Positions 1-47,575 of a stretch of 47,575 nucleotides of DNA are shown one piece after another. The DNA lies in contig JAHEXI010000008.1 in NCBI GenBank assembly GCA_023252195.1, positions 160,980 to 208,554 of the forward strand, read 5' to 3'. Origin of the DNA: Pseudonocardiales bacterium (lineage in GTDB: Bacteria; Actinomycetota; Actinomycetes; Mycobacteriales; Pseudonocardiaceae). The notes under the pieces were generated by a model, which was not told where the DNA came from, searched no databases, and worked only from the letters and a program-made list of their open reading frames with translations. The first letter of the stretch is position 1. Every line of letters begins with the position of its first letter. The translations under genes were made by a program, and so were the position numbers.

Positions 1-635
1 TCGAGGAGCACTCCAGACTCAATCATGGTCTGCACTGTGGCGTGGTAGTTCTCGGCAGAGCCGAACGGCTCGGTGGGTCCAGCACAGGGCCATCGCTGTT
101 GTAGCCGCGACCGGAAGCTGGCGTAGCCGGTGTCCTGTCCCTTCCAGAACGGGGAGTTGCCGCTAAGCGCAAGCAGCGTCGGCAACCATCCACCGATGCG
201 GTCCAGCACAGCCACGCCTTCCTCGTCGGAGCCCACCTCCACATGGACATGGCAAGCGCACGTGAGTTGCTGGTCCGCGACCGAACCGAACTTGTCGATG
301 ATCGCCCAGTAACGCGCGTTAGGTGTGACGCTGGGCGCCACCGGTAGTGGGCAGGTTGCCAGGGCGGCCACCTGGGCACCGCTGAATTGAGCTGCCTGAG
401 CGGCTGTTCGCCGCCATCGCCGCAACTCCGACCCCAGTTCCTCCAGCGACGTGCACGGTCGAGTATTCGTCTCGATCTGCTGGCGGGTGAACTCGCCGCA
501 CAGTCCCTCACCGCCCGGCTGTTGGCCGGGAACCACGGCGCGACCGAGAACCGTGCTGGAAACTGCCAGCGCCCGACCGTCTTCCGGATCGACCAGTAGC
601 AGTTCCTCTTCCACGCCGACTTTTCGTGGCTCCAT
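1..635 (-). CDS. Carboxylate-amine ligase (YbdK/GCS2 family), 3' end cut by window
   Basis: Member of the glutamate-cysteine ligase 2 superfamily, which joins a carboxylate to an amine using ATP; the exact substrate cannot be told (glutamate-cysteine ligase activity is weak in many YbdK proteins). The start is ATG at 635, giving M-E-P-R-K followed by VGVEEELLLVDP, the hallmark N-terminal Glu-rich strand of the family, then EFTRQQIETNTRP at about residues 50-62 and a CHVHVEVG segment, the usual central metal/ATP-site strand. About 211 codons are present and the frame is still open at base 1, so roughly the C-terminal 40% lies outside. It is read away from bpa with a 155-nt gap in which I see no gene. 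Confidence 0.88.
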   Translation of the reverse strand, partial: MEPRKVGVEEELLLVDPEDGRALAVSSTVLGRAVVPGQQPGGEGLCGEFTRQQIETNTRPCTSLEELGSELRRWRRTAAQAAQFSGAQVAALATCPLPVAPSVTPNARYWAIIDKFGSVADQQLTCACHVHVEVGSDEEGVAVLDRIGGWLPTLLALSGNSPFWKGQDTGYASFRSRLQQRWPCAGPTEPFGSAENYHATVQTMIESGVLL

Positions 636-790
636 ACCGCCGGATTACCCGCTGACCCCGCGATCATTCCCGCCGGACGATAATTACGGTACCTCCCTTA
701 TCCGGTTGAATGAGGCCTGTGGATGCATTATGTGCACCCCGGCATCATTCATCGAATTCGCGCGGATGGTCCGGTTTCGGGAGTCGACGC

Positions 791-1327
791 TTAGAGGTAT
801 TGGCCGGTGCCGCGGGTTCCGGGTTCGGCCTGCGGCATGCCGGGCTGCATTTCGGGTGGGATCGCGCCGGGAGGTAGGCCGCGGCGCATCTGCTCGAGCT
901 GCATTCGGGCGGCCATCTGCTGGGCGAACAGGGTGGTCTGGATGCCGTGGAACAGGCCCTCCAGCCAGCCGACCAGCTGGGCGTGCGCGACCCGCAGCTC
1001 GGCGTCGCTGGGTGTGGAGTCGTCGCTGAACGGCAACGACAGTCGCTCCAGCTCGTCGCGCAGCTCGGGGGCCAGGCCCTGTTCCAGCTCGCGGATCGAG
1101 GACTGGTGGATCTCCCGGAGCCGGTTGCGGCTGGCGTCGTCCAGCGGCGCGGCCCGCACCTCTTCCAGCAGCTGCTTGATCATGCTGCCGATGCGCATCA
1201 CCTTGGCGGGCTGCTCGACCATGTCGGAGACGTCCGCCCCGCCGCGATGATCATCGACAGTGCCGGCGGCCACCGGTTGGCCGTCCGGCCCGATAATGAT
1301 GATCTGCTGCTCGTGCGGTTCGCTCAT
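791..1327 (-). CDS. bpa: Bacterial proteasome activator Bpa/PafE
   Basis: ATP-independent ring-shaped activator that docks on the 20S proteasome and lets unfolded or heat-shock proteins in. The 178-residue product matches the family length (Mycobacterium about 174), has the helical core (about residues 45-150, rich in Leu/Glu/Arg), and ends in GQYL, the C-terminal motif that inserts into the proteasome alpha-ring pockets. The ATG at 1327 is chosen because the frame upstream of it is only an antisense reading of the neighbouring oxidoreductase. The quinone oxidoreductase gene lies 29 nt upstream on the same strand, so the two may be co-transcribed. The proteasome genes themselves are not in this window. 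Confidence 0.93.
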   Translation of the reverse strand: MSEPHEQQIIIIGPDGQPVAAGTVDDHRGGADVSDMVEQPAKVMRIGSMIKQLLEEVRAAPLDDASRNRLREIHQSSIRELEQGLAPELRDELERLSLPFSDDSTPSDAELRVAHAQLVGWLEGLFHGIQTTLFAQQMAARMQLEQMRRGLPPGAIPPEMQPGMPQAEPGTRGTGQYL

Positions 1328-1356
1328 GACTCCATTGTCCTCCACCCTGAATCCGC

Positions 1357-2331
1357 TCAACAGCGGGTGGTCAACAGGATCTTGCCGACGACGCCGCCGG
1401 CTTCGAGCATCTGATGAGCCTGCGCAGCGTCCGCCAAGGGCAGCGTCGCGTGCACCACGGGGTTGACCCGGCCGTCGCCGAACATCGGCCACGACCGGGC
1501 GACGACGTCGGCGCAAAGGGCAGCTTTTCCGTGCGGACCGGCCACCGGCCGCCCGCGCAACCCGATAGCCGCGACGCTGGCCCGCTTGGGCAGCAGCGCG
1601 CCGAGGTTCAGCTCGGCGCTGGCGCCGCCCTGCAGGCCGATCACCACCAGCCGACCGTCCGGGGCGAGCGCCGCCAGGTTGCGCGATAAGTACTTGGCGC
1701 CCATGTTGTCGAGGATGACGTCGGCGCGCCCGGCGAGCTGCTCGGCGAAGTCCTGCTCGCGGTAGTCGATCAGGATCTGCGCGCCCAGCTCCGCGCAGCG
1801 CGGCAGTCGCGCCGCCGAGGCGGTGGTCGCGACCTGCGCGCCCAGCGCCCGACCGACTTGGATCGCGTGTGTACCGATGCCCCCTGACCCGCCATGGATC
1901 AACAGCAGCTCTCCAGCGGCGAGCCCGGCGTGGCGCACCACCGTCGACCACACCGTGCAGGCCACCTCGGGCACTCCGCCCGCGGTGATCAGATCGACCC
2001 CGGGTGGCAGCGGCATCACCTGCCCGGCCGGTGCGGCCACCCGCTCGGCGTAGCCGCCGCCGGCCAGCAGCGCGCACACCTCGTCGCCCACCGCGAACCC
2101 GGCCACCCCGTCGCCGAGCTCGGCGACCGTGCCGGAGCATTCCAGGCCGAGGATCTCGCTGGCCCCGGGCGGCGGGGGATAGCGTCCTTGCCGTTGCGCG
2201 AGGTCGGCCCGGTTGACTGAGGTCGAGGCGACGTCGATCAGCACCTCGCCGGGCCCGGGCCGGGGATCGGGTTGTTCGGTGAGCTGCAGCACCGCGGGGT
2301 CGCCGAACTCGGTGATCGTGATCGCTCGCAT
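1357..2331 (-). CDS. NAD(P)H quinone oxidoreductase, zinc-free MDR (PIG3-like)
   Basis: Medium-chain dehydrogenase/reductase of the quinone oxidoreductase branch, reducing quinones or enones with NADPH in the cytoplasm. The 324-residue product has the GroES-like N-terminal half (residues 1-120, with SVNRADLAQRQGRYPPPPG, the PIG3-type signature) and a Rossmann half with LLIHGGSGGIGTHAIQ (about 145-160) for NADPH. The cysteines and histidines of zinc-dependent alcohol dehydrogenases are absent, as expected in this branch. The start ATG at 2331 is where homology begins; an open frame continues upstream to 2784 but it runs antisense through the acetyltransferase. It is divergent from the acetyltransferase with only 42 nt between starts, so their promoters must overlap. 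Confidence 0.92.
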   Translation of the reverse strand: MRAITITEFGDPAVLQLTEQPDPRPGPGEVLIDVASTSVNRADLAQRQGRYPPPPGASEILGLECSGTVAELGDGVAGFAVGDEVCALLAGGGYAERVAAPAGQVMPLPPGVDLITAGGVPEVACTVWSTVVRHAGLAAGELLLIHGGSGGIGTHAIQVGRALGAQVATTASAARLPRCAELGAQILIDYREQDFAEQLAGRADVILDNMGAKYLSRNLAALAPDGRLVVIGLQGGASAELNLGALLPKRASVAAIGLRGRPVAGPHGKAALCADVVARSWPMFGDGRVNPVVHATLPLADAAQAHQMLEAGGVVGKILLTTRC

Positions 2332-2373
2332 GGTGCCTGACGGTAGTCGCCGGTAGGTGGCACGGTTGCAGCT

Positions 2374-3009
2374 ATGCTCGAGTCCTGGCCACTGCGGCAT
2401 CTGGTGCTGCGCACTCCCCGTCTGATGCTGCGCCCCGACGACGATGCGGGCCTCTACGAGCTGGCCGCGCTGGCGCTGCGCGGCGTGCACCCGCCGCAGC
2501 AGATGCCCTTCGTCACCCCCTGGACTGACCAGGCACCCGACGACCTCGTGCGCACGTCCATGCAGTATTTCTGGCGCGCGCGTGCGCAGCTGACCGCGTC
2601 GGACTGGAGAGTCCACTTTCTGGTCCGCCACGACGGCCGGGTCATCGGCATCCAAGAGCTGTACGGGAAGGACTTCGCGATCACTCGGGAGGTTTCCACC
2701 GGCTCCTGGCTGGGCATCGCTCATCAGCGGCGCGGCTTCGGCACCGAGATGCGCGCCGCTGTCCTGCTGCTGGCCTTCGACCACCTCAACGCCACCATCG
2801 CGCGCTCCGGGGCGTTCGCTGATAACGCAGCCTCGCTGCGGCTCAGCGAGAAGCTGGGCTACTGCAGCGACGGCGCCAACACCTTCGCCAGGCGTGGCAC
2901 GGCAGCCACCGAGATCCGGCTCGTACTGGAGCCGTCACGCTTTGTCCGTCCGGAATGGACACTGCAGGTGGACGGGCTGGACGGCTGCCGGCAGATGCTG
3001 GCCGTGTAG
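2374..3009 (+). CDS. GNAT-family N-acetyltransferase (RimJ/RimL-like)
   Basis: Transfers an acetyl group from acetyl-CoA to an amine on an unknown target, probably a protein N-terminus or a small molecule. The 211-residue product shows the RimJ/L layout: LRTPRLMLRP near residues 12-21, a central beta strand with VIGIQEL, and the acetyl-CoA loop QRRGFGTEMR at about 118-127 followed by the N-x-ASLRLSEKLGY helix that closes the fold. The start ATG at 2374 is the first in frame and leaves a 42-nt divergent promoter region shared with the quinone oxidoreductase gene. Confidence 0.87.
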   Translation: MLESWPLRHLVLRTPRLMLRPDDDAGLYELAALALRGVHPPQQMPFVTPWTDQAPDDLVRTSMQYFWRARAQLTASDWRVHFLVRHDGRVIGIQELYGKDFAITREVSTGSWLGIAHQRRGFGTEMRAAVLLLAFDHLNATIARSGAFADNAASLRLSEKLGYCSDGANTFARRGTAATEIRLVLEPSRFVRPEWTLQVDGLDGCRQMLAV

Positions 3010-3106
3010 GTGAGAAGGACCTACGACCACCACCCGCGACACCGCCGCAGGCAACAGCCATTGACGGTGCCGCGGCCACCTACCTACAGCAAACCAACCG
3101 GGGAAC

Positions 3107-3331
3107 TCACGGGGCAGGGAGAGGGAGAGTTGGTACGGGAGTGGTAGTGGGCGGGGGCTCTGGCTGATCTGAGCCCAGTCCCTGGGCCGAACCGCCGCCC
3201 GAACCGTCCGGCTGGGCCATAGCAGGACTAGCCGTCATTACCTCCACACCTGCAACGCCCGATGTCGTCGTTAACACAAGAAGGGACAAGGTCGCTGCCC
3301 TGATCAGCTTACGTGCCGTGCTCTGCTCCAT
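3107..3331 (-). CDS. Small exported protein with Gly/Pro-rich tail, unknown function
   Basis: A 74-residue product with a clear Sec signal: basic n-region (ARKLIRAA), hydrophobic stretch (TLSLLVLTTTSGVAG), and a likely signal peptidase I site at AMA before QPD around residue 40. The mature part is about 35 residues of Gly, Ser, Pro and Thr with PPPTTTPVPTLPLP at the end and no cysteine. A good Shine-Dalgarno (AAGGAG) sits 5 nt before the ATG, which is why I call it a gene despite its size. It lies downstream of the STAS gene on the same strand (183-nt gap) and converges with the acetyltransferase gene. No function is recognised. Confidence 0.65.
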   Translation of the reverse strand: MEQSTARKLIRAATLSLLVLTTTSGVAGVEVMTASPAMAQPDGSGGGSAQGLGSDQPEPPPTTTPVPTLPLPAP

Positions 3332-3514
3332 GGTTACTCCTTATGGTCGTGTGATCTGGTCGGTCATTGCGCGTTGCTGGCGGCGTCTAGCTCGCCAACT
3401 GCTGACTGCGCCGGCCTGGTAGCTGCGCTCCTTTGCCGATCGGGACGCACCGCGGTCGGCTATGCTCCGAGACGCCAATGTGATCATCGCGCGCGGGAGT
3501 TCCCCCCGTTACGG

Positions 3515-3898
3515 CTATGAGCTGACGCCGTGGGGTACGTTGTCGGTGAATGTGAAGTGCTTCCGCAGTCCGGTGGTCTCCAGTGCCCAGTTTGCGGTCT
3601 GGGAATTGCACGCCAACCGCAAGTCGCGGCCTTCCCGAGTCGCAAATTCGTTCGCCTCGAACAGCGCGCGCAAACCTGCGGAAGACAAAAACCGCACACC
3701 ATTAAGGTTCACCACCACGACTCGGGCAACGATCAGCTGCGCAGTCACAAAAGCGGCGAGTTCTGGCGCAGTCAGCGCGTCGATCTCGCCCACCGCGGTG
3801 ACCACACGAGCATCGGCACCGTGCTCGGCCACCTGTAGATCCAGGATGTCGGATGACAACGGTCCCGCCCTGCTCAGCGTGCCAGGTAGTAACGCCAT
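3515..3898 (-). CDS. STAS-domain anti-sigma factor antagonist
   Basis: SpoIIAA/RsbV-like protein that, when unphosphorylated, is expected to bind an anti-sigma kinase and free a sigma factor. The 127-residue product has the STAS core: VVTAVGEIDALTAPEL (33-47), VVVNLNGVRFLSSAGL (61-76) with the phosphorylatable serines at 72/73, and a C-terminal helix. The ATG at 3898 is supported by AGGGAG 6 nt upstream. No RsbW-type kinase or sigma factor gene lies next to it, so its partner is encoded elsewhere. A 10-bp stem-loop lies about 40 nt upstream. Confidence 0.9.
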   Translation of the reverse strand: MALLPGTLSRAGPLSSDILDLQVAEHGADARVVTAVGEIDALTAPELAAFVTAQLIVARVVVVNLNGVRFLSSAGLRALFEANEFATREGRDLRLACNSQTANWALETTGLRKHFTFTDNVPHGVSS

Positions 3899-3935
3899 CT
3901 CAATCTCCCTTCTGCAACTTCGGTGGAGCCCCGGC

Positions 3936-3970
3936 GGGACGCCGGATCTGCCCTGACGGACCGGCGTCCC
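3936..3970. promoter_or_regulatory. Stem-loop upstream of the STAS gene
   Basis: Perfect 10-bp arms GGGACGCCGG (3936-3945) and CCGGCGTCCC (3961-3970) with a 15-nt loop. It lies 38 nt before the STAS start on the upstream side, so it could be in the leader RNA or act as a protein site. From 3971 to 4314 I see no gene; an open frame on the minus strand there has no start support and no family resemblance. Confidence 0.4.
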
Positions 3971-4314
3971 ACGGGAAGCTCAGGGATCGCTGGTAGCACT
4001 CAGTTACCCGGCCTCACCTGACAGTAAACATCGCTTCTCCAGCGGAGAGCCTGATTCGCCGCCAGGCCTATAGCCGCAGCCTGTGGAGCCATGATCTTTT
4101 GGTGATGCGTACTGGGGGTGGCGTCGATGCGGCTGCTGGGGGACGGACGCCAAAAATGGGGCCCTTCCGGGCCGTGAAGGACCGGAGCGGATCAGGTCCA
4201 GGCACGTAGCACCAGTGCGTACCCGATACAGTCCGCCGTCGGGCGGTGAGCCCGATCAACCTCTCGCCGAAACACTCGGTCGGCCCAGGTGAGTGCAAGC
4301 AGCAGTTTTTCGCC

Positions 4315-4372
4315 GTGAACTCGACACCACGCACGTTTGCATCGAACGAAACGTCGGTGGCGTCGAGTTCAC
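4315..4372. terminator. Long hairpin downstream of leuS, copy 1 of a dispersed repeat
   Basis: 24-nt arms at 4315-4338 and 4349-4372 with three mismatches and a 10-nt loop; the arm begins GTGAACTCGACACCAC. It starts 20 nt after the leuS stop codon, where a terminator is expected. A clearly related hairpin sits at 41694-41758, also at gene 3' ends. Confidence 0.65.
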
Positions 4373-4391
4373 GACATCGCCCCGCCGAGGA

Positions 4392-6857
4392 TTACTTGAC
4401 GACCACGTTCACGAGCCGGCCGGGGACTACGATCACCTTGCGGATGGTGCTGCCATTCTGCGCTGTACGTACGACGTCGCTGTCGAGTGCTGCCTGCTTG
4501 ATGGCATCTTCTGGCGCGTCCGACGCAACCACCAGTTTGCCGCGGTTCTTTGCATTGATCTGCAAGGCCAGCTCGACGGTATCGAGATGCAGCCATGCCT
4601 CATCGGCGACCGGCCACGGCTGCTTCCACACCTGGTTGCCGGTCAACTGGTGGTACACCTCACTGGCGACATGCGGCGCGAAGGGCAGCAGCAGGGAGGC
4701 GATCGTTTGTACGGCCTCGGCCAGGGTCTCCCGCTTGATGCCGTTCTGCGCGGCGAGGATGCAGCTGTTGTTCAGCTTCATCAGCGCCGCGATCGCGGTG
4801 TTGAACGCGAAGCTGCCACCGGACATGTCCTCGGTGACTTTCTTGATGGTGGCGTGCATTTCGCGCCGCAGGTCGTCCTCACGCGCTTGATCAAGCGCGG
4901 TGCCGAGGATGGCATCGTGGCTGCCGGCTAGGTCGAAGGCAACTCGCCACAGTCGCCGGAGAAAGCGATAGACGCCTTCCACGCCCTCGTCGGACCAGTC
5001 TCCGCCGGCTTCGGGCGGTCCCATGAACAGGACGTAGCAGCGGACCGCGTCGACGCCGTACTGGTCGATAAGCGTACTTGGAGAGACGACGTTGCCCTTC
5101 GACTTCGACATCTTGGCGCCGTCTTTGGTGATCATGCCTTGGGTGAACAGCCGCTGGAATGGTTCCTGCATCGATAGGCACCCGAGATCGCTCAGCGCCT
5201 TACACAGAAAACGGGAGTACAGCAGGTGCAAGATGGCGTGCTCGATACCGCCGATGTATTGGTCGACCGGCATCCAGGTGGTAACGGCCTGCTCACTCCA
5301 CGGCGCCTGCGTATTGTGCGGGTCGCAGTATCGGAGGTAGTACCAGGAGGAGTCGACGAAGGTGTCCATGGTGTCGGTCTCGCGCTTGGCCGGCCCGGCA
5401 CACTGCGGGCAACGGGTCTGGACCCAGTCGATTGCCGCGGCCAGCGGGGACTTGCCCTTCGGCGCGTAGTCCTCAACATCGGGCAGCAGTACCGGCAATT
5501 GGTCTTCGGGTACCGGCACCAAACCGCACGACTCGCAATACACCATCGGAATGGGACAACCCCAGTACCGCTGGCGCGACACCAGCCAGTCACGCAAGCG
5601 GTAGCTGATCGAGGCCTCGCCCGCACCGCGCTCGGCGAGCGCAGCGACGATCCGTCGGGACGCGTGCGCTGACTCCAGACCGTCGAACTCGCCGGAGTTC
5701 GTCGTCACACCCTTGGCCACGAACGGCAGCTCGTCCGTTGAGCCGGCTGCCGACCCGATGACCTGGCGGATCTCGAAACCCAGCGTCTGAGCTGCGGCAT
5801 AGTCGCGCTCATCGTGGGCCGGTACGCCCATCACGGCGCCGGTGCCGTACTCCATCAGCACGTAGTCGGCCACCACGATCGGCACCTTGGCGCCGCTGAG
5901 CGGATGGACGGCGTGCCGGCCGGTGAGGATGCCGGTCTTGACCCGATCGCCACCGCGGTCGGCGTGACTTTCTCGGCGGGCCTGATTGGCGTACTCCTGG
6001 ATCGCCGGCTGCGCTGGTGTCCCGGCGATCAACCGGTGCAGCTCGGGGTGCTCCGGCGAGATGGCCAGGAACGTCACGCCGAACAGCGTGTCCGGTCTGG
6101 TGGTGAAGACCTCGATATCGAAGTCGACCTCGGCGCAGTGGAAGGTGACGCTGGCGCCCTCTGAGCGACCGATCCAGTTGCGCTGCATGGTCTTGACGTG
6201 CGCAGGCCACTCCACAGCGTCGAGATCGGCTAGCAGTCGGTCCGCGTAGTCGGTGATCTTGAAGAACCACTGCTCCAGATTCTTGGACTCGACCAACGTG
6301 CCGCAGCGCTCACAGCGTCCGTCGACGACCTGCTCGTTGGCCAGCACAGTCGCGTCCTTGGGACACCAGTTGACCGCGGACCGCTTCCGGTAGGCCAGCC
6401 CCGTCTTGTAGAGCTGCAGGAAGATCCACTGCGTCCAGCGGTAGTAGCTAGGTTCGTGGGTGCTGATCTCCCGCGTCCAGTCGATCGAAATGCCCCACTG
6501 CTTGAACTGCTCACGGAAAGACGCGATCGACTCATCGGTCGACACCCGGGGATGCTTGCCGGTACGGATGGCATGATTCTCCGCGGGCAGCCCGAAGGCG
6601 TCAAAACCCATCGGGTGGAGCACCCGCTTGCCCTGCCTACGCATGAAATGCGCGATGGCGTCGCCGACGGCGTAGTTCTTGAGGTGGCCGACGTGGGGTT
6701 CACCGCTGGTGTAGGGAAGCATTTCCAGGACATAGACCGAGTTCGCTGCGTCGGCGTTGTTGTCCACTACCCAGGACTGCTCTTTATCCCACACCTGTGT
6801 CCAGTACGCATCAATAGCGTGCGGATCGAATTCTTGCGGTGTGTCCGTCGTCGCCAT
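4392..6857 (-). CDS. leuS: Leucyl-tRNA synthetase, short bacterial type
   Basis: Class I synthetase that charges tRNA-Leu. The 821-residue product has HVGH at 55-58 (HIGH motif), the Zn-type CPKDAT...CERCG segment, the CP1 editing domain with TTRPDTLFG and GTGAVMGVPAHDERDY, a second CESCG...CPQC zinc segment, ETDTMDTFVDSSWYYLRYC before the core resumes, and KMSKS at 582-586, then the anticodon-binding and C-terminal domain ending VNVVVK. It is complete. It lacks the long insertions that bring mycobacterial and streptomycete LeuRS to about 950-970 residues, and its GEPHVGHLKNY catalytic segment differs from the actinobacterial GEGLHVGHPLGY form. The 5' region is a 101-nt gap shared with the lactate monooxygenase gene. 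Confidence 0.95.
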   Translation of the reverse strand: MATTDTPQEFDPHAIDAYWTQVWDKEQSWVVDNNADAANSVYVLEMLPYTSGEPHVGHLKNYAVGDAIAHFMRRQGKRVLHPMGFDAFGLPAENHAIRTGKHPRVSTDESIASFREQFKQWGISIDWTREISTHEPSYYRWTQWIFLQLYKTGLAYRKRSAVNWCPKDATVLANEQVVDGRCERCGTLVESKNLEQWFFKITDYADRLLADLDAVEWPAHVKTMQRNWIGRSEGASVTFHCAEVDFDIEVFTTRPDTLFGVTFLAISPEHPELHRLIAGTPAQPAIQEYANQARRESHADRGGDRVKTGILTGRHAVHPLSGAKVPIVVADYVLMEYGTGAVMGVPAHDERDYAAAQTLGFEIRQVIGSAAGSTDELPFVAKGVTTNSGEFDGLESAHASRRIVAALAERGAGEASISYRLRDWLVSRQRYWGCPIPMVYCESCGLVPVPEDQLPVLLPDVEDYAPKGKSPLAAAIDWVQTRCPQCAGPAKRETDTMDTFVDSSWYYLRYCDPHNTQAPWSEQAVTTWMPVDQYIGGIEHAILHLLYSRFLCKALSDLGCLSMQEPFQRLFTQGMITKDGAKMSKSKGNVVSPSTLIDQYGVDAVRCYVLFMGPPEAGGDWSDEGVEGVYRFLRRLWRVAFDLAGSHDAILGTALDQAREDDLRREMHATIKKVTEDMSGGSFAFNTAIAALMKLNNSCILAAQNGIKRETLAEAVQTIASLLLPFAPHVASEVYHQLTGNQVWKQPWPVADEAWLHLDTVELALQINAKNRGKLVVASDAPEDAIKQAALDSDVVRTAQNGSTIRKVIVVPGRLVNVVVK

Positions 6858-6918
6858 CAGTACTCTCAGCTTCCTCTGGCTTTCTTATGTCAGTCCACTT
6901 AGTGTAGTCGCGCCAAAG

Positions 6919-6944
6919 CGGTGGCCCTGGCTGGGGGGCCACCG
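6919..6944. promoter_or_regulatory. Short hairpin in the leuS / lactate monooxygenase intergenic region
   Basis: Arms CGGTGGCC (6919-6926) and GGCCACCG (6937-6944), perfect 8 bp with a G-rich 10-nt loop, ending 14 nt before the monooxygenase ATG. It could mask the ribosome site of that gene or be an operator; no Shine-Dalgarno is obvious otherwise. Confidence 0.3.
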
Positions 6945-6958
6945 TATATCGTCCCGGT

Positions 6959-8137
6959 ATGGCGCATTTCGGTGACCTGGCGAACGAGATCTACTCCGGT
7001 GGCCTCACCGGGCAGCGGCCGGAGCTGCCGATGACCGCCGACGGGGTGGAGGTCGCGGCGCGGGAGGTGTTGCCGGCTGAGGCGTTCAGCTATGTCGCCG
7101 GTGGGGCATCCACTGAGCGCACCATCGCCGCCAACCGTGCGGCGTTCGCCCGGTGGCGGATCGTGCCACGGATGCTGCGCGGTGTCATCGAACGCGATCT
7201 ATCCACCACGGTGGTGGGCACGCCGATGGCGGCGCCGGTGCTCACCGCACCGGTCGGGGTGCTCGGCCTCGTGCACCCCGATGCTGATCTCGCCGTCGCT
7301 CGCGCGGCCGCCGCACTGGGACTGGTCAGCGTGCTGTCCACTGCGGCGTCGACCACGTTGGAGGACGTCGCGGCGGCGGCGCCGGCGGCGGCCCGCTGGT
7401 TTCAGCTGTACTGGCCGCGGGATCCGCAGCTGGCCGAGTCGCTGGTCCGCCGCGCCGAGATGGCCGGTTACCAGGCCATTGTGGTCACCGTCGACACCTG
7501 GTCGTTGGGTTGGCGACCACGTGATCTGGCGCTGGCGCACATGCCGTTCGTGCAGGCCAAGGGCATCGCGAACTATCTGGCCGATCCGGTGTTCCGGGCC
7601 CGGCTCGACGCGCCACCCGAGGAGTCGGCGCAGGCCATGCAGATGGCGGTGCGCGCTTGGGCGGAGGTGTTCGGCAATCCGGCCCTGAGCTGGTCGGATC
7701 TGGCGCTGTTGCGCCAGTGGACCCGGTTGCCGGTGCTGATCAAGGGGATCTGCCACCCCGACGACGCCCGGACCGCGCTCGATCACGGCGTCGACGCCCT
7801 GGTGGTGTCCAATCACGGCGGCCGGCAGGTCGATGGGGCCCGGGCGGCGCTGGACTGCCTGCCCGACGTGGTAGCCGCCGTCGACGGGCGGGCCCCGGTG
7901 CTGCTGGACTCCGGGATCCGCTGCGGCGCCGACGTCCTGATCGCGCTGGCGTTGGGTGCGCAGGCCGTGCTGCTCGGGCGACCGTGGGTGTACGGGCTCG
8001 GGTTGGCCGGGCAGAGCGGGGTGGCCCACGTGCTGCGAGCCCTGCTTGCTGATTTTGATCTCACCCTGGCGCTGGCCGGTTACGCCAGTCCCGCGGAATT
8101 GGGCGCGCACAGCGTCGTCCGGGACGTGATCGGTTAG
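6959..8137 (+). CDS. Lactate 2-monooxygenase-like FMN-dependent alpha-hydroxy acid oxidase
   Basis: Member of the FMN-linked alpha-hydroxy acid oxidase family; the 392-residue length and N-terminal FGDLANEIY / FSYVAGGA.TERT segments match lactate 2-monooxygenase (394 residues in Mycobacterium), which turns lactate into acetate, CO2 and water. Catalytic features are visible: Y45, K262 in VLIKGI, and H286/R289 in SNHGGRQVDG, followed by the FMN phosphate loop LDSGIRCGADV and LLGRPWVYGL. The substrate could be another 2-hydroxy acid. A MarR regulator follows after 9 nt, probably in one transcript. Confidence 0.88.
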   Translation: MAHFGDLANEIYSGGLTGQRPELPMTADGVEVAAREVLPAEAFSYVAGGASTERTIAANRAAFARWRIVPRMLRGVIERDLSTTVVGTPMAAPVLTAPVGVLGLVHPDADLAVARAAAALGLVSVLSTAASTTLEDVAAAAPAAARWFQLYWPRDPQLAESLVRRAEMAGYQAIVVTVDTWSLGWRPRDLALAHMPFVQAKGIANYLADPVFRARLDAPPEESAQAMQMAVRAWAEVFGNPALSWSDLALLRQWTRLPVLIKGICHPDDARTALDHGVDALVVSNHGGRQVDGARAALDCLPDVVAAVDGRAPVLLDSGIRCGADVLIALALGAQAVLLGRPWVYGLGLAGQSGVAHVLRALLADFDLTLALAGYASPAELGAHSVVRDVIG

Positions 8138-8146
8138 CCTGCCTGG

Positions 8147-8638
8147 GTGGACGGGGAGCCGTGTTGGCTCGATGCCGAGGAGATGCGCGCGTGGCGCGCG
8201 TACGTGGTCGGCAAAGCGGTGCTCGATGCACAGCTCAACCGCGACTTGCAGGAATGTCACCAGCTGGCCTTGGGGGATTACGAACTGCTCGTCCGGCTGT
8301 CCGAGGCGCCCTGCGGACAAGCCCGGATGAGCACGCTGGCCGACCAGGTCGCCTCGTCCAAGAGCCGGATCTCCCATCAGATCAGTCGGATGGAGAAAGC
8401 CGGGCTGGTGCGCCGTCAGGAGTGCCCGGGGGACCGGCGGGGAGTGTTCGCGGTGCTCACGCCGCACGGTGCGAACGTCCTGCGCAGTGCGGCTCCCACG
8501 CATGTTCGAGGCGTTCGCGACAACCTGGTCGATCTGCTGTCCGCCCAGGAACGACTTGTGCTGACCGAGGTCTTCGAGCGGGTGCACCGGCACCTGCGCA
8601 AGCCTGCTGTCGGTAACCAACCTGATCCGGACTGTTAG
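8147..8638 (+). CDS. MarR-family transcriptional regulator
   Basis: Winged-helix dimeric repressor of 163 residues. The DNA-binding helix is in ADQVASSKSRISHQISRMEKAGLVRRQ (about residues 66-90), followed by the wing with ECPGDRRGVFAVLT, both typical of MarR. The GTG at 8147 is used because it lies 9 nt after the monooxygenase stop and the first recognisable helix follows closely. Its placement suggests it controls the lactate monooxygenase gene or is induced with it. Ligand unknown. Confidence 0.88.
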   Translation: MDGEPCWLDAEEMRAWRAYVVGKAVLDAQLNRDLQECHQLALGDYELLVRLSEAPCGQARMSTLADQVASSKSRISHQISRMEKAGLVRRQECPGDRRGVFAVLTPHGANVLRSAAPTHVRGVRDNLVDLLSAQERLVLTEVFERVHRHLRKPAVGNQPDPDC

Positions 8639-8766
8639 CAAACCCTCCTCGCCGCCGACCCACCCCCTCCCGGCAGGCTTGCGCCGAATGGGGTAGTAGG
8701 TTCGCCGAACCCAGCCCGGTCTTCGGGGGCGGACGGGCATCCCGCGCGGCGCAAGTGGTGGAGCTG

Positions 8767-9741
8767 ATGACAGATCCAGTAGCACGGGTAGCAGCCAATG
8801 GGTCAGGGGCCGGCCCCACGCTGAGCCCGGAGCGCAGGCCATCGGGGGAGCGTTGCGCGCCTTCGCCGCCCCGCTTGAGGGTGCCCGGTCAGGTACCTGA
8901 GCTCACCCCGGACACCCCGATGCAGAAAGTCGTGCTGCCGGGACTGGTAGATCTGACCCTAGGCAACGTGGTGGTGCCGGGACGCTTTGACCCGAACCGG
9001 ATCGCCGGTTTCGTCACCCGACTGGAGGATGTCCCGGCGAGTCCGTCTGCCGAGCTTCTCCACCGGTATGGCTTGGACCAGGTCCCCGGCTGGCCGGTTA
9101 CCGACGACCTGCATGTGCTGCGTTTCTACGCGCACAGCCCGCAGCTCTACATCGCCCCCTTCGACTGCCGCGTTTACCAGGTGGATCTCATCGAGCTCCC
9201 GGCCGGCACCGAGATGTGGCGCATCGATTCCGCTGGTGACGAGCAGCGTGTGGGCGCCTACCTGCACCGGCAGGTCGGTTGGATCAGCACCGGGTCCGCG
9301 ATGTTGGGTCCGGCGGGGTGGAACCGCCCGCCGGTATCGGCCCGCCCCACCGTGCGGCGCGGCCTGGTCGCGGAGTATCACGGCGCCGACTTCGACGCCG
9401 ACTTCGGCCCCCGCCCCGGGGAGGTGACCCTGCACCCGCTAGCCGGCAGCCAGCCGCCCGCGGAGTTCCTCGACCAGGCCGGCGCCTACGCGCTCGCCGT
9501 GGCGATCGACGAGCTCGACTCGCTTGACGTCGTATGCTGGCGCGGCGGGTGGCACGGTCTGCCGGTCGAATTGGTGGACTCCTTGCCGGAGCAGGCCGTG
9601 ATCCACTACATCGGGGAGAACGGCCCGCGGGCAGCTGACTTCGGCCTCGCGGAAGTCGACTACCGGGTCTGGCGCGGCTGCGTCCCCCGCGCCGAGCTGA
9701 CCGACCTACAGGAACAGCGCACCGCGCTGCTCCCCTCCTAA
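8767..9741 (+). CDS. Hypothetical protein, unknown family
   Basis: About 324 residues, soluble, no signal peptide or membrane segment, rich in Asp, Pro and aromatic residues. The N-terminal 50 residues are low-complexity; from there on it looks like one or two globular beta-rich domains (for example ADFDADFGPRPGEVTLHPL and DVVCWRGGWHGLPVELV). I choose ATG 8767 because GGAG lies 4 nt before it; GTG codons at 8755 and 8758 are alternatives. The gene follows the MarR gene after a 128-nt gap and is closed by a strong hairpin. I do not recognise the family and give no function. Confidence 0.7.
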   Translation: MTDPVARVAANGSGAGPTLSPERRPSGERCAPSPPRLRVPGQVPELTPDTPMQKVVLPGLVDLTLGNVVVPGRFDPNRIAGFVTRLEDVPASPSAELLHRYGLDQVPGWPVTDDLHVLRFYAHSPQLYIAPFDCRVYQVDLIELPAGTEMWRIDSAGDEQRVGAYLHRQVGWISTGSAMLGPAGWNRPPVSARPTVRRGLVAEYHGADFDADFGPRPGEVTLHPLAGSQPPAEFLDQAGAYALAVAIDELDSLDVVCWRGGWHGLPVELVDSLPEQAVIHYIGENGPRAADFGLAEVDYRVWRGCVPRAELTDLQEQRTALLPS

Positions 9742-9784
9742 GCCCCTGGCTCGGGATGCGCGGGGTGCTCGGGACTCTGCGCCT

Positions 9785-9844
9785 CCCGAACTCCACAGCA
9801 GAGCTGTTCGGCGGCGCTTGGGCAGCTCTGCTGTGGAGTTCGGG
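9785..9844. terminator. Perfect 22-bp inverted repeat, probable terminator
   Basis: Arms at 9785-9806 (CCCGAACTCCACAGC...) and 9823-9844 are perfectly complementary over 22 bp with a 16-nt loop. It begins 43 nt after the preceding stop codon and ends 23 nt before the tRNA. There is no U-tract, which is common for actinomycete terminators. Confidence 0.65.
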
Positions 9845-9867
9845 AACGGGAGGGCTAGCGTGCACTC

Positions 9868-9952
9868 GGAAGCGTGGCAGAGCGGTCTAATGCACTCGCC
9901 TTGAAAGCGAGCGTACCGAAAGGTACCGGGGGTTCGAATCCCTCCGCTTCCG
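9868..9952 (+). tRNA. tRNA-Ser (anticodon TGA)
   Basis: Acceptor arms GGAAGCG (9868-9874) and CGCTTCC (9945-9951) pair fully, discriminator G at 9952. The anticodon stem CTCGC/GCGAG encloses loop CTTGAAA with anticodon TGA, reading UCA-type serine codons. A long variable arm (TACC GAAA GGTA) follows, as in all serine tRNAs, and the T-loop GGTTCGAATCC is canonical. CCA is not encoded. The insertion-sequence debris starts about 270 nt beyond its 3' end; I did not find a second copy of the tRNA end that would mark an attachment site. Confidence 0.96.
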
Positions 9953-10219
9953 CCCTCCTACCAGGAGAAACGTCAATTCGCGTCAGCGAAGTGAGCCTCG
10001 CTCTTGTTAGCCCTGCCCTCGGAGGACTTTCTGTACGGTTTCAAGCCGGGCCGACACGGGCCCGGACGCGCCGCCGCTACATCCGGCCATGCGCACGCTG
10101 CCGCTCCGCTCTGCGAGCGCGCTGGGCGGCTGGCGCGCGACACGGTGGCCCAGGCGTGAACATGCAGTGGTTGCGTCCGGGCGAGAGAGGCGCACATTGT
10201 GCGGAGCCGCCCCCCAACG
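9953..10219. other. Gene-free stretch between tRNA-Ser and transposase debris
   Basis: No frame here has start support or family resemblance, on either strand. The sequence is GC-rich and probably interstitial or decayed DNA. Confidence 0.4.
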
Positions 10220-10522
10220 TCAAACCCCCGGCTGGTTGGGATAGGTCCATTTTCTGGTGATCAGGCGACGGTGCCAGGCCAGCAACGTCGTCGGGGTGAC
10301 GATCCGATGGCGACGTAGATGGCGGGGGAGCAGGCGGGTCAGGGCGGACAGGATCGCCCGCTCCGGCCAGCCGGGCCGCGGTCGGTTGATCTGACGGCGC
10401 AGCACCGTGACTCCATGGCGCAGGACCAGAATCTCCACGTCCTTGACGGCGCCACTGCGAGCAAGCAACCGCAGCCAGCCAAACACCGTGACACCGATCA
10501 AATACAGCAGTCGGAACAGCAC
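10220..10522 (-). pseudogene. Truncated IS transposase, N-terminal piece A (integrase-core type)
   Basis: The 100-residue frame contains the conserved N-terminal part of a DDE integrase-core transposase found widely in actinomycetes: [44 protein letters not shown] and [14 protein letters not shown]. The DDE catalytic domain that should follow is missing after position 10220, so it cannot be active. The order and wording of the motifs match piece B at 10768-11043. Confidence 0.8.
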
Positions 10523-10525
10523 GGC

Positions 10526-10550
10526 CTGTGATCATCCTATGATCACAGGC
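10526..10550. repeat. Perfect 11-bp palindrome next to transposase piece A
   Basis: Arms CCTGTGATCAT and ATGATCACAGG around CCT, located 4 nt before the start of transposase piece A. It could be an operator, a small terminator, or a relic of an insertion-sequence end. Confidence 0.5.
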
Positions 10551-10572
10551 AGCCTCTGAACCCCACGTCAAC

Positions 10573-10665
10573 CTATGAGTGACGCATTTTGGCACCGTAC
10601 ACGGTCAGACCAAGCAGCCAACACACCAGCCGATACAAGATCTGCAGCATCCGGCGACCATCCAT
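10573..10665 (-). pseudogene. Third transposase N-terminal scrap
   Basis: A 30-codon frame reads MLQILYRLVCWLLGLTVYG and then stops. The Leu-rich LYRLVCWLLGL start is the usual N-terminus of the same integrase-core transposase group as pieces A and B, but here only this start survives before unrelated codons and a TAG. Too short to be a gene. Confidence 0.55.
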
Positions 10666-10767
10666 GACCGACCGGAACACAAAGACCGCAGCCCAGACGC
10701 TACATCGAGTATTCGAGCCCCACAGGGTGCGCCGGCCGCCGCTTCGCTGGCCTCGGGGCTGGGCCCA

Positions 10768-11052
<285 letters not shown>

Positions 11053-11140
11053 TCATGCTCCACGACCACTGGCCAGAGATGCCGCAGGTCACCGCCGTGG
11101 ATGACCAGTTCGGCACCCACAGGCTCGGCGCGCGCCTTCA

Positions 11141-11386
11141 GAAGAAATCAGCCGCCGCACCGACATCGTCGGCATCTTCCCCGGCTGCCTTTACTTTATC
11201 CGCCTGGTCGGCGCCGTGCTCGCCAAACAACACGACGACTGGACCGAAGGCCGGCGCTACGTGAGCCCCGAACTGCTCGCCAAATCCAGAATCCGCATCG
11301 TCACCACCGAACTCGGCACACCACCCACCAAGCCCGCCATGACAACCGGCCTGCGCACCACTTTAAGTAATCACCGGATCACGTAG
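11141..11386 (+). pseudogene. IS256-family transposase, C-terminal remnant
   Basis: An 81-codon frame without a start reads EEISRRTDIVGIFP, then IRLVGAVLAKQHDDWTEGRRY and ELLAKSRIRIV before TAG at 11384. This is the C-terminal end of Mutator-type (IS256) transposases, in which RRTDVVGIFPN and EQHDEW.EGRRY are conserved. The catalytic DDE part is missing. The last 20 residues differ from the family, so the end is frayed too. It is read opposite to the other transposase pieces. Confidence 0.75.
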
Positions 11387-11552
11387 GGTTATCCCATACA
11401 CCACTTCACCGGACATGACCCCGATTCTCTCCGCGCCCCGTTTCCGACTCGCCGGTTTCGCCAGCAACGCACGAGGTGTTTAGTTGGCTGGCCGGCGTAT
11501 GCCTCGAACCGAGGCCGCACCATGGACGAGAATAAGACGAGGGGTGGGCGAA

Positions 11553-12659
11553 ATGCCCGGAAAACACCGTAGAGAGCCACGTGCGTGGCACTGGCCAATC
11601 CTGCATCGCCGTGGGGGGCTCGTGGCCGTCATCGCCGCTAGCTGCCTGCTGCTCGCCGGGCTCGGAGTCGGCCTCGACTGGGGGTTAACCGGCCCCGAAC
11701 AGCCACCCGCGGCCGTGCCTGTGCTCGCCACACCCCACCAGGCCGCCCTCGGTGTTGAGCACACCGCCTCCTGGTCCCTACCCGGATCACCAACCTTCAT
11801 CTCCCTATCCCCAGACGGGCGTACCGCTTACGTCACACGCGAAAACCCCTCCCAGGTCGTGGTCCTGGACACCACCACCGGCCACCAGATCGGCACCGTT
11901 CCCATTCCAGCAGGACCTGCCCAGTTCGTGTCCGCCAGCCACGACGGCAAACGCATCTATGTCAGCGTGTTCGAGGACACCCCAGAGTCCCCCGTTCACG
12001 AAATCGACGTGATTGACACCCACACCCTCACACAGACCGCCGCCATCGCCCAAACAGCCAGGCCCTTCCGGGTCGCCGTGTCCCCCGACGACAAGCGTCT
12101 ACTGGTACCCAACCACGACATCGCCCAGGTCTCCGTCGTCGACGCCGCAACCAATCAGATCACCGGCGTCATCGACACCCCACCGAACCCGCACTGGGTC
12201 AGTTTCAGCCGAGACGGGAAACTCGCGTTCGCCGCCAACCACATGTCCAACATCGTCTCTGTGATCAGCATGGCCACCCAGCGGGTCCTTGCGATCCTCC
12301 CGGTCGGCATCTCACCGCATTCCATCGCAGCCAACCCCCGCTACCCGATCATGGCCAACACCGACTACAACGGTGACGACGTCACCATGTGCAACAGCGA
12401 CACCCTCCGGGTCGTCGCCACCATCCCGGTCGGCCACAACCCGCAGGACATCGTCTGGTCGCCAGACGGCCGATTCATGTTCGTCGTCAACAACGGGTCT
12501 AACAACGTGTCCGTGATCGACGCCTGGTCGGCGAAAGTCATTGACACCATCCCAGTCGGTTCGGGCCCCACCAGCATCGCCGTAGGCCCCGACGACCGCG
12601 CCTACGTCACCAACCAGAACAGCAACAACCTGTCAGTCCTCCAGTTCGCAACCACCTAG
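11553..12659 (+). CDS. Membrane-anchored YVTN/YncE-like beta-propeller protein
   Basis: About 368 residues: basic N-terminus, one membrane segment (LVAVIAASCLLLAGLGVGL, about residues 27-45), then seven or so 40-residue propeller blades with the recurring pattern SPDGR.AYVTR...V.VLDT.T......IPVG, for example VSPDDKRLLVPN, FSRDGKLAFAAN and WSPDGRFMFVVN. It should be displayed outside the membrane; such propellers bind ligands or proteins and many have no known enzyme activity. I prefer ATG 11553, with GAGGGG upstream; TTG 11484 and ATG 11499 are also in frame. Codon use is somewhat less GC-extreme than in the mce genes, fitting its position among mobile debris. Confidence 0.82.
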   Translation: MPGKHRREPRAWHWPILHRRGGLVAVIAASCLLLAGLGVGLDWGLTGPEQPPAAVPVLATPHQAALGVEHTASWSLPGSPTFISLSPDGRTAYVTRENPSQVVVLDTTTGHQIGTVPIPAGPAQFVSASHDGKRIYVSVFEDTPESPVHEIDVIDTHTLTQTAAIAQTARPFRVAVSPDDKRLLVPNHDIAQVSVVDAATNQITGVIDTPPNPHWVSFSRDGKLAFAANHMSNIVSVISMATQRVLAILPVGISPHSIAANPRYPIMANTDYNGDDVTMCNSDTLRVVATIPVGHNPQDIVWSPDGRFMFVVNNGSNNVSVIDAWSAKVIDTIPVGSGPTSIAVGPDDRAYVTNQNSNNLSVLQFATT

Positions 12660-12669
12660 GGCGGCCCGG

Positions 12670-13253
12670 ATGGACTCACCTGATCTTCTCATCACCGGCA
12701 GCAACCTGTTCCAGAAGCTCGACGTCGCCGTTGAAGAGCGTACCGGTTCGCGGCATCTGGACATCGTCGTCAACAACGCGGCGGTCACCGCCCCGGGCGG
12801 GCTCGCCGACGTGACTGCGGGCGGATTCGACGATCTGTTCGCGCTGGACGTCCGCGCACGCTGTTGATCACGCAGGCTGCGGTGGCGCGGATGGGCGACG
12901 ACGGGCGAGTTGTCGCGGTCACCGCGCTGCCGACCCGGGTCGCGGCACCGAACTAGCTGCTCTATGCCATGGCCAAGAGTGCCCTCGAGACGATGACGCG
13001 CACCCTGGCCAAGGAGCTTGGCCCGCGTGGCATCACGGTTAACGCGGTCATGCCGGGCATCGTCGACACCGAGATGAACGCGAGCTGGTTGCGCTCCGAC
13101 GAGACGCTGCGTCGGGCAGCCGCCGCGACGTCCGTGCTCGGATGCCTCATCGAGGCCCGCGACGCGGCCGACGTGGTCGCTTTTCTCGGGTCCGACAGTG
13201 CACGCACCGTGACGAGTCAGGTGCTCGACGCGAGCGGAGGCTCGACGCTCTGA
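12670..13253 (+). pseudogene. Broken short-chain dehydrogenase (SDR)
   Basis: The sequence encodes SDR pieces in two frames. Frame one (12670-12867) has LDIVVNNAAVTAPGGLAD, the NNAG motif region. Around 12855 the homology shifts frame to LLITQAAVARMGDDGRVVAV, then meets TAG at 12954 exactly before LLYAMAKSALETMTRTLAKELGPRGITVNAV (the YxxxK catalytic helix and the NAV motif), and ends QVLDASGGSTL at 13253. The N-terminal TGxxxGIG cofactor loop is missing. So there are three lesions: 5' truncation, a frameshift and a nonsense codon. It starts 10 nt after the propeller gene. Confidence 0.85.
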
Positions 13254-13289
13254 TCCGCAGCCCGAACGAGCGGGACGGATGAGCCCACA

Positions 13290-13412
13290 GTTCTGTTCGG
13301 TGTCGTCGGGGGCGAGCAGGTTGACGTATCCGCCGGGCAGGGCTTCTGGGCCCAGCGCGGTGTGCACGCGGTCGGCCCAGTCACGGGTGCGAACGCCGGT
13401 CCTCTGCGACAC
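13290..13412 (-). pseudogene. C-terminal scrap of a BBE-type FAD-linked oxidase
   Basis: A minus-strand frame reads DWADRVHTALGPEALPGGY followed by VNLLAPDDTEQN, which resembles the C-terminal berberine-bridge segment of FAD-linked oxidases (W...V...L.P.A.GGYVNFL..D). No FAD-binding domain is nearby. The rest of 13254-13511 shows no gene. Confidence 0.5.
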
Positions 13413-13511
13413 TGTAAGTATCCAGTCAGCCGCTGCGCCGGGAAGAGGAAGCTACGTGCCAGCGGCGAGAAACACGCGGCGTAGCTGTCACAGATTGGGC
13501 TGAGACGGGCC

Positions 13512-14042
13512 TCAGAAGTGGATCGCGTCCAGTGCTTGCTGCCAGGGGTAGTCGTCGAGCACTCGTCCGCCGGTGCAGGGCGGGTGGGGCTCGAACTCGC
13601 CTGGGCCAAACAGGACGCGTACGCCCGCTTGGCGGAGTTGGCCGATGCTGCGAGCGAACACGGAGTTGGCGGCGAGTCCTTGGTTGACGAAGGGCACCAC
13701 GACGATCCGGGCGCCCAGCCCGGTCAGCTCGGCGAGCTGAGTGAGGACGTAGTTGTCGGCAATTCCGGCGGCCCACTTGTTGATCGTGTTGTAGGTCGCG
13801 GGGGCCACCAGGATCGCGTCCGCCCGGGGCAACGCTTCACCGTCGGACGTGCGGTAGATGCTCCGTACCGGGTGGCCGGTCAACGTCGCCAGTTCGGCCA
13901 CGTCGAGATAGTGTTCGACGGCGGCTGGCGTCGCCAGGCAGTACACCGACCAGCCCTGGCTCTGAGCGAGCTCGACCATGATGTCGATACGGCTGGCCGG
14001 GCCAGCGGCGCAGACGACGAGGTACAGCACGCCCTGGCTCAC
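13512..14042 (-). CDS. Flavoprotein of the HFCD family (phosphopantothenoylcysteine decarboxylase-like)
   Basis: 176-residue member of the homo-oligomeric flavin-containing Cys decarboxylase family, which binds FMN and oxidatively decarboxylates C-terminal or pantothenoyl cysteines. Visible features: N-terminal strand VLYLVVCAAGP, DAILVAPATYNTINKWAAGIADNYVL (the conserved PANxNT..K.A.GIADN motif), and a VVVPFVN strand. The substrate recognition loop of true CoaC cannot be confirmed, so a stand-alone role is likely. The GTG start at 14042 overlaps the stop of the XRE-TPR regulator (GTGA), giving translational coupling and implying a shared function. Confidence 0.85.
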   Translation of the reverse strand: MSQGVLYLVVCAAGPASRIDIMVELAQSQGWSVYCLATPAAVEHYLDVAELATLTGHPVRSIYRTSDGEALPRADAILVAPATYNTINKWAAGIADNYVLTQLAELTGLGARIVVVPFVNQGLAANSVFARSIGQLRQAGVRVLFGPGEFEPHPPCTGGRVLDDYPWQQALDAIHF

Positions 14043-15262
14043 GCCGCGACACCTGCTCGCGCCGCCATCTGCCGCAGAGTGCGGCTAGATTCCCCGCTCG
14101 TGGTGTCGAGAAGTGACCGCAGCAGGCCGTGGGCGAGGGGACGGCAGCGGACCTCCTCCGGGGCCACGTGCTCCGCTTGCGCCAAGGATCGCGTCGCGTC
14201 GTCATAGTGGCCGACGTGCGTGTGTGCCTGGGCGAGGTCAAGAAGGTAACTCGCCTTACGTTCCGGCGTCAAAGTGCCGATGAGCGTCGGGGCGATACGG
14301 TGGGAGTACTCGAGAGCCCTGCCGCCTTCGTGGAGCCGGACCAGGGCAGCGACCCGGTGCACCGCGACGTTGGCCCGGCCGAAAACCGTCCGGTGCGTGT
14401 CATGGTCAGGCCCCATGCGGTCAGCCGCTTCGGAGGCTTCCTCGTGCATCTCCAGGGCCAGCGCCGCATCGTCCTGTGCCGCCGCTGTGATCGATGCAGC
14501 GAGAAACAGCATCCCGAACAGTGACAACAACTCGTGTTCCCGATCGGCCAGCTCAGGACGTATACGGTCGGCCATACCGATTAGCGCCGTGACAGCAGCA
14601 GTCCGCTGGCCGCTGCGGCTCATAGCCCGCGCAACGCTGCGAGTCGAACGGGCGAGCGCCACCGTGTCGTCGATCGCGAGCGCTGTCTGCATCGCCCGAT
14701 CAGCCGCAAGCCATGCAATATCGTTCGCGTCGAACTTCATCAGCATTGACGAAGCTAGACGGTAGGTGATGACCAGCATCCGGTGCGCAGTTAACTGGTC
14801 TGCTGCCGATGCAGTCACCGCGAATAACTGAGTATCTGTAAGTAGCCTCGGCAGATGACGCGCGACGACCGTGAAATGCGATGATGACAAGGCGTGCTCA
14901 ACGTATGTCAACTGACCGGCGATTGCTTGACGAAAAAGTGCTTCCCGGCCGCTGTTATTCGGGATGTCGAAGACCGCATAGCGCCCAAGTGCGGCTTTTA
15001 TGGCCTGTACTTCTATGGTGTCGACGCAGTCAGCGGCACGCTGTGCGGCTGAGCTGTCGGTCAACACACTGACGTCGATATCGAGTGCTGCGGCCACCCG
15101 GTCCAACATCGGCAAACGCAACAGCGAGCGCTCGCCCTTCTCAACCTTGTCTAGCCATGACGTGGAACGGCCCACCATATCGGCGAACCGCTGACGGCCC
15201 AGATTGCGCCGAAGGCGCCAGTACCGGACGCGCCGGCCGATGGCACGTGCCTGGTCGTCCAT
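14039..15262 (-). CDS. XRE-type regulator with TPR-like C-terminal domain
   Basis: 407 residues. The N-terminal helix-turn-helix is at about 7-62 (IGRRVRYWRLRRNLGRQRF..MVGRSTSWLDKVEKGER), followed by a long all-helical region of TPR-like repeats (about 110-395) rich in Ala, Leu and Arg. Such proteins are common in streptomycetes and Pseudonocardiaceae, where the helical part probably senses a ligand or partner. The ATG at 15262 has GGGAGG immediately before it and is placed just ahead of the DNA-binding domain; the open frame continues 50 codons upstream without support. It is coupled to the flavoprotein gene and divergent from the three small genes that begin at 15481. Confidence 0.85.
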   Translation of the reverse strand: MDDQARAIGRRVRYWRLRRNLGRQRFADMVGRSTSWLDKVEKGERSLLRLPMLDRVAAALDIDVSVLTDSSAAQRAADCVDTIEVQAIKAALGRYAVFDIPNNSGREALFRQAIAGQLTYVEHALSSSHFTVVARHLPRLLTDTQLFAVTASAADQLTAHRMLVITYRLASSMLMKFDANDIAWLAADRAMQTALAIDDTVALARSTRSVARAMSRSGQRTAAVTALIGMADRIRPELADREHELLSLFGMLFLAASITAAAQDDAALALEMHEEASEAADRMGPDHDTHRTVFGRANVAVHRVAALVRLHEGGRALEYSHRIAPTLIGTLTPERKASYLLDLAQAHTHVGHYDDATRSLAQAEHVAPEEVRCRPLAHGLLRSLLDTTSGESSRTLRQMAARAGVAA

Positions 15263-15480
15263 GCCCTCCCACCCCCATCGCTCAGGAGCATCTCGGGCCA
15301 GCCTAGCTATCGCCATGTCACACACATTTCGTACAACATGCATCCGCCTGTGGCCCGTAGCGTTTCGGCCCAGCACTCGGAGCTGGGAGGAGCTCACCAG
15401 GCAATCGGGCATCCTCGACGGCCGTACCAGCGGCAGGCCCCTGCTCCGGGCTCACAGCTCACGTAGGGGGGACAACAGCG

Positions 15481-15774
15481 GTGGAGGCTCCCGATCCTCA
15501 GGTCGAGATCGAGGCCACCTGCGAGATGCACCACGGCTCCGGTCGTCTGGTCATCAGGCGTGAGGGGGACCGGATCGTGCTTGACGCCCGCGCTGATCTG
15601 ATGGATCGGCTTGACGAGCTCGCCGAGCACTCCGGCGGGGTGTACCGCGCGCAGTGCGGCCACGTGTTGCTGGCGGTGACGCCGCTGCGCGTGGTGCCGG
15701 CCGGGTGGGTGTGCGATGGGTGTAGGGCCGGGTACTCGGATCCTGGATCACTTGTGGCGGGCGTTGCCGGGTGA
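15481..15774 (+). CDS. Small Cys-rich protein, unknown function
   Basis: 97 residues, starting with GTG at 15481 in the 218-nt region divergent from the XRE-TPR gene. Cys/His pairs are spread in a pattern that could bind zinc: CEMHH near residue 14, AQCGH near 57, and CDGC near 79. The C-terminal 15 residues overlap the next gene in another frame. I do not recognise the family. The arrangement suggests control by the adjacent XRE-TPR regulator. Confidence 0.6.
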   Translation: MEAPDPQVEIEATCEMHHGSGRLVIRREGDRIVLDARADLMDRLDELAEHSGGVYRAQCGHVLLAVTPLRVVPAGWVCDGCRAGYSDPGSLVAGVAG

Positions 15775-16183
15775 GCCGTTGTGCGGTGGCGATTGCCTTC
15801 TGGTGGCCGAGCACGGACCCGACGTCGAGGACGCTGGGACGCGACGGCGTCACCTGGCGGTCAGCGTGAGCGATCCGATGCGACCGCCGATCGACGCGGC
15901 GACGGGTGAGCTGCAGCAGCCACCCCTAGACGATCCGATGGCGGACCTGGACCCGTGGACCGCGGGATATATCCGAATGCGGCAGTTCCTGGAAAGCGGT
16001 CACCCCTCCAGGGCGGAAGTTGAGGACCTAGCCGAGGCGATCAGGACAACGTTGCCGTTCCCCGCCCCACCACCGGACATTGCATTGATCATCCAAGCGG
16101 ACCTGTCGCTGGTGGGAATGGATGCACCGGACACACCGCTGAGCGGCAGGTTGTGGACACCGCCGCCAATAGAAGAGGAGTAG
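15716..16183 (+). CDS. Hypothetical protein, acidic
   Basis: 155 residues if started at ATG 15716, which overlaps the previous gene by 59 nt; GTG 15866 (MSDPMRPPI...) is a plausible shorter start giving 105 residues and no overlap. The C-terminal half is acidic and Pro-rich with a helical stretch (RAEVEDLAEAIRTTLPFP) and ends EEE. It stops 3 nt before the next gene's ATG, so it is part of the same transcript. No family recognised. Confidence 0.6.
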   Translation: MGVGPGTRILDHLWRALPGEPLCGGDCLLVAEHGPDVEDAGTRRRHLAVSVSDPMRPPIDAATGELQQPPLDDPMADLDPWTAGYIRMRQFLESGHPSRAEVEDLAEAIRTTLPFPAPPPDIALIIQADLSLVGMDAPDTPLSGRLWTPPPIEEE

Positions 16184-16186
16184 AAA

Positions 16187-16837
16187 ATGTCAACAGCGCA
16201 AGCTGTACGGCCCAATGGTCACCTTGTTCCCGAGGAGACCTGGGTGTATCTGGTTAACCAGATTGTGTCGGACAACCCTGCCATGACACGGGAGGTTGCC
16301 GAGCGCATCCTGGGCCAGGCGCTGGGATTCATGCAGGTGTGTGCCCTGCGACGGAACGGGCGACTGATTTCCGCTACCCCGCCCGACGAGATCGAGGCGC
16401 TGAGCCCGTCGGGAATAGTGGACAAGGGATGGCACGCCATCATTGTGACGGACACCAACGCCTGCATGGCCATCCACGCGCGGCTGGGCGTGTCCTACCT
16501 GCACCACAAGTCCTACAACGCCGAACAGAAGGCGGTGCGGAAGACCGGTGGTGTGATCCCGGGGCTACCCAGTGGCGCGGGTGATCTCGCCTTGACCACG
16601 GACCTGATGCACCGTAACGGCATCACCGTCGATGAGGCGCTGTGGCGAGACGAACTGCCACAAGATCTCGCCGACATGGTGGCCGCCTGGCACGGCAACC
16701 AGCCGGATTGCTACGAGTGCCCCGGAACTGTCTTCCCTGCTGAGGACACCCGGGTAGCAGCCGCCGGTTGGAGCAGCCCCCGGTTCGAGTTCCCGCCGGC
16801 CGACCGGACCCCCATCGATCAAGCACTCGGGAGGTGA
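16187..16837 (+). CDS. Hypothetical protein with a DxxWH segment
   Basis: 216 residues, ATG at 16187 with AGAGGAG 7 nt upstream, 3 nt after the preceding stop. It has a helical N-terminus (ETWVYLVNQIVSDNPAMTREVAERILGQALGFMQVC) and the motif VDKGWHAIIVTDTNACM...RLGVSYLHHKSY at about 78-110. The D..WH....T......G...HH spacing is reminiscent of glycine-rich-domain-like (PF07173) proteins, in which D, WH and the later HH are conserved; I cannot confirm this. It ends with a Cys pair (CYEC) and a Pro-rich tail. Third gene of the set divergent from the XRE-TPR regulator. Confidence 0.65.
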   Translation: MSTAQAVRPNGHLVPEETWVYLVNQIVSDNPAMTREVAERILGQALGFMQVCALRRNGRLISATPPDEIEALSPSGIVDKGWHAIIVTDTNACMAIHARLGVSYLHHKSYNAEQKAVRKTGGVIPGLPSGAGDLALTTDLMHRNGITVDEALWRDELPQDLADMVAAWHGNQPDCYECPGTVFPAEDTRVAAAGWSSPRFEFPPADRTPIDQALGR

Positions 16838-17271
16838 ACGCGGTGGAGAAGTGGTAGATGCGACTCGCTGGGCAGCGAGGACAGCGCCCGGCTGCTAGAG
16901 AAGATCTTCGAGCCCGCCCTCGATGGTCATGCGCTGATCAGCCAGTCCCGCGGCGACACGGCGAACCGGCATGGTGGCTGCGTTTTACCCAGGTGACCAA
17001 CAAGACCTGGTGCCAGGCGCTACCAAATGCACCTCGCCACCCAAATCCCCGCCCTACGCATCGCCCAGCGCGAGTTTCACTCGATCCGACGACGGTACTT
17101 CGCCCGCCGGCGAGGGAACTGCTCTCGCGCTGTCGACCGGCCGCCCCCGGCGCCGACAGCCCAGCGACATGATGACAGTAGAACGCCGCCCAGGTGGGGG
17201 ACCATGGGCGGCGGGGAAACGGCTTGACTGGCCAAGGCGAGCCTAACACCGGGACTGGGTCAGTCAATGGG
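16838..17271. other. Gene-free, probably decayed stretch
   Basis: Short frames here have neither Shine-Dalgarno sites nor family resemblance. One plus-strand frame near 16859-16990 reads CDSLGSEDSARLLEKIFEP and may be the relic of a coding region, but it breaks at once. Confidence 0.4.
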
Positions 17272-17415
17272 TCATCGACGGGCGGTGAATGCGAAGCGGA
17301 TCCGTTGCTGGGTAGGTGCACCGTGAGCCAGAAGATTAAGCTCGGTGAGGATCTGCTCGCGCTCGGGCTCGTTGAACACTTCGTGGTAAAGGCCCGCGAA
17401 ACCTACTCGGAGCCT
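17272..17415 (-). pseudogene. C-terminal remnant of an alpha/beta hydrolase (monoacylglycerol lipase type)
   Basis: The last 47 codons of a minus-strand frame read GLYHEVFNEPEREQILTEL and end ARR-stop. G.YHE.FNEPER is the conserved segment carrying the catalytic histidine of monoacylglycerol lipase/lysophospholipase proteins. The nucleophile-elbow part (GHSMGG) and the acid residue are absent upstream, where the frame turns into sequence antisense to the mce operon leader. A gene end left behind when the mce operon side was joined here. Confidence 0.7.
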
Positions 17416-17485
17416 GGGCCCTGCCCGCCACCCGCCTCGCCGAGATAAGTCCACCCTAGATTCCTGAGTAGAGAGCACCTCGACC

Positions 17486-17683
17486 ATGACTGTCCCGGCA
17501 CCACCACAAAGTGCCGACACCGAGGAGGTGGCCACGCCACCCCGACACCTGACTGGCGTGGCGACACTGGTGCTACTGGTCGCCACGGTGGTGGTGATGG
17601 CCCTGGGTCTCGGTGCCTGGTTCCGCGGGTCGATGACCGCTGGACGGGGAGTCTTTCTGACCGGTACTCGGGACGGCCCATGA
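17486..17683 (+). CDS. Small single-pass membrane protein leading the mce operon
   Basis: 65 residues: Pro-rich cytoplasmic start, one membrane helix (VATLVLLVATVVVMALGLGAW, about 25-45) and a short basic/Gly tail. The stop overlaps the ATG of the ATPase gene (ATGA), so it is translated with the Mce transporter and probably belongs to it. I know of no named family for it. Confidence 0.7.
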   Translation: MTVPAPPQSADTEEVATPPRHLTGVATLVLLVATVVVMALGLGAWFRGSMTAGRGVFLTGTRDGP

Positions 17684-18669
17684 GCGCGGGCGTCGAGGTG
17701 GTGGTGGAGGGGCTGACGAAGTCGTTCGATCAGTCTGTCATCTGGTCTGACGTCACGCTCACCCTGCCAGCGGGCGAGATCAGCGTGCTACTGGGGCCGT
17801 CCGGCACCGGGAAGTCGGTATTTCTCAAAAGCCTGATCGGGTTGCTTAAACCGGAACGCGGCTCGATTCTCATTCACGACACCGATCTGGTGCACTGCAG
17901 CGAGCGCAGGCTGTATGAGATCCGCAAGCTGTTCGGGGTGTTGTTCCAGGACGGCGCGTTGTTCGGTTCGATGAATCTCTACGACAACGTCGCTTTCCCG
18001 CTGCGCGAGCACACCCGCAAGTCCGAGCGTGAGATTCGCGCGATCGTCGGCGAGAAGATGGAGATGGTCGGGCTGACCGGCGACGAGCGCAAGTTGCCCG
18101 GTCAGATCTCTGGGGGAATGCGCAAGCGTGCAGGCCTGGCCCGCGCGCTGGTGCTCGATCCGGAAATCGTGCTGTTTGACGAGCCCGACTCGGGGCTGGA
18201 CCCGGTCCGTACCGCGTACCTGAACCAGCTGATCGTGGACCTCAACGCGCAGACCGACGCCACGTTTCTGATCGTCACCCACGACATCAACACCGCCAGC
18301 ACCCTGCCGGACAACATCGGCATGCTCTACCGCAAGCGGCTGGCCGCCTTCGGGCCCCGCGAGGTGTTGCTGACCAGTACAGAGCCGGCGGTCGCGCAGT
18401 TCCTCACCGGTCGCCGCCAAGGTCCGATCGGGATGTCGGAGGAGAAGGACGCCGCTCAGGCTCAGCGCGAGATGGCCGAAATCAAGGGCGAGCCGGCGGG
18501 GCTACCCGAGCTCAGACCCCAACTCACCCCGTCGCCTGGGCTACCCAGGCGTAAGGCCGTGTCCCGCCGGATGGATCGCGTCATGGGCATGCTGCACGCC
18601 CTGCCCAGCGCCGCCCAGGACGCCATCCGGGACAGCCTCCCCGACCCCCATCGGCGCGAGGTCCTGTGA
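17680..18669 (+). CDS. Mce transporter ATPase (MceG/Mkl, MlaF-like)
   Basis: 329-residue ABC ATPase that powers Mce lipid import. Walker A GPSGTGKS at 39-46, Q-loop in LFQDGALFGSMNLYDNV, signature SGGMRKRAGLARAL, Walker B VLFDEPDSGLDP and H-loop VTHD. The D-S-G-L-D form and SGGMRKR are specific to the Mkl/MlaF group. The 80-residue C-terminal extension after LTGRR, found in actinobacterial MceG, is present. In Mycobacterium this gene stands alone; here it is coupled to both neighbours (ATGA before, GTGA after). Confidence 0.95.
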   Translation: MSAGVEVVVEGLTKSFDQSVIWSDVTLTLPAGEISVLLGPSGTGKSVFLKSLIGLLKPERGSILIHDTDLVHCSERRLYEIRKLFGVLFQDGALFGSMNLYDNVAFPLREHTRKSEREIRAIVGEKMEMVGLTGDERKLPGQISGGMRKRAGLARALVLDPEIVLFDEPDSGLDPVRTAYLNQLIVDLNAQTDATFLIVTHDINTASTLPDNIGMLYRKRLAAFGPREVLLTSTEPAVAQFLTGRRQGPIGMSEEKDAAQAQREMAEIKGEPAGLPELRPQLTPSPGLPRRKAVSRRMDRVMGMLHALPSAAQDAIRDSLPDPHRREVL

Positions 18670-19445
18670 CGAGCGGGTTCCCCGGTCGGGGCGCGCTGGT
18701 GCAGACCGGTCGGCTGTTCGCGCTCGGCCTGGACGTGACGCGGAGCCTGTTCCAGCGCCCGTTCCAGGCGCGCGAGTTCATCGGACAGGCCTGGTTCATC
18801 ACCAAGGTTTCCGCGCTGCCCACCGCCCTGTTCACCATCCCGTTCGGCGCAACCATCGCGCTGCTGCTCGCTGAGCTGGCCCGGCAGTTCGGTGCTCAGT
18901 CCCAGACCGGTGCAGGAAGCGTGCTGGCGATCGTCCAACAGGCAGCGCCGATCGTCACCGCATTGCTCATCGCCGGCGCCGGCGGCGCAGCGGTCTGCGC
19001 AGACCTCGGGGCGCGCACCATCCGCGAGGAGATCGACGCGCTGGAAGTACTCGGCATCTCACCGATCCAGCGCCTGGTGGCGCCCCGGGTGCTGGCGATG
19101 ATCCTGGTTGCGGTGGTGCTCAACGGGCTGGCCACGGTGGTAGGGATCGCCGGCGGCTACTACTTCAATGTCGTGGTCCAGGGCGGCACCCCCGGGGCCT
19201 ACATCGCCAGTTTCAACACTATCGCGCAGGTCTCCGACATCTGGATCAGCGAGCTCAAGGCGGCACTGTTCGGGCTGTCCGCGGGGATCGTCGCGGCCTA
19301 CCGGGGGCTCAACCCACCACCGGGACCAAAGGGAGTGGGGGAGGCCGTCAACCAATCCGTGGTGATCTCCTTCGTGCTGGTGTTCCTGATCGACCTCGTG
19401 GTCACCGCGATCTACCTGCAAATCGTGCCCCCGAAGGGGGGCTGA
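18666..19445 (+). CDS. yrbEA: Mce permease YrbEA (MlaE family)
   Basis: 259-residue integral membrane permease, first of two that form the inner-membrane channel with the ATPase. Contains the MlaE signature segment GARTIREEIDALEVLGISPIQRLVAPRVLA and five or so hydrophobic helices; ends in PPKGG. GTG start at 18666 overlaps the ATPase stop (GTGA). Confidence 0.94.
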   Translation: MTSGFPGRGALVQTGRLFALGLDVTRSLFQRPFQAREFIGQAWFITKVSALPTALFTIPFGATIALLLAELARQFGAQSQTGAGSVLAIVQQAAPIVTALLIAGAGGAAVCADLGARTIREEIDALEVLGISPIQRLVAPRVLAMILVAVVLNGLATVVGIAGGYYFNVVVQGGTPGAYIASFNTIAQVSDIWISELKAALFGLSAGIVAAYRGLNPPPGPKGVGEAVNQSVVISFVLVFLIDLVVTAIYLQIVPPKGG

Positions 19446-19471
19446 GACTGCTGACGTCGATTCCCACCTTC

Positions 19472-20290
19472 TTGCGGCGGGCCGCGCACGCTCCGCTGGA
19501 TATGCTCGATGACTTCGGCGACCAGCTGTCGCTCTACGGCCGGGCGATCGGCTGGATGCCGCGGGCCCTGCGGCGCTATCGCAAGGAGATCGCCCGGCTG
19601 CTGGCCGAGGTCAGTTTCGGCTCCGGTGCCTTGATCGTCATCTTCGGCACTGCCGGCGTGATGGCAGCGTTGTCGCTGTTCGTCGGCAGCCTCGTGGGCG
19701 TGCAAGGCTTCCGGGCCTTGAGCGCCTCGGGTACTGAGGCGCTGACCGGGTTGCTCACCGCCTACTTCAACACCCGCGACATCGCCCCGCTGGTCGCTTC
19801 GATAGCGCTGATCAGCACTCTCGGGGCGGGCTACACCGCGGAGCTCGGCGCGATGCGGATCTCCGAGGAGATCGACGCGCTCGAGGCGATGAGCGTGCCC
19901 AGCGTGCCGTACCTGATCACCACCCGAGTGATCGCCGGATTCATCGCGATCATCCCGATGTACACCATTGGGCTGGCGATGTCCTACGCGGCATCGCGGC
20001 TGAACGTCACGTTGGTCAGTGGGTTGCCCGCCGGCACCTACGACCACTACTTCTCGCTGTTCCTGCCGGTCAGTGACGTCCTGTGGTCTTACGTGAAAGT
20101 GCTGACGTTCGCCTTCGTGATCATCTTGGTGTGTTGCCACTACGGCTACCGGGCCAGCGGTGGGCCGGCTGGGGTGGGCATCGCGGTGGGACGCGCAGTG
20201 CGGGCCTGCATCGTGATCGTCGCTGTCATGGACTTCTTCCTCACCTTGGTCATCTTCGGCACGTCCACGTCGGTGCTGGTGGCCGGATGA
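19472..20290 (+). CDS. yrbEB: Mce permease YrbEB (MlaE family)
   Basis: Second MlaE-type permease, about 272 residues, with GAMRISEEIDALEAMSVPSVPYLITTR as the family signature and the ATPase-coupling helix. TTG at 19472 is the first conventional start; in frame codons reach back to a CTG at 19442 that would overlap the YrbEA stop (CTGA), and TSIPTFLRRA upstream of the TTG looks like genuine protein, so translation may begin up to 10 codons earlier. The stop overlaps the mceA ATG. Confidence 0.92.
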   Translation: MRRAAHAPLDMLDDFGDQLSLYGRAIGWMPRALRRYRKEIARLLAEVSFGSGALIVIFGTAGVMAALSLFVGSLVGVQGFRALSASGTEALTGLLTAYFNTRDIAPLVASIALISTLGAGYTAELGAMRISEEIDALEAMSVPSVPYLITTRVIAGFIAIIPMYTIGLAMSYAASRLNVTLVSGLPAGTYDHYFSLFLPVSDVLWSYVKVLTFAFVIILVCCHYGYRASGGPAGVGIAVGRAVRACIVIVAVMDFFLTLVIFGTSTSVLVAG

Positions 20291-21612
20291 CCAGTGCGGT
20301 GATCCGGCGCAGGGTCCACGGCGTCGCCTTCCTGGTCATCGCCGTGTCCTTGATTGCGCTATCCATCGCGAAGTATTCGGGTGCCTTCTCCGACGGGGTA
20401 CCGGTGACACTGCGCGTCGACCACACCGGTCTCCAGCTGGACAAGCACTCAGACGTCAAGGTCCGCGGGCTGATCGTCGGTGAGGTCACCAGTCTCAGCA
20501 GCTCAGGCGCCGCCGCCACGGTGGCGCTGCGCCTGAAACCCGAGATGGCGCACCTGATCCCGGACAACGTCAGCGCGCGGCTGCTGCCCAAGACGCTGTT
20601 CGGGGAGAAGTACGTCGCGCTGATCCTGCCCCCGCACCCGTCCGGGCGGTCGCTGTCGGCGGGCGATGTCATCCCGCAGGACCGCAGCCAGCCGGCCCGC
20701 GAGCTGGATGCGGCCTTGGACAGCTTGCTGCCGCTGCTCCAGGACGTCGCGCCGCAGGATCTGGCCAGCACGCTGGGCGCGATCTCCGGCGCATTGCGCG
20801 GTCGCGGTCACCAACTCGGCGACACCCTGGTCCGGACGCAGCAGCTGGTCAGCGGGCTGACCCCGGCGCTCCCGCAACTGCAGGAGGACATCACCCGCAC
20901 CGCTGATCTGGCCGACACGTACACCCGAGCCGCGCCCGACCTGCTCGCCGCACTGGCGGATCTGTCCAGCACCACCCGGACCGTCGCCGATCAGCAGCAG
21001 AACCTGGCGCAGTTGTGGACCTCGGTCACCGGCGTATCGCAGGACCTTCGGGGCTTCCTGCAGGACAACCGGGACAACCTCATCGCGCTGGCCGCCGACA
21101 GCAGGCCCACCTTGGAGTCGCTGGCCAGGTACGCCCCGGAGTACCCCTGCCTGCTGCACCAGATCGCCGGGCTGGTGCCGCAGCTGGACCGGGCCTTCGG
21201 GGTGGGCACCCACCATCCTGGGTTGCACATCTACCTGGAGGTCACCAACAACCGCGGCAAGTACCTGTCGGGGGTGGACGAGCCTCGATACGAAGAGGAC
21301 CGCGGCCCGCGCTGCTACCCCGTGCTCGACGGCACGAAGTTCCCGGAGTACCCGGGCGGCCCGATCCACGACGGCTCGACGTCGCCCCCGATCGGCCGCG
21401 GGGATCCTTCGCCGGGCGTCGGACCGGTCAGTACCGCACCGGTCAGTACCCCACCGCAGGTAGCGATGGGACTGCCGAATTCCCCGGCCGAACAGCAGTT
21501 CCTCTCGGCGCTGCTGGCCTCGGCCGACGGCGCGCAGGGTGCCGAGATGCCCAGCTGGACAAGCTTCCTGCTGGGCCCGTTGCTGCGCGGTACGGAGGTG
21601 ACGCTGAGGTGA
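20287..21612 (+). CDS. mceA: Mce family substrate-binding protein MceA
   Basis: 441 residues: N-terminal membrane anchor (HGVAFLVIAVSLIALSIAKYSG), MCE/MlaD domain at about 35-115 (VTLRVDHTGLQLDKHSDVKVRGLIVGEV), helical tunnel domain to about 300, and a Cys-containing Pro-rich tail. The helical region (LPQLQEDITRTADLADTYTRAAPDLLAAL) fits the needle that carries lipid across the periplasm. Starts with ATG overlapping YrbEB (ATGA). Confidence 0.93.
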   Translation: MTSAVIRRRVHGVAFLVIAVSLIALSIAKYSGAFSDGVPVTLRVDHTGLQLDKHSDVKVRGLIVGEVTSLSSSGAAATVALRLKPEMAHLIPDNVSARLLPKTLFGEKYVALILPPHPSGRSLSAGDVIPQDRSQPARELDAALDSLLPLLQDVAPQDLASTLGAISGALRGRGHQLGDTLVRTQQLVSGLTPALPQLQEDITRTADLADTYTRAAPDLLAALADLSSTTRTVADQQQNLAQLWTSVTGVSQDLRGFLQDNRDNLIALAADSRPTLESLARYAPEYPCLLHQIAGLVPQLDRAFGVGTHHPGLHIYLEVTNNRGKYLSGVDEPRYEEDRGPRCYPVLDGTKFPEYPGGPIHDGSTSPPIGRGDPSPGVGPVSTAPVSTPPQVAMGLPNSPAEQQFLSALLASADGAQGAEMPSWTSFLLGPLLRGTEVTLR

Positions 21613-22640
21613 GGGGGGTGTTCGCGCCACTGACCAAGCTGATCGTGTTCACCACCGTCATCGCGCTGGCCACCGGCCTGGTGGCGCTCACCATCGCCAA
21701 CGTCACGCTGACCGCCACTACCAGCTACCTGGCCCGGTTCACCGACGTCAGCGGTCTGCTGGTGGGTGACGACGTGCGGATCGCCGGGGTGCGGGTGGGC
21801 TCGGTGGACTCCATCAAGCTGGTCGATCGGCGGGTCGCGCAGGTGGGCTTCAGCGTGGACGCGAGACAGCACGTGCCGGCGTCGGTGACCGCCTCGGTGC
21901 TGTACCGCAACCTGCTCGGGCAGCGCTATCTCGCCTTGGCGCGGGCTCCCGGGCCGGTCGGTCAGACCCTGCCTCCCGGCGGGTTGATCCCGATCGAGCA
22001 CACCACACGACCGCTGAACCTCACCGTGCTGTTCAACGGTTTCAAGCCGCTGCTGGTAGGGCTGGACCCGGCGCAGCTCAACCGGTTGTCCTGGGAGATC
22101 GTGCAGGTGCTGCAGGGTGAAGGCGGCACCGTGGAAAGCCTGCTTGCCAGTACCTCCTCGCTGACCAGGGACATCGCCGACCGGGACCGGGTGGTCGGTG
22201 AGCTGATCGCGAACCTCAACGCCGTCCTGGACACCGTCAATGGCCGCGACGAGCAGCTGTCCGCGTTGATCCTGCAACTGCAGCGGCTGGTCTCGGGTCT
22301 AGCCGCGGACCGGGAGCCGATCGGGCAGGCAATCGTCTCGATCGATCAGCTCGCCGGCGCCACCGCCGGGTTGGTCAGTGACGCCCGGCCGGCATTGCGC
22401 GACGACATTGCCGGGTTGGGTGCGCTGTCGACGAACCTCGCGGACAGCGACCAGGTCATCGACGGGGTGCTGCGGTTCCTGCCGGAGAAGCTCACCAAAC
22501 TCAGTCGGGCCGGCAGTTACGGCTCGTGGTTCAACTTCTACCTCTGCGGAGTCGAAGGGACTATCACCGTCCCGGTCACCAACGCTCCGCTGGTCGTCCC
22601 GCTGACCACGCCGCCGCCCGCCGCGAGGTGCTCGCAGTGA
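21609..22640 (+). CDS. mceB: Mce family protein MceB
   Basis: 343 residues. Membrane anchor (LIVFTTVIALATGLVALTIA), MCE domain FTDVSGLLVGDDVRIAGVRVGSV (about 42-65), helical tunnel domain, and C-terminal WFNFYLCGVEG, the conserved end of MceB/C proteins. GTG start overlaps the mceA stop (GTGA). I chose it over the longer frame because that frame is only a shadow of mceA. Confidence 0.93.
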   Translation: MRGVFAPLTKLIVFTTVIALATGLVALTIANVTLTATTSYLARFTDVSGLLVGDDVRIAGVRVGSVDSIKLVDRRVAQVGFSVDARQHVPASVTASVLYRNLLGQRYLALARAPGPVGQTLPPGGLIPIEHTTRPLNLTVLFNGFKPLLVGLDPAQLNRLSWEIVQVLQGEGGTVESLLASTSSLTRDIADRDRVVGELIANLNAVLDTVNGRDEQLSALILQLQRLVSGLAADREPIGQAIVSIDQLAGATAGLVSDARPALRDDIAGLGALSTNLADSDQVIDGVLRFLPEKLTKLSRAGSYGSWFNFYLCGVEGTITVPVTNAPLVVPLTTPPPAARCSQ

Positions 22641-23626
22641 CGCTGTCACGCCCGCGCCACCCGATCGCGATCGGGATCGTCGGCCTGATCGTCCTCGCGC
22701 TGCTGGCCACTGCCGCGTACAACGCGGACAACCTGCCCATCATCGGTGGCGGCACTGTCTACACCGCGCAGTTCAGCGACGCTGCCGGGCTGCGGGCCGG
22801 CGACCCGGTGTACATCGCCGGGGTCGAGGTCGGCCGGGTCACCGCGGTGAAGCTGGCCGGCGACCGGGTGCAGGCCTTGCTCCGCGTCCGCGACGCGTGG
22901 CTCGGTGACCAGACCAACGCCGCCATCGAGATCAAGAGCCTGCTGGGCGCGAGATCGGTGAGTCTCGACCCGCGGGGGCAGCGCGCCCTGGACCCCCGCA
23001 CGCCCATCCCGCTGGCCCGCACCGCCTCGCCCTACGACGTCGTCGAGGCGCTGAGCGGGTTGTCCGGCACGCTCCAGCAGATCGACACCGCACAGCTGGA
23101 GCAGAGCCTGCAGACGCTGGCCGACACCTTCCGCGCCACCCCCGCCGATGTCCGGGGCACCCTGAACGGGCTGTCCCGGCTCTCGGAGACCATCGCCAGC
23201 CGGGACCAGCAGATCCACCACCTGCTGGCCGGCACCGAGGCGCTGACCGTCGTGCTGGCCGGCCGCAACGCCGAATTCGAGCGGCTGCTCGCCGATGGCA
23301 ACCTGCTACTCGCCGAGGTCCGGCGTCGCCGGGAGGCGATCAGTGCGCTGCTGACCGACGTCCAGGTGCTGTCGGTGCAGCTGCGCGGCCTGGTCGCGGA
23401 CAACAGCGCCCAGCTGCGTCCGGCACTGCAGCAGCTCGACCGGGTCGCCGCGGTGCTGCAACGAAACCAGCTCAACCTGGACCGGGGATTACAGCTTGAG
23501 CCGGTGTTCATCCGGCTGTTCACCAACACGCTGGGCAACGGGCGGTGGTTCGACAACTACATCTGCGGGCTACTGCCGCCACCGACTGCGCTGGGCCCGC
23601 TCACCATCAACGAGCGGGGGTGCTGA
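22637..23626 (+). CDS. mceC: Mce family protein MceC
   Basis: 329 residues: anchor (IAIGIVGLIVLALLATAAYN), MCE domain YTAQFSDAAGLRAGDPVYIAGVEVGRV, helical domain and WFDNYICGLL end. GTG start overlapping mceB stop (GTGA). One of six non-identical subunits expected to form the hexameric ring and tunnel. Confidence 0.93.
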   Translation: MTLSRPRHPIAIGIVGLIVLALLATAAYNADNLPIIGGGTVYTAQFSDAAGLRAGDPVYIAGVEVGRVTAVKLAGDRVQALLRVRDAWLGDQTNAAIEIKSLLGARSVSLDPRGQRALDPRTPIPLARTASPYDVVEALSGLSGTLQQIDTAQLEQSLQTLADTFRATPADVRGTLNGLSRLSETIASRDQQIHHLLAGTEALTVVLAGRNAEFERLLADGNLLLAEVRRRREAISALLTDVQVLSVQLRGLVADNSAQLRPALQQLDRVAAVLQRNQLNLDRGLQLEPVFIRLFTNTLGNGRWFDNYICGLLPPPTALGPLTINERGC

Positions 23627-23628
23627 GC

Positions 23629-24795
23629 ATGCCCCGCTGGCTAGGCCGGGTGATCGCGGCTGGCTGTGTGCTCGGGGTGCTGGTGGCCGCCGCGGTGTGG
23701 TGGCTGGCACCGCGCCCCGGGCGCACCATCACCGCCTACCTGCGCTCCGCGGTCGCGGTGTACCCGGACAACCCGGTCCTGATCCTCGGCGTGCCGGTCG
23801 GCCGGATCACCACGGTGACGCCGCAAGGCCGCCAGGTCAAGGTTGTGATGCGGATCGACGACTCCGTTACCGTGCCAGCCGGCGCTTCGGCGGTGGTGGT
23901 GGAGCCCAGCCTGGTCGCCGGCCGCAGCGTCCAGCTGACCCCCGCCTACACCGGGGGCCCGGCCATGCCCGACGGCGGTGTCATCCCGGTGCAGCGCACC
24001 GCGGTCCCGCTCGGCATCGACGACCTGACCCGAGCCACTAACGACCTCGCCACCATGCTCGGGCCCACTGGCGCCAACCGTAACGGGGCCCTCTCGGACG
24101 TACTCGACGTCGGCGCTGCCAACCTGCGAGGCAACGGGCAGGCGATCAACGACACGATCGGTAATGTGGCCGCGCTGTCCGAGACGCTGGCCGGGTCCCG
24201 AAAGCAGCTGTTCGGCACCGTCACCCAGCTGCAGTCCTTCGTGTCCACCCTGGCCGCCAACGACGCACAGGTGCGGCAATTCACCACCCAACTCGCCGAC
24301 GTGTCGAACTTCCTGGCCGCGGAGCGCGGTGACCTCGGTGCGGCGCTGCGGGAGCTATCCCTCGCGCTGGGCGAGGTTGCCGGCTTCGTGCAGGACAACC
24401 GGGCGGTGCTGAAGTCGAACGTGGACCGGCTCACCGAGGTGACCGCCGTCCTGGTGCGGCAACGGGAAGCGTTGGGGCAGATTCTCGACATCGCGCCCAC
24501 CGCGCTGAGCAATCTGAACAACGCCTACAACGCCTCGTCCGGCACCCTGGACACCCGTCTGAACATCGAGGAGCTGCGGGCCCCACCGATCCTGTTTGTG
24601 TGCGAACTGCTGCGGCGCAGCACTCCGCGGCAGGTGCCGGCCACCTTGGCGCGCACCTGCGCAGCGCTGGATCCCCAGCTCACCGGGGCTGTGCCGCTGC
24701 CCACGGCGGCCCAGGTGATCACCGCGTTGCAGGCCGGGCAGCCGCCGCCGCTGCCACTGCTCGCGCTGCCCACGGTCCCCGGAGGTCGCCGATGA
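23629..24795 (+). CDS. mceD: Mce family protein MceD
   Basis: 388 residues: anchor (VIAAGCVLGVLVAAAVWWLA), MCE domain around YPDNPVLILGVPVGRITTV, a long helical region and a Pro/Leu-rich C-terminus. ATG at 23629, 2 nt after the mceC stop. The frame that starts 28 codons upstream is a shadow of mceC. Confidence 0.92.
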   Translation: MPRWLGRVIAAGCVLGVLVAAAVWWLAPRPGRTITAYLRSAVAVYPDNPVLILGVPVGRITTVTPQGRQVKVVMRIDDSVTVPAGASAVVVEPSLVAGRSVQLTPAYTGGPAMPDGGVIPVQRTAVPLGIDDLTRATNDLATMLGPTGANRNGALSDVLDVGAANLRGNGQAINDTIGNVAALSETLAGSRKQLFGTVTQLQSFVSTLAANDAQVRQFTTQLADVSNFLAAERGDLGAALRELSLALGEVAGFVQDNRAVLKSNVDRLTEVTAVLVRQREALGQILDIAPTALSNLNNAYNASSGTLDTRLNIEELRAPPILFVCELLRRSTPRQVPATLARTCAALDPQLTGAVPLPTAAQVITALQAGQPPPLPLLALPTVPGGRR

Positions 24796-26006
24796 ACCGG
24801 TGGTGGGCCGCACTGCTGCTCAGCGCGTCCATCCTGAGCCTGGCCGGATGTGGCGTGCTGCAAGGCGGGCTGCAGAACGTACCGCTGCCCGGCGGCGCGG
24901 ACACCGGAGCAGACCCTTACCAGGTCACTGCGGAGTTCTCCGATGTGCTGGAGCTGGTGCCGCAGTCACTGGTGAAGGTCAACGACGTGTCGGTCGGCGC
25001 GGTCCGGGCGATCCGGCTCGCCCCGGACACCTGGCGAGCGATCGTCACGATGGAGGTGAACCGCAGCGTCGCACTGCCCGCCAACGCGGTCGCCCGGGTG
25101 CGCACCACCAGCCTGCTGGGGGAGAAGTTCGTCGAGCTCGCCGCGCCCGCCGGCGAGCCATCACGGGGCCGGCTGGCCGACGGTGCGGTGATCCCGCTGG
25201 ACCGCACCAGCCGGGCCACCGACGTCGAGGAGGTGCTCGGAGCGCTGTCGTTGTTGCTCAACGGAGGTGGTGTCGACCAGATCCGGACCATCGCCACCGA
25301 GCTCAACGCCGCATTGTCCGGGCACGAGCCGCAACTGCGGACGCTGCTAGCCGACCTGAACACGCTGGTGTCCGGCTTGGACGCGCGCAAAGCAGAGATC
25401 AACCGGGCGCTGGATGCGCTCAACCGGCTATCGGCCACCCTGGCCCGGCAGCGCGGGCAGATCTCCACCGCGCTGGACGGGCTCGCCCCGGGACTGAAAG
25501 TACTGGCCGATCAGCGCACGCAGCTGACCGGCACCCTGCAAGCCCTGGACCGGCTGTCGGTAGTCGCCACCGGCACGATCAACCGTAGCCACGACGACCT
25601 GGTCGCCGACCTGCAGCTGCTGCGTCCCACATTGGCGCAACTGGCCGCCGCGGGCGCAGACCTGCCCAACGCGCTGGAACTGATCGCCACTTACCCGTTC
25701 ACCGATGGCGCCGCCCGCGAGGCCTTCCAAGGCGACTACTCCAACCTGTACGTCAGGGCCGATCTGAACCTCGGCACGGTGCTGGACAACCTGTCCTCCT
25801 CTGGGGAGCCACTGATGGGGGTGCCCCCGTCGCTCGGGGAGCTGCTCGCCCCGGGCCGGCCGCCGCTCGGGCCGCTGCTCGAGGGCCTGTCAGGCGTGGT
25901 GCCTCCACCACCGTCCGCCTCCGGCGGGCCGGGTGCGGATCCGGGTGGTATGGGCACGCTGCTTGCCCCGCTGCTGCGGCCTGCGCTGCGGGGGGCACCG
26001 GCATGA
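24792..26006 (+). CDS. mceE: Mce family lipoprotein MceE
   Basis: 404 residues. Signal peptide with lipobox LAGC, acylated Cys at 20, as in the LprK/MceE subunit that is lipid-anchored in mycobacteria. MCE domain with VTAEFSDVLELVPQSLVKVNDVSVG (about 47-72), helical tunnel region and a Pro/Gly-rich tail. ATG overlaps the mceD stop (ATGA). Confidence 0.94.
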   Translation: MNRWWAALLLSASILSLAGCGVLQGGLQNVPLPGGADTGADPYQVTAEFSDVLELVPQSLVKVNDVSVGAVRAIRLAPDTWRAIVTMEVNRSVALPANAVARVRTTSLLGEKFVELAAPAGEPSRGRLADGAVIPLDRTSRATDVEEVLGALSLLLNGGGVDQIRTIATELNAALSGHEPQLRTLLADLNTLVSGLDARKAEINRALDALNRLSATLARQRGQISTALDGLAPGLKVLADQRTQLTGTLQALDRLSVVATGTINRSHDDLVADLQLLRPTLAQLAAAGADLPNALELIATYPFTDGAAREAFQGDYSNLYVRADLNLGTVLDNLSSSGEPLMGVPPSLGELLAPGRPPLGPLLEGLSGVVPPPPSASGGPGADPGGMGTLLAPLLRPALRGAPA

Positions 26007-27205
26007 TCAGCATGAGAGTTCGGTTGCAGCTGCTGGCGTTCGTGATCGTCACCGCGCTGGGGGTGGGTTATGTCAGCGTCCGTTACCTCGGCGCGGGCGC
26101 GCTGTTCGGTGCCGGTCCCTTCCCGGTGACCCTGCAGCTCACCGATTCCGGTGGGATCTTCACCGGCGCGGACGTCACCTACCGCGGCGTCAGCGTCGGA
26201 CGCGTCGGGCCATTGCGGCTGACCAGCCAGGGCGTCGATGCCCAACTGGAGATCGATCCGGACGCCCCGCCCATCCCGGCCGACTCCGACGCCGTGGTGA
26301 GCGACCTGTCCGTGATCGGCGAGCAGTTCGTCGATCTACGGCCAGTACGCGGGGACGGCCCGACGCTGCGCGCTGGGTCGGTGATCCCGGCATCCCGGAC
26401 CAGCACGCCGGTGCCGATCGGGGACCTCATCGCCCACCTGGACACCTTCCTGCGGTCAGTGCCGCTGGACTCCCTGCACACCGTGGTGCATGAACTGGGC
26501 ACCGCCTTCACCGGCACCGGAGCCGATCTGCAGATCCTGCTGGACAGCACCGACGCGTTCACCCGAGACGCCATCGCCGCCCTGCCGCAGACGGTGACCC
26601 TGATCAAGGACGGACGGGTGGTGTTGCAGACGCAGAACGAGCAGTCCAGCTCGATCGTCTCGTTCAGCCGGGACCTCGCGTTGCTCGCCGCCCAACTGCG
26701 CTCCTCCGATCCGGACCTGCGCCGGCTGATCGTCACCGCGCCGCAGTTCGCCGACCAGACCAGCGGGTTGCTCCGAGAAAGCGGTACCCAGATCGGTCAA
26801 CTGCTGGCCGACCTGCTGACGGTGTCCCGGGTGACGCTGCCCCGCCAGGCCGCACTGCGTCACCTGCTGTCGGTCTACCCCGTGGTCACCAGCGGCACCG
26901 ATTCTTCAGTGGTGCCCGACGATGGCTTTGTCCACCTCGGGCTGGCGCTGAACTTCTTCAACCCGTACGCCTGCGTGCGCGGCTACCAGGGCACCATCAG
27001 ACGTTCCGGAACTGATACCACGCCGATTCCGGCCAACCGCGATGCGTTCTGTGCGGAGCCGCCGGGCAGCCCGACGGACGTCCGCGGCGCGCAGAACGTG
27101 CCGCGCGCCGGCACCCCGGCCGCAGTGTCACCAGGAGGATCCACCGGCGCGCAGGTCAGCAGCCTCGCGTCGATCTTGGAGGAGGACAGCGGAGGGTCGC
27201 GGTGA
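26003..27205 (+). CDS. mceF: Mce family protein MceF
   Basis: 400 residues, last MCE subunit: anchor (LQLLAFVIVTALGVGYVSVRYLG), MCE domain VTLQLTDSGGIFTGADVTYRGVSVGRV, helical region, conserved NPYACVRGYQGT segment near the end and a Ser/Gly-rich tail. ATG 26003 overlaps the mceE stop; ATG 26012 is possible. Confidence 0.93.
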   Translation: MISMRVRLQLLAFVIVTALGVGYVSVRYLGAGALFGAGPFPVTLQLTDSGGIFTGADVTYRGVSVGRVGPLRLTSQGVDAQLEIDPDAPPIPADSDAVVSDLSVIGEQFVDLRPVRGDGPTLRAGSVIPASRTSTPVPIGDLIAHLDTFLRSVPLDSLHTVVHELGTAFTGTGADLQILLDSTDAFTRDAIAALPQTVTLIKDGRVVLQTQNEQSSSIVSFSRDLALLAAQLRSSDPDLRRLIVTAPQFADQTSGLLRESGTQIGQLLADLLTVSRVTLPRQAALRHLLSVYPVVTSGTDSSVVPDDGFVHLGLALNFFNPYACVRGYQGTIRRSGTDTTPIPANRDAFCAEPPGSPTDVRGAQNVPRAGTPAAVSPGGSTGAQVSSLASILEEDSGGSR

Positions 27206-27239
27206 GTCACCCAGCGTGACGTCTCTATCGTCGCCAACC

Positions 27240-27872
27240 ATGACCAGCGCCGCTGCCGCCCGTTCTGTTCTGGGCGATTCGCAACGCCGGGTCACCGTCG
27301 GGATCGCAGTGCTCGCGACCCTTGCCGTGGGCACTGCCGGCTGGTTCGGCGTGTCATGGGACCGGGCGGCTCACGACGGGTCCCTCGCGGCGGGCATCGC
27401 CCGGGACACCGTGCTGCAGGATGCCCAGCAGGCGGCGATCAACCTCAATACGCTGGACTACCGGCGGATGCAGGACGGGTTGACGCTGTGGGAGCAGTCA
27501 GCGACCGGTTCACTGCTCGATGAGGTGCGAGCCAACCGGGCTACCTACGCGCAGGTCATCGCCGACTCGAAAACTGCGACCATCGCAGGGACCCTCGACG
27601 GCGCGGTCGCCGAGCTCGACGAGCGCGCCGGTACCGCGCGGGTGCTCGTCGGGGTGGATGTGACGGCTGTCCACGACGGGGGGCAGGCCAGCTGCGTACG
27701 CCGGCGCCTCCAGCTTGAAATGCGTCGAGCCGGCACCGTCTGGAAGGTCGACAAGCTGGCGCCGGTCGGCGCGGCGAACCCGGTTCCCGGAGCGTGCCCC
27801 TCGGTCAAGGCCGCCTCAGCAGAACCTGGGCCAGCAGAACCTGGGCCACCGAAATCTGGACCACCGAGATAG
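27240..27872 (+). CDS. Mce-associated membrane protein, first copy
   Basis: 210 residues: cytoplasmic start, one membrane segment (VGIAVLATLAVGTAGWFGVSW, about 20-40) and an extracytoplasmic domain ending in a WKVDKLAPVG segment typical of Mce-associated (Mas) proteins, which are thought to stabilise the Mce complex. The C-terminus is a Pro-rich tandem of AEPGP / KSGPP. GTG 27216 is an alternative start, closer to mceF. It ends right before the Shine-Dalgarno of the next gene. Confidence 0.85.
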   Translation: MTSAAAARSVLGDSQRRVTVGIAVLATLAVGTAGWFGVSWDRAAHDGSLAAGIARDTVLQDAQQAAINLNTLDYRRMQDGLTLWEQSATGSLLDEVRANRATYAQVIADSKTATIAGTLDGAVAELDERAGTARVLVGVDVTAVHDGGQASCVRRRLQLEMRRAGTVWKVDKLAPVGAANPVPGACPSVKAASAEPGPAEPGPPKSGPPR

Positions 27873-27882
27873 GAGGCCGATT

Positions 27883-28578
27883 GTGCCGGTACAGCGTCCG
27901 CGCCCGGCCCGCCGCCGGCCGCGGGTCGCCGGCAGGCGACATCTCACCGATCGGTCCGGTGACCTCCACCAGCGCGGGGACCGCCTCGGGGCGATCGCGT
28001 TGGACGATCCAGTTCCCCGTGTGCCGGATCTCCCGCCAGATGAGGAGGTCGTGCAGCCTGCCGCGTGCTCCCGGTGGTGGAGCCCGGTACAGGTGGCGCT
28101 GGTCGCGGTCCTGGTCATCGCGCTGGGTCTGGCGGCATGGTTGCGCAGCGAGACCGATGGCGTCCTCGCGTCTGCGACGTCGAGCAACCGTGCGTTGCTC
28201 GACGTCGGCGCGACCGCTGAGGTATCCGGGCAGGTACGTGATGCGGTGGAACGGGTGTTCTCCTATGACTTCGCCCGGCTCGATGACAACGAACGGGCTG
28301 CTGCGGCCGTGATCACCGGGCCGTTCGCCCTCGACTACCAGCACCAGTTCACTCGGGTCCGGGAACTGGCGCCTGGGCAGCAGGCCGTGGTGGTGGCGAC
28401 CGTGCCCGCGTTGGCCGTCAAAGTGCTTGATGGCGATCGGGCGATCGTGGTGGTGTTCATCGACCAACAGGCCAACCGTGGTGGCCAGGCCCAGCCACTC
28501 GTTGCCGCGGGGAGGCTGCGGGTCACCGCGCAACGGGTCACCGGCAGCTGGAAGATCGCCGACGTGGAACCGTTCTGA
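27883..28578 (+). CDS. Mce-associated membrane protein, second copy
   Basis: 231 residues: Arg/Pro-rich N-terminal 60 residues, one membrane helix (VQVALVAVLVIALGLAAWL), then a domain with FSYDFARLDDNERAAAAVITGPF and a GSWKIADVEPF end, both characteristic of Mas proteins. The GTG at 27883 has a perfect AGGAGG 6 nt upstream that overlaps the stop of the first Mas gene; this decides the start over a longer frame. Last gene of the operon. Confidence 0.88.
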   Translation: MPVQRPRPARRRPRVAGRRHLTDRSGDLHQRGDRLGAIALDDPVPRVPDLPPDEEVVQPAACSRWWSPVQVALVAVLVIALGLAAWLRSETDGVLASATSSNRALLDVGATAEVSGQVRDAVERVFSYDFARLDDNERAAAAVITGPFALDYQHQFTRVRELAPGQQAVVVATVPALAVKVLDGDRAIVVVFIDQQANRGGQAQPLVAAGRLRVTAQRVTGSWKIADVEPF

Positions 28579-28670
28579 GGTCCAAGAGGCGACGGCCCGA
28601 GGTCGGTCGACCACACCGATCACCACGAACCCGAGTCTGAGCACGACCTCGAGCCTAAGACTCCGCGCGC

Positions 28671-29021
28671 TCAGACGCCGCCAGCGCGCCGGTGATCACG
28701 TTTGAGCATCGAATGGGCCGTCACTCGACCGTTCCCCACTGGTGTCCGGCGCGGCTGACCAGAAACTCGGCCCCGGGTCTCCAGGATGGCTAGCCCGAGC
28801 GGATTGATGCCGGCGCGGAACAGTAGTCGGATCAGCGGATTGATCGCCCACCGCTGCAGCATGCGCACGATCAGTACCTTGGTTCGGCGGCTGCCTGCGG
28901 TGAGCGCGAGGTTGGCCAGCAGCAGGATGGTCTGCGCGATCGGTGCGGAGATGCCCGGCCACGCGCCGGTGTTCACCGCGAACAGCGCCCAGACCAGCGC
29001 GATTGCCGCGGCCGTGCCCAT
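28671..29021 (-). pseudogene. Truncated F420/deazaflavin-type nitroreductase
   Basis: A 116-residue frame from ATG 29021 carries LALLAILETRGRVSGQPRRTPVGNG-like sequence (the L.TTGR.SG..R.TPL motif of deazaflavin-dependent nitroreductases) preceded by RWAINPLIRLLFRAGINPLG and, unusually, by a hydrophobic stretch. After VGNG the protein should continue for about 80 residues; instead 18 residues ending in HRRAGGV follow, where the normal middle part is missing. I therefore treat it as a deleted gene. Its start abuts the broken TetR gene. Confidence 0.65.
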
Positions 29022-29043
29022 GATTAATCCCCGCGGCTCCCAA

Positions 29044-29391
29044 GTGCGGCACAATTTGTCAGCTGTATTTCGCGAGCTGCTCCCCCTGGACGAGGAGCGT
29101 GCCGCGGAGTCCCGCATTGTGCTGGCCTTCGCCGCTCGGGCAGCAACTTCACCAGCGCTTGCCACCATTCAACAGACCATCCTTACCGAAATCATCGATG
29201 CACTCACCGACGCCTTCACGCTCGCTGCCGCAGGTCGTGCGACGGCCGCCCACTGCAGACTGGCAGCGCACGTCGCACTGGCCGCCGCCGACGGCCTGGC
29301 GCTGCACGCTGTGAGCTCGCCCGGTTTGATCGCGATAAGCCAACTGTCCGCCGCACTCGAGATGCTGCTAGACAGACTCCTATCTCCGTGA
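29044..29391 (+). pseudogene. TetR-family regulator, C-terminal remnant
   Basis: 115 codons encode the ligand-binding half of a TetR repressor: FRELLPLDEERAAESRIVLAF and then AARAATSPALATIQQ, typical of the TetR_C group in actinomycetes. The N-terminal helix-turn-helix (about 60 residues) is missing; upstream of 29044 the frame runs antisense into the nitroreductase remnant. It cannot bind DNA as a TetR protein. Confidence 0.7.
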
Positions 29392-29545
29392 GAGGCCCTC
29401 CTTGGCCGTTTTCTGCGTGTCGCAACCGCGGGGGGCGTGAAGGCTGCGACATAGTCTTCATACGCGCCGGGCGCAGCCACGTCGCTGGTGCCCGACGAAA
29501 CTGCGGCCACCGTCAATGAAGACCATCAAGGCAAGGGATGCACCG

Positions 29546-30019
29546 ATGACTACCTCGGCAGTGAAGAACCGGCGGCGCCAGGGCATCGACCGTACCCGCG
29601 GGCAGTTCGACGACATCCTGGAGGAGTTAACCCACAGGATCGACGTGCCGGCGCGGGTCAGGGACAAGGTGCACGACGCCAAGGAAACCGTGCAAGTGAA
29701 GACCGACGAGGTCGAGCAGCAGATGCACGAGACCGAGGAAACCGTGCAGGTTAAGGCCGAAGAGGTCGAGGAGCAGGTATCCGAGATCGCGGAAACACTC
29801 GAAGTTGCGGAAACCCTCGAAGTTACGGCAGACGAGGCGGCGTGGCAGATCGAGGAACTGGCTGATGAGGTACGGGAGGAAGTTCCCCCGCAGGTGGTCG
29901 CCTACGTCGAGCCGCTGACGGTCACGGCGAGGCAACGACCACTGCCGATGGTGGCGATTGCCGTGGCGGTGCTGTTGGTGCTGTTGGTGCTGCGACGCCT
30001 GCTTCGAAGGAACAGCTGA
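29546..30019 (+). CDS. Coiled-coil protein with C-terminal membrane helix (DUF3618-like)
   Basis: 157 residues: about 20 residues of basic start, a long highly charged Glu/Val coiled coil (residues 35-115) built from repeats of ETVQVK.DEVEEQ, and a membrane helix near the end (LPMVAIAVAVLLVLLVLRRLLRR). Proteins of this layout (RxxIDxTRxQ..DIL..L...DVPARV) are grouped as DUF3618. ATG 29546 is chosen for AAGGGA 7 nt upstream. It converges with the cation transporter gene 53 nt away. Function unknown; tail-anchored, cytoplasmic coil. Confidence 0.75.
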   Translation: MTTSAVKNRRRQGIDRTRGQFDDILEELTHRIDVPARVRDKVHDAKETVQVKTDEVEQQMHETEETVQVKAEEVEEQVSEIAETLEVAETLEVTADEAAWQIEELADEVREEVPPQVVAYVEPLTVTARQRPLPMVAIAVAVLLVLLVLRRLLRRNS

Positions 30020-30071
30020 CCGGAAACAGGTGCACCACCAGCGCGGCGGTGTCCGAGCACCCGTCCGCTGA

Positions 30072-31058
30072 TTACGCCTTGTCGACGCTTGGTGTCGGCA
30101 GCTCGCTGCAGTGGCCGTGTTCGTCGGCATGGTGGGCTCGGGTGATGGTGAATAGGTCGGGCGGTGGGTGGTCGAGTTGCAGGGTGACGTGGGTGATCGC
30201 GTAGTCGCGGGCGAGCAGCTTCTGCAGGTCTGTGCGGACAGCGTGGCAGTCCCGGCCGGGTGCGACGAGCACATGCGCAGATAGGGCGGGCTGGCCGGAA
30301 GTGATCTGCCAGACGTGCAGATCGTGGACCTCGACGACGTCGGGGTGGGCGGCGAGCCGGCCGCCGAGGGCTCGGGTGTCGATGCCGGCCGGGGCCGCTT
30401 CGAGGAAGATCCGGCCGGACTGGTGCACCAACCCAACCCCGGCGCGCACCATCAGCGCGACCACGATCAGGGCGGCGATCGCGTCGGCCCGAGCGAACCC
30501 GGTACTCAGCACGATCGCGCCGGCGATCGCGGTCGCGACGAATCCGTACAGGTCGGTCAGCAGGTGTTGGAAGGCGCCCTCGACGTTGAGGCTGGACCGG
30601 TTGGCTTTGGACAGGCACCAGGTCGCCGCGATGTTCACCACCACGCCGACCAATGCGGTGACCAGGACCAGGGCCCCGGCGACCGGCGGCGGGTCGATGA
30701 GCCGGCGGATCGCCTCGTAGGCCAGCCACGCGGCGAGCAGCAGCAGGGTGAGGCCGTTGGCCTGGGCGGAGAGGATCTCGACCCGCTTGAGCCCGTAGGT
30801 GTACCCCCCGCGCGGCGGGCGTGCCGCCAGGCGTATAGCGATTATCGCCAGCACGATCGAGCCGGCGTCGGTGAGCATGTGCGCGGCGTCGGACAGCAGC
30901 GCCAGCGACTGCGCCACCACGCCGACGACCACCTCACCGACCATGAACACCACGATCAACGCGAGCGCGATGCTCAACTTTCGGCGGTCGGTGTCCTGGC
31001 CGACCCCGTGACCATGGCCGTGCCCGTGCCCATACGCGTGCCCAGCAGCGTCACTCAC
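30072..31058 (-). CDS. Cation diffusion facilitator, CzcD/ZitB-like
   Basis: 328-residue metal/proton antiporter that exports Zn2+ and similar ions. It has a His-rich N-terminus (HGHGHGHG, residues 11-20), six membrane segments with the HMLTDAGS and FQHLLTDLYG metal sites (H/D pairs in helices 2 and 5), and a cytoplasmic C-terminal domain with VEVHDLHVWQIT. The C-terminal tail adds more His (HHADEHGHC). GTG start at 31058. No metal-responsive regulator gene is adjacent. Confidence 0.94.
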   Translation of the reverse strand: MSDAAGHAYGHGHGHGHGVGQDTDRRKLSIALALIVVFMVGEVVVGVVAQSLALLSDAAHMLTDAGSIVLAIIAIRLAARPPRGGYTYGLKRVEILSAQANGLTLLLLAAWLAYEAIRRLIDPPPVAGALVLVTALVGVVVNIAATWCLSKANRSSLNVEGAFQHLLTDLYGFVATAIAGAIVLSTGFARADAIAALIVVALMVRAGVGLVHQSGRIFLEAAPAGIDTRALGGRLAAHPDVVEVHDLHVWQITSGQPALSAHVLVAPGRDCHAVRTDLQKLLARDYAITHVTLQLDHPPPDLFTITRAHHADEHGHCSELPTPSVDKA

Positions 31059-31120
31059 GGCTGTGACCTTAACGAATCATTGCCACATGCGCATACTTGA
31101 TACAGACGCATCCGATACGG

Positions 31121-32065
31121 CTATCCAGGATTGGGCGTGTCTTGCTCGTCGAGCGGTATGCTCCGGTGCTCTCGCCGCTGCCGTACCTCCACGTGCATCT
31201 CGACCGGAGTTCGCGCCAGCACCGCATCGACGAGCGTCGCCAGGAACGTCGCCGCAGTCAAATCATCTGGTACGGCGTCATGACGTAGGCGGACGCCGGC
31301 CGCAGGATTGGCGTCGCTCCACTCCGCGACGAGCAGGCAGGTGGCATCGTAGACGTCTGCTTCTGCTTTGAGCTTGCGCATCATGTCTATCGCCCGCTCT
31401 ACCGTGCCGGGCTCGGTCAGCGCGGTCGAACGCAGCACGAACAGGAAGCCCATCGCCACCAGCGGGTAGCGGCCCCGGAGGTTCTTGGCGTCGCCGTAGG
31501 CCTCTTCGAACCGGTTGGCGAGATTCTTGCGGAATGACGCGACCATCGTCTTGGTCGACACCAGCAACTCCGCCCCACGCGACCACTGTGCGATCAACAC
31601 GTCGACCTGTTTGACGTATGCCCGGCCAAGTATGCGGGCGTCCGACGGGGCGACTGCCCGGTTCCGCGCGAGGCAAGCCTGCGCGACACCGCGGATTGCG
31701 GTGGGCAATGACTCGATGAAGAGGTTGACCTCCCGCGGCAAGATTCTCGGTGCCGTCAGCCGCGGCCAGACTTCGTCCGTCCCGAAGCCGGTGCGCCGGA
31801 GTTCGTGTGCCACCCACGCGTCGGTCGCCTTGGCCAGCCGACCGGACTGCGAGCCGGCGCCTTCGCCGATGGGAACCCCCAGCATGGCTTCCAGCAGTTG
31901 GTAGTCCGGAAAGTACTGCATGATCCCTGGGGAAAGGCGGACCCATGGATTCATTTCGGGACGCTCGGCGACGAGCGGCACGAGCAACGCGTAGAGGTCA
32001 TCAGGTACGGACGAGGGCACGGCTGGCACCTCCTCGGGCGGCGCGGCGGGCGGCCAACTCGGCAT
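31121..32065 (-). CDS. Putative restriction endonuclease of the methylase at 32001
   Basis: Up to 314 residues; start could be ATG 32065 (65-nt overlap with the methylase gene) or GTG 32020. I do not recognise a named family. Central segment QVDVLI (D155) followed by AELLVSTKTM (S170-T-K172) fits a PD-(D/E)XK fold in which the E of the EXK motif is replaced by Ser, and NRFEEAYGDAKNLRGRYPL after it is very polar, as for a DNA-binding or catalytic helix. No membrane segment. Its overlap with an adenine methylase and lack of any other partner point to the nuclease half of a type II system. Confidence 0.6.
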   Translation of the reverse strand: MPSWPPAAPPEEVPAVPSSVPDDLYALLVPLVAERPEMNPWVRLSPGIMQYFPDYQLLEAMLGVPIGEGAGSQSGRLAKATDAWVAHELRRTGFGTDEVWPRLTAPRILPREVNLFIESLPTAIRGVAQACLARNRAVAPSDARILGRAYVKQVDVLIAQWSRGAELLVSTKTMVASFRKNLANRFEEAYGDAKNLRGRYPLVAMGFLFVLRSTALTEPGTVERAIDMMRKLKAEADVYDATCLLVAEWSDANPAAGVRLRHDAVPDDLTAATFLATLVDAVLARTPVEMHVEVRQRREHRSIPLDEQDTPNPG

Positions 32066-33698
32066 GCGCGTCGCGCAGCGACTTCACCTCCGAAGCAGCG
32101 ATTCCGAGCTCACCGATGAGCAGGATGTCGTCCACCAGCGCCACCGCCTCGGTCAACCCCCCGGGGCTGCTCAACCGAGCGGCGACCTGCGGGCGGATCG
32201 CAGCCAGCGCGGTCCGGGCGTCGCGCAGGACACCTGGCTCGGGAACCGCCAGCCGATCAGCCTCCTTCGGCTCGAGCTTGAGCATCCCGCCGCCGTAGGC
32301 GCGACCGACCGTCTCGGCGCTCAGCAGGGTCATCGAGGTCAGCGCGCCCAGCGGCAGCAGGTCGATCCCCAGCTCGCGCAGTTCAGGCCGCAGGTACACA
32401 CCGTGCACTGAGTTGAGGTGGTGAGCCCCGGCGTGATTGGCGCACAGTCGTGGGCTGTCGGCGTTCATGTAGGTCAACAACACATCACACGGCGCCACAA
32501 GCGGCACCCGCCACCAGGGCGAGCGAACCCGGCATTTGTAAGCGGTGTGCACCCCGAGCCGCTCGCCCGCCCGGATGTAGCGGCTGGCCGCGTGCGAGGG
32601 CTGGCCTGTAGGACGGAACAGCACGGTCGACGATCCAGTACTGGTCAGCTGCTGATGCGCAGCGACCGGGTAGGTCAGATTCCGCAGATGGCGCGACCCG
32701 GGCGGAGATAGCGGCAGCAGTTCGTCGCGGCGCAGACCCAGCTCGCCGGCGCGATCTGCGGGCAGCGCGAAGTACTTGTTGTTGCCGGTGACCATTCCGA
32801 GGGTGGTCTCGCCCCACGATTGCAGTGTGGTGAAATACCCGCTTCGTTCGACGGCCAGGTGCGTTTCCAGCGCCGTGGTAGAAAGCAGGGAACGCGTCCA
32901 CTTGCCTTCGACCGGGTCCGGTTTCCAGGTCCGGATCAGCGGCGCCACTCCCGCCAGATCCGCAGCGCCGCGGACCTGCTGCAGCTCGCAATGGTCGGCC
33001 GGCCCCTGGCCATACCCGTCGGCGAGTAGCAGAACGACCTCCTCCTGCACGCCCGGAAAAACCCGCTCGGTGAACAGCGCCAAGCGGACCCGCGCGAACC
33101 GCTGCATGAGAAATCGGCGTACTTCAGCCGCGTAATTCACTGACAGCAGTTCGGCCGGAAGCACCAGCCCCAGCCGACCGCCAGGCCGCAAGAACAACGC
33201 ACTGTGCACCGTGAAAGCGGCCCACGAGGAAGCCAGACGGGTCAGCAAGACGCCGGCTCGCAGTGCCGCCTCGCGGCTGCGCGACCGTGCTTCTCCCGCG
33301 AAGTCCTGATACCGAACATAAGGGGGGTTGCCGATGACCGCGTCATAGCGTCCGGTCGGCGGGACGAGGAAGAAGTCCCCTGTGAGTACGCGCGCTTGGT
33401 AACCGGCGGATCGGACGAGCGCCTCTGCCTGGCGAGCACTGTCTCGGTGCAGTTCGACACCATGTAACTCGATTCTCGGCAGGCCGCTCCGGGTCTCGCC
33501 CGCCAGCGCGGTGAGCGCGTCGAGCCGCTCGCCGGCGGCGAGCAGGAACGCCGCTTGCCCACATGACGGCTCCAGCACTTCATCCGAAGCCGACCTGATC
33601 GCCCAGTCCGCCACGTAGCTGCACAGCTCAGGCGGCGTGAAGAAGGCTCCACGCGCCTTCCTCGCCTGCGCAGTATCGGAGGTGAGCCCCAACGTCAC
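32001..33698 (-). CDS. N6-adenine DNA methyltransferase, type II restriction system (Eco57I-like)
   Basis: 565 residues. SAM site LEPSCGQAAFL (42-52; motif I, with Gln where Gly/Asp is usual), VELHRDSA (motif II), and catalytic VIGNPPYVRYQDF with NPPY at 124-127. A large C-terminal target-recognition region includes GNNKYFALP. The start GTG 33698 follows no good Shine-Dalgarno but the FFTPPELCSYVADW segment of the family begins at residue 19. It is translated with the downstream putative nuclease. Protects DNA by N6-methylating adenine in an unknown recognition site. Confidence 0.9.
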   Translation of the reverse strand: MTLGLTSDTAQARKARGAFFTPPELCSYVADWAIRSASDEVLEPSCGQAAFLLAAGERLDALTALAGETRSGLPRIELHGVELHRDSARQAEALVRSAGYQARVLTGDFFLVPPTGRYDAVIGNPPYVRYQDFAGEARSRSREAALRAGVLLTRLASSWAAFTVHSALFLRPGGRLGLVLPAELLSVNYAAEVRRFLMQRFARVRLALFTERVFPGVQEEVVLLLADGYGQGPADHCELQQVRGAADLAGVAPLIRTWKPDPVEGKWTRSLLSTTALETHLAVERSGYFTTLQSWGETTLGMVTGNNKYFALPADRAGELGLRRDELLPLSPPGSRHLRNLTYPVAAHQQLTSTGSSTVLFRPTGQPSHAASRYIRAGERLGVHTAYKCRVRSPWWRVPLVAPCDVLLTYMNADSPRLCANHAGAHHLNSVHGVYLRPELRELGIDLLPLGALTSMTLLSAETVGRAYGGGMLKLEPKEADRLAVPEPGVLRDARTALAAIRPQVAARLSSPGGLTEAVALVDDILLIGELGIAASEVKSLRDAHAELAARRAARGGASRALVRT

Positions 33699-33763
33699 CC
33701 GACGGAGTCTGCCTTAGGACCACGACAGCCTCCGGGACGCTCGCCGTGGACGGGTCCTTCGCC

Positions 33764-33805
33764 TGATCCGCCACAGTCTGCGCTTGATCCGCCACGGTCT
33801 GCGCT
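33764..33805. repeat. 21-bp direct tandem repeat, two units
   Basis: TGATCCGCCACAGTCTGCG at 33764 recurs at 33785 with one base changed; each unit is 21 bp. It lies 66 nt upstream of the methylase start in the 239-nt gap to the disulfide reductase gene. Possibly an operator pair. Confidence 0.55.
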
Positions 33806-33937
33806 ACGTGACCCCTGGCGTTGTTCGCCGATCGGCCGACGCCAGCCGCCTTCACCCAAAGGGCGCGATGAGTTACGCAGCGAATAGCGGCCATTTCTGG
33901 TGTGCTGTGCTGTTGATACAGCGAGGAAGGGACGAAC

Positions 33938-35314
33938 ATGCCGGCCGAGAACGTCGATGTCGTGGTGATCGGGATGGGACCGGGCGGAGAGGACGTGGCG
34001 ACCCGACTGGCCACGGCGGGACTGACCGTCGTCGGAGTCGAGGCGCGGCTGGTCGGCGGTGAGTGCCCGTATTACGCGTGCGTGCCGACGAAAATGATGA
34101 TCCGCGCCGCCGACGCGCTGGGCGAAGCCCGCCGCGTTGACGAGTTGGCCGGCTCAGCACAGGTGCACGCGGACTGGGCGCCGGTCGCCGCGCGCATCCG
34201 GGCCGAAGCCACCGACGATTGGAATGACACCGTCGCCGTCGAGCGATTCGAGAAGACCGGCGGCCGGCTGGTCCGCGGCCGAGCGGCCCTGACCGCGCCC
34301 GGCGAGGTCACCGTGTCCACCCCGGCCGGCGAGCGGGTTTTCCATACTGCCCGCGGGATCGTGCTCAACCCCGGCACCGAGCCGACCATCCCGCCGATCG
34401 ACGGCCTGGCCGGTACGCCGTACTGGACCAACCGGGAAGCGGTCGCAGTGACGCAAGTGCCGGAGTCCCTGATCGTCCTGGGCGGCGGCCCGGTGGGCTG
34501 CGAATTCGCTCAGATCTTCGCTCGGTTCGGCGCGCAGGTCACGGTGCTGGAGGCCGAATCGCAACTGCTGCCCGGTGACGAGCCCGAGGCCGGGGAGCTG
34601 CTCGCCGGATCCTTCGCCGCTGAGGGAATCGACGTCCGCGCCGGGGTCTCGGCAGCACGCGTGGGTTACCAGAACGGTCAGTTCACCGTGGCGCTCCAGG
34701 GAGGTGAGGTGCTGGCAGCGCAAGAGCTCCTCGTCGCGACCGGTCGGCGCACCGATCTGGCTGCGCTGGGCGTCGGTGCGGCCGGGCTGGACGACCAAGC
34801 ACGCACGATCGAGGTGGACGAGCGGATGCGGGCCGCGGACCGGCTGTGGGCGATCGGGGACGTCACCGGCAAGGGTGCCTTCACCCACATGTCGATGTAC
34901 CAGGGGCGGATCGCCGCTGCCGACATCCTCGGCCGGGACGGCGAGACCGCTGACTACCGGGCCGTGCCCCGAGTCACCTTCACCGATCCCGAGGTCGGCG
35001 CCGTGGGCCTGACCGAGGCCATCGCCCGCCGCGACGGCCTGCGGGTGCGCACCGGGCTGGTCCGGCTTCCGTCCACGGCGCGCGGCTGGATTCACAAGAC
35101 CGGCAACGACGGCTTCATCAAGCTGGTCGAGGATGCCGACCGGGGCGTTCTCGTCGGCGCCACTTCGGCCGGGCCTGCCGGTGGGGAGGTGCTCAGCGCA
35201 CTCGCTGTCGCGGTGCACGCCGAGGTGCCTACCGAGCGCCTACGGCAGATGATCTACGCCTATCCGACCTTTCACCGCGCCATCGAAGACGCGTTGCGCG
35301 AGCTGCGCGACTGA
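33938..35314 (+). CDS. FAD-dependent pyridine nucleotide-disulfide oxidoreductase family protein
   Basis: 458 residues with FAD site VVVIGMGPGG (8-17), redox disulfide GGECPYYACVPTK (C43, C48), NAD(P) site IVLGGGPVGCEFA, and second FAD motif WAIGDVTGKGAFTH. Related to dihydrolipoamide and mercuric reductases. In the C-terminal dimer region the usual active-site HPTxxE is YPTFHRAIED (440-451): the acid/base His of lipoamide dehydrogenase is Tyr442, and H446 is shifted, so it is not a normal lipoamide dehydrogenase. Good Shine-Dalgarno AGGAAGGGA. Substrate unknown. Confidence 0.85.
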   Translation: MPAENVDVVVIGMGPGGEDVATRLATAGLTVVGVEARLVGGECPYYACVPTKMMIRAADALGEARRVDELAGSAQVHADWAPVAARIRAEATDDWNDTVAVERFEKTGGRLVRGRAALTAPGEVTVSTPAGERVFHTARGIVLNPGTEPTIPPIDGLAGTPYWTNREAVAVTQVPESLIVLGGGPVGCEFAQIFARFGAQVTVLEAESQLLPGDEPEAGELLAGSFAAEGIDVRAGVSAARVGYQNGQFTVALQGGEVLAAQELLVATGRRTDLAALGVGAAGLDDQARTIEVDERMRAADRLWAIGDVTGKGAFTHMSMYQGRIAAADILGRDGETADYRAVPRVTFTDPEVGAVGLTEAIARRDGLRVRTGLVRLPSTARGWIHKTGNDGFIKLVEDADRGVLVGATSAGPAGGEVLSALAVAVHAEVPTERLRQMIYAYPTFHRAIEDALRELRD

Positions 35315-35324
35315 TCGGACTCGT

Positions 35325-35672
35325 TCAGGACCGGCCTTCGCGCCGGCCGCGAAGCCGACCCAGCAGACCGCCGGCCTCGCCTTCGGTTTCGCCCTCGACC
35401 TGCACACCGTTGCCGAACGCCACGTGGTCGGTGATCTTGCGGGCCAGCCGGCTGGGTTTGGGGTAGTACCAGGCCGCGTCCGGGTTGGTTTGTCCATCGA
35501 CCCGAACCGTGTAGTAGTGCGCCTGGCCCTTCCACGGGCACACCGTCGTGGTGGAACTGTCCACGAGATGCTCCGTGCGCAATGACTCCGCCGGGAAATA
35601 GTGGTTGCCCTCGACCCGCACCGTTCGCGGTGCCTCAGCGAGCACCACACCGTTCCAGACCGCCCGCATCAT
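35325..35672 (-). CDS. DUF427 domain protein
   Basis: 115 residues with the DUF427 pattern: VWNGVVLAE, YFP.ESL, STTTVCPWKGQAHYYTVRVDG, AAWYYPKPSRLARKI and VAFGNGVQVE. Small cytoplasmic beta-rich protein; no function is established for the family. ATG 35672 (with ATG 35669 just after) has GGAGG 11 nt upstream. It converges with the reductase gene, 10 nt between stops. Confidence 0.88.
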   Translation of the reverse strand: MMRAVWNGVVLAEAPRTVRVEGNHYFPAESLRTEHLVDSSTTTVCPWKGQAHYYTVRVDGQTNPDAAWYYPKPSRLARKITDHVAFGNGVQVEGETEGEAGGLLGRLRGRREGRS

Positions 35673-35763
35673 CGACGCGCCACCTCCTGCGCTCACCGAC
35701 CCGATGCATCTCCATACGCCGAAACTGCCAGCACGGTTCATCGGGTGGTGTCGTCGAGGCTGC

Positions 35764-35825
35764 GGGAAGCCCGTACGGCGCCGCGTCTGAGGGCGGTCGG
35801 TTGATCGGCGCCGTACGGACTTCCC
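35764..35825. repeat. 20-bp inverted repeat upstream of DUF427 and tex
   Basis: Arms GGGAAGCCCGTACGGCGCCG (35764-35783) and its near-perfect complement (35806-35825), one mismatch, loop 22 nt. It looks like the terminator hairpins elsewhere in the window but lies between two diverging genes, where no 3' end is known. The rest of the 35673-36213 gap holds no convincing gene. Confidence 0.6.
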
Positions 35826-36132
35826 GTTGAGGCTCACCTGGCGCCCGTCGTCATCGCCACTTGAGCCCGCGAGGGCCGCGCCCGCTCAGCGCGACCCACG
35901 ATCGTCCGGGTACGCGAGAGGCTACCGTTATCAAACCGTGATCGTGTGGCCGACGCACCGATCGCTACCTTGAATCACCCATAGTGCGCACCTGCCACTA
36001 CTGACTGCGACGACGATCCGGGGCTCGTCGGCGGCCAATCGCTCCGAATGCCCCCCACTAGCCGTAATGGTCTAACCCTGCGTGCTCTCCACGCCCCGTA
36101 CGCCAGGCCCTTCTCGAGCGGTGATCGCCCAC

Positions 36133-36195
36133 CATTAGGTTCCACTTGGCGGTTCACGACCTCGTGAGACGTGTAATTGGTTCCACTTGGCGGTT
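36133..36195. repeat. Two direct copies of a 17-19 bp repeat before tex
   Basis: CATTAGGTTCCACTTGGCG at 36133-36151 and the core GGTTCCACTTGGCGGTT again at 36179-36195, 41 bp apart. The second copy ends 5 nt before the tex Shine-Dalgarno. A third copy is at 39646-39664. Confidence 0.75.
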
Positions 36196-36213
36196 GATCC
36201 GGGAGGAGGCTGC

Positions 36214-38544
<2,331 letters not shown>

Positions 38545-38561
38545 TCCCGCGCCCGCGCCCC

Positions 38562-38626
38562 GAACGCCGATCGGACCGGTTCGGCGGGTGCCGACCGAAC
38601 CCGTCGGACCGGTCCGATCGGCGTTC
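38562..38626. terminator. Bidirectional hairpin between tex and the VOC gene
   Basis: 26-nt arms 38562-38587 and 38601-38626 with two mismatches and a 13-nt loop, the left arm beginning GAACGCCGATCGGACCGG. It begins 17 nt after the tex stop and overlaps the stop codon of the converging VOC gene, so it can serve both. Confidence 0.7.
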
Positions 38627-39398
38627 AGGCTGACGACACCGGTCCCATCACGGCGAACACGGCGCCGTTGAGGTCCGTCAGGAAGGCTATCCGACCGTAC
38701 GGCGTGTCGTGCGGGCCGGCGAGAGCGGAGCCGCCCCCTGCGGATGCCGCCGCGACTGCAGCGTCGGCGTCGGCCACCGAGAAGTACGCCACCCAGTGCG
38801 CCGGCGTGCCGTCCGGGGCTCCCATCATCCCGCCCATGCCGCCGAGCGGGTCGCCATCAAGATGGATGGTGGTGTAGTCCGCCGGAGCGCCGTCCACCGG
38901 TTGGTAGCGGTAGCCGAAGACGTTCGCGTAGAACTGCCGGGCGGCGTCCGGATCCGGCTGGCGGGAGTCGCTCCATACCAGCCCGCCGGGTTCGTTGTAG
39001 ATCTCGATGCCGATTGTGGCGGCGGCCTGCCACACGCCGAATGCCGCACCCGCGGCGTCGAGCGCCACGCACATCCGCCCGGCGCCCGGTACGTCCATCG
39101 GCTCGGCGAGCAGTGTGCCGCCATTGGCCGCGATCGACTTCGCGGTGCCGTCCACGTCGTCGCTGGCCAGGTACGTCGTCCACGCGGACGTCTGACCCTC
39201 GGCCATGAACGGGGCGATGGCTGCGGCCGCACGGCCGTCGACTTGGCAGATCTGGTAATGGCCGAAGTCCGGTCCGAGATCGAGGAACGACCAGCCGAAC
39301 ACGGCGCCATAGAATTCCTTCGCGGCGTCGAGGTCGGGGGTGGAAAGATCGACCCAGCACGGTGTGCCGGCAGGCCACGGCTGTGAGCGGGTGGGCAT
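38625..39398 (-). CDS. Double VOC (glyoxalase/bleomycin-resistance fold) protein
   Basis: 257 residues made of two VOC domains, about 10-120 and 130-255. Domain one has CWVDLSTPDLDAAKEFYGAVFGW, domain two WSDSRQPDPDAARQFYANVFGYRY and ends GRIAFLTDLNGAVFAVM. The same layout is seen in actinobacterial hydroxylase-type VOC proteins (often annotated for antibiotic resistance or small-molecule modification); the real substrate is unknown. ATG 39398 with GAGAGGA upstream. Confidence 0.88.
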   Translation of the reverse strand: MPTRSQPWPAGTPCWVDLSTPDLDAAKEFYGAVFGWSFLDLGPDFGHYQICQVDGRAAAAIAPFMAEGQTSAWTTYLASDDVDGTAKSIAANGGTLLAEPMDVPGAGRMCVALDAAGAAFGVWQAAATIGIEIYNEPGGLVWSDSRQPDPDAARQFYANVFGYRYQPVDGAPADYTTIHLDGDPLGGMGGMMGAPDGTPAHWVAYFSVADADAAVAAASAGGGSALAGPHDTPYGRIAFLTDLNGAVFAVMGPVSSA

Positions 39399-39524
39399 CG
39401 TCGGGTCCTCTCGTGAGGCGGTTCAATCGGATGACTGCATGTCTACATCCCCACCCTGACAACAACCGGGACTCGCGCGCTTCCTGACACGAGTCTGACG
39501 ATCTGTCACGCTGCCGGTACGACG

Positions 39525-39650
39525 GTGCAGATAGCTGTGAAGCTTGACGACCGGCTCGCCGGGCAGGTCAAAGCTGCAGCGGCAGACGCGGGGACGACCC
39601 TATCGAGTGGGTGCGGTCGGCGGCTGCGAGACGCCCAGGAACGTGCATTA
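39525..39650 (+). pseudogene. Decayed antitoxin-like gene (ribbon-helix-helix type), 5' part only
   Basis: From GTG 39525 the frame reads MQIAVKLDDRLAGQVKAAA and ADAGTT, the beginning of a small VapB/CopG-like antitoxin. At about 39600 the expected LSEWVRSAA continues in the next frame (a missing base after TTL), and after some 40 codons the homology ends exactly where the 19-bp repeat begins. No toxin gene follows. Confidence 0.6.
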
Positions 39651-39664
39651 GGTTCCACTTGGCG
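39646..39664. repeat. Third copy of the CATTAGGTTCCACTTGGCG repeat
   Basis: Identical over 19 bp to the copy at 36133-36151. It marks the break point of the antitoxin-like remnant. Confidence 0.75.
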
Positions 39665-39689
39665 ATTCGCTGGCAGCAGACCCAGCCCG

Positions 39690-39983
39690 CTACCAGGTCT
39701 GCCACACGTCGAGGTTGTAGAACTTCGCTGGGCCGTCGCACAGCTTGGCCATCGCAGCGGAGAACTCGCTGGTCTCCGGGCGCTGGGAGTTCTCCATCGC
39801 GGCTTCGTAGGAGTCGAACTCGACAATGGTGAGGTAGTAGCCAGGGCGGTCCCGGTCGGCGGTGGCGGTCACCCGTCGCACCGTGTTGCCGGCCTCCAAC
39901 TGGGGACGCCGCTCATCGATGAGGGCCTGGACCTCTTCGATGCGCGATGTCTGGTACTCGACGATCTGAACGAACCCGGCCAT
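39690..39983 (-). CDS. Small protein of the dimeric alpha-beta barrel (monooxygenase-like) type
   Basis: 97 residues with MAGFVQIVEYQTSRIEEVQALID, GYYLTIVEFDSYEAAMENS and a FYNLDV end, the pattern of small ferredoxin-like barrel proteins related to ABM-type monooxygenases. No catalytic residue can be assigned. ATG 39983 has GCAGGAGG 6 nt upstream. Divergent from the PQQ lipoprotein gene (132 nt). Confidence 0.75.
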   Translation of the reverse strand: MAGFVQIVEYQTSRIEEVQALIDERRPQLEAGNTVRRVTATADRDRPGYYLTIVEFDSYEAAMENSQRPETSEFSAAMAKLCDGPAKFYNLDVWQTW

Positions 39984-40115
39984 GGCGGCCTCCTGCCTGT
40001 CGTTGCGGCTTCCCGCTGTCGGGAAAGCCCACAGAAGAGTCGCCCCGCAGCTAGCACCGCACAAGCGGCCAAACCGGGGGAGCGCACCCGGTAGAGGTCC
40101 TCCACACTGGCAGTC

Positions 40116-41480
40116 ATGAGAGCCGTCATCACAGCGGTTGTGCTCGCCACCGTCGCGGGTTGCGCGGCCCCCGGCGTGGCTCCGGCACCACCGCCGATGA
40201 GCAGTGCTCGTCCCCCGGGAGCGGCCCCGCCAGCCGCGATCGGGGCCGTCGACTGGCCGACCTACCACCACGACAACGCCCGCACCGGCGTCGCCGATCA
40301 GCTCGCCCCGCTCGGGACGCTCCGCACGGCGTGGCAAACGAAGCTCGACGGCGCTGTGTACGGCCAACCACTGGTGATCGGTGACCGGGTGATCGCGGCG
40401 ACTGAGCACAACACGGTCTATGCGCTGGCGGCCGCGGACGGACACGTGTTGTGGTCGGCGTCGCTGGGTCAGCCGGTACCAGGATCGGACCTGCCCTGCG
40501 GCAACATCGACCCGCTCGGGATCACCGGCACGCCGGCCTACGACCAGGCCAGCGGGCTGGTGTTCGCCGTCGCCGAGACCCAAGGCGGCCGACACACCCT
40601 GGCCGGCGTGGACCTGGCCAGCGGCGCGGTCATGCTGCGCCGGGCACTGCCGCCGCCGAAGGGCGACGAGATCGCCCACCAGCAACGCTCCGCGCTGACA
40701 GTGCTCGACGGCTGGGTGTACGTCGCCTACGGCGGGTTGTTCGGCGACTGCGGCAACTACATCGGTTCGGTGGTCGCCGCGCCGACCACCGGCACTGGAC
40801 CGCTGCGAAGCTATGCGGTACCCACCACCCGGGAAGCCGGTATCTGGGCACCCGGCGGCGCCGCCGTCGGCAACGGACGGTTGTACTACGCGGTCGGCAA
40901 CGGCGAGTCCACCCAGGACTACGACCACAGCGACTCGGTACTCGCGCTGACCCCGCAACTGACCCTGGCGGACAGCTTCAGCCCCGCGCAGTGGATGGCC
41001 GACAACGCCGCCGACCTCGACCTGGGATCGGCCAGCCCGGCACTGGTTGGTGACCGGGTGCTCACGGTCGGCAAGCGCGGCGTCGGTTACCTGCTGGACG
41101 CGGGGCAGCTCGGCGGTATCGGCGGCCAGCTCACCAGGACCCCGATCTGCCAAGCGTTCGGCGGCCCCTCGACGGCCGGCTCAACGGTGTATGTCCCGTG
41201 CGCTGACAGCACCCGCGCGGTGGACGTCGACTCCGTGGGCGGCTTGCGGGTGCGGTGGACGGCGTCGGTACCGGCGGACGGGTCCCCGGTCGTCGGCGGC
41301 GGCGCGGTCTGGGTGACCGACACCGACCACGGCATCCTCTACGCCCTGGACCCGGCCACCGGCACCCCCCGCCAGCAGATCGACGTGGGCGACCTCCCGC
41401 ACTTCGCCTCCCCCACCCTCGCCGGGGCACACGCCTACCTAGGCACCAACACCGGTGTCACCGCGATTAACGTCCGCTGA
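40116..41480 (+). CDS. Lipoprotein with PQQ-type beta-propeller
   Basis: 454 residues. Signal with lipobox VAGC, acylated Cys16, so it sits on the outer face of the membrane after a Pro/Ala linker. Then a seven- to eight-bladed propeller with PQQ-repeat strands such as VIAATEHNTVYALAAADGHVLWSASLG and ILYALDPATGTP. Begins DWPTYHHDNARTG, common to this group of extracellular PQQ-like proteins. Metal/PQQ ligands of true quinoprotein dehydrogenases are not evident, so it may bind polymers or scaffold proteins. Confidence 0.88.
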   Translation: MRAVITAVVLATVAGCAAPGVAPAPPPMSSARPPGAAPPAAIGAVDWPTYHHDNARTGVADQLAPLGTLRTAWQTKLDGAVYGQPLVIGDRVIAATEHNTVYALAAADGHVLWSASLGQPVPGSDLPCGNIDPLGITGTPAYDQASGLVFAVAETQGGRHTLAGVDLASGAVMLRRALPPPKGDEIAHQQRSALTVLDGWVYVAYGGLFGDCGNYIGSVVAAPTTGTGPLRSYAVPTTREAGIWAPGGAAVGNGRLYYAVGNGESTQDYDHSDSVLALTPQLTLADSFSPAQWMADNAADLDLGSASPALVGDRVLTVGKRGVGYLLDAGQLGGIGGQLTRTPICQAFGGPSTAGSTVYVPCADSTRAVDVDSVGGLRVRWTASVPADGSPVVGGGAVWVTDTDHGILYALDPATGTPRQQIDVGDLPHFASPTLAGAHAYLGTNTGVTAINVR

Positions 41481-41693
41481 GTCCAGATTCGGCTGATCGA
41501 CCCTGGTGTTGCAGTGTCCACCACCAGGCGTCGCGTAGCCTTGGGTTGACGACGCGCGCACGATCGGTGCCCGGCTGCGGCAGATCGAGACGTCCCCGAG
41601 CCGCTCGATCAGGTCGACACGGCGGCGCGCTGTCGAGGTTGCGGGGGCGTGCGCTACTGCCGTTTCTCCACCCGCACCACGTTGCGGGTGTGT

Positions 41694-41758
41694 GTCGTGA
41701 ACTCGACGCCACCGACGTTTTCAGGGCGGTGGGATGTCGGTGGTGCCGAGTTCACGAC
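41694..41758. terminator. Long hairpin between convergent genes, copy 2 of the dispersed repeat
   Basis: 23-nt arms 41694-41716 and 41736-41758 with two mismatches, loop 19 nt. The left arm GTCGTGAACTCGACGCCACC matches the hairpin after leuS nearly base for base. It lies in the 316-nt gap between the PQQ lipoprotein and slipin genes, which converge here and hold no other gene that I can see. Confidence 0.7.
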
Positions 41759-41796
41759 ATCGAACTGCGCCTGTCTCTCGACGCCCGGGGAGCCCG

Positions 41797-42606
41797 TTAT
41801 TCGGGTGCCGGTAGCCCCGCTGAGCCCGTTGAATGCGGATCGGGACGGGGGGTGGCGGCGTCGAGATAGCGCAGGAGTTCGATCGGGAAGGGCAGGACCA
41901 GGGTTGAGTTCTTCTCTGAGGCGACCTGCACGACGGTTTCCAGCAGGCGTAGTTGCAGGGCACCGGGGGTATCCGCCATCGCAGCGGCTGCTTGGGCCAG
42001 CTTCTCCGACGCTTGCAGCTCACCCTCGGCGCTGATCACCCGGGCCCGCCGTTCCCGCTCAGCTTCGGCCTGGCGCGACATCGACCGTTTCATCGACTCC
42101 GGCAGCGCGACGTCCTTGATCTCCACCCGGTCGATCTGCACGCCCCAGCCCAGCGCGGGGCTGTCGATCAACAGTTCCAGCCCCTCGTTGAGCCGCTCGC
42201 GGTTGGACAACAGATCATCCAGGTCGCTCTTGCCGATGATCGAGCGCAACGAGGTCTGCGCGACCTGGGAGACGGCTTGGAGGTAGTCCTGCACGTCGAC
42301 GACGACCTTGACCGGATCAACGACCCGGAAGTACACCACCGCGTCGACCCGGACTGAGACGTTGTCGCGGGTGATGCCGTCTTGGGCAGGCACCGGCATG
42401 GTGACGATCTGCATGTTGACCTTGCGGAGTTTCTCCACCCCCGGGGTGACCCAGGTCAACCCGGGCTGCCGCGGTGTGCTGGTGACCCGACCGAACCGGA
42501 ACACCACGCCCCGCTCGAACTGGCTGACCACCCGTGCACCGGAGAGTAACCACATCGCCCCGATGGCCACGATCGCGATCAGCACCGCGATGATGGTGAC
42601 GGTCAT
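41797..42606 (-). CDS. Slipin (SPFH/stomatin family membrane protein)
   Basis: 269 residues: N-terminal membrane helix (VTIIAVLIAIVAIGAMWLLSG), SPFH domain from VVSQFERGVVFRFGRV to about 160 (PGLTWV.PGVEKLRKVNMQ, DAVVYFRVVDPVKVVV, SLRSIIGKSDLDDLLSNRE), a coiled segment of Arg/Glu repeats (SMSRQAEAERERRARVISAEGELQA), and a C-terminal tail. Likely oligomerises in membrane microdomains. ATG 42606 with GGAGG 7 nt upstream. Often paired with an NfeD protein, not seen here. Confidence 0.93.
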   Translation of the reverse strand: MTVTIIAVLIAIVAIGAMWLLSGARVVSQFERGVVFRFGRVTSTPRQPGLTWVTPGVEKLRKVNMQIVTMPVPAQDGITRDNVSVRVDAVVYFRVVDPVKVVVDVQDYLQAVSQVAQTSLRSIIGKSDLDDLLSNRERLNEGLELLIDSPALGWGVQIDRVEIKDVALPESMKRSMSRQAEAERERRARVISAEGELQASEKLAQAAAAMADTPGALQLRLLETVVQVASEKNSTLVLPFPIELLRYLDAATPRPDPHSTGSAGLPAPE

Positions 42607-42727
42607 AGCGCACCTCCGCTCGGGAGGAAATCTGGCAAACCACCTCACGGTACGCCGTGGCTTACGGTTTGGGTTGGACACGTAGCTCGGGAGTGTCGCC
42701 CCCGAAAGAAATCGCTACTGTGGTGTC

Positions 42728-43591
42728 ATGCGGGCGATATGGAAGGGCGCACTGGCCTTCGGGATGGTCAGCATCCCGGTTCGGCTGTATTCGGCTACCG
42801 AAGATCGTGATGTGTCCTTCCATCAGGTGCACGATGAGGACGCCGGTCGGGTGCGCTACCAGCGGATGTGCACGGTGTGCGACCAGGAGGTCGCCTACGC
42901 CGACCTCGCCAAGGGTTTCGAGCTCCCCTCAGGTGAGACGGTGATCCTCACCGACGAGGATTTCGCCAACCTGCCGCTGCCCACCACCAAGGTCGTCGAG
43001 CTGGTCGCGTTCGTGCCGGCTCACCAGGTCGATCCGCTGGCGTTGGCCCGCGGGTATTACCTGGAGCCAGATCCGGCCGGCCGCAAGCCTTACGAGTTGC
43101 TCCGAGCGGCGCTGGACCGCACCAGCCGGGTGGGCCTGGCCAAGATCGCGGTGCGGAGCAAGGAATCGCTGGCCGTGCTGCGACCCCGGGGTGACGTGCT
43201 CGCGTTGCAGACGATGGTCTGGCCCGATGAGGTGCGCAAGGCCCAGTTCGACGTGCTGGACCGCGAGGTGTCGGTCAGCGACGCGGAGCTGAAGATGGCC
43301 GACACCCTCATCGAGGCGATGTCCGGCGACTTCACACCCGAGGCTTACCAGGACGGGTATCGCGAGGCGTTGCTGTCGGTCATCGAAGCCAAGACCGCTG
43401 GCAAGGAGTTCGTCGCCCCGCCGACGTCGGCGCAGCCCGCCCCGGCGGTGGACCTGATCACCGCGTTGAAGGCCTCCGTCGAGGCTGCCAAGGCCGCTCG
43501 CGGTGACCCACCGAACGTGCCGAGCCAGCGCCAGTCCGGTAACAAGGGCAAGTCCGGTGATAAGGGTAAGCAAGCCAGCCGTCGAAGCTGA
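42728..43591 (+). CDS. ku: Ku protein of bacterial NHEJ
   Basis: 287 residues, the usual length for single-domain bacterial Ku, which forms a ring on DNA ends and recruits ligase D. Conserved start MRAIWKGALAFGMVSIPVRLYSATE, QRMC.VC.QEV, LTDEDF.NLPL and the QTMVWPDEVRKAQFDVLD segment are present. The tail is Lys/Gly-rich and basic (SGNKGKSGDKGKQASRR), as expected for the DNA-binding extension. It is followed after 7 nt by the pseudo-ligase/histidine kinase gene, so both are made from one message. Separate copies of the polymerase domain of ligase D are not in this window. Confidence 0.96.
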   Translation: MRAIWKGALAFGMVSIPVRLYSATEDRDVSFHQVHDEDAGRVRYQRMCTVCDQEVAYADLAKGFELPSGETVILTDEDFANLPLPTTKVVELVAFVPAHQVDPLALARGYYLEPDPAGRKPYELLRAALDRTSRVGLAKIAVRSKESLAVLRPRGDVLALQTMVWPDEVRKAQFDVLDREVSVSDAELKMADTLIEAMSGDFTPEAYQDGYREALLSVIEAKTAGKEFVAPPTSAQPAPAVDLITALKASVEAAKAARGDPPNVPSQRQSGNKGKSGDKGKQASRRS

Positions 43592-43598
43592 GTCGACG

Positions 43599-45173
43599 AT
43601 GTCAGAGCTGGTGCGTCCGATGTTGCCGACAGCGGGTCCGCTGCCGACGGGCCCGGGCTGGGCTTTCGAGTTCAGCTGGGACGGGATCCGCTCGCTGGCG
43701 TGTGCCGAGCCCGACCGGATGTGCCTGTTCAGCGGCAGCCACCGCAGCATCACCGCCGCGTACCCGGAACTCGGAGCGTTCGCGGGGCGGCGTCGGATGC
43801 TGCTCGACGGCAAGATCGTCGCGTTGGACTCCTGCGGACGCCCCAGCTTCGCGCAGCTCCACCGGCGGATGAACGTGCAACGTCCGACCGCGACGGTGTT
43901 GTGCCGCTCACCGGTCACCTACTACGTGTTCGACCTGCTCAGCCTGGACGGCCGGTCCACCGCCGCGCTGCCGTATCAGCGCCGCCGGGAGCTGCTGGCG
44001 GAACTCGAGCTCGCCGACGGATCGGTCGTGCTGCCGCCCTTTTTTCTGGATGCCGACGGCCAGACGGTGCTGGACACCGCTGCCGAACACGGTCTGCGCG
44101 GCGTGGTCGGCAAGCGGGTGGACTCGCCGTACCAGCCGGGCCGGTCCCGTAGTTGGATTCAGACCACGTTGCGCCAGTCCCAAGAAGTGATCATCGGAGG
44201 GTGGGTGCCCGAACGTCACCGCGCTGCCGGGATCGGCGCTCTGCTGGTCGGCGTCCCCACCGAGCAGGGCCTGCGATACGTTGGCCAGGTCGCTACGGGT
44301 TTCACCGAAGCGGCCCGCCGGGAGCTGCGCGACCGGCTGACCGAGCTGGCCCAGCCGGCCAGTCCGTTCAACGATGAGGTGCCCGACCGGGATGTGCACT
44401 GGGTGGCTCCGCGACTGCTGGGCGAGGTCTTCTACCGGCAGTGGACCGCCCACGGTCGCCTCGGGCACCCGACCTGGCGCGGTCTGCGCCCCGCCAAGCA
44501 CGTGGCGGCGGTACAGGCGCCGGTCGTGCTGCGGGCCCGCGAAGGTGGCCGCGAAGAGGACCAACAGTTGCTCGCCGAGCTGGACCGCGCTGTCGCGCAG
44601 GTTCGCGCCGAACTGCGGACGCTGCGCGGCCAGATCTCCCCGCACTTCCTGTTCAACACGATCAGCACCATCGTCGGCCTGGTCAGCACCGACCCGCCGC
44701 GGGCCCGGGACCTGCTGATCGTCTTCGCCGAGTTCACCCGGTACTCGTTGCGTTCGGTCGCCCACACCACGCTGGCCGAGGAGCTGGAGAACATCGACCG
44801 CTACCTGACGCTGCAACGGTCTCGCTTCCGCGATCGGCTCCGAGTGCAGCTCGACGTCGCGCCGGCGGCACTGCCCGTAGCGCTGCCGTTTCTGGCGGTC
44901 CAACAACTGGTCGACAACGCGGTTCGCAACGGCATCGAGCGCAAGCAGCTCGGCGGTACCGTCACGATCTCCGCGCGCATGCAGGGTCCGGACTGCCTGA
45001 TCACCGTCGCCGATGACGGGCCCGGGAAGCAGGACGCAGACGTCGGGGACATCCTGGGCACGATCGACGATCAGCTGCGGGACTCCTTCGGCGAGCGGGC
45101 CAGCGTGGTAGCCGACTTCATCCCCGGCACCGGAACCACGATCTCCATCCGGGTGCCGAGCGTTGCGCGATGA
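43599..45173 (+). CDS. Fusion of catalytically degenerate DNA ligase domain and LytS-type histidine kinase
   Basis: 524 residues in one uninterrupted frame. Residues 1-305 are a ligase D-type ATP-dependent ligase: adenylation domain and OB fold, ending in the typical HPTWRGLRP at 290-298. But active-site positions are changed: the nucleophile Lys of motif I is Ser26 (EFSWDGIRS), motif III Glu is Lys72 (LLDGKIVALD), motif IV has RGVVGK instead of EGVVAK (Arg167), and the motif V lysines are WIQTTL (186-191). Residues 312-345 form a charged linker; 345-353 is QISPHFLFN with phospho-acceptor His349, N-box Asn440 (LVDNAVRNG) and G-box DDGPG at 472-476, i.e. a LytS-type kinase. No membrane segment. 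ATG 43599 lies 7 nt after ku. No response regulator gene is adjacent. Confidence 0.9.
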   Translation: MSELVRPMLPTAGPLPTGPGWAFEFSWDGIRSLACAEPDRMCLFSGSHRSITAAYPELGAFAGRRRMLLDGKIVALDSCGRPSFAQLHRRMNVQRPTATVLCRSPVTYYVFDLLSLDGRSTAALPYQRRRELLAELELADGSVVLPPFFLDADGQTVLDTAAEHGLRGVVGKRVDSPYQPGRSRSWIQTTLRQSQEVIIGGWVPERHRAAGIGALLVGVPTEQGLRYVGQVATGFTEAARRELRDRLTELAQPASPFNDEVPDRDVHWVAPRLLGEVFYRQWTAHGRLGHPTWRGLRPAKHVAAVQAPVVLRAREGGREEDQQLLAELDRAVAQVRAELRTLRGQISPHFLFNTISTIVGLVSTDPPRARDLLIVFAEFTRYSLRSVAHTTLAEELENIDRYLTLQRSRFRDRLRVQLDVAPAALPVALPFLAVQQLVDNAVRNGIERKQLGGTVTISARMQGPDCLITVADDGPGKQDADVGDILGTIDDQLRDSFGERASVVADFIPGTGTTISIRVPSVAR

Positions 45174-45263
45174 CTTGCCCGACAACGGCGTCGCTTCCGC
45201 CGCCGGCGAGTCGACCAAACGAGTGACATCACGCTCCTCTGCCGGGGAGTAGAGTGATCAACT

Positions 45264-45283
45264 GGGTGGCTACGAAGCCACCC
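45264..45283. promoter_or_regulatory. 8-bp stem with ACGA loop upstream of the methyltransferase gene
   Basis: GGGTGGCT / AGCCACCC with a 4-nt loop, 94 nt before the methyltransferase start and 90 nt after the kinase stop. It could end the ku operon or fold in the leader of the next gene. Confidence 0.4.
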
Positions 45284-45376
45284 GGCGACCGGGGGAATAA
45301 CCAGGACATTCCATTGCGTGACTTCTGCCTGGACTAATAATGCACGAAGCTGAGCAACGCGGAAAGAAGCATACTT

Positions 45377-46198
45377 GTGACGGACAACTCGCACACGCCG
45401 GTGCAGGAAAGGGCTGTGCCTATCAATACTGCAGTAGCGCACTCCGCTCGGTTCTGGAACTATTTGCTGGGTGGTAAGGACAACTATGCGGTCGATCGCG
45501 AGCTCGCGGAACAGATTATTGCTGTCATCCCAAGCTTCCGCGATACTGTCCGCGCCGAGCGAAGATTCCTGGCCCGCGCGGTCCGGTATCTGGCAGGCAG
45601 TGCAGGGATTCGTCAGTTCCTCGATATAGGCACCGGTCTGCCCACAGCCAACAACACTCACGAAGTCGCTCAAGCGACCGCACCGGAGTCTCGGGTTGTC
45701 TACGTCGACAACGACCCCATCATTATGGTACACGCCCGCGCCCTGCTCACCAGCACTCCACAAGGCAGAACCGATTACATTCAGGCAGACCTTCGCGAAC
45801 CAGAAACGATTCTACGAGAAGCCGCCAGGACGCTCGACTTCACCCGACCAGTCGGACTCATGCTGTTAGGAATCTTGAATTTCATTACAGATACGGACGA
45901 GGCGCACGCTATCGTGGACCGGCTCCTGGACGCGTTGCCGTCCGGTAGCCACCTCGTGATCTCCCACCCCACGGCAGAGGTCGACGGTGAGGCGATCAAA
46001 GAGACCATGCGGCTGTGGAATAAGCAGGGAGCAGCACCGATAGTGGCCCGCAGTCGTCAGGAGCTCATCCGTTTCTTCGATGGTCGGGAGCTAGTGGAGC
46101 CCGGCGTGGTCTCGTGTTCACTGTGGAGACCTGACTGCAGAACACTCGGTGTACCTGTGGAAGTGTTCCACTTCAGCGGTGTTGGACGGAAACTCTGA
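45377..46198 (+). CDS. S-adenosyl methyltransferase (DUF574/PF04672 type)
   Basis: 273 residues with the family markers NTAVAHSARFWNYLLGGKDNYAVDRE, QFLDIGTGLPTANNTHEVAQ (SAM-binding Gly-rich loop), VVYVDNDPIIMVHARALL and GLMLLGILNFI. The family is large in actinomycetes and often sits beside XRE regulators as here; substrates are unknown. GTG start at 45377 follows GGAAAG. The 203-nt region before it holds the small stem-loop and no gene. Confidence 0.93.
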   Translation: MTDNSHTPVQERAVPINTAVAHSARFWNYLLGGKDNYAVDRELAEQIIAVIPSFRDTVRAERRFLARAVRYLAGSAGIRQFLDIGTGLPTANNTHEVAQATAPESRVVYVDNDPIIMVHARALLTSTPQGRTDYIQADLREPETILREAARTLDFTRPVGLMLLGILNFITDTDEAHAIVDRLLDALPSGSHLVISHPTAEVDGEAIKETMRLWNKQGAAPIVARSRQELIRFFDGRELVEPGVVSCSLWRPDCRTLGVPVEVFHFSGVGRKL

Positions 46199-46333
46199 CG
46201 CCCGTCGGTCAGTGGGCCTTGATCCCGACGGTGAGCCCGGCGGCGGCAGTCTCCCTGCACACCGGCGGGCTGAGCGCTCGCGGACGGCGGAGCGTAGCTA
46301 TCCCTCGCTCAATGCGAGCAGATGCATGTGCAT

Positions 46334-46363
46334 TTGACAGCTGTAGGCGTACGTCGGTAGCGT
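46334..46363 (+). promoter_or_regulatory. Promoter candidate of the XRE regulator gene
   Basis: TTGACA at 46334-46339 and TAGCGT at 46358-46363 with an 18-nt spacer, a good sigma-70/HrdB-type match. It lies 52 nt before the XRE start and just ahead of a palindrome at 46375. Confidence 0.5.
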
Positions 46364-46374
46364 TTTTTCATGCA

Positions 46375-46387
46375 GTGCAACTTGCAC
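46375..46387. promoter_or_regulatory. Palindromic operator candidate GTGCAAcTTGCAC
   Basis: Perfect 6-bp arms around one base, between the promoter candidate and the XRE start codon at 46415. A near copy lies upstream of the second XRE gene. Confidence 0.55.
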
Positions 46388-46414
46388 CTCGGCGCAGTTT
46401 AGGTTGATTCGAGG

Positions 46415-47317
46415 ATGGTGAGCGCGCCTCGGTGGACTGAGGATCTGAGCGGTGGGCCGGTTTCGGGGCGATCGCCGGGGCCGACCGCGCTGCGTATCGT
46501 GTTGGGTACTCAACTGCGTCGGCTGCGTGAAGCGCGTGGTATCACTGCGGCAGTGGCCGGGCACGGGATCCGGGCGTCCCACGCCAAGATCAGTCGCATG
46601 GAACTCGGCCGGGTCGGCTTCCGGGACCGCGACGTGGCGGACCTGCTCACCCTCTACGGCGTCACCGATGAGCAGGAACGCCGAGCGTTTCTCACCCTCG
46701 TTCGGCGGGCCAACGTGCCCGGCTGGTGGCATCAGTACAGCGACATCGTGGCGAGCTGGTTTGAGATCTACCTCGGCTTAGAGCAGGCCAGCTCGGTCAT
46801 CCGCACCTATCAACCACAGCTCATACCCGGCCTGCTACAGACCGAGGACGTCGCGCGTGGCGTCATCGAACTCGGGCACCCACGCCCCTCCGACGACGAT
46901 CTCGAGCGCCGGGTCTCCCTGCGGATGGCACGCCAAGAGATCCTCACCCAACCCGCAGCGCCCCAGTTGTGGGCCGTCATCGAAGAGGCCACGCTATGGC
47001 GGTTCAACGGGCGCTCGGTGATGCGGGACCAGATCGATCATCTGATCACGATGGCCGAGCTCCCCAACGTCGCACTCCAGCTGATACCGATCCACTCCGG
47101 GGCACACGTCGCACTAGGCGGTCCGTTTACGATTCTGCGGTTCGCCGAACCCGACCTACCCGACATCGTCTACCTCGAACAACTATCCAGCGCCCTCTAC
47201 CTGGACAAGAGTCAAGACGTCGATCACTACTTGCAAATCATGGATCTACTCTGTGTGCAGGCGAAATCCCCCGCCGAAACGATCAAGTTCCTGGGTGATT
47301 CATTCAAAGACCTTTGA
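46415..47317 (+). CDS. XRE-family regulator with DUF5753 domain
   Basis: 300 residues. Helix-turn-helix at about 24-80 (GTQLRRLREARGITA..., ASHAKISRMELGRVGF), then the DUF5753 ligand/partner-binding domain (100-285) with WFEIYLGLEQASSVIRTYQPQLIPGLLQTEDVAR and FTILRFAEPDLPDIVYLEQ. These regulators usually work with a small DUF397 protein encoded next door; no DUF397 gene is seen immediately after it, only a second XRE gene at 47488. ATG 46415 with GAGG just upstream; GTG 46418 is possible. Confidence 0.92.
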   Translation: MVSAPRWTEDLSGGPVSGRSPGPTALRIVLGTQLRRLREARGITAAVAGHGIRASHAKISRMELGRVGFRDRDVADLLTLYGVTDEQERRAFLTLVRRANVPGWWHQYSDIVASWFEIYLGLEQASSVIRTYQPQLIPGLLQTEDVARGVIELGHPRPSDDDLERRVSLRMARQEILTQPAAPQLWAVIEEATLWRFNGRSVMRDQIDHLITMAELPNVALQLIPIHSGAHVALGGPFTILRFAEPDLPDIVYLEQLSSALYLDKSQDVDHYLQIMDLLCVQAKSPAETIKFLGDSFKDL

Positions 47318-47405
47318 ATTCCGGGTGCTGCGGGCTGACGCCTGGCGGTGTGCCGCCAGCCTGGCCGGCGGGTTTGGTTCGGTCGGCAAGGTTGTCGTAC
47401 CCGCT

Positions 47406-47418
47406 GAGCAAATTGCAC
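47406..47418. promoter_or_regulatory. Second copy of the palindrome, GAGCAAaTTGCAC
   Basis: Matches the site at 46375 in 11 of 13 positions, 70 nt before the second XRE gene. Confidence 0.5.
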
Positions 47419-47487
47419 GGCACGGGGCACCATATCACCCGGTCGTCCTAGTCATTGGAGCTAGTTGCTGTGGCATTGTCTGGCCCC

Positions 47488-47575
47488 ATGGTCTCCGTGC
47501 CTACTATCCGAAGGCGTCGCCTTGGGGCGGCGCTTCGGCGGCTTCGCGAGGCCAGTGGCATGAGCCTGGAGGCTG
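47488..47575 (+). CDS. Second XRE-type regulator, 5' part only
   Basis: From ATG 47488 the frame reads MVSVPTIRRRRLGAALRRL and REASGMSLEA and runs off the window. LGAALRRLREASGMSLE is the first helix pair of the XRE domain as found in DUF5753 regulators. Only 29 codons are present, so the rest cannot be judged. Confidence 0.75.
   Translation, partial: MVSVPTIRRRRLGAALRRLREASGMSLEA

Follow-up and report, generated by a model that had tools for sequence, protein, structure and literature searches.

A probable non-catalytic ligase of the LigD type joined to the core of a LytS-type histidine kinase, encoded beside ku in a genus of Pseudonocardiaceae

Introduction

Bacterial non-homologous end joining (NHEJ) is usually described as consisting of just Ku and LigD, and DNA-break sensing in bacteria is generally described in terms of single-stranded DNA and RecA. 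The locus described here raises the question of what is done beside ku by a gene whose single product joins a LigD-type ligase, apparently stripped of its active site, to the core of a LytS-type histidine kinase. It lies in a stretch of 47,575 nucleotides from a Pseudonocardiales bacterium (assembly GCA_023252195.1, contig JAHEXI010000008.1), referred to below as the window, and the gene is here called LigHK. The original prediction, made from this sequence alone, held that the ligase part had selectively lost catalysis with signalling kept, as if it had become a sensor of Ku-bound DNA ends or nicks.

Results

Organization of the ku-LigHK locus

The two genes are transcribed in the same direction, with LigHK 7 nt downstream of ku (Table 1). 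The coordinates, strand, lengths, 7 nt gap and single 524-codon ligase-kinase frame of the original prediction were all exact on recheck, as were its readings of S26, K72, R167, H349, N440 and the DDGPG box.

Table 1. Features of the ku-LigHK locus (window coordinates)
Feature	Coordinates	Strand	Evidence or remarks
ku, NHEJ DNA-end-binding protein, 287 aa	42728..43591	+	TIGR02772 301 bits, PF02735 160.5 bits
LigHK, predicted dead LigD-type ligase plus LytS-type histidine-kinase core, 524 aa	43599..45173	+	One open frame
LigHK pseudo-adenylation (NTase) domain, residues 5-190	43611..44168	+	Pfam DNA_ligase_A_M, ligase alignment, Foldseek
LigHK OB domain, residues 195-300	44181..44498	+	Pfam DNA_ligase_A_C 87.5 bits (residues 209-300)
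LigHK linker, residues 301-336	44499..44606	+	pLDDT mostly <50
LigHK DHp / His box, residues 337-414, H349 and N353	44607..44840	+	Pfam His_kinase
LigHK ATP-binding (CA) domain, residues 415-520; N440, DDGPG 472-476, GT 512-513; lid shortened	44841..45158	+	

LigHK matches DNA_ligase_A_M (62 bits), DNA_ligase_A_C (87.5 bits) and His_kinase (PF06580, 76.9 bits); its HATPase_c score of 26.0 bits is slightly below the cut-off of 26.4, and its TIGR02779 score of 235.9 bits exceeds the cut-off of 227.75. A phmmer search with the protein found the Mycobacterium tuberculosis LigD ligase domain (3.8e-57), to which it is 38-40 % identical over about 310 aligned columns, and the solved histidine kinase 6swj (1.9e-18). 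No transmembrane stretch is obvious, the highest 19-residue hydropathy value being 1.68. A promoter and terminator scan of positions 42400-45400 gave no match, and no LexA-like site with at most three mismatches lies directly upstream, the best candidate in 42400-43700 having four. We note that the only match with up to three mismatches within 42400-45400 is at 44899, in the kinase half, and that the whole window contains 39 where 19.7 are expected. Neither Ku nor LigHK matched any PADLOC anti-phage family at an E-value of 0.001. The neighbours of the pair in the window include an SPFH protein, a PQQ-type beta-propeller protein, a SAM methyltransferase and an HTH regulator.

The ligase half has lost its active site and kept its fold

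Twenty-four representative fusions were aligned with 39 ligase rows (38 distinct sequences) with intact motifs, a ligase being called intact here when the motif residues are present in its sequence. In the LigHK of the window the motif I nucleophile of LigD, Lys481, is replaced by S26, Glu530, which we take to be the motif III Glu, by K72, the motif IV Glu613 by R167 and the motif V Lys635 (M. tuberculosis LigD numbering) by Q188; the TT that the prediction gave for the motif V Lys occupies the two positions that follow the aligned residue. A second motif V Lys (Lys637) is present in just 12 of the 39 intact rows. A further active-site change, which the original prediction had missed, is the replacement of Arg501 by G46, Arg501 being placed by counting along the phmmer alignment. 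Lys481, Arg501, Glu613 and Lys635 are named as LigD active-site residues in PMC8656161.

All five positions (K481, R501, E530, E613 and K635) are invariant in the intact ligases (39/39 each). Among the fusions the motif I Lys is absent from all 48 readable copies, as is the motif III Glu (0/48), and the motif V Lys is found in none of 49; ten of the 49 still have the motif IV Glu (seven from genus g42 and three from g4; genera are described below). Sixty-seven positions are conserved in at least 90 % of intact rows, and 51 of these are kept in all five representatives from the window's genus, g1, while 40 are kept in at least 22 of the 24 fusions; nine are kept in six or fewer, namely the five active-site positions together with F84, Q88, L240 and D299. 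Arg486 and Arg629 of LigD persist as R31 and R182 (23/24 and 24/24 representatives). The loss of the ligase active site with retention of the fold is borne out, and LigHK, lacking the residues needed for self-adenylation, is judged by its residues not to be a ligase. By a simple measure (our own script) the mean net charge of the adenylation domain is 4.0 to 5.0 in the fusions, depending on genus, compared with -0.2 in intact kin, and the OB domain showed no clear difference in net charge.

An AlphaFold model of LigHK (mean pLDDT 77.6, pTM 0.47) has the LigD ligases 6nhx (E-value 1.6e-31), 6nhz and 1vs0 as its top Foldseek matches, in agreement with the Pfam evidence for adenylation and OB folds. 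The rmsd across the whole alignment is, however, 10.7-12.7 Å for the LigD structures (10.9 Å for 6nhx), which points to a different arrangement of the two domains in the model; nick-bound human DNA ligase I fits it better (about 4.5-5.6 Å over 326-362 columns). Given the pTM of 0.47, this arrangement may be a habit of the modelling.

The kinase half keeps its phospho-acceptor and erodes in its ATP domain

The phospho-acceptor H349 and N353 are present in all 49 fusions. The ATP-binding domain is more variable: the ATP-site Asn (N440) is present in 10/10 g1, 3/3 g37 and 17/17 g42 copies and in 1/19 from g4, and DDGPG is kept in every g1, g37 and g42 copy, as is the GT box with the exception of one g37 copy. 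The ATP lid is 26 residues long in 17/17 g42 copies, 17 in 10/10 g1 copies, nine residues shorter, and 10-14 in g37. The lid of the resident LytS carries the sequence GAHVGLGN (G2 box), for which the LigHK of the window has no counterpart. The original prediction does not mention this shortening; its statement that signalling was kept holds for H349 but not for the lid in g1 or the Asn in 18/19 g4 copies. Judged from these Asn and lid counts, the g42 copies could plausibly carry out kinase chemistry; for those of the window's genus this is uncertain, and most g4 copies have probably lost it. What stays constant across the fusions is a dead ligase and a dimer core bearing the His.

Distribution and origin of the fusion

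Within the window's genus LigHK was found in 10 of 11 genomes, the genome without a match being 87 % complete, and a search of 390 genomes of the family with a fusion profile gave 49 whose match continues into the kinase part; 10 of these belong to g1, 2 to g37, 17 to g42, which may be Actinomycetospora, and 20 to g4, which we suspect to be Pseudonocardia. The fusion is therefore not a lone occurrence. No match came from one g42 genome (G487, 83 % complete) or from many of those in g4. The order, family and phylum profile searches scored three candidates per genome at strict cut-offs, which may let copies that are distant or decayed go undetected; with that reservation, no fusion was found outside the Pseudonocardiaceae in 397 genomes of the order (E-value 1e-100) or 396 of the phylum (1e-105). 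For 11 genomes from other families the order search gave a match confined to the ligase half. A plasmid search gave ligase-like matches in 72 records, none reaching 80 % query coverage. The full protein set comprises 49 fusions (10 g1, 3 g37, 17 g42 and 19 g4), G639 being left out as near-identical to G638; one g37 copy (L146) is cut short.

In trees containing 24 of the 49 fusions, from which five ligase rows (four distant, one truncated) were dropped, the ligase halves form one clade within the standalone intact ligases (SH-aLRT 99), and this clade holds when the 11 lost columns are masked (100/99). The kinase halves (16 of the 49) likewise form one clade (99/96), which branches beside the resident LytS proteins of g1 and g37. 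Several independent fusions are not supported, each half being a single clade and the ligase half remaining so under masking. The trees fit one origin, and the simplest reading is that a LigD-type ligase was joined, probably once, to a kinase-core copy of the resident LytS in an ancestor of the four genera and was inherited thereafter.

Ku linkage and other ligases

In all 10 fusion-bearing g1 loci ku lies directly upstream and co-directional, so that the two-domain architecture next to ku, which the original prediction had proposed to look for in other actinomycetes, recurs throughout these relatives. In g37 ku adjoins the fusion in convergent orientation in two of three loci. The g42 copies are 7.8-14.4 kb from a ku-adjacent gene on the same contig in 15 of 17 genomes (difference of low coordinates) and on a separate short contig in the other two, and no ku occurs in the stretch fetched around any of the 19 g4 fusions. 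Tight adjacency to Ku is thus limited to g1 and two of the three g37 loci. In g4 a DUF3516 helicase adjoins the fusion in 16/19 loci.

Other proteins with a DNA_ligase_A_M domain were found in all 12 genomes tested; the window genome has one other ligase with intact motifs (L077). Two weak ligase matches were also seen (G037:C355 and G098:C24). Pairs of ku and an intact ligase occur in relatives (L023; L291-L299), and the position of LigHK beside ku can thus be ancestral. A second Ku-linked lineage forms a clade separate from LigHK. Of its 30 loci that were inspected, 21 encode a short adenylation-domain protein lacking the catalytic Lys, always adjacent to ku, with no OB match in the two scanned; the other nine loci encode longer proteins with a Lys at the same position. 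Ku-linked ligases have apparently lost catalysis twice in the Pseudonocardiaceae.

The resident LytS and LytTR proteins

Besides LigHK the window genome has one LytS, and it has a single LytTR regulator; both are encoded at one locus, along with a solute symporter and a formamidopyrimidine-DNA glycosylase. A search for the LytTR family found a single regulator in 9 of 10 g1, g42 and g4 genomes; in eight of these nine it shares a contig with the resident LytS, at a distance of about 5 kb or less (in G102 the two are on different contigs). Four LytTR regulators were found in G080, and three and four in the two g37 genomes. The kinase half of LigHK and the resident LytS share about 51 % sequence identity. 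No response regulator was present among 30 scanned proteins, chosen as neighbours of the fusions at several loci. With a LytS-derived kinase half and a kept His box, the most economical output for LigHK would be cross-talk, or hetero-dimers, with the LytS-LytTR system.

Selection

Ratios of dN to dS were obtained by the Nei-Gojobori method with our own scripts and are simple measures. For each gene in five of the 10 fusion-bearing g1 genomes the medians are 0.205 for LigHK, 0.248 for the intact ligase, 0.153 for the operon Ku and 0.096 for the resident LytS, so LigHK is constrained like a ligase and less than its parent LytS. By domain (adenylation, OB, DHp and ATP respectively) the values are 0.22, 0.22, 0.19 and 0.29 in g1, 0.37, 0.38, 0.30 and 0.30 in g42 (G484 left out), and 0.61, 0.71, 0.41 and 0.88 in 16 g4 copies, three with longer ATP domains (G625, G637 and G677) being left out; only pairs with a dS between 0.1 and 1.5 were used. 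From these values it is very probable that LigHK has a function in g1 and in g42; in g4 it is weakly constrained, with the DHp its least weakly constrained part.

Discussion

LigHK unites known families in one protein that is real and conserved within the Pseudonocardiaceae and that probably arose a single time. It shares with the LigD ligase domain (1vs0, 6nhx, 6nhz; TIGR02779) the same two domains and a ku gene adjoining, and differs from it in lacking the catalytic Lys, Arg501, the motif III and IV Glu residues and the motif V Lys, and in the kinase core attached. With LytS it shares, in the window, the His, N, G1 and GT boxes; unlike LytS it has no membrane segment, a ligase domain as its input and a shorter ATP lid, and unlike LytS/LytTR pairs it has no response regulator beside it among the neighbours scanned. 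Searches of the open-access literature on the fusion itself, dead NHEJ ligases and break-sensing kinases found no such fusion among the matches listed, as judged by titles and the beginnings of abstracts, nor did those on pseudokinases and LytTR DNA-damage signalling among theirs; a term search of two NHEJ papers (PMC7719229, PMC5124664) gave no match for it.

A signalling function would be the best single reading. The likeliest form of it, which we put forward tentatively, is a regulatory pseudo-ligase that docks on Ku or DNA ends and exerts its effect by way of the LytS-type dimer. The dead domain would take the place of the working ligase on Ku and/or DNA ends and, being unable to seal, would stay; docking would alter the state of the dimer, and the output would be phosphoryl transfer at H349, either by the ATP domain of LigHK itself where this is intact or in trans via the resident LytS. 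The phosphoryl group would pass to the resident LytTR response regulator, and unsealed ends would in this way alter gene expression. Docking on Ku is plausible, since direct binding of the LigD ligase domain by Ku, and by the Ku core, has been published (PMC9638933; also PMC13201618), and ku is directly upstream in 10/10 g1 loci. The regulatory pseudo-ligase is also favoured by the single clade formed by each half, the five active-site losses beside so many kept positions, the retention of H349 and N353 in 49/49 copies even where the ATP domain is gone, the constraint in g1 (0.205 against 0.248 for intact ligase; domains 0.19-0.29), and the branching of the kinase half beside a resident LytS near which the LytTR regulator, mostly a single one, is encoded. 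Against it are the shortened lid in g1 and g37, the loss of the ATP-site Asn in 18/19 g4 copies, a constraint lower than that of the resident LytS (0.205 against 0.096) and weak throughout the 16 g4 copies (0.41-0.88 outside the linker), the lack of a response regulator among the scanned neighbours, the several LytTR proteins of G080 and g37, the lack of ku in the stretches fetched from g4 (0/19) and of a LexA-like site with at most three mismatches upstream. The narrower proposal that the pseudo-ligase is a sensor proper, reading unsealed Ku-bound ends directly and signalling by His phosphorylation independently of RecA and LexA, seems possible rather than probable.

The main rival is that LigHK is a non-catalytic NHEJ factor in which the DHp dimerizes the dead ligase, so as to bridge, protect or compete for Ku-bound ends, with the kinase chemistry vestigial. 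This would account for the persistence of the dead ligase and DHp while the ATP domain erodes (0.88 against 0.41 for the DHp in g4), and fits the more basic adenylation domain and the second Ku-linked lineage that also lacks the catalytic Lys (21/30 loci, all beside ku). Dimerization alone is not, however, expected to keep H349 and N353 in 49/49 copies, nor N440 and DDGPG in all of g1, g37 and g42 and GT in all of these except a single g37 copy, and we regard this reading as a serious but doubtful one. It is rather unlikely that LigHK is a signalling kinase whose dead ligase senses a nucleotide, RNA or another protein and whose link to ku is a legacy of an old ku-ligase pair: such intact pairs do exist (L023; L291-L299), and Arg486 and Arg629 are kept (23/24 and 24/24), but the positions of K481, R501, E530, E613 and K635 have all been lost in the window. 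A decaying relic without function is unlikely too; the ligase active site is gone everywhere, the g4 ATP domain is nearly unconstrained (0.88) and the g37 copy L146 is cut short, but frames are open in 10/11 g1 genomes and in 17 g42 genomes, and a dN/dS close to that of intact ligase disfavours it for g1. Finally, although the window assembly is in 48 contigs and the nine fusions among the 33 loci from named genomes are all in metagenome bins, a frameshift, assembly or binning artefact is refuted by the identical architecture in independent assemblies, including the single-contig genome G042.

Kinase cores that work without their own catalysis may offer a parallel for the g4 copies. DivL is reportedly a histidine-kinase pseudokinase. 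In ChrS(CA-fs) a kinase core lacking a working ATP domain alters signalling by a paralogous kinase (ChrS/HrrS; PMC9491836), and by analogy g4 LigHK may act on a paralogous kinase in the same manner. The likeness has limits: in that report the phospho-acceptor His of ChrS(CA-fs) is described as dispensable, whereas that of LigHK is invariant, and two-hybrid assays showed no hetero-dimers with the truncated form; moreover, neither ChrS(CA-fs) nor DivL is reported to have a DNA-repair pseudo-enzyme as its input, unlike LigHK. The members of the LigHK family form a natural series that runs towards loss of the ATP domain from the kinase core, with the His kept.

If the regulatory reading is true, end-joining machinery joined to a signalling kinase would constitute another break-sensing route beside RecA, and whether NHEJ reports its own state to the cell would become directly testable. 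Alternatively, the dimer itself may be the product, as a bridge or as a competitor of the working ligase. More modestly, since Ku-linked ligases have apparently lost catalysis twice in this family, bacterial NHEJ may include ligase domains that do their work in it without catalysis.

Neighbourhood of ku and of the fusion gene

Besides the ku gene at window positions 42728-43591, the window genome has a second one at locus L078 (G000:C31), about 41 % identical to the first, and only one of the two is adjoined by LigHK, the fusion of a dead LigD-type ligase with a LytS-type kinase core. Among the gene-called loci, a relative of the HTH/DUF5753 regulator encoded downstream was found only in L066, from the same genus. 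In g4, another genus of the family, a DEAD-box/DUF3516 helicase gene is divergent from LigHK in 16 of 19 loci (e.g. L222, L208 and L076). When the whole window was searched with an actinobacterial LexA-like pattern, allowing up to three mismatches, 39 matches were obtained against 19.7 expected from shuffles, an excess that probably reflects coding-sequence bias. The gene order at the separate LytS-LytTR locus in L148 is similar to that of L149 (genus g42), as judged from protein starts only.

Features and their coordinates
Feature	Location	Strand	Remarks
SAM methyltransferase	window 45377-46198		
HTH/DUF5753 regulator	window 46415-47317		downstream of LigHK
Resident LytS-LytTR locus	L148:3893-8622		further genes: formamidopyrimidine-DNA glycosylase (Fpg/Nei type), S49 peptidase
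Short dead ligase, example	L074:2048-2830	+	adenylation domain, no catalytic Lys
Short dead ligase, example	L072:1680-2471	+	adenylation domain, no catalytic Lys

A second dead ligase beside ku

Loci L270-L290 encode a second dead ligase, a short adenylation-domain protein that lacks the catalytic lysine. At each of the 21 inspected loci with a dead ligase of this kind, from 18 g42 genomes and from G104, G673 and G037, it lies beside ku; in nine g4 loci (L291-L299) ku is adjoined by longer ligases that retain the lysine. At L146 (G037:C543, 7510-10578) ku shares a stretch of about 3 kb with both the short dead ligase and a copy of LigHK whose ATP domain is cut short. Catalysis next to Ku appears to have been lost separately in the short adenylation-domain protein.
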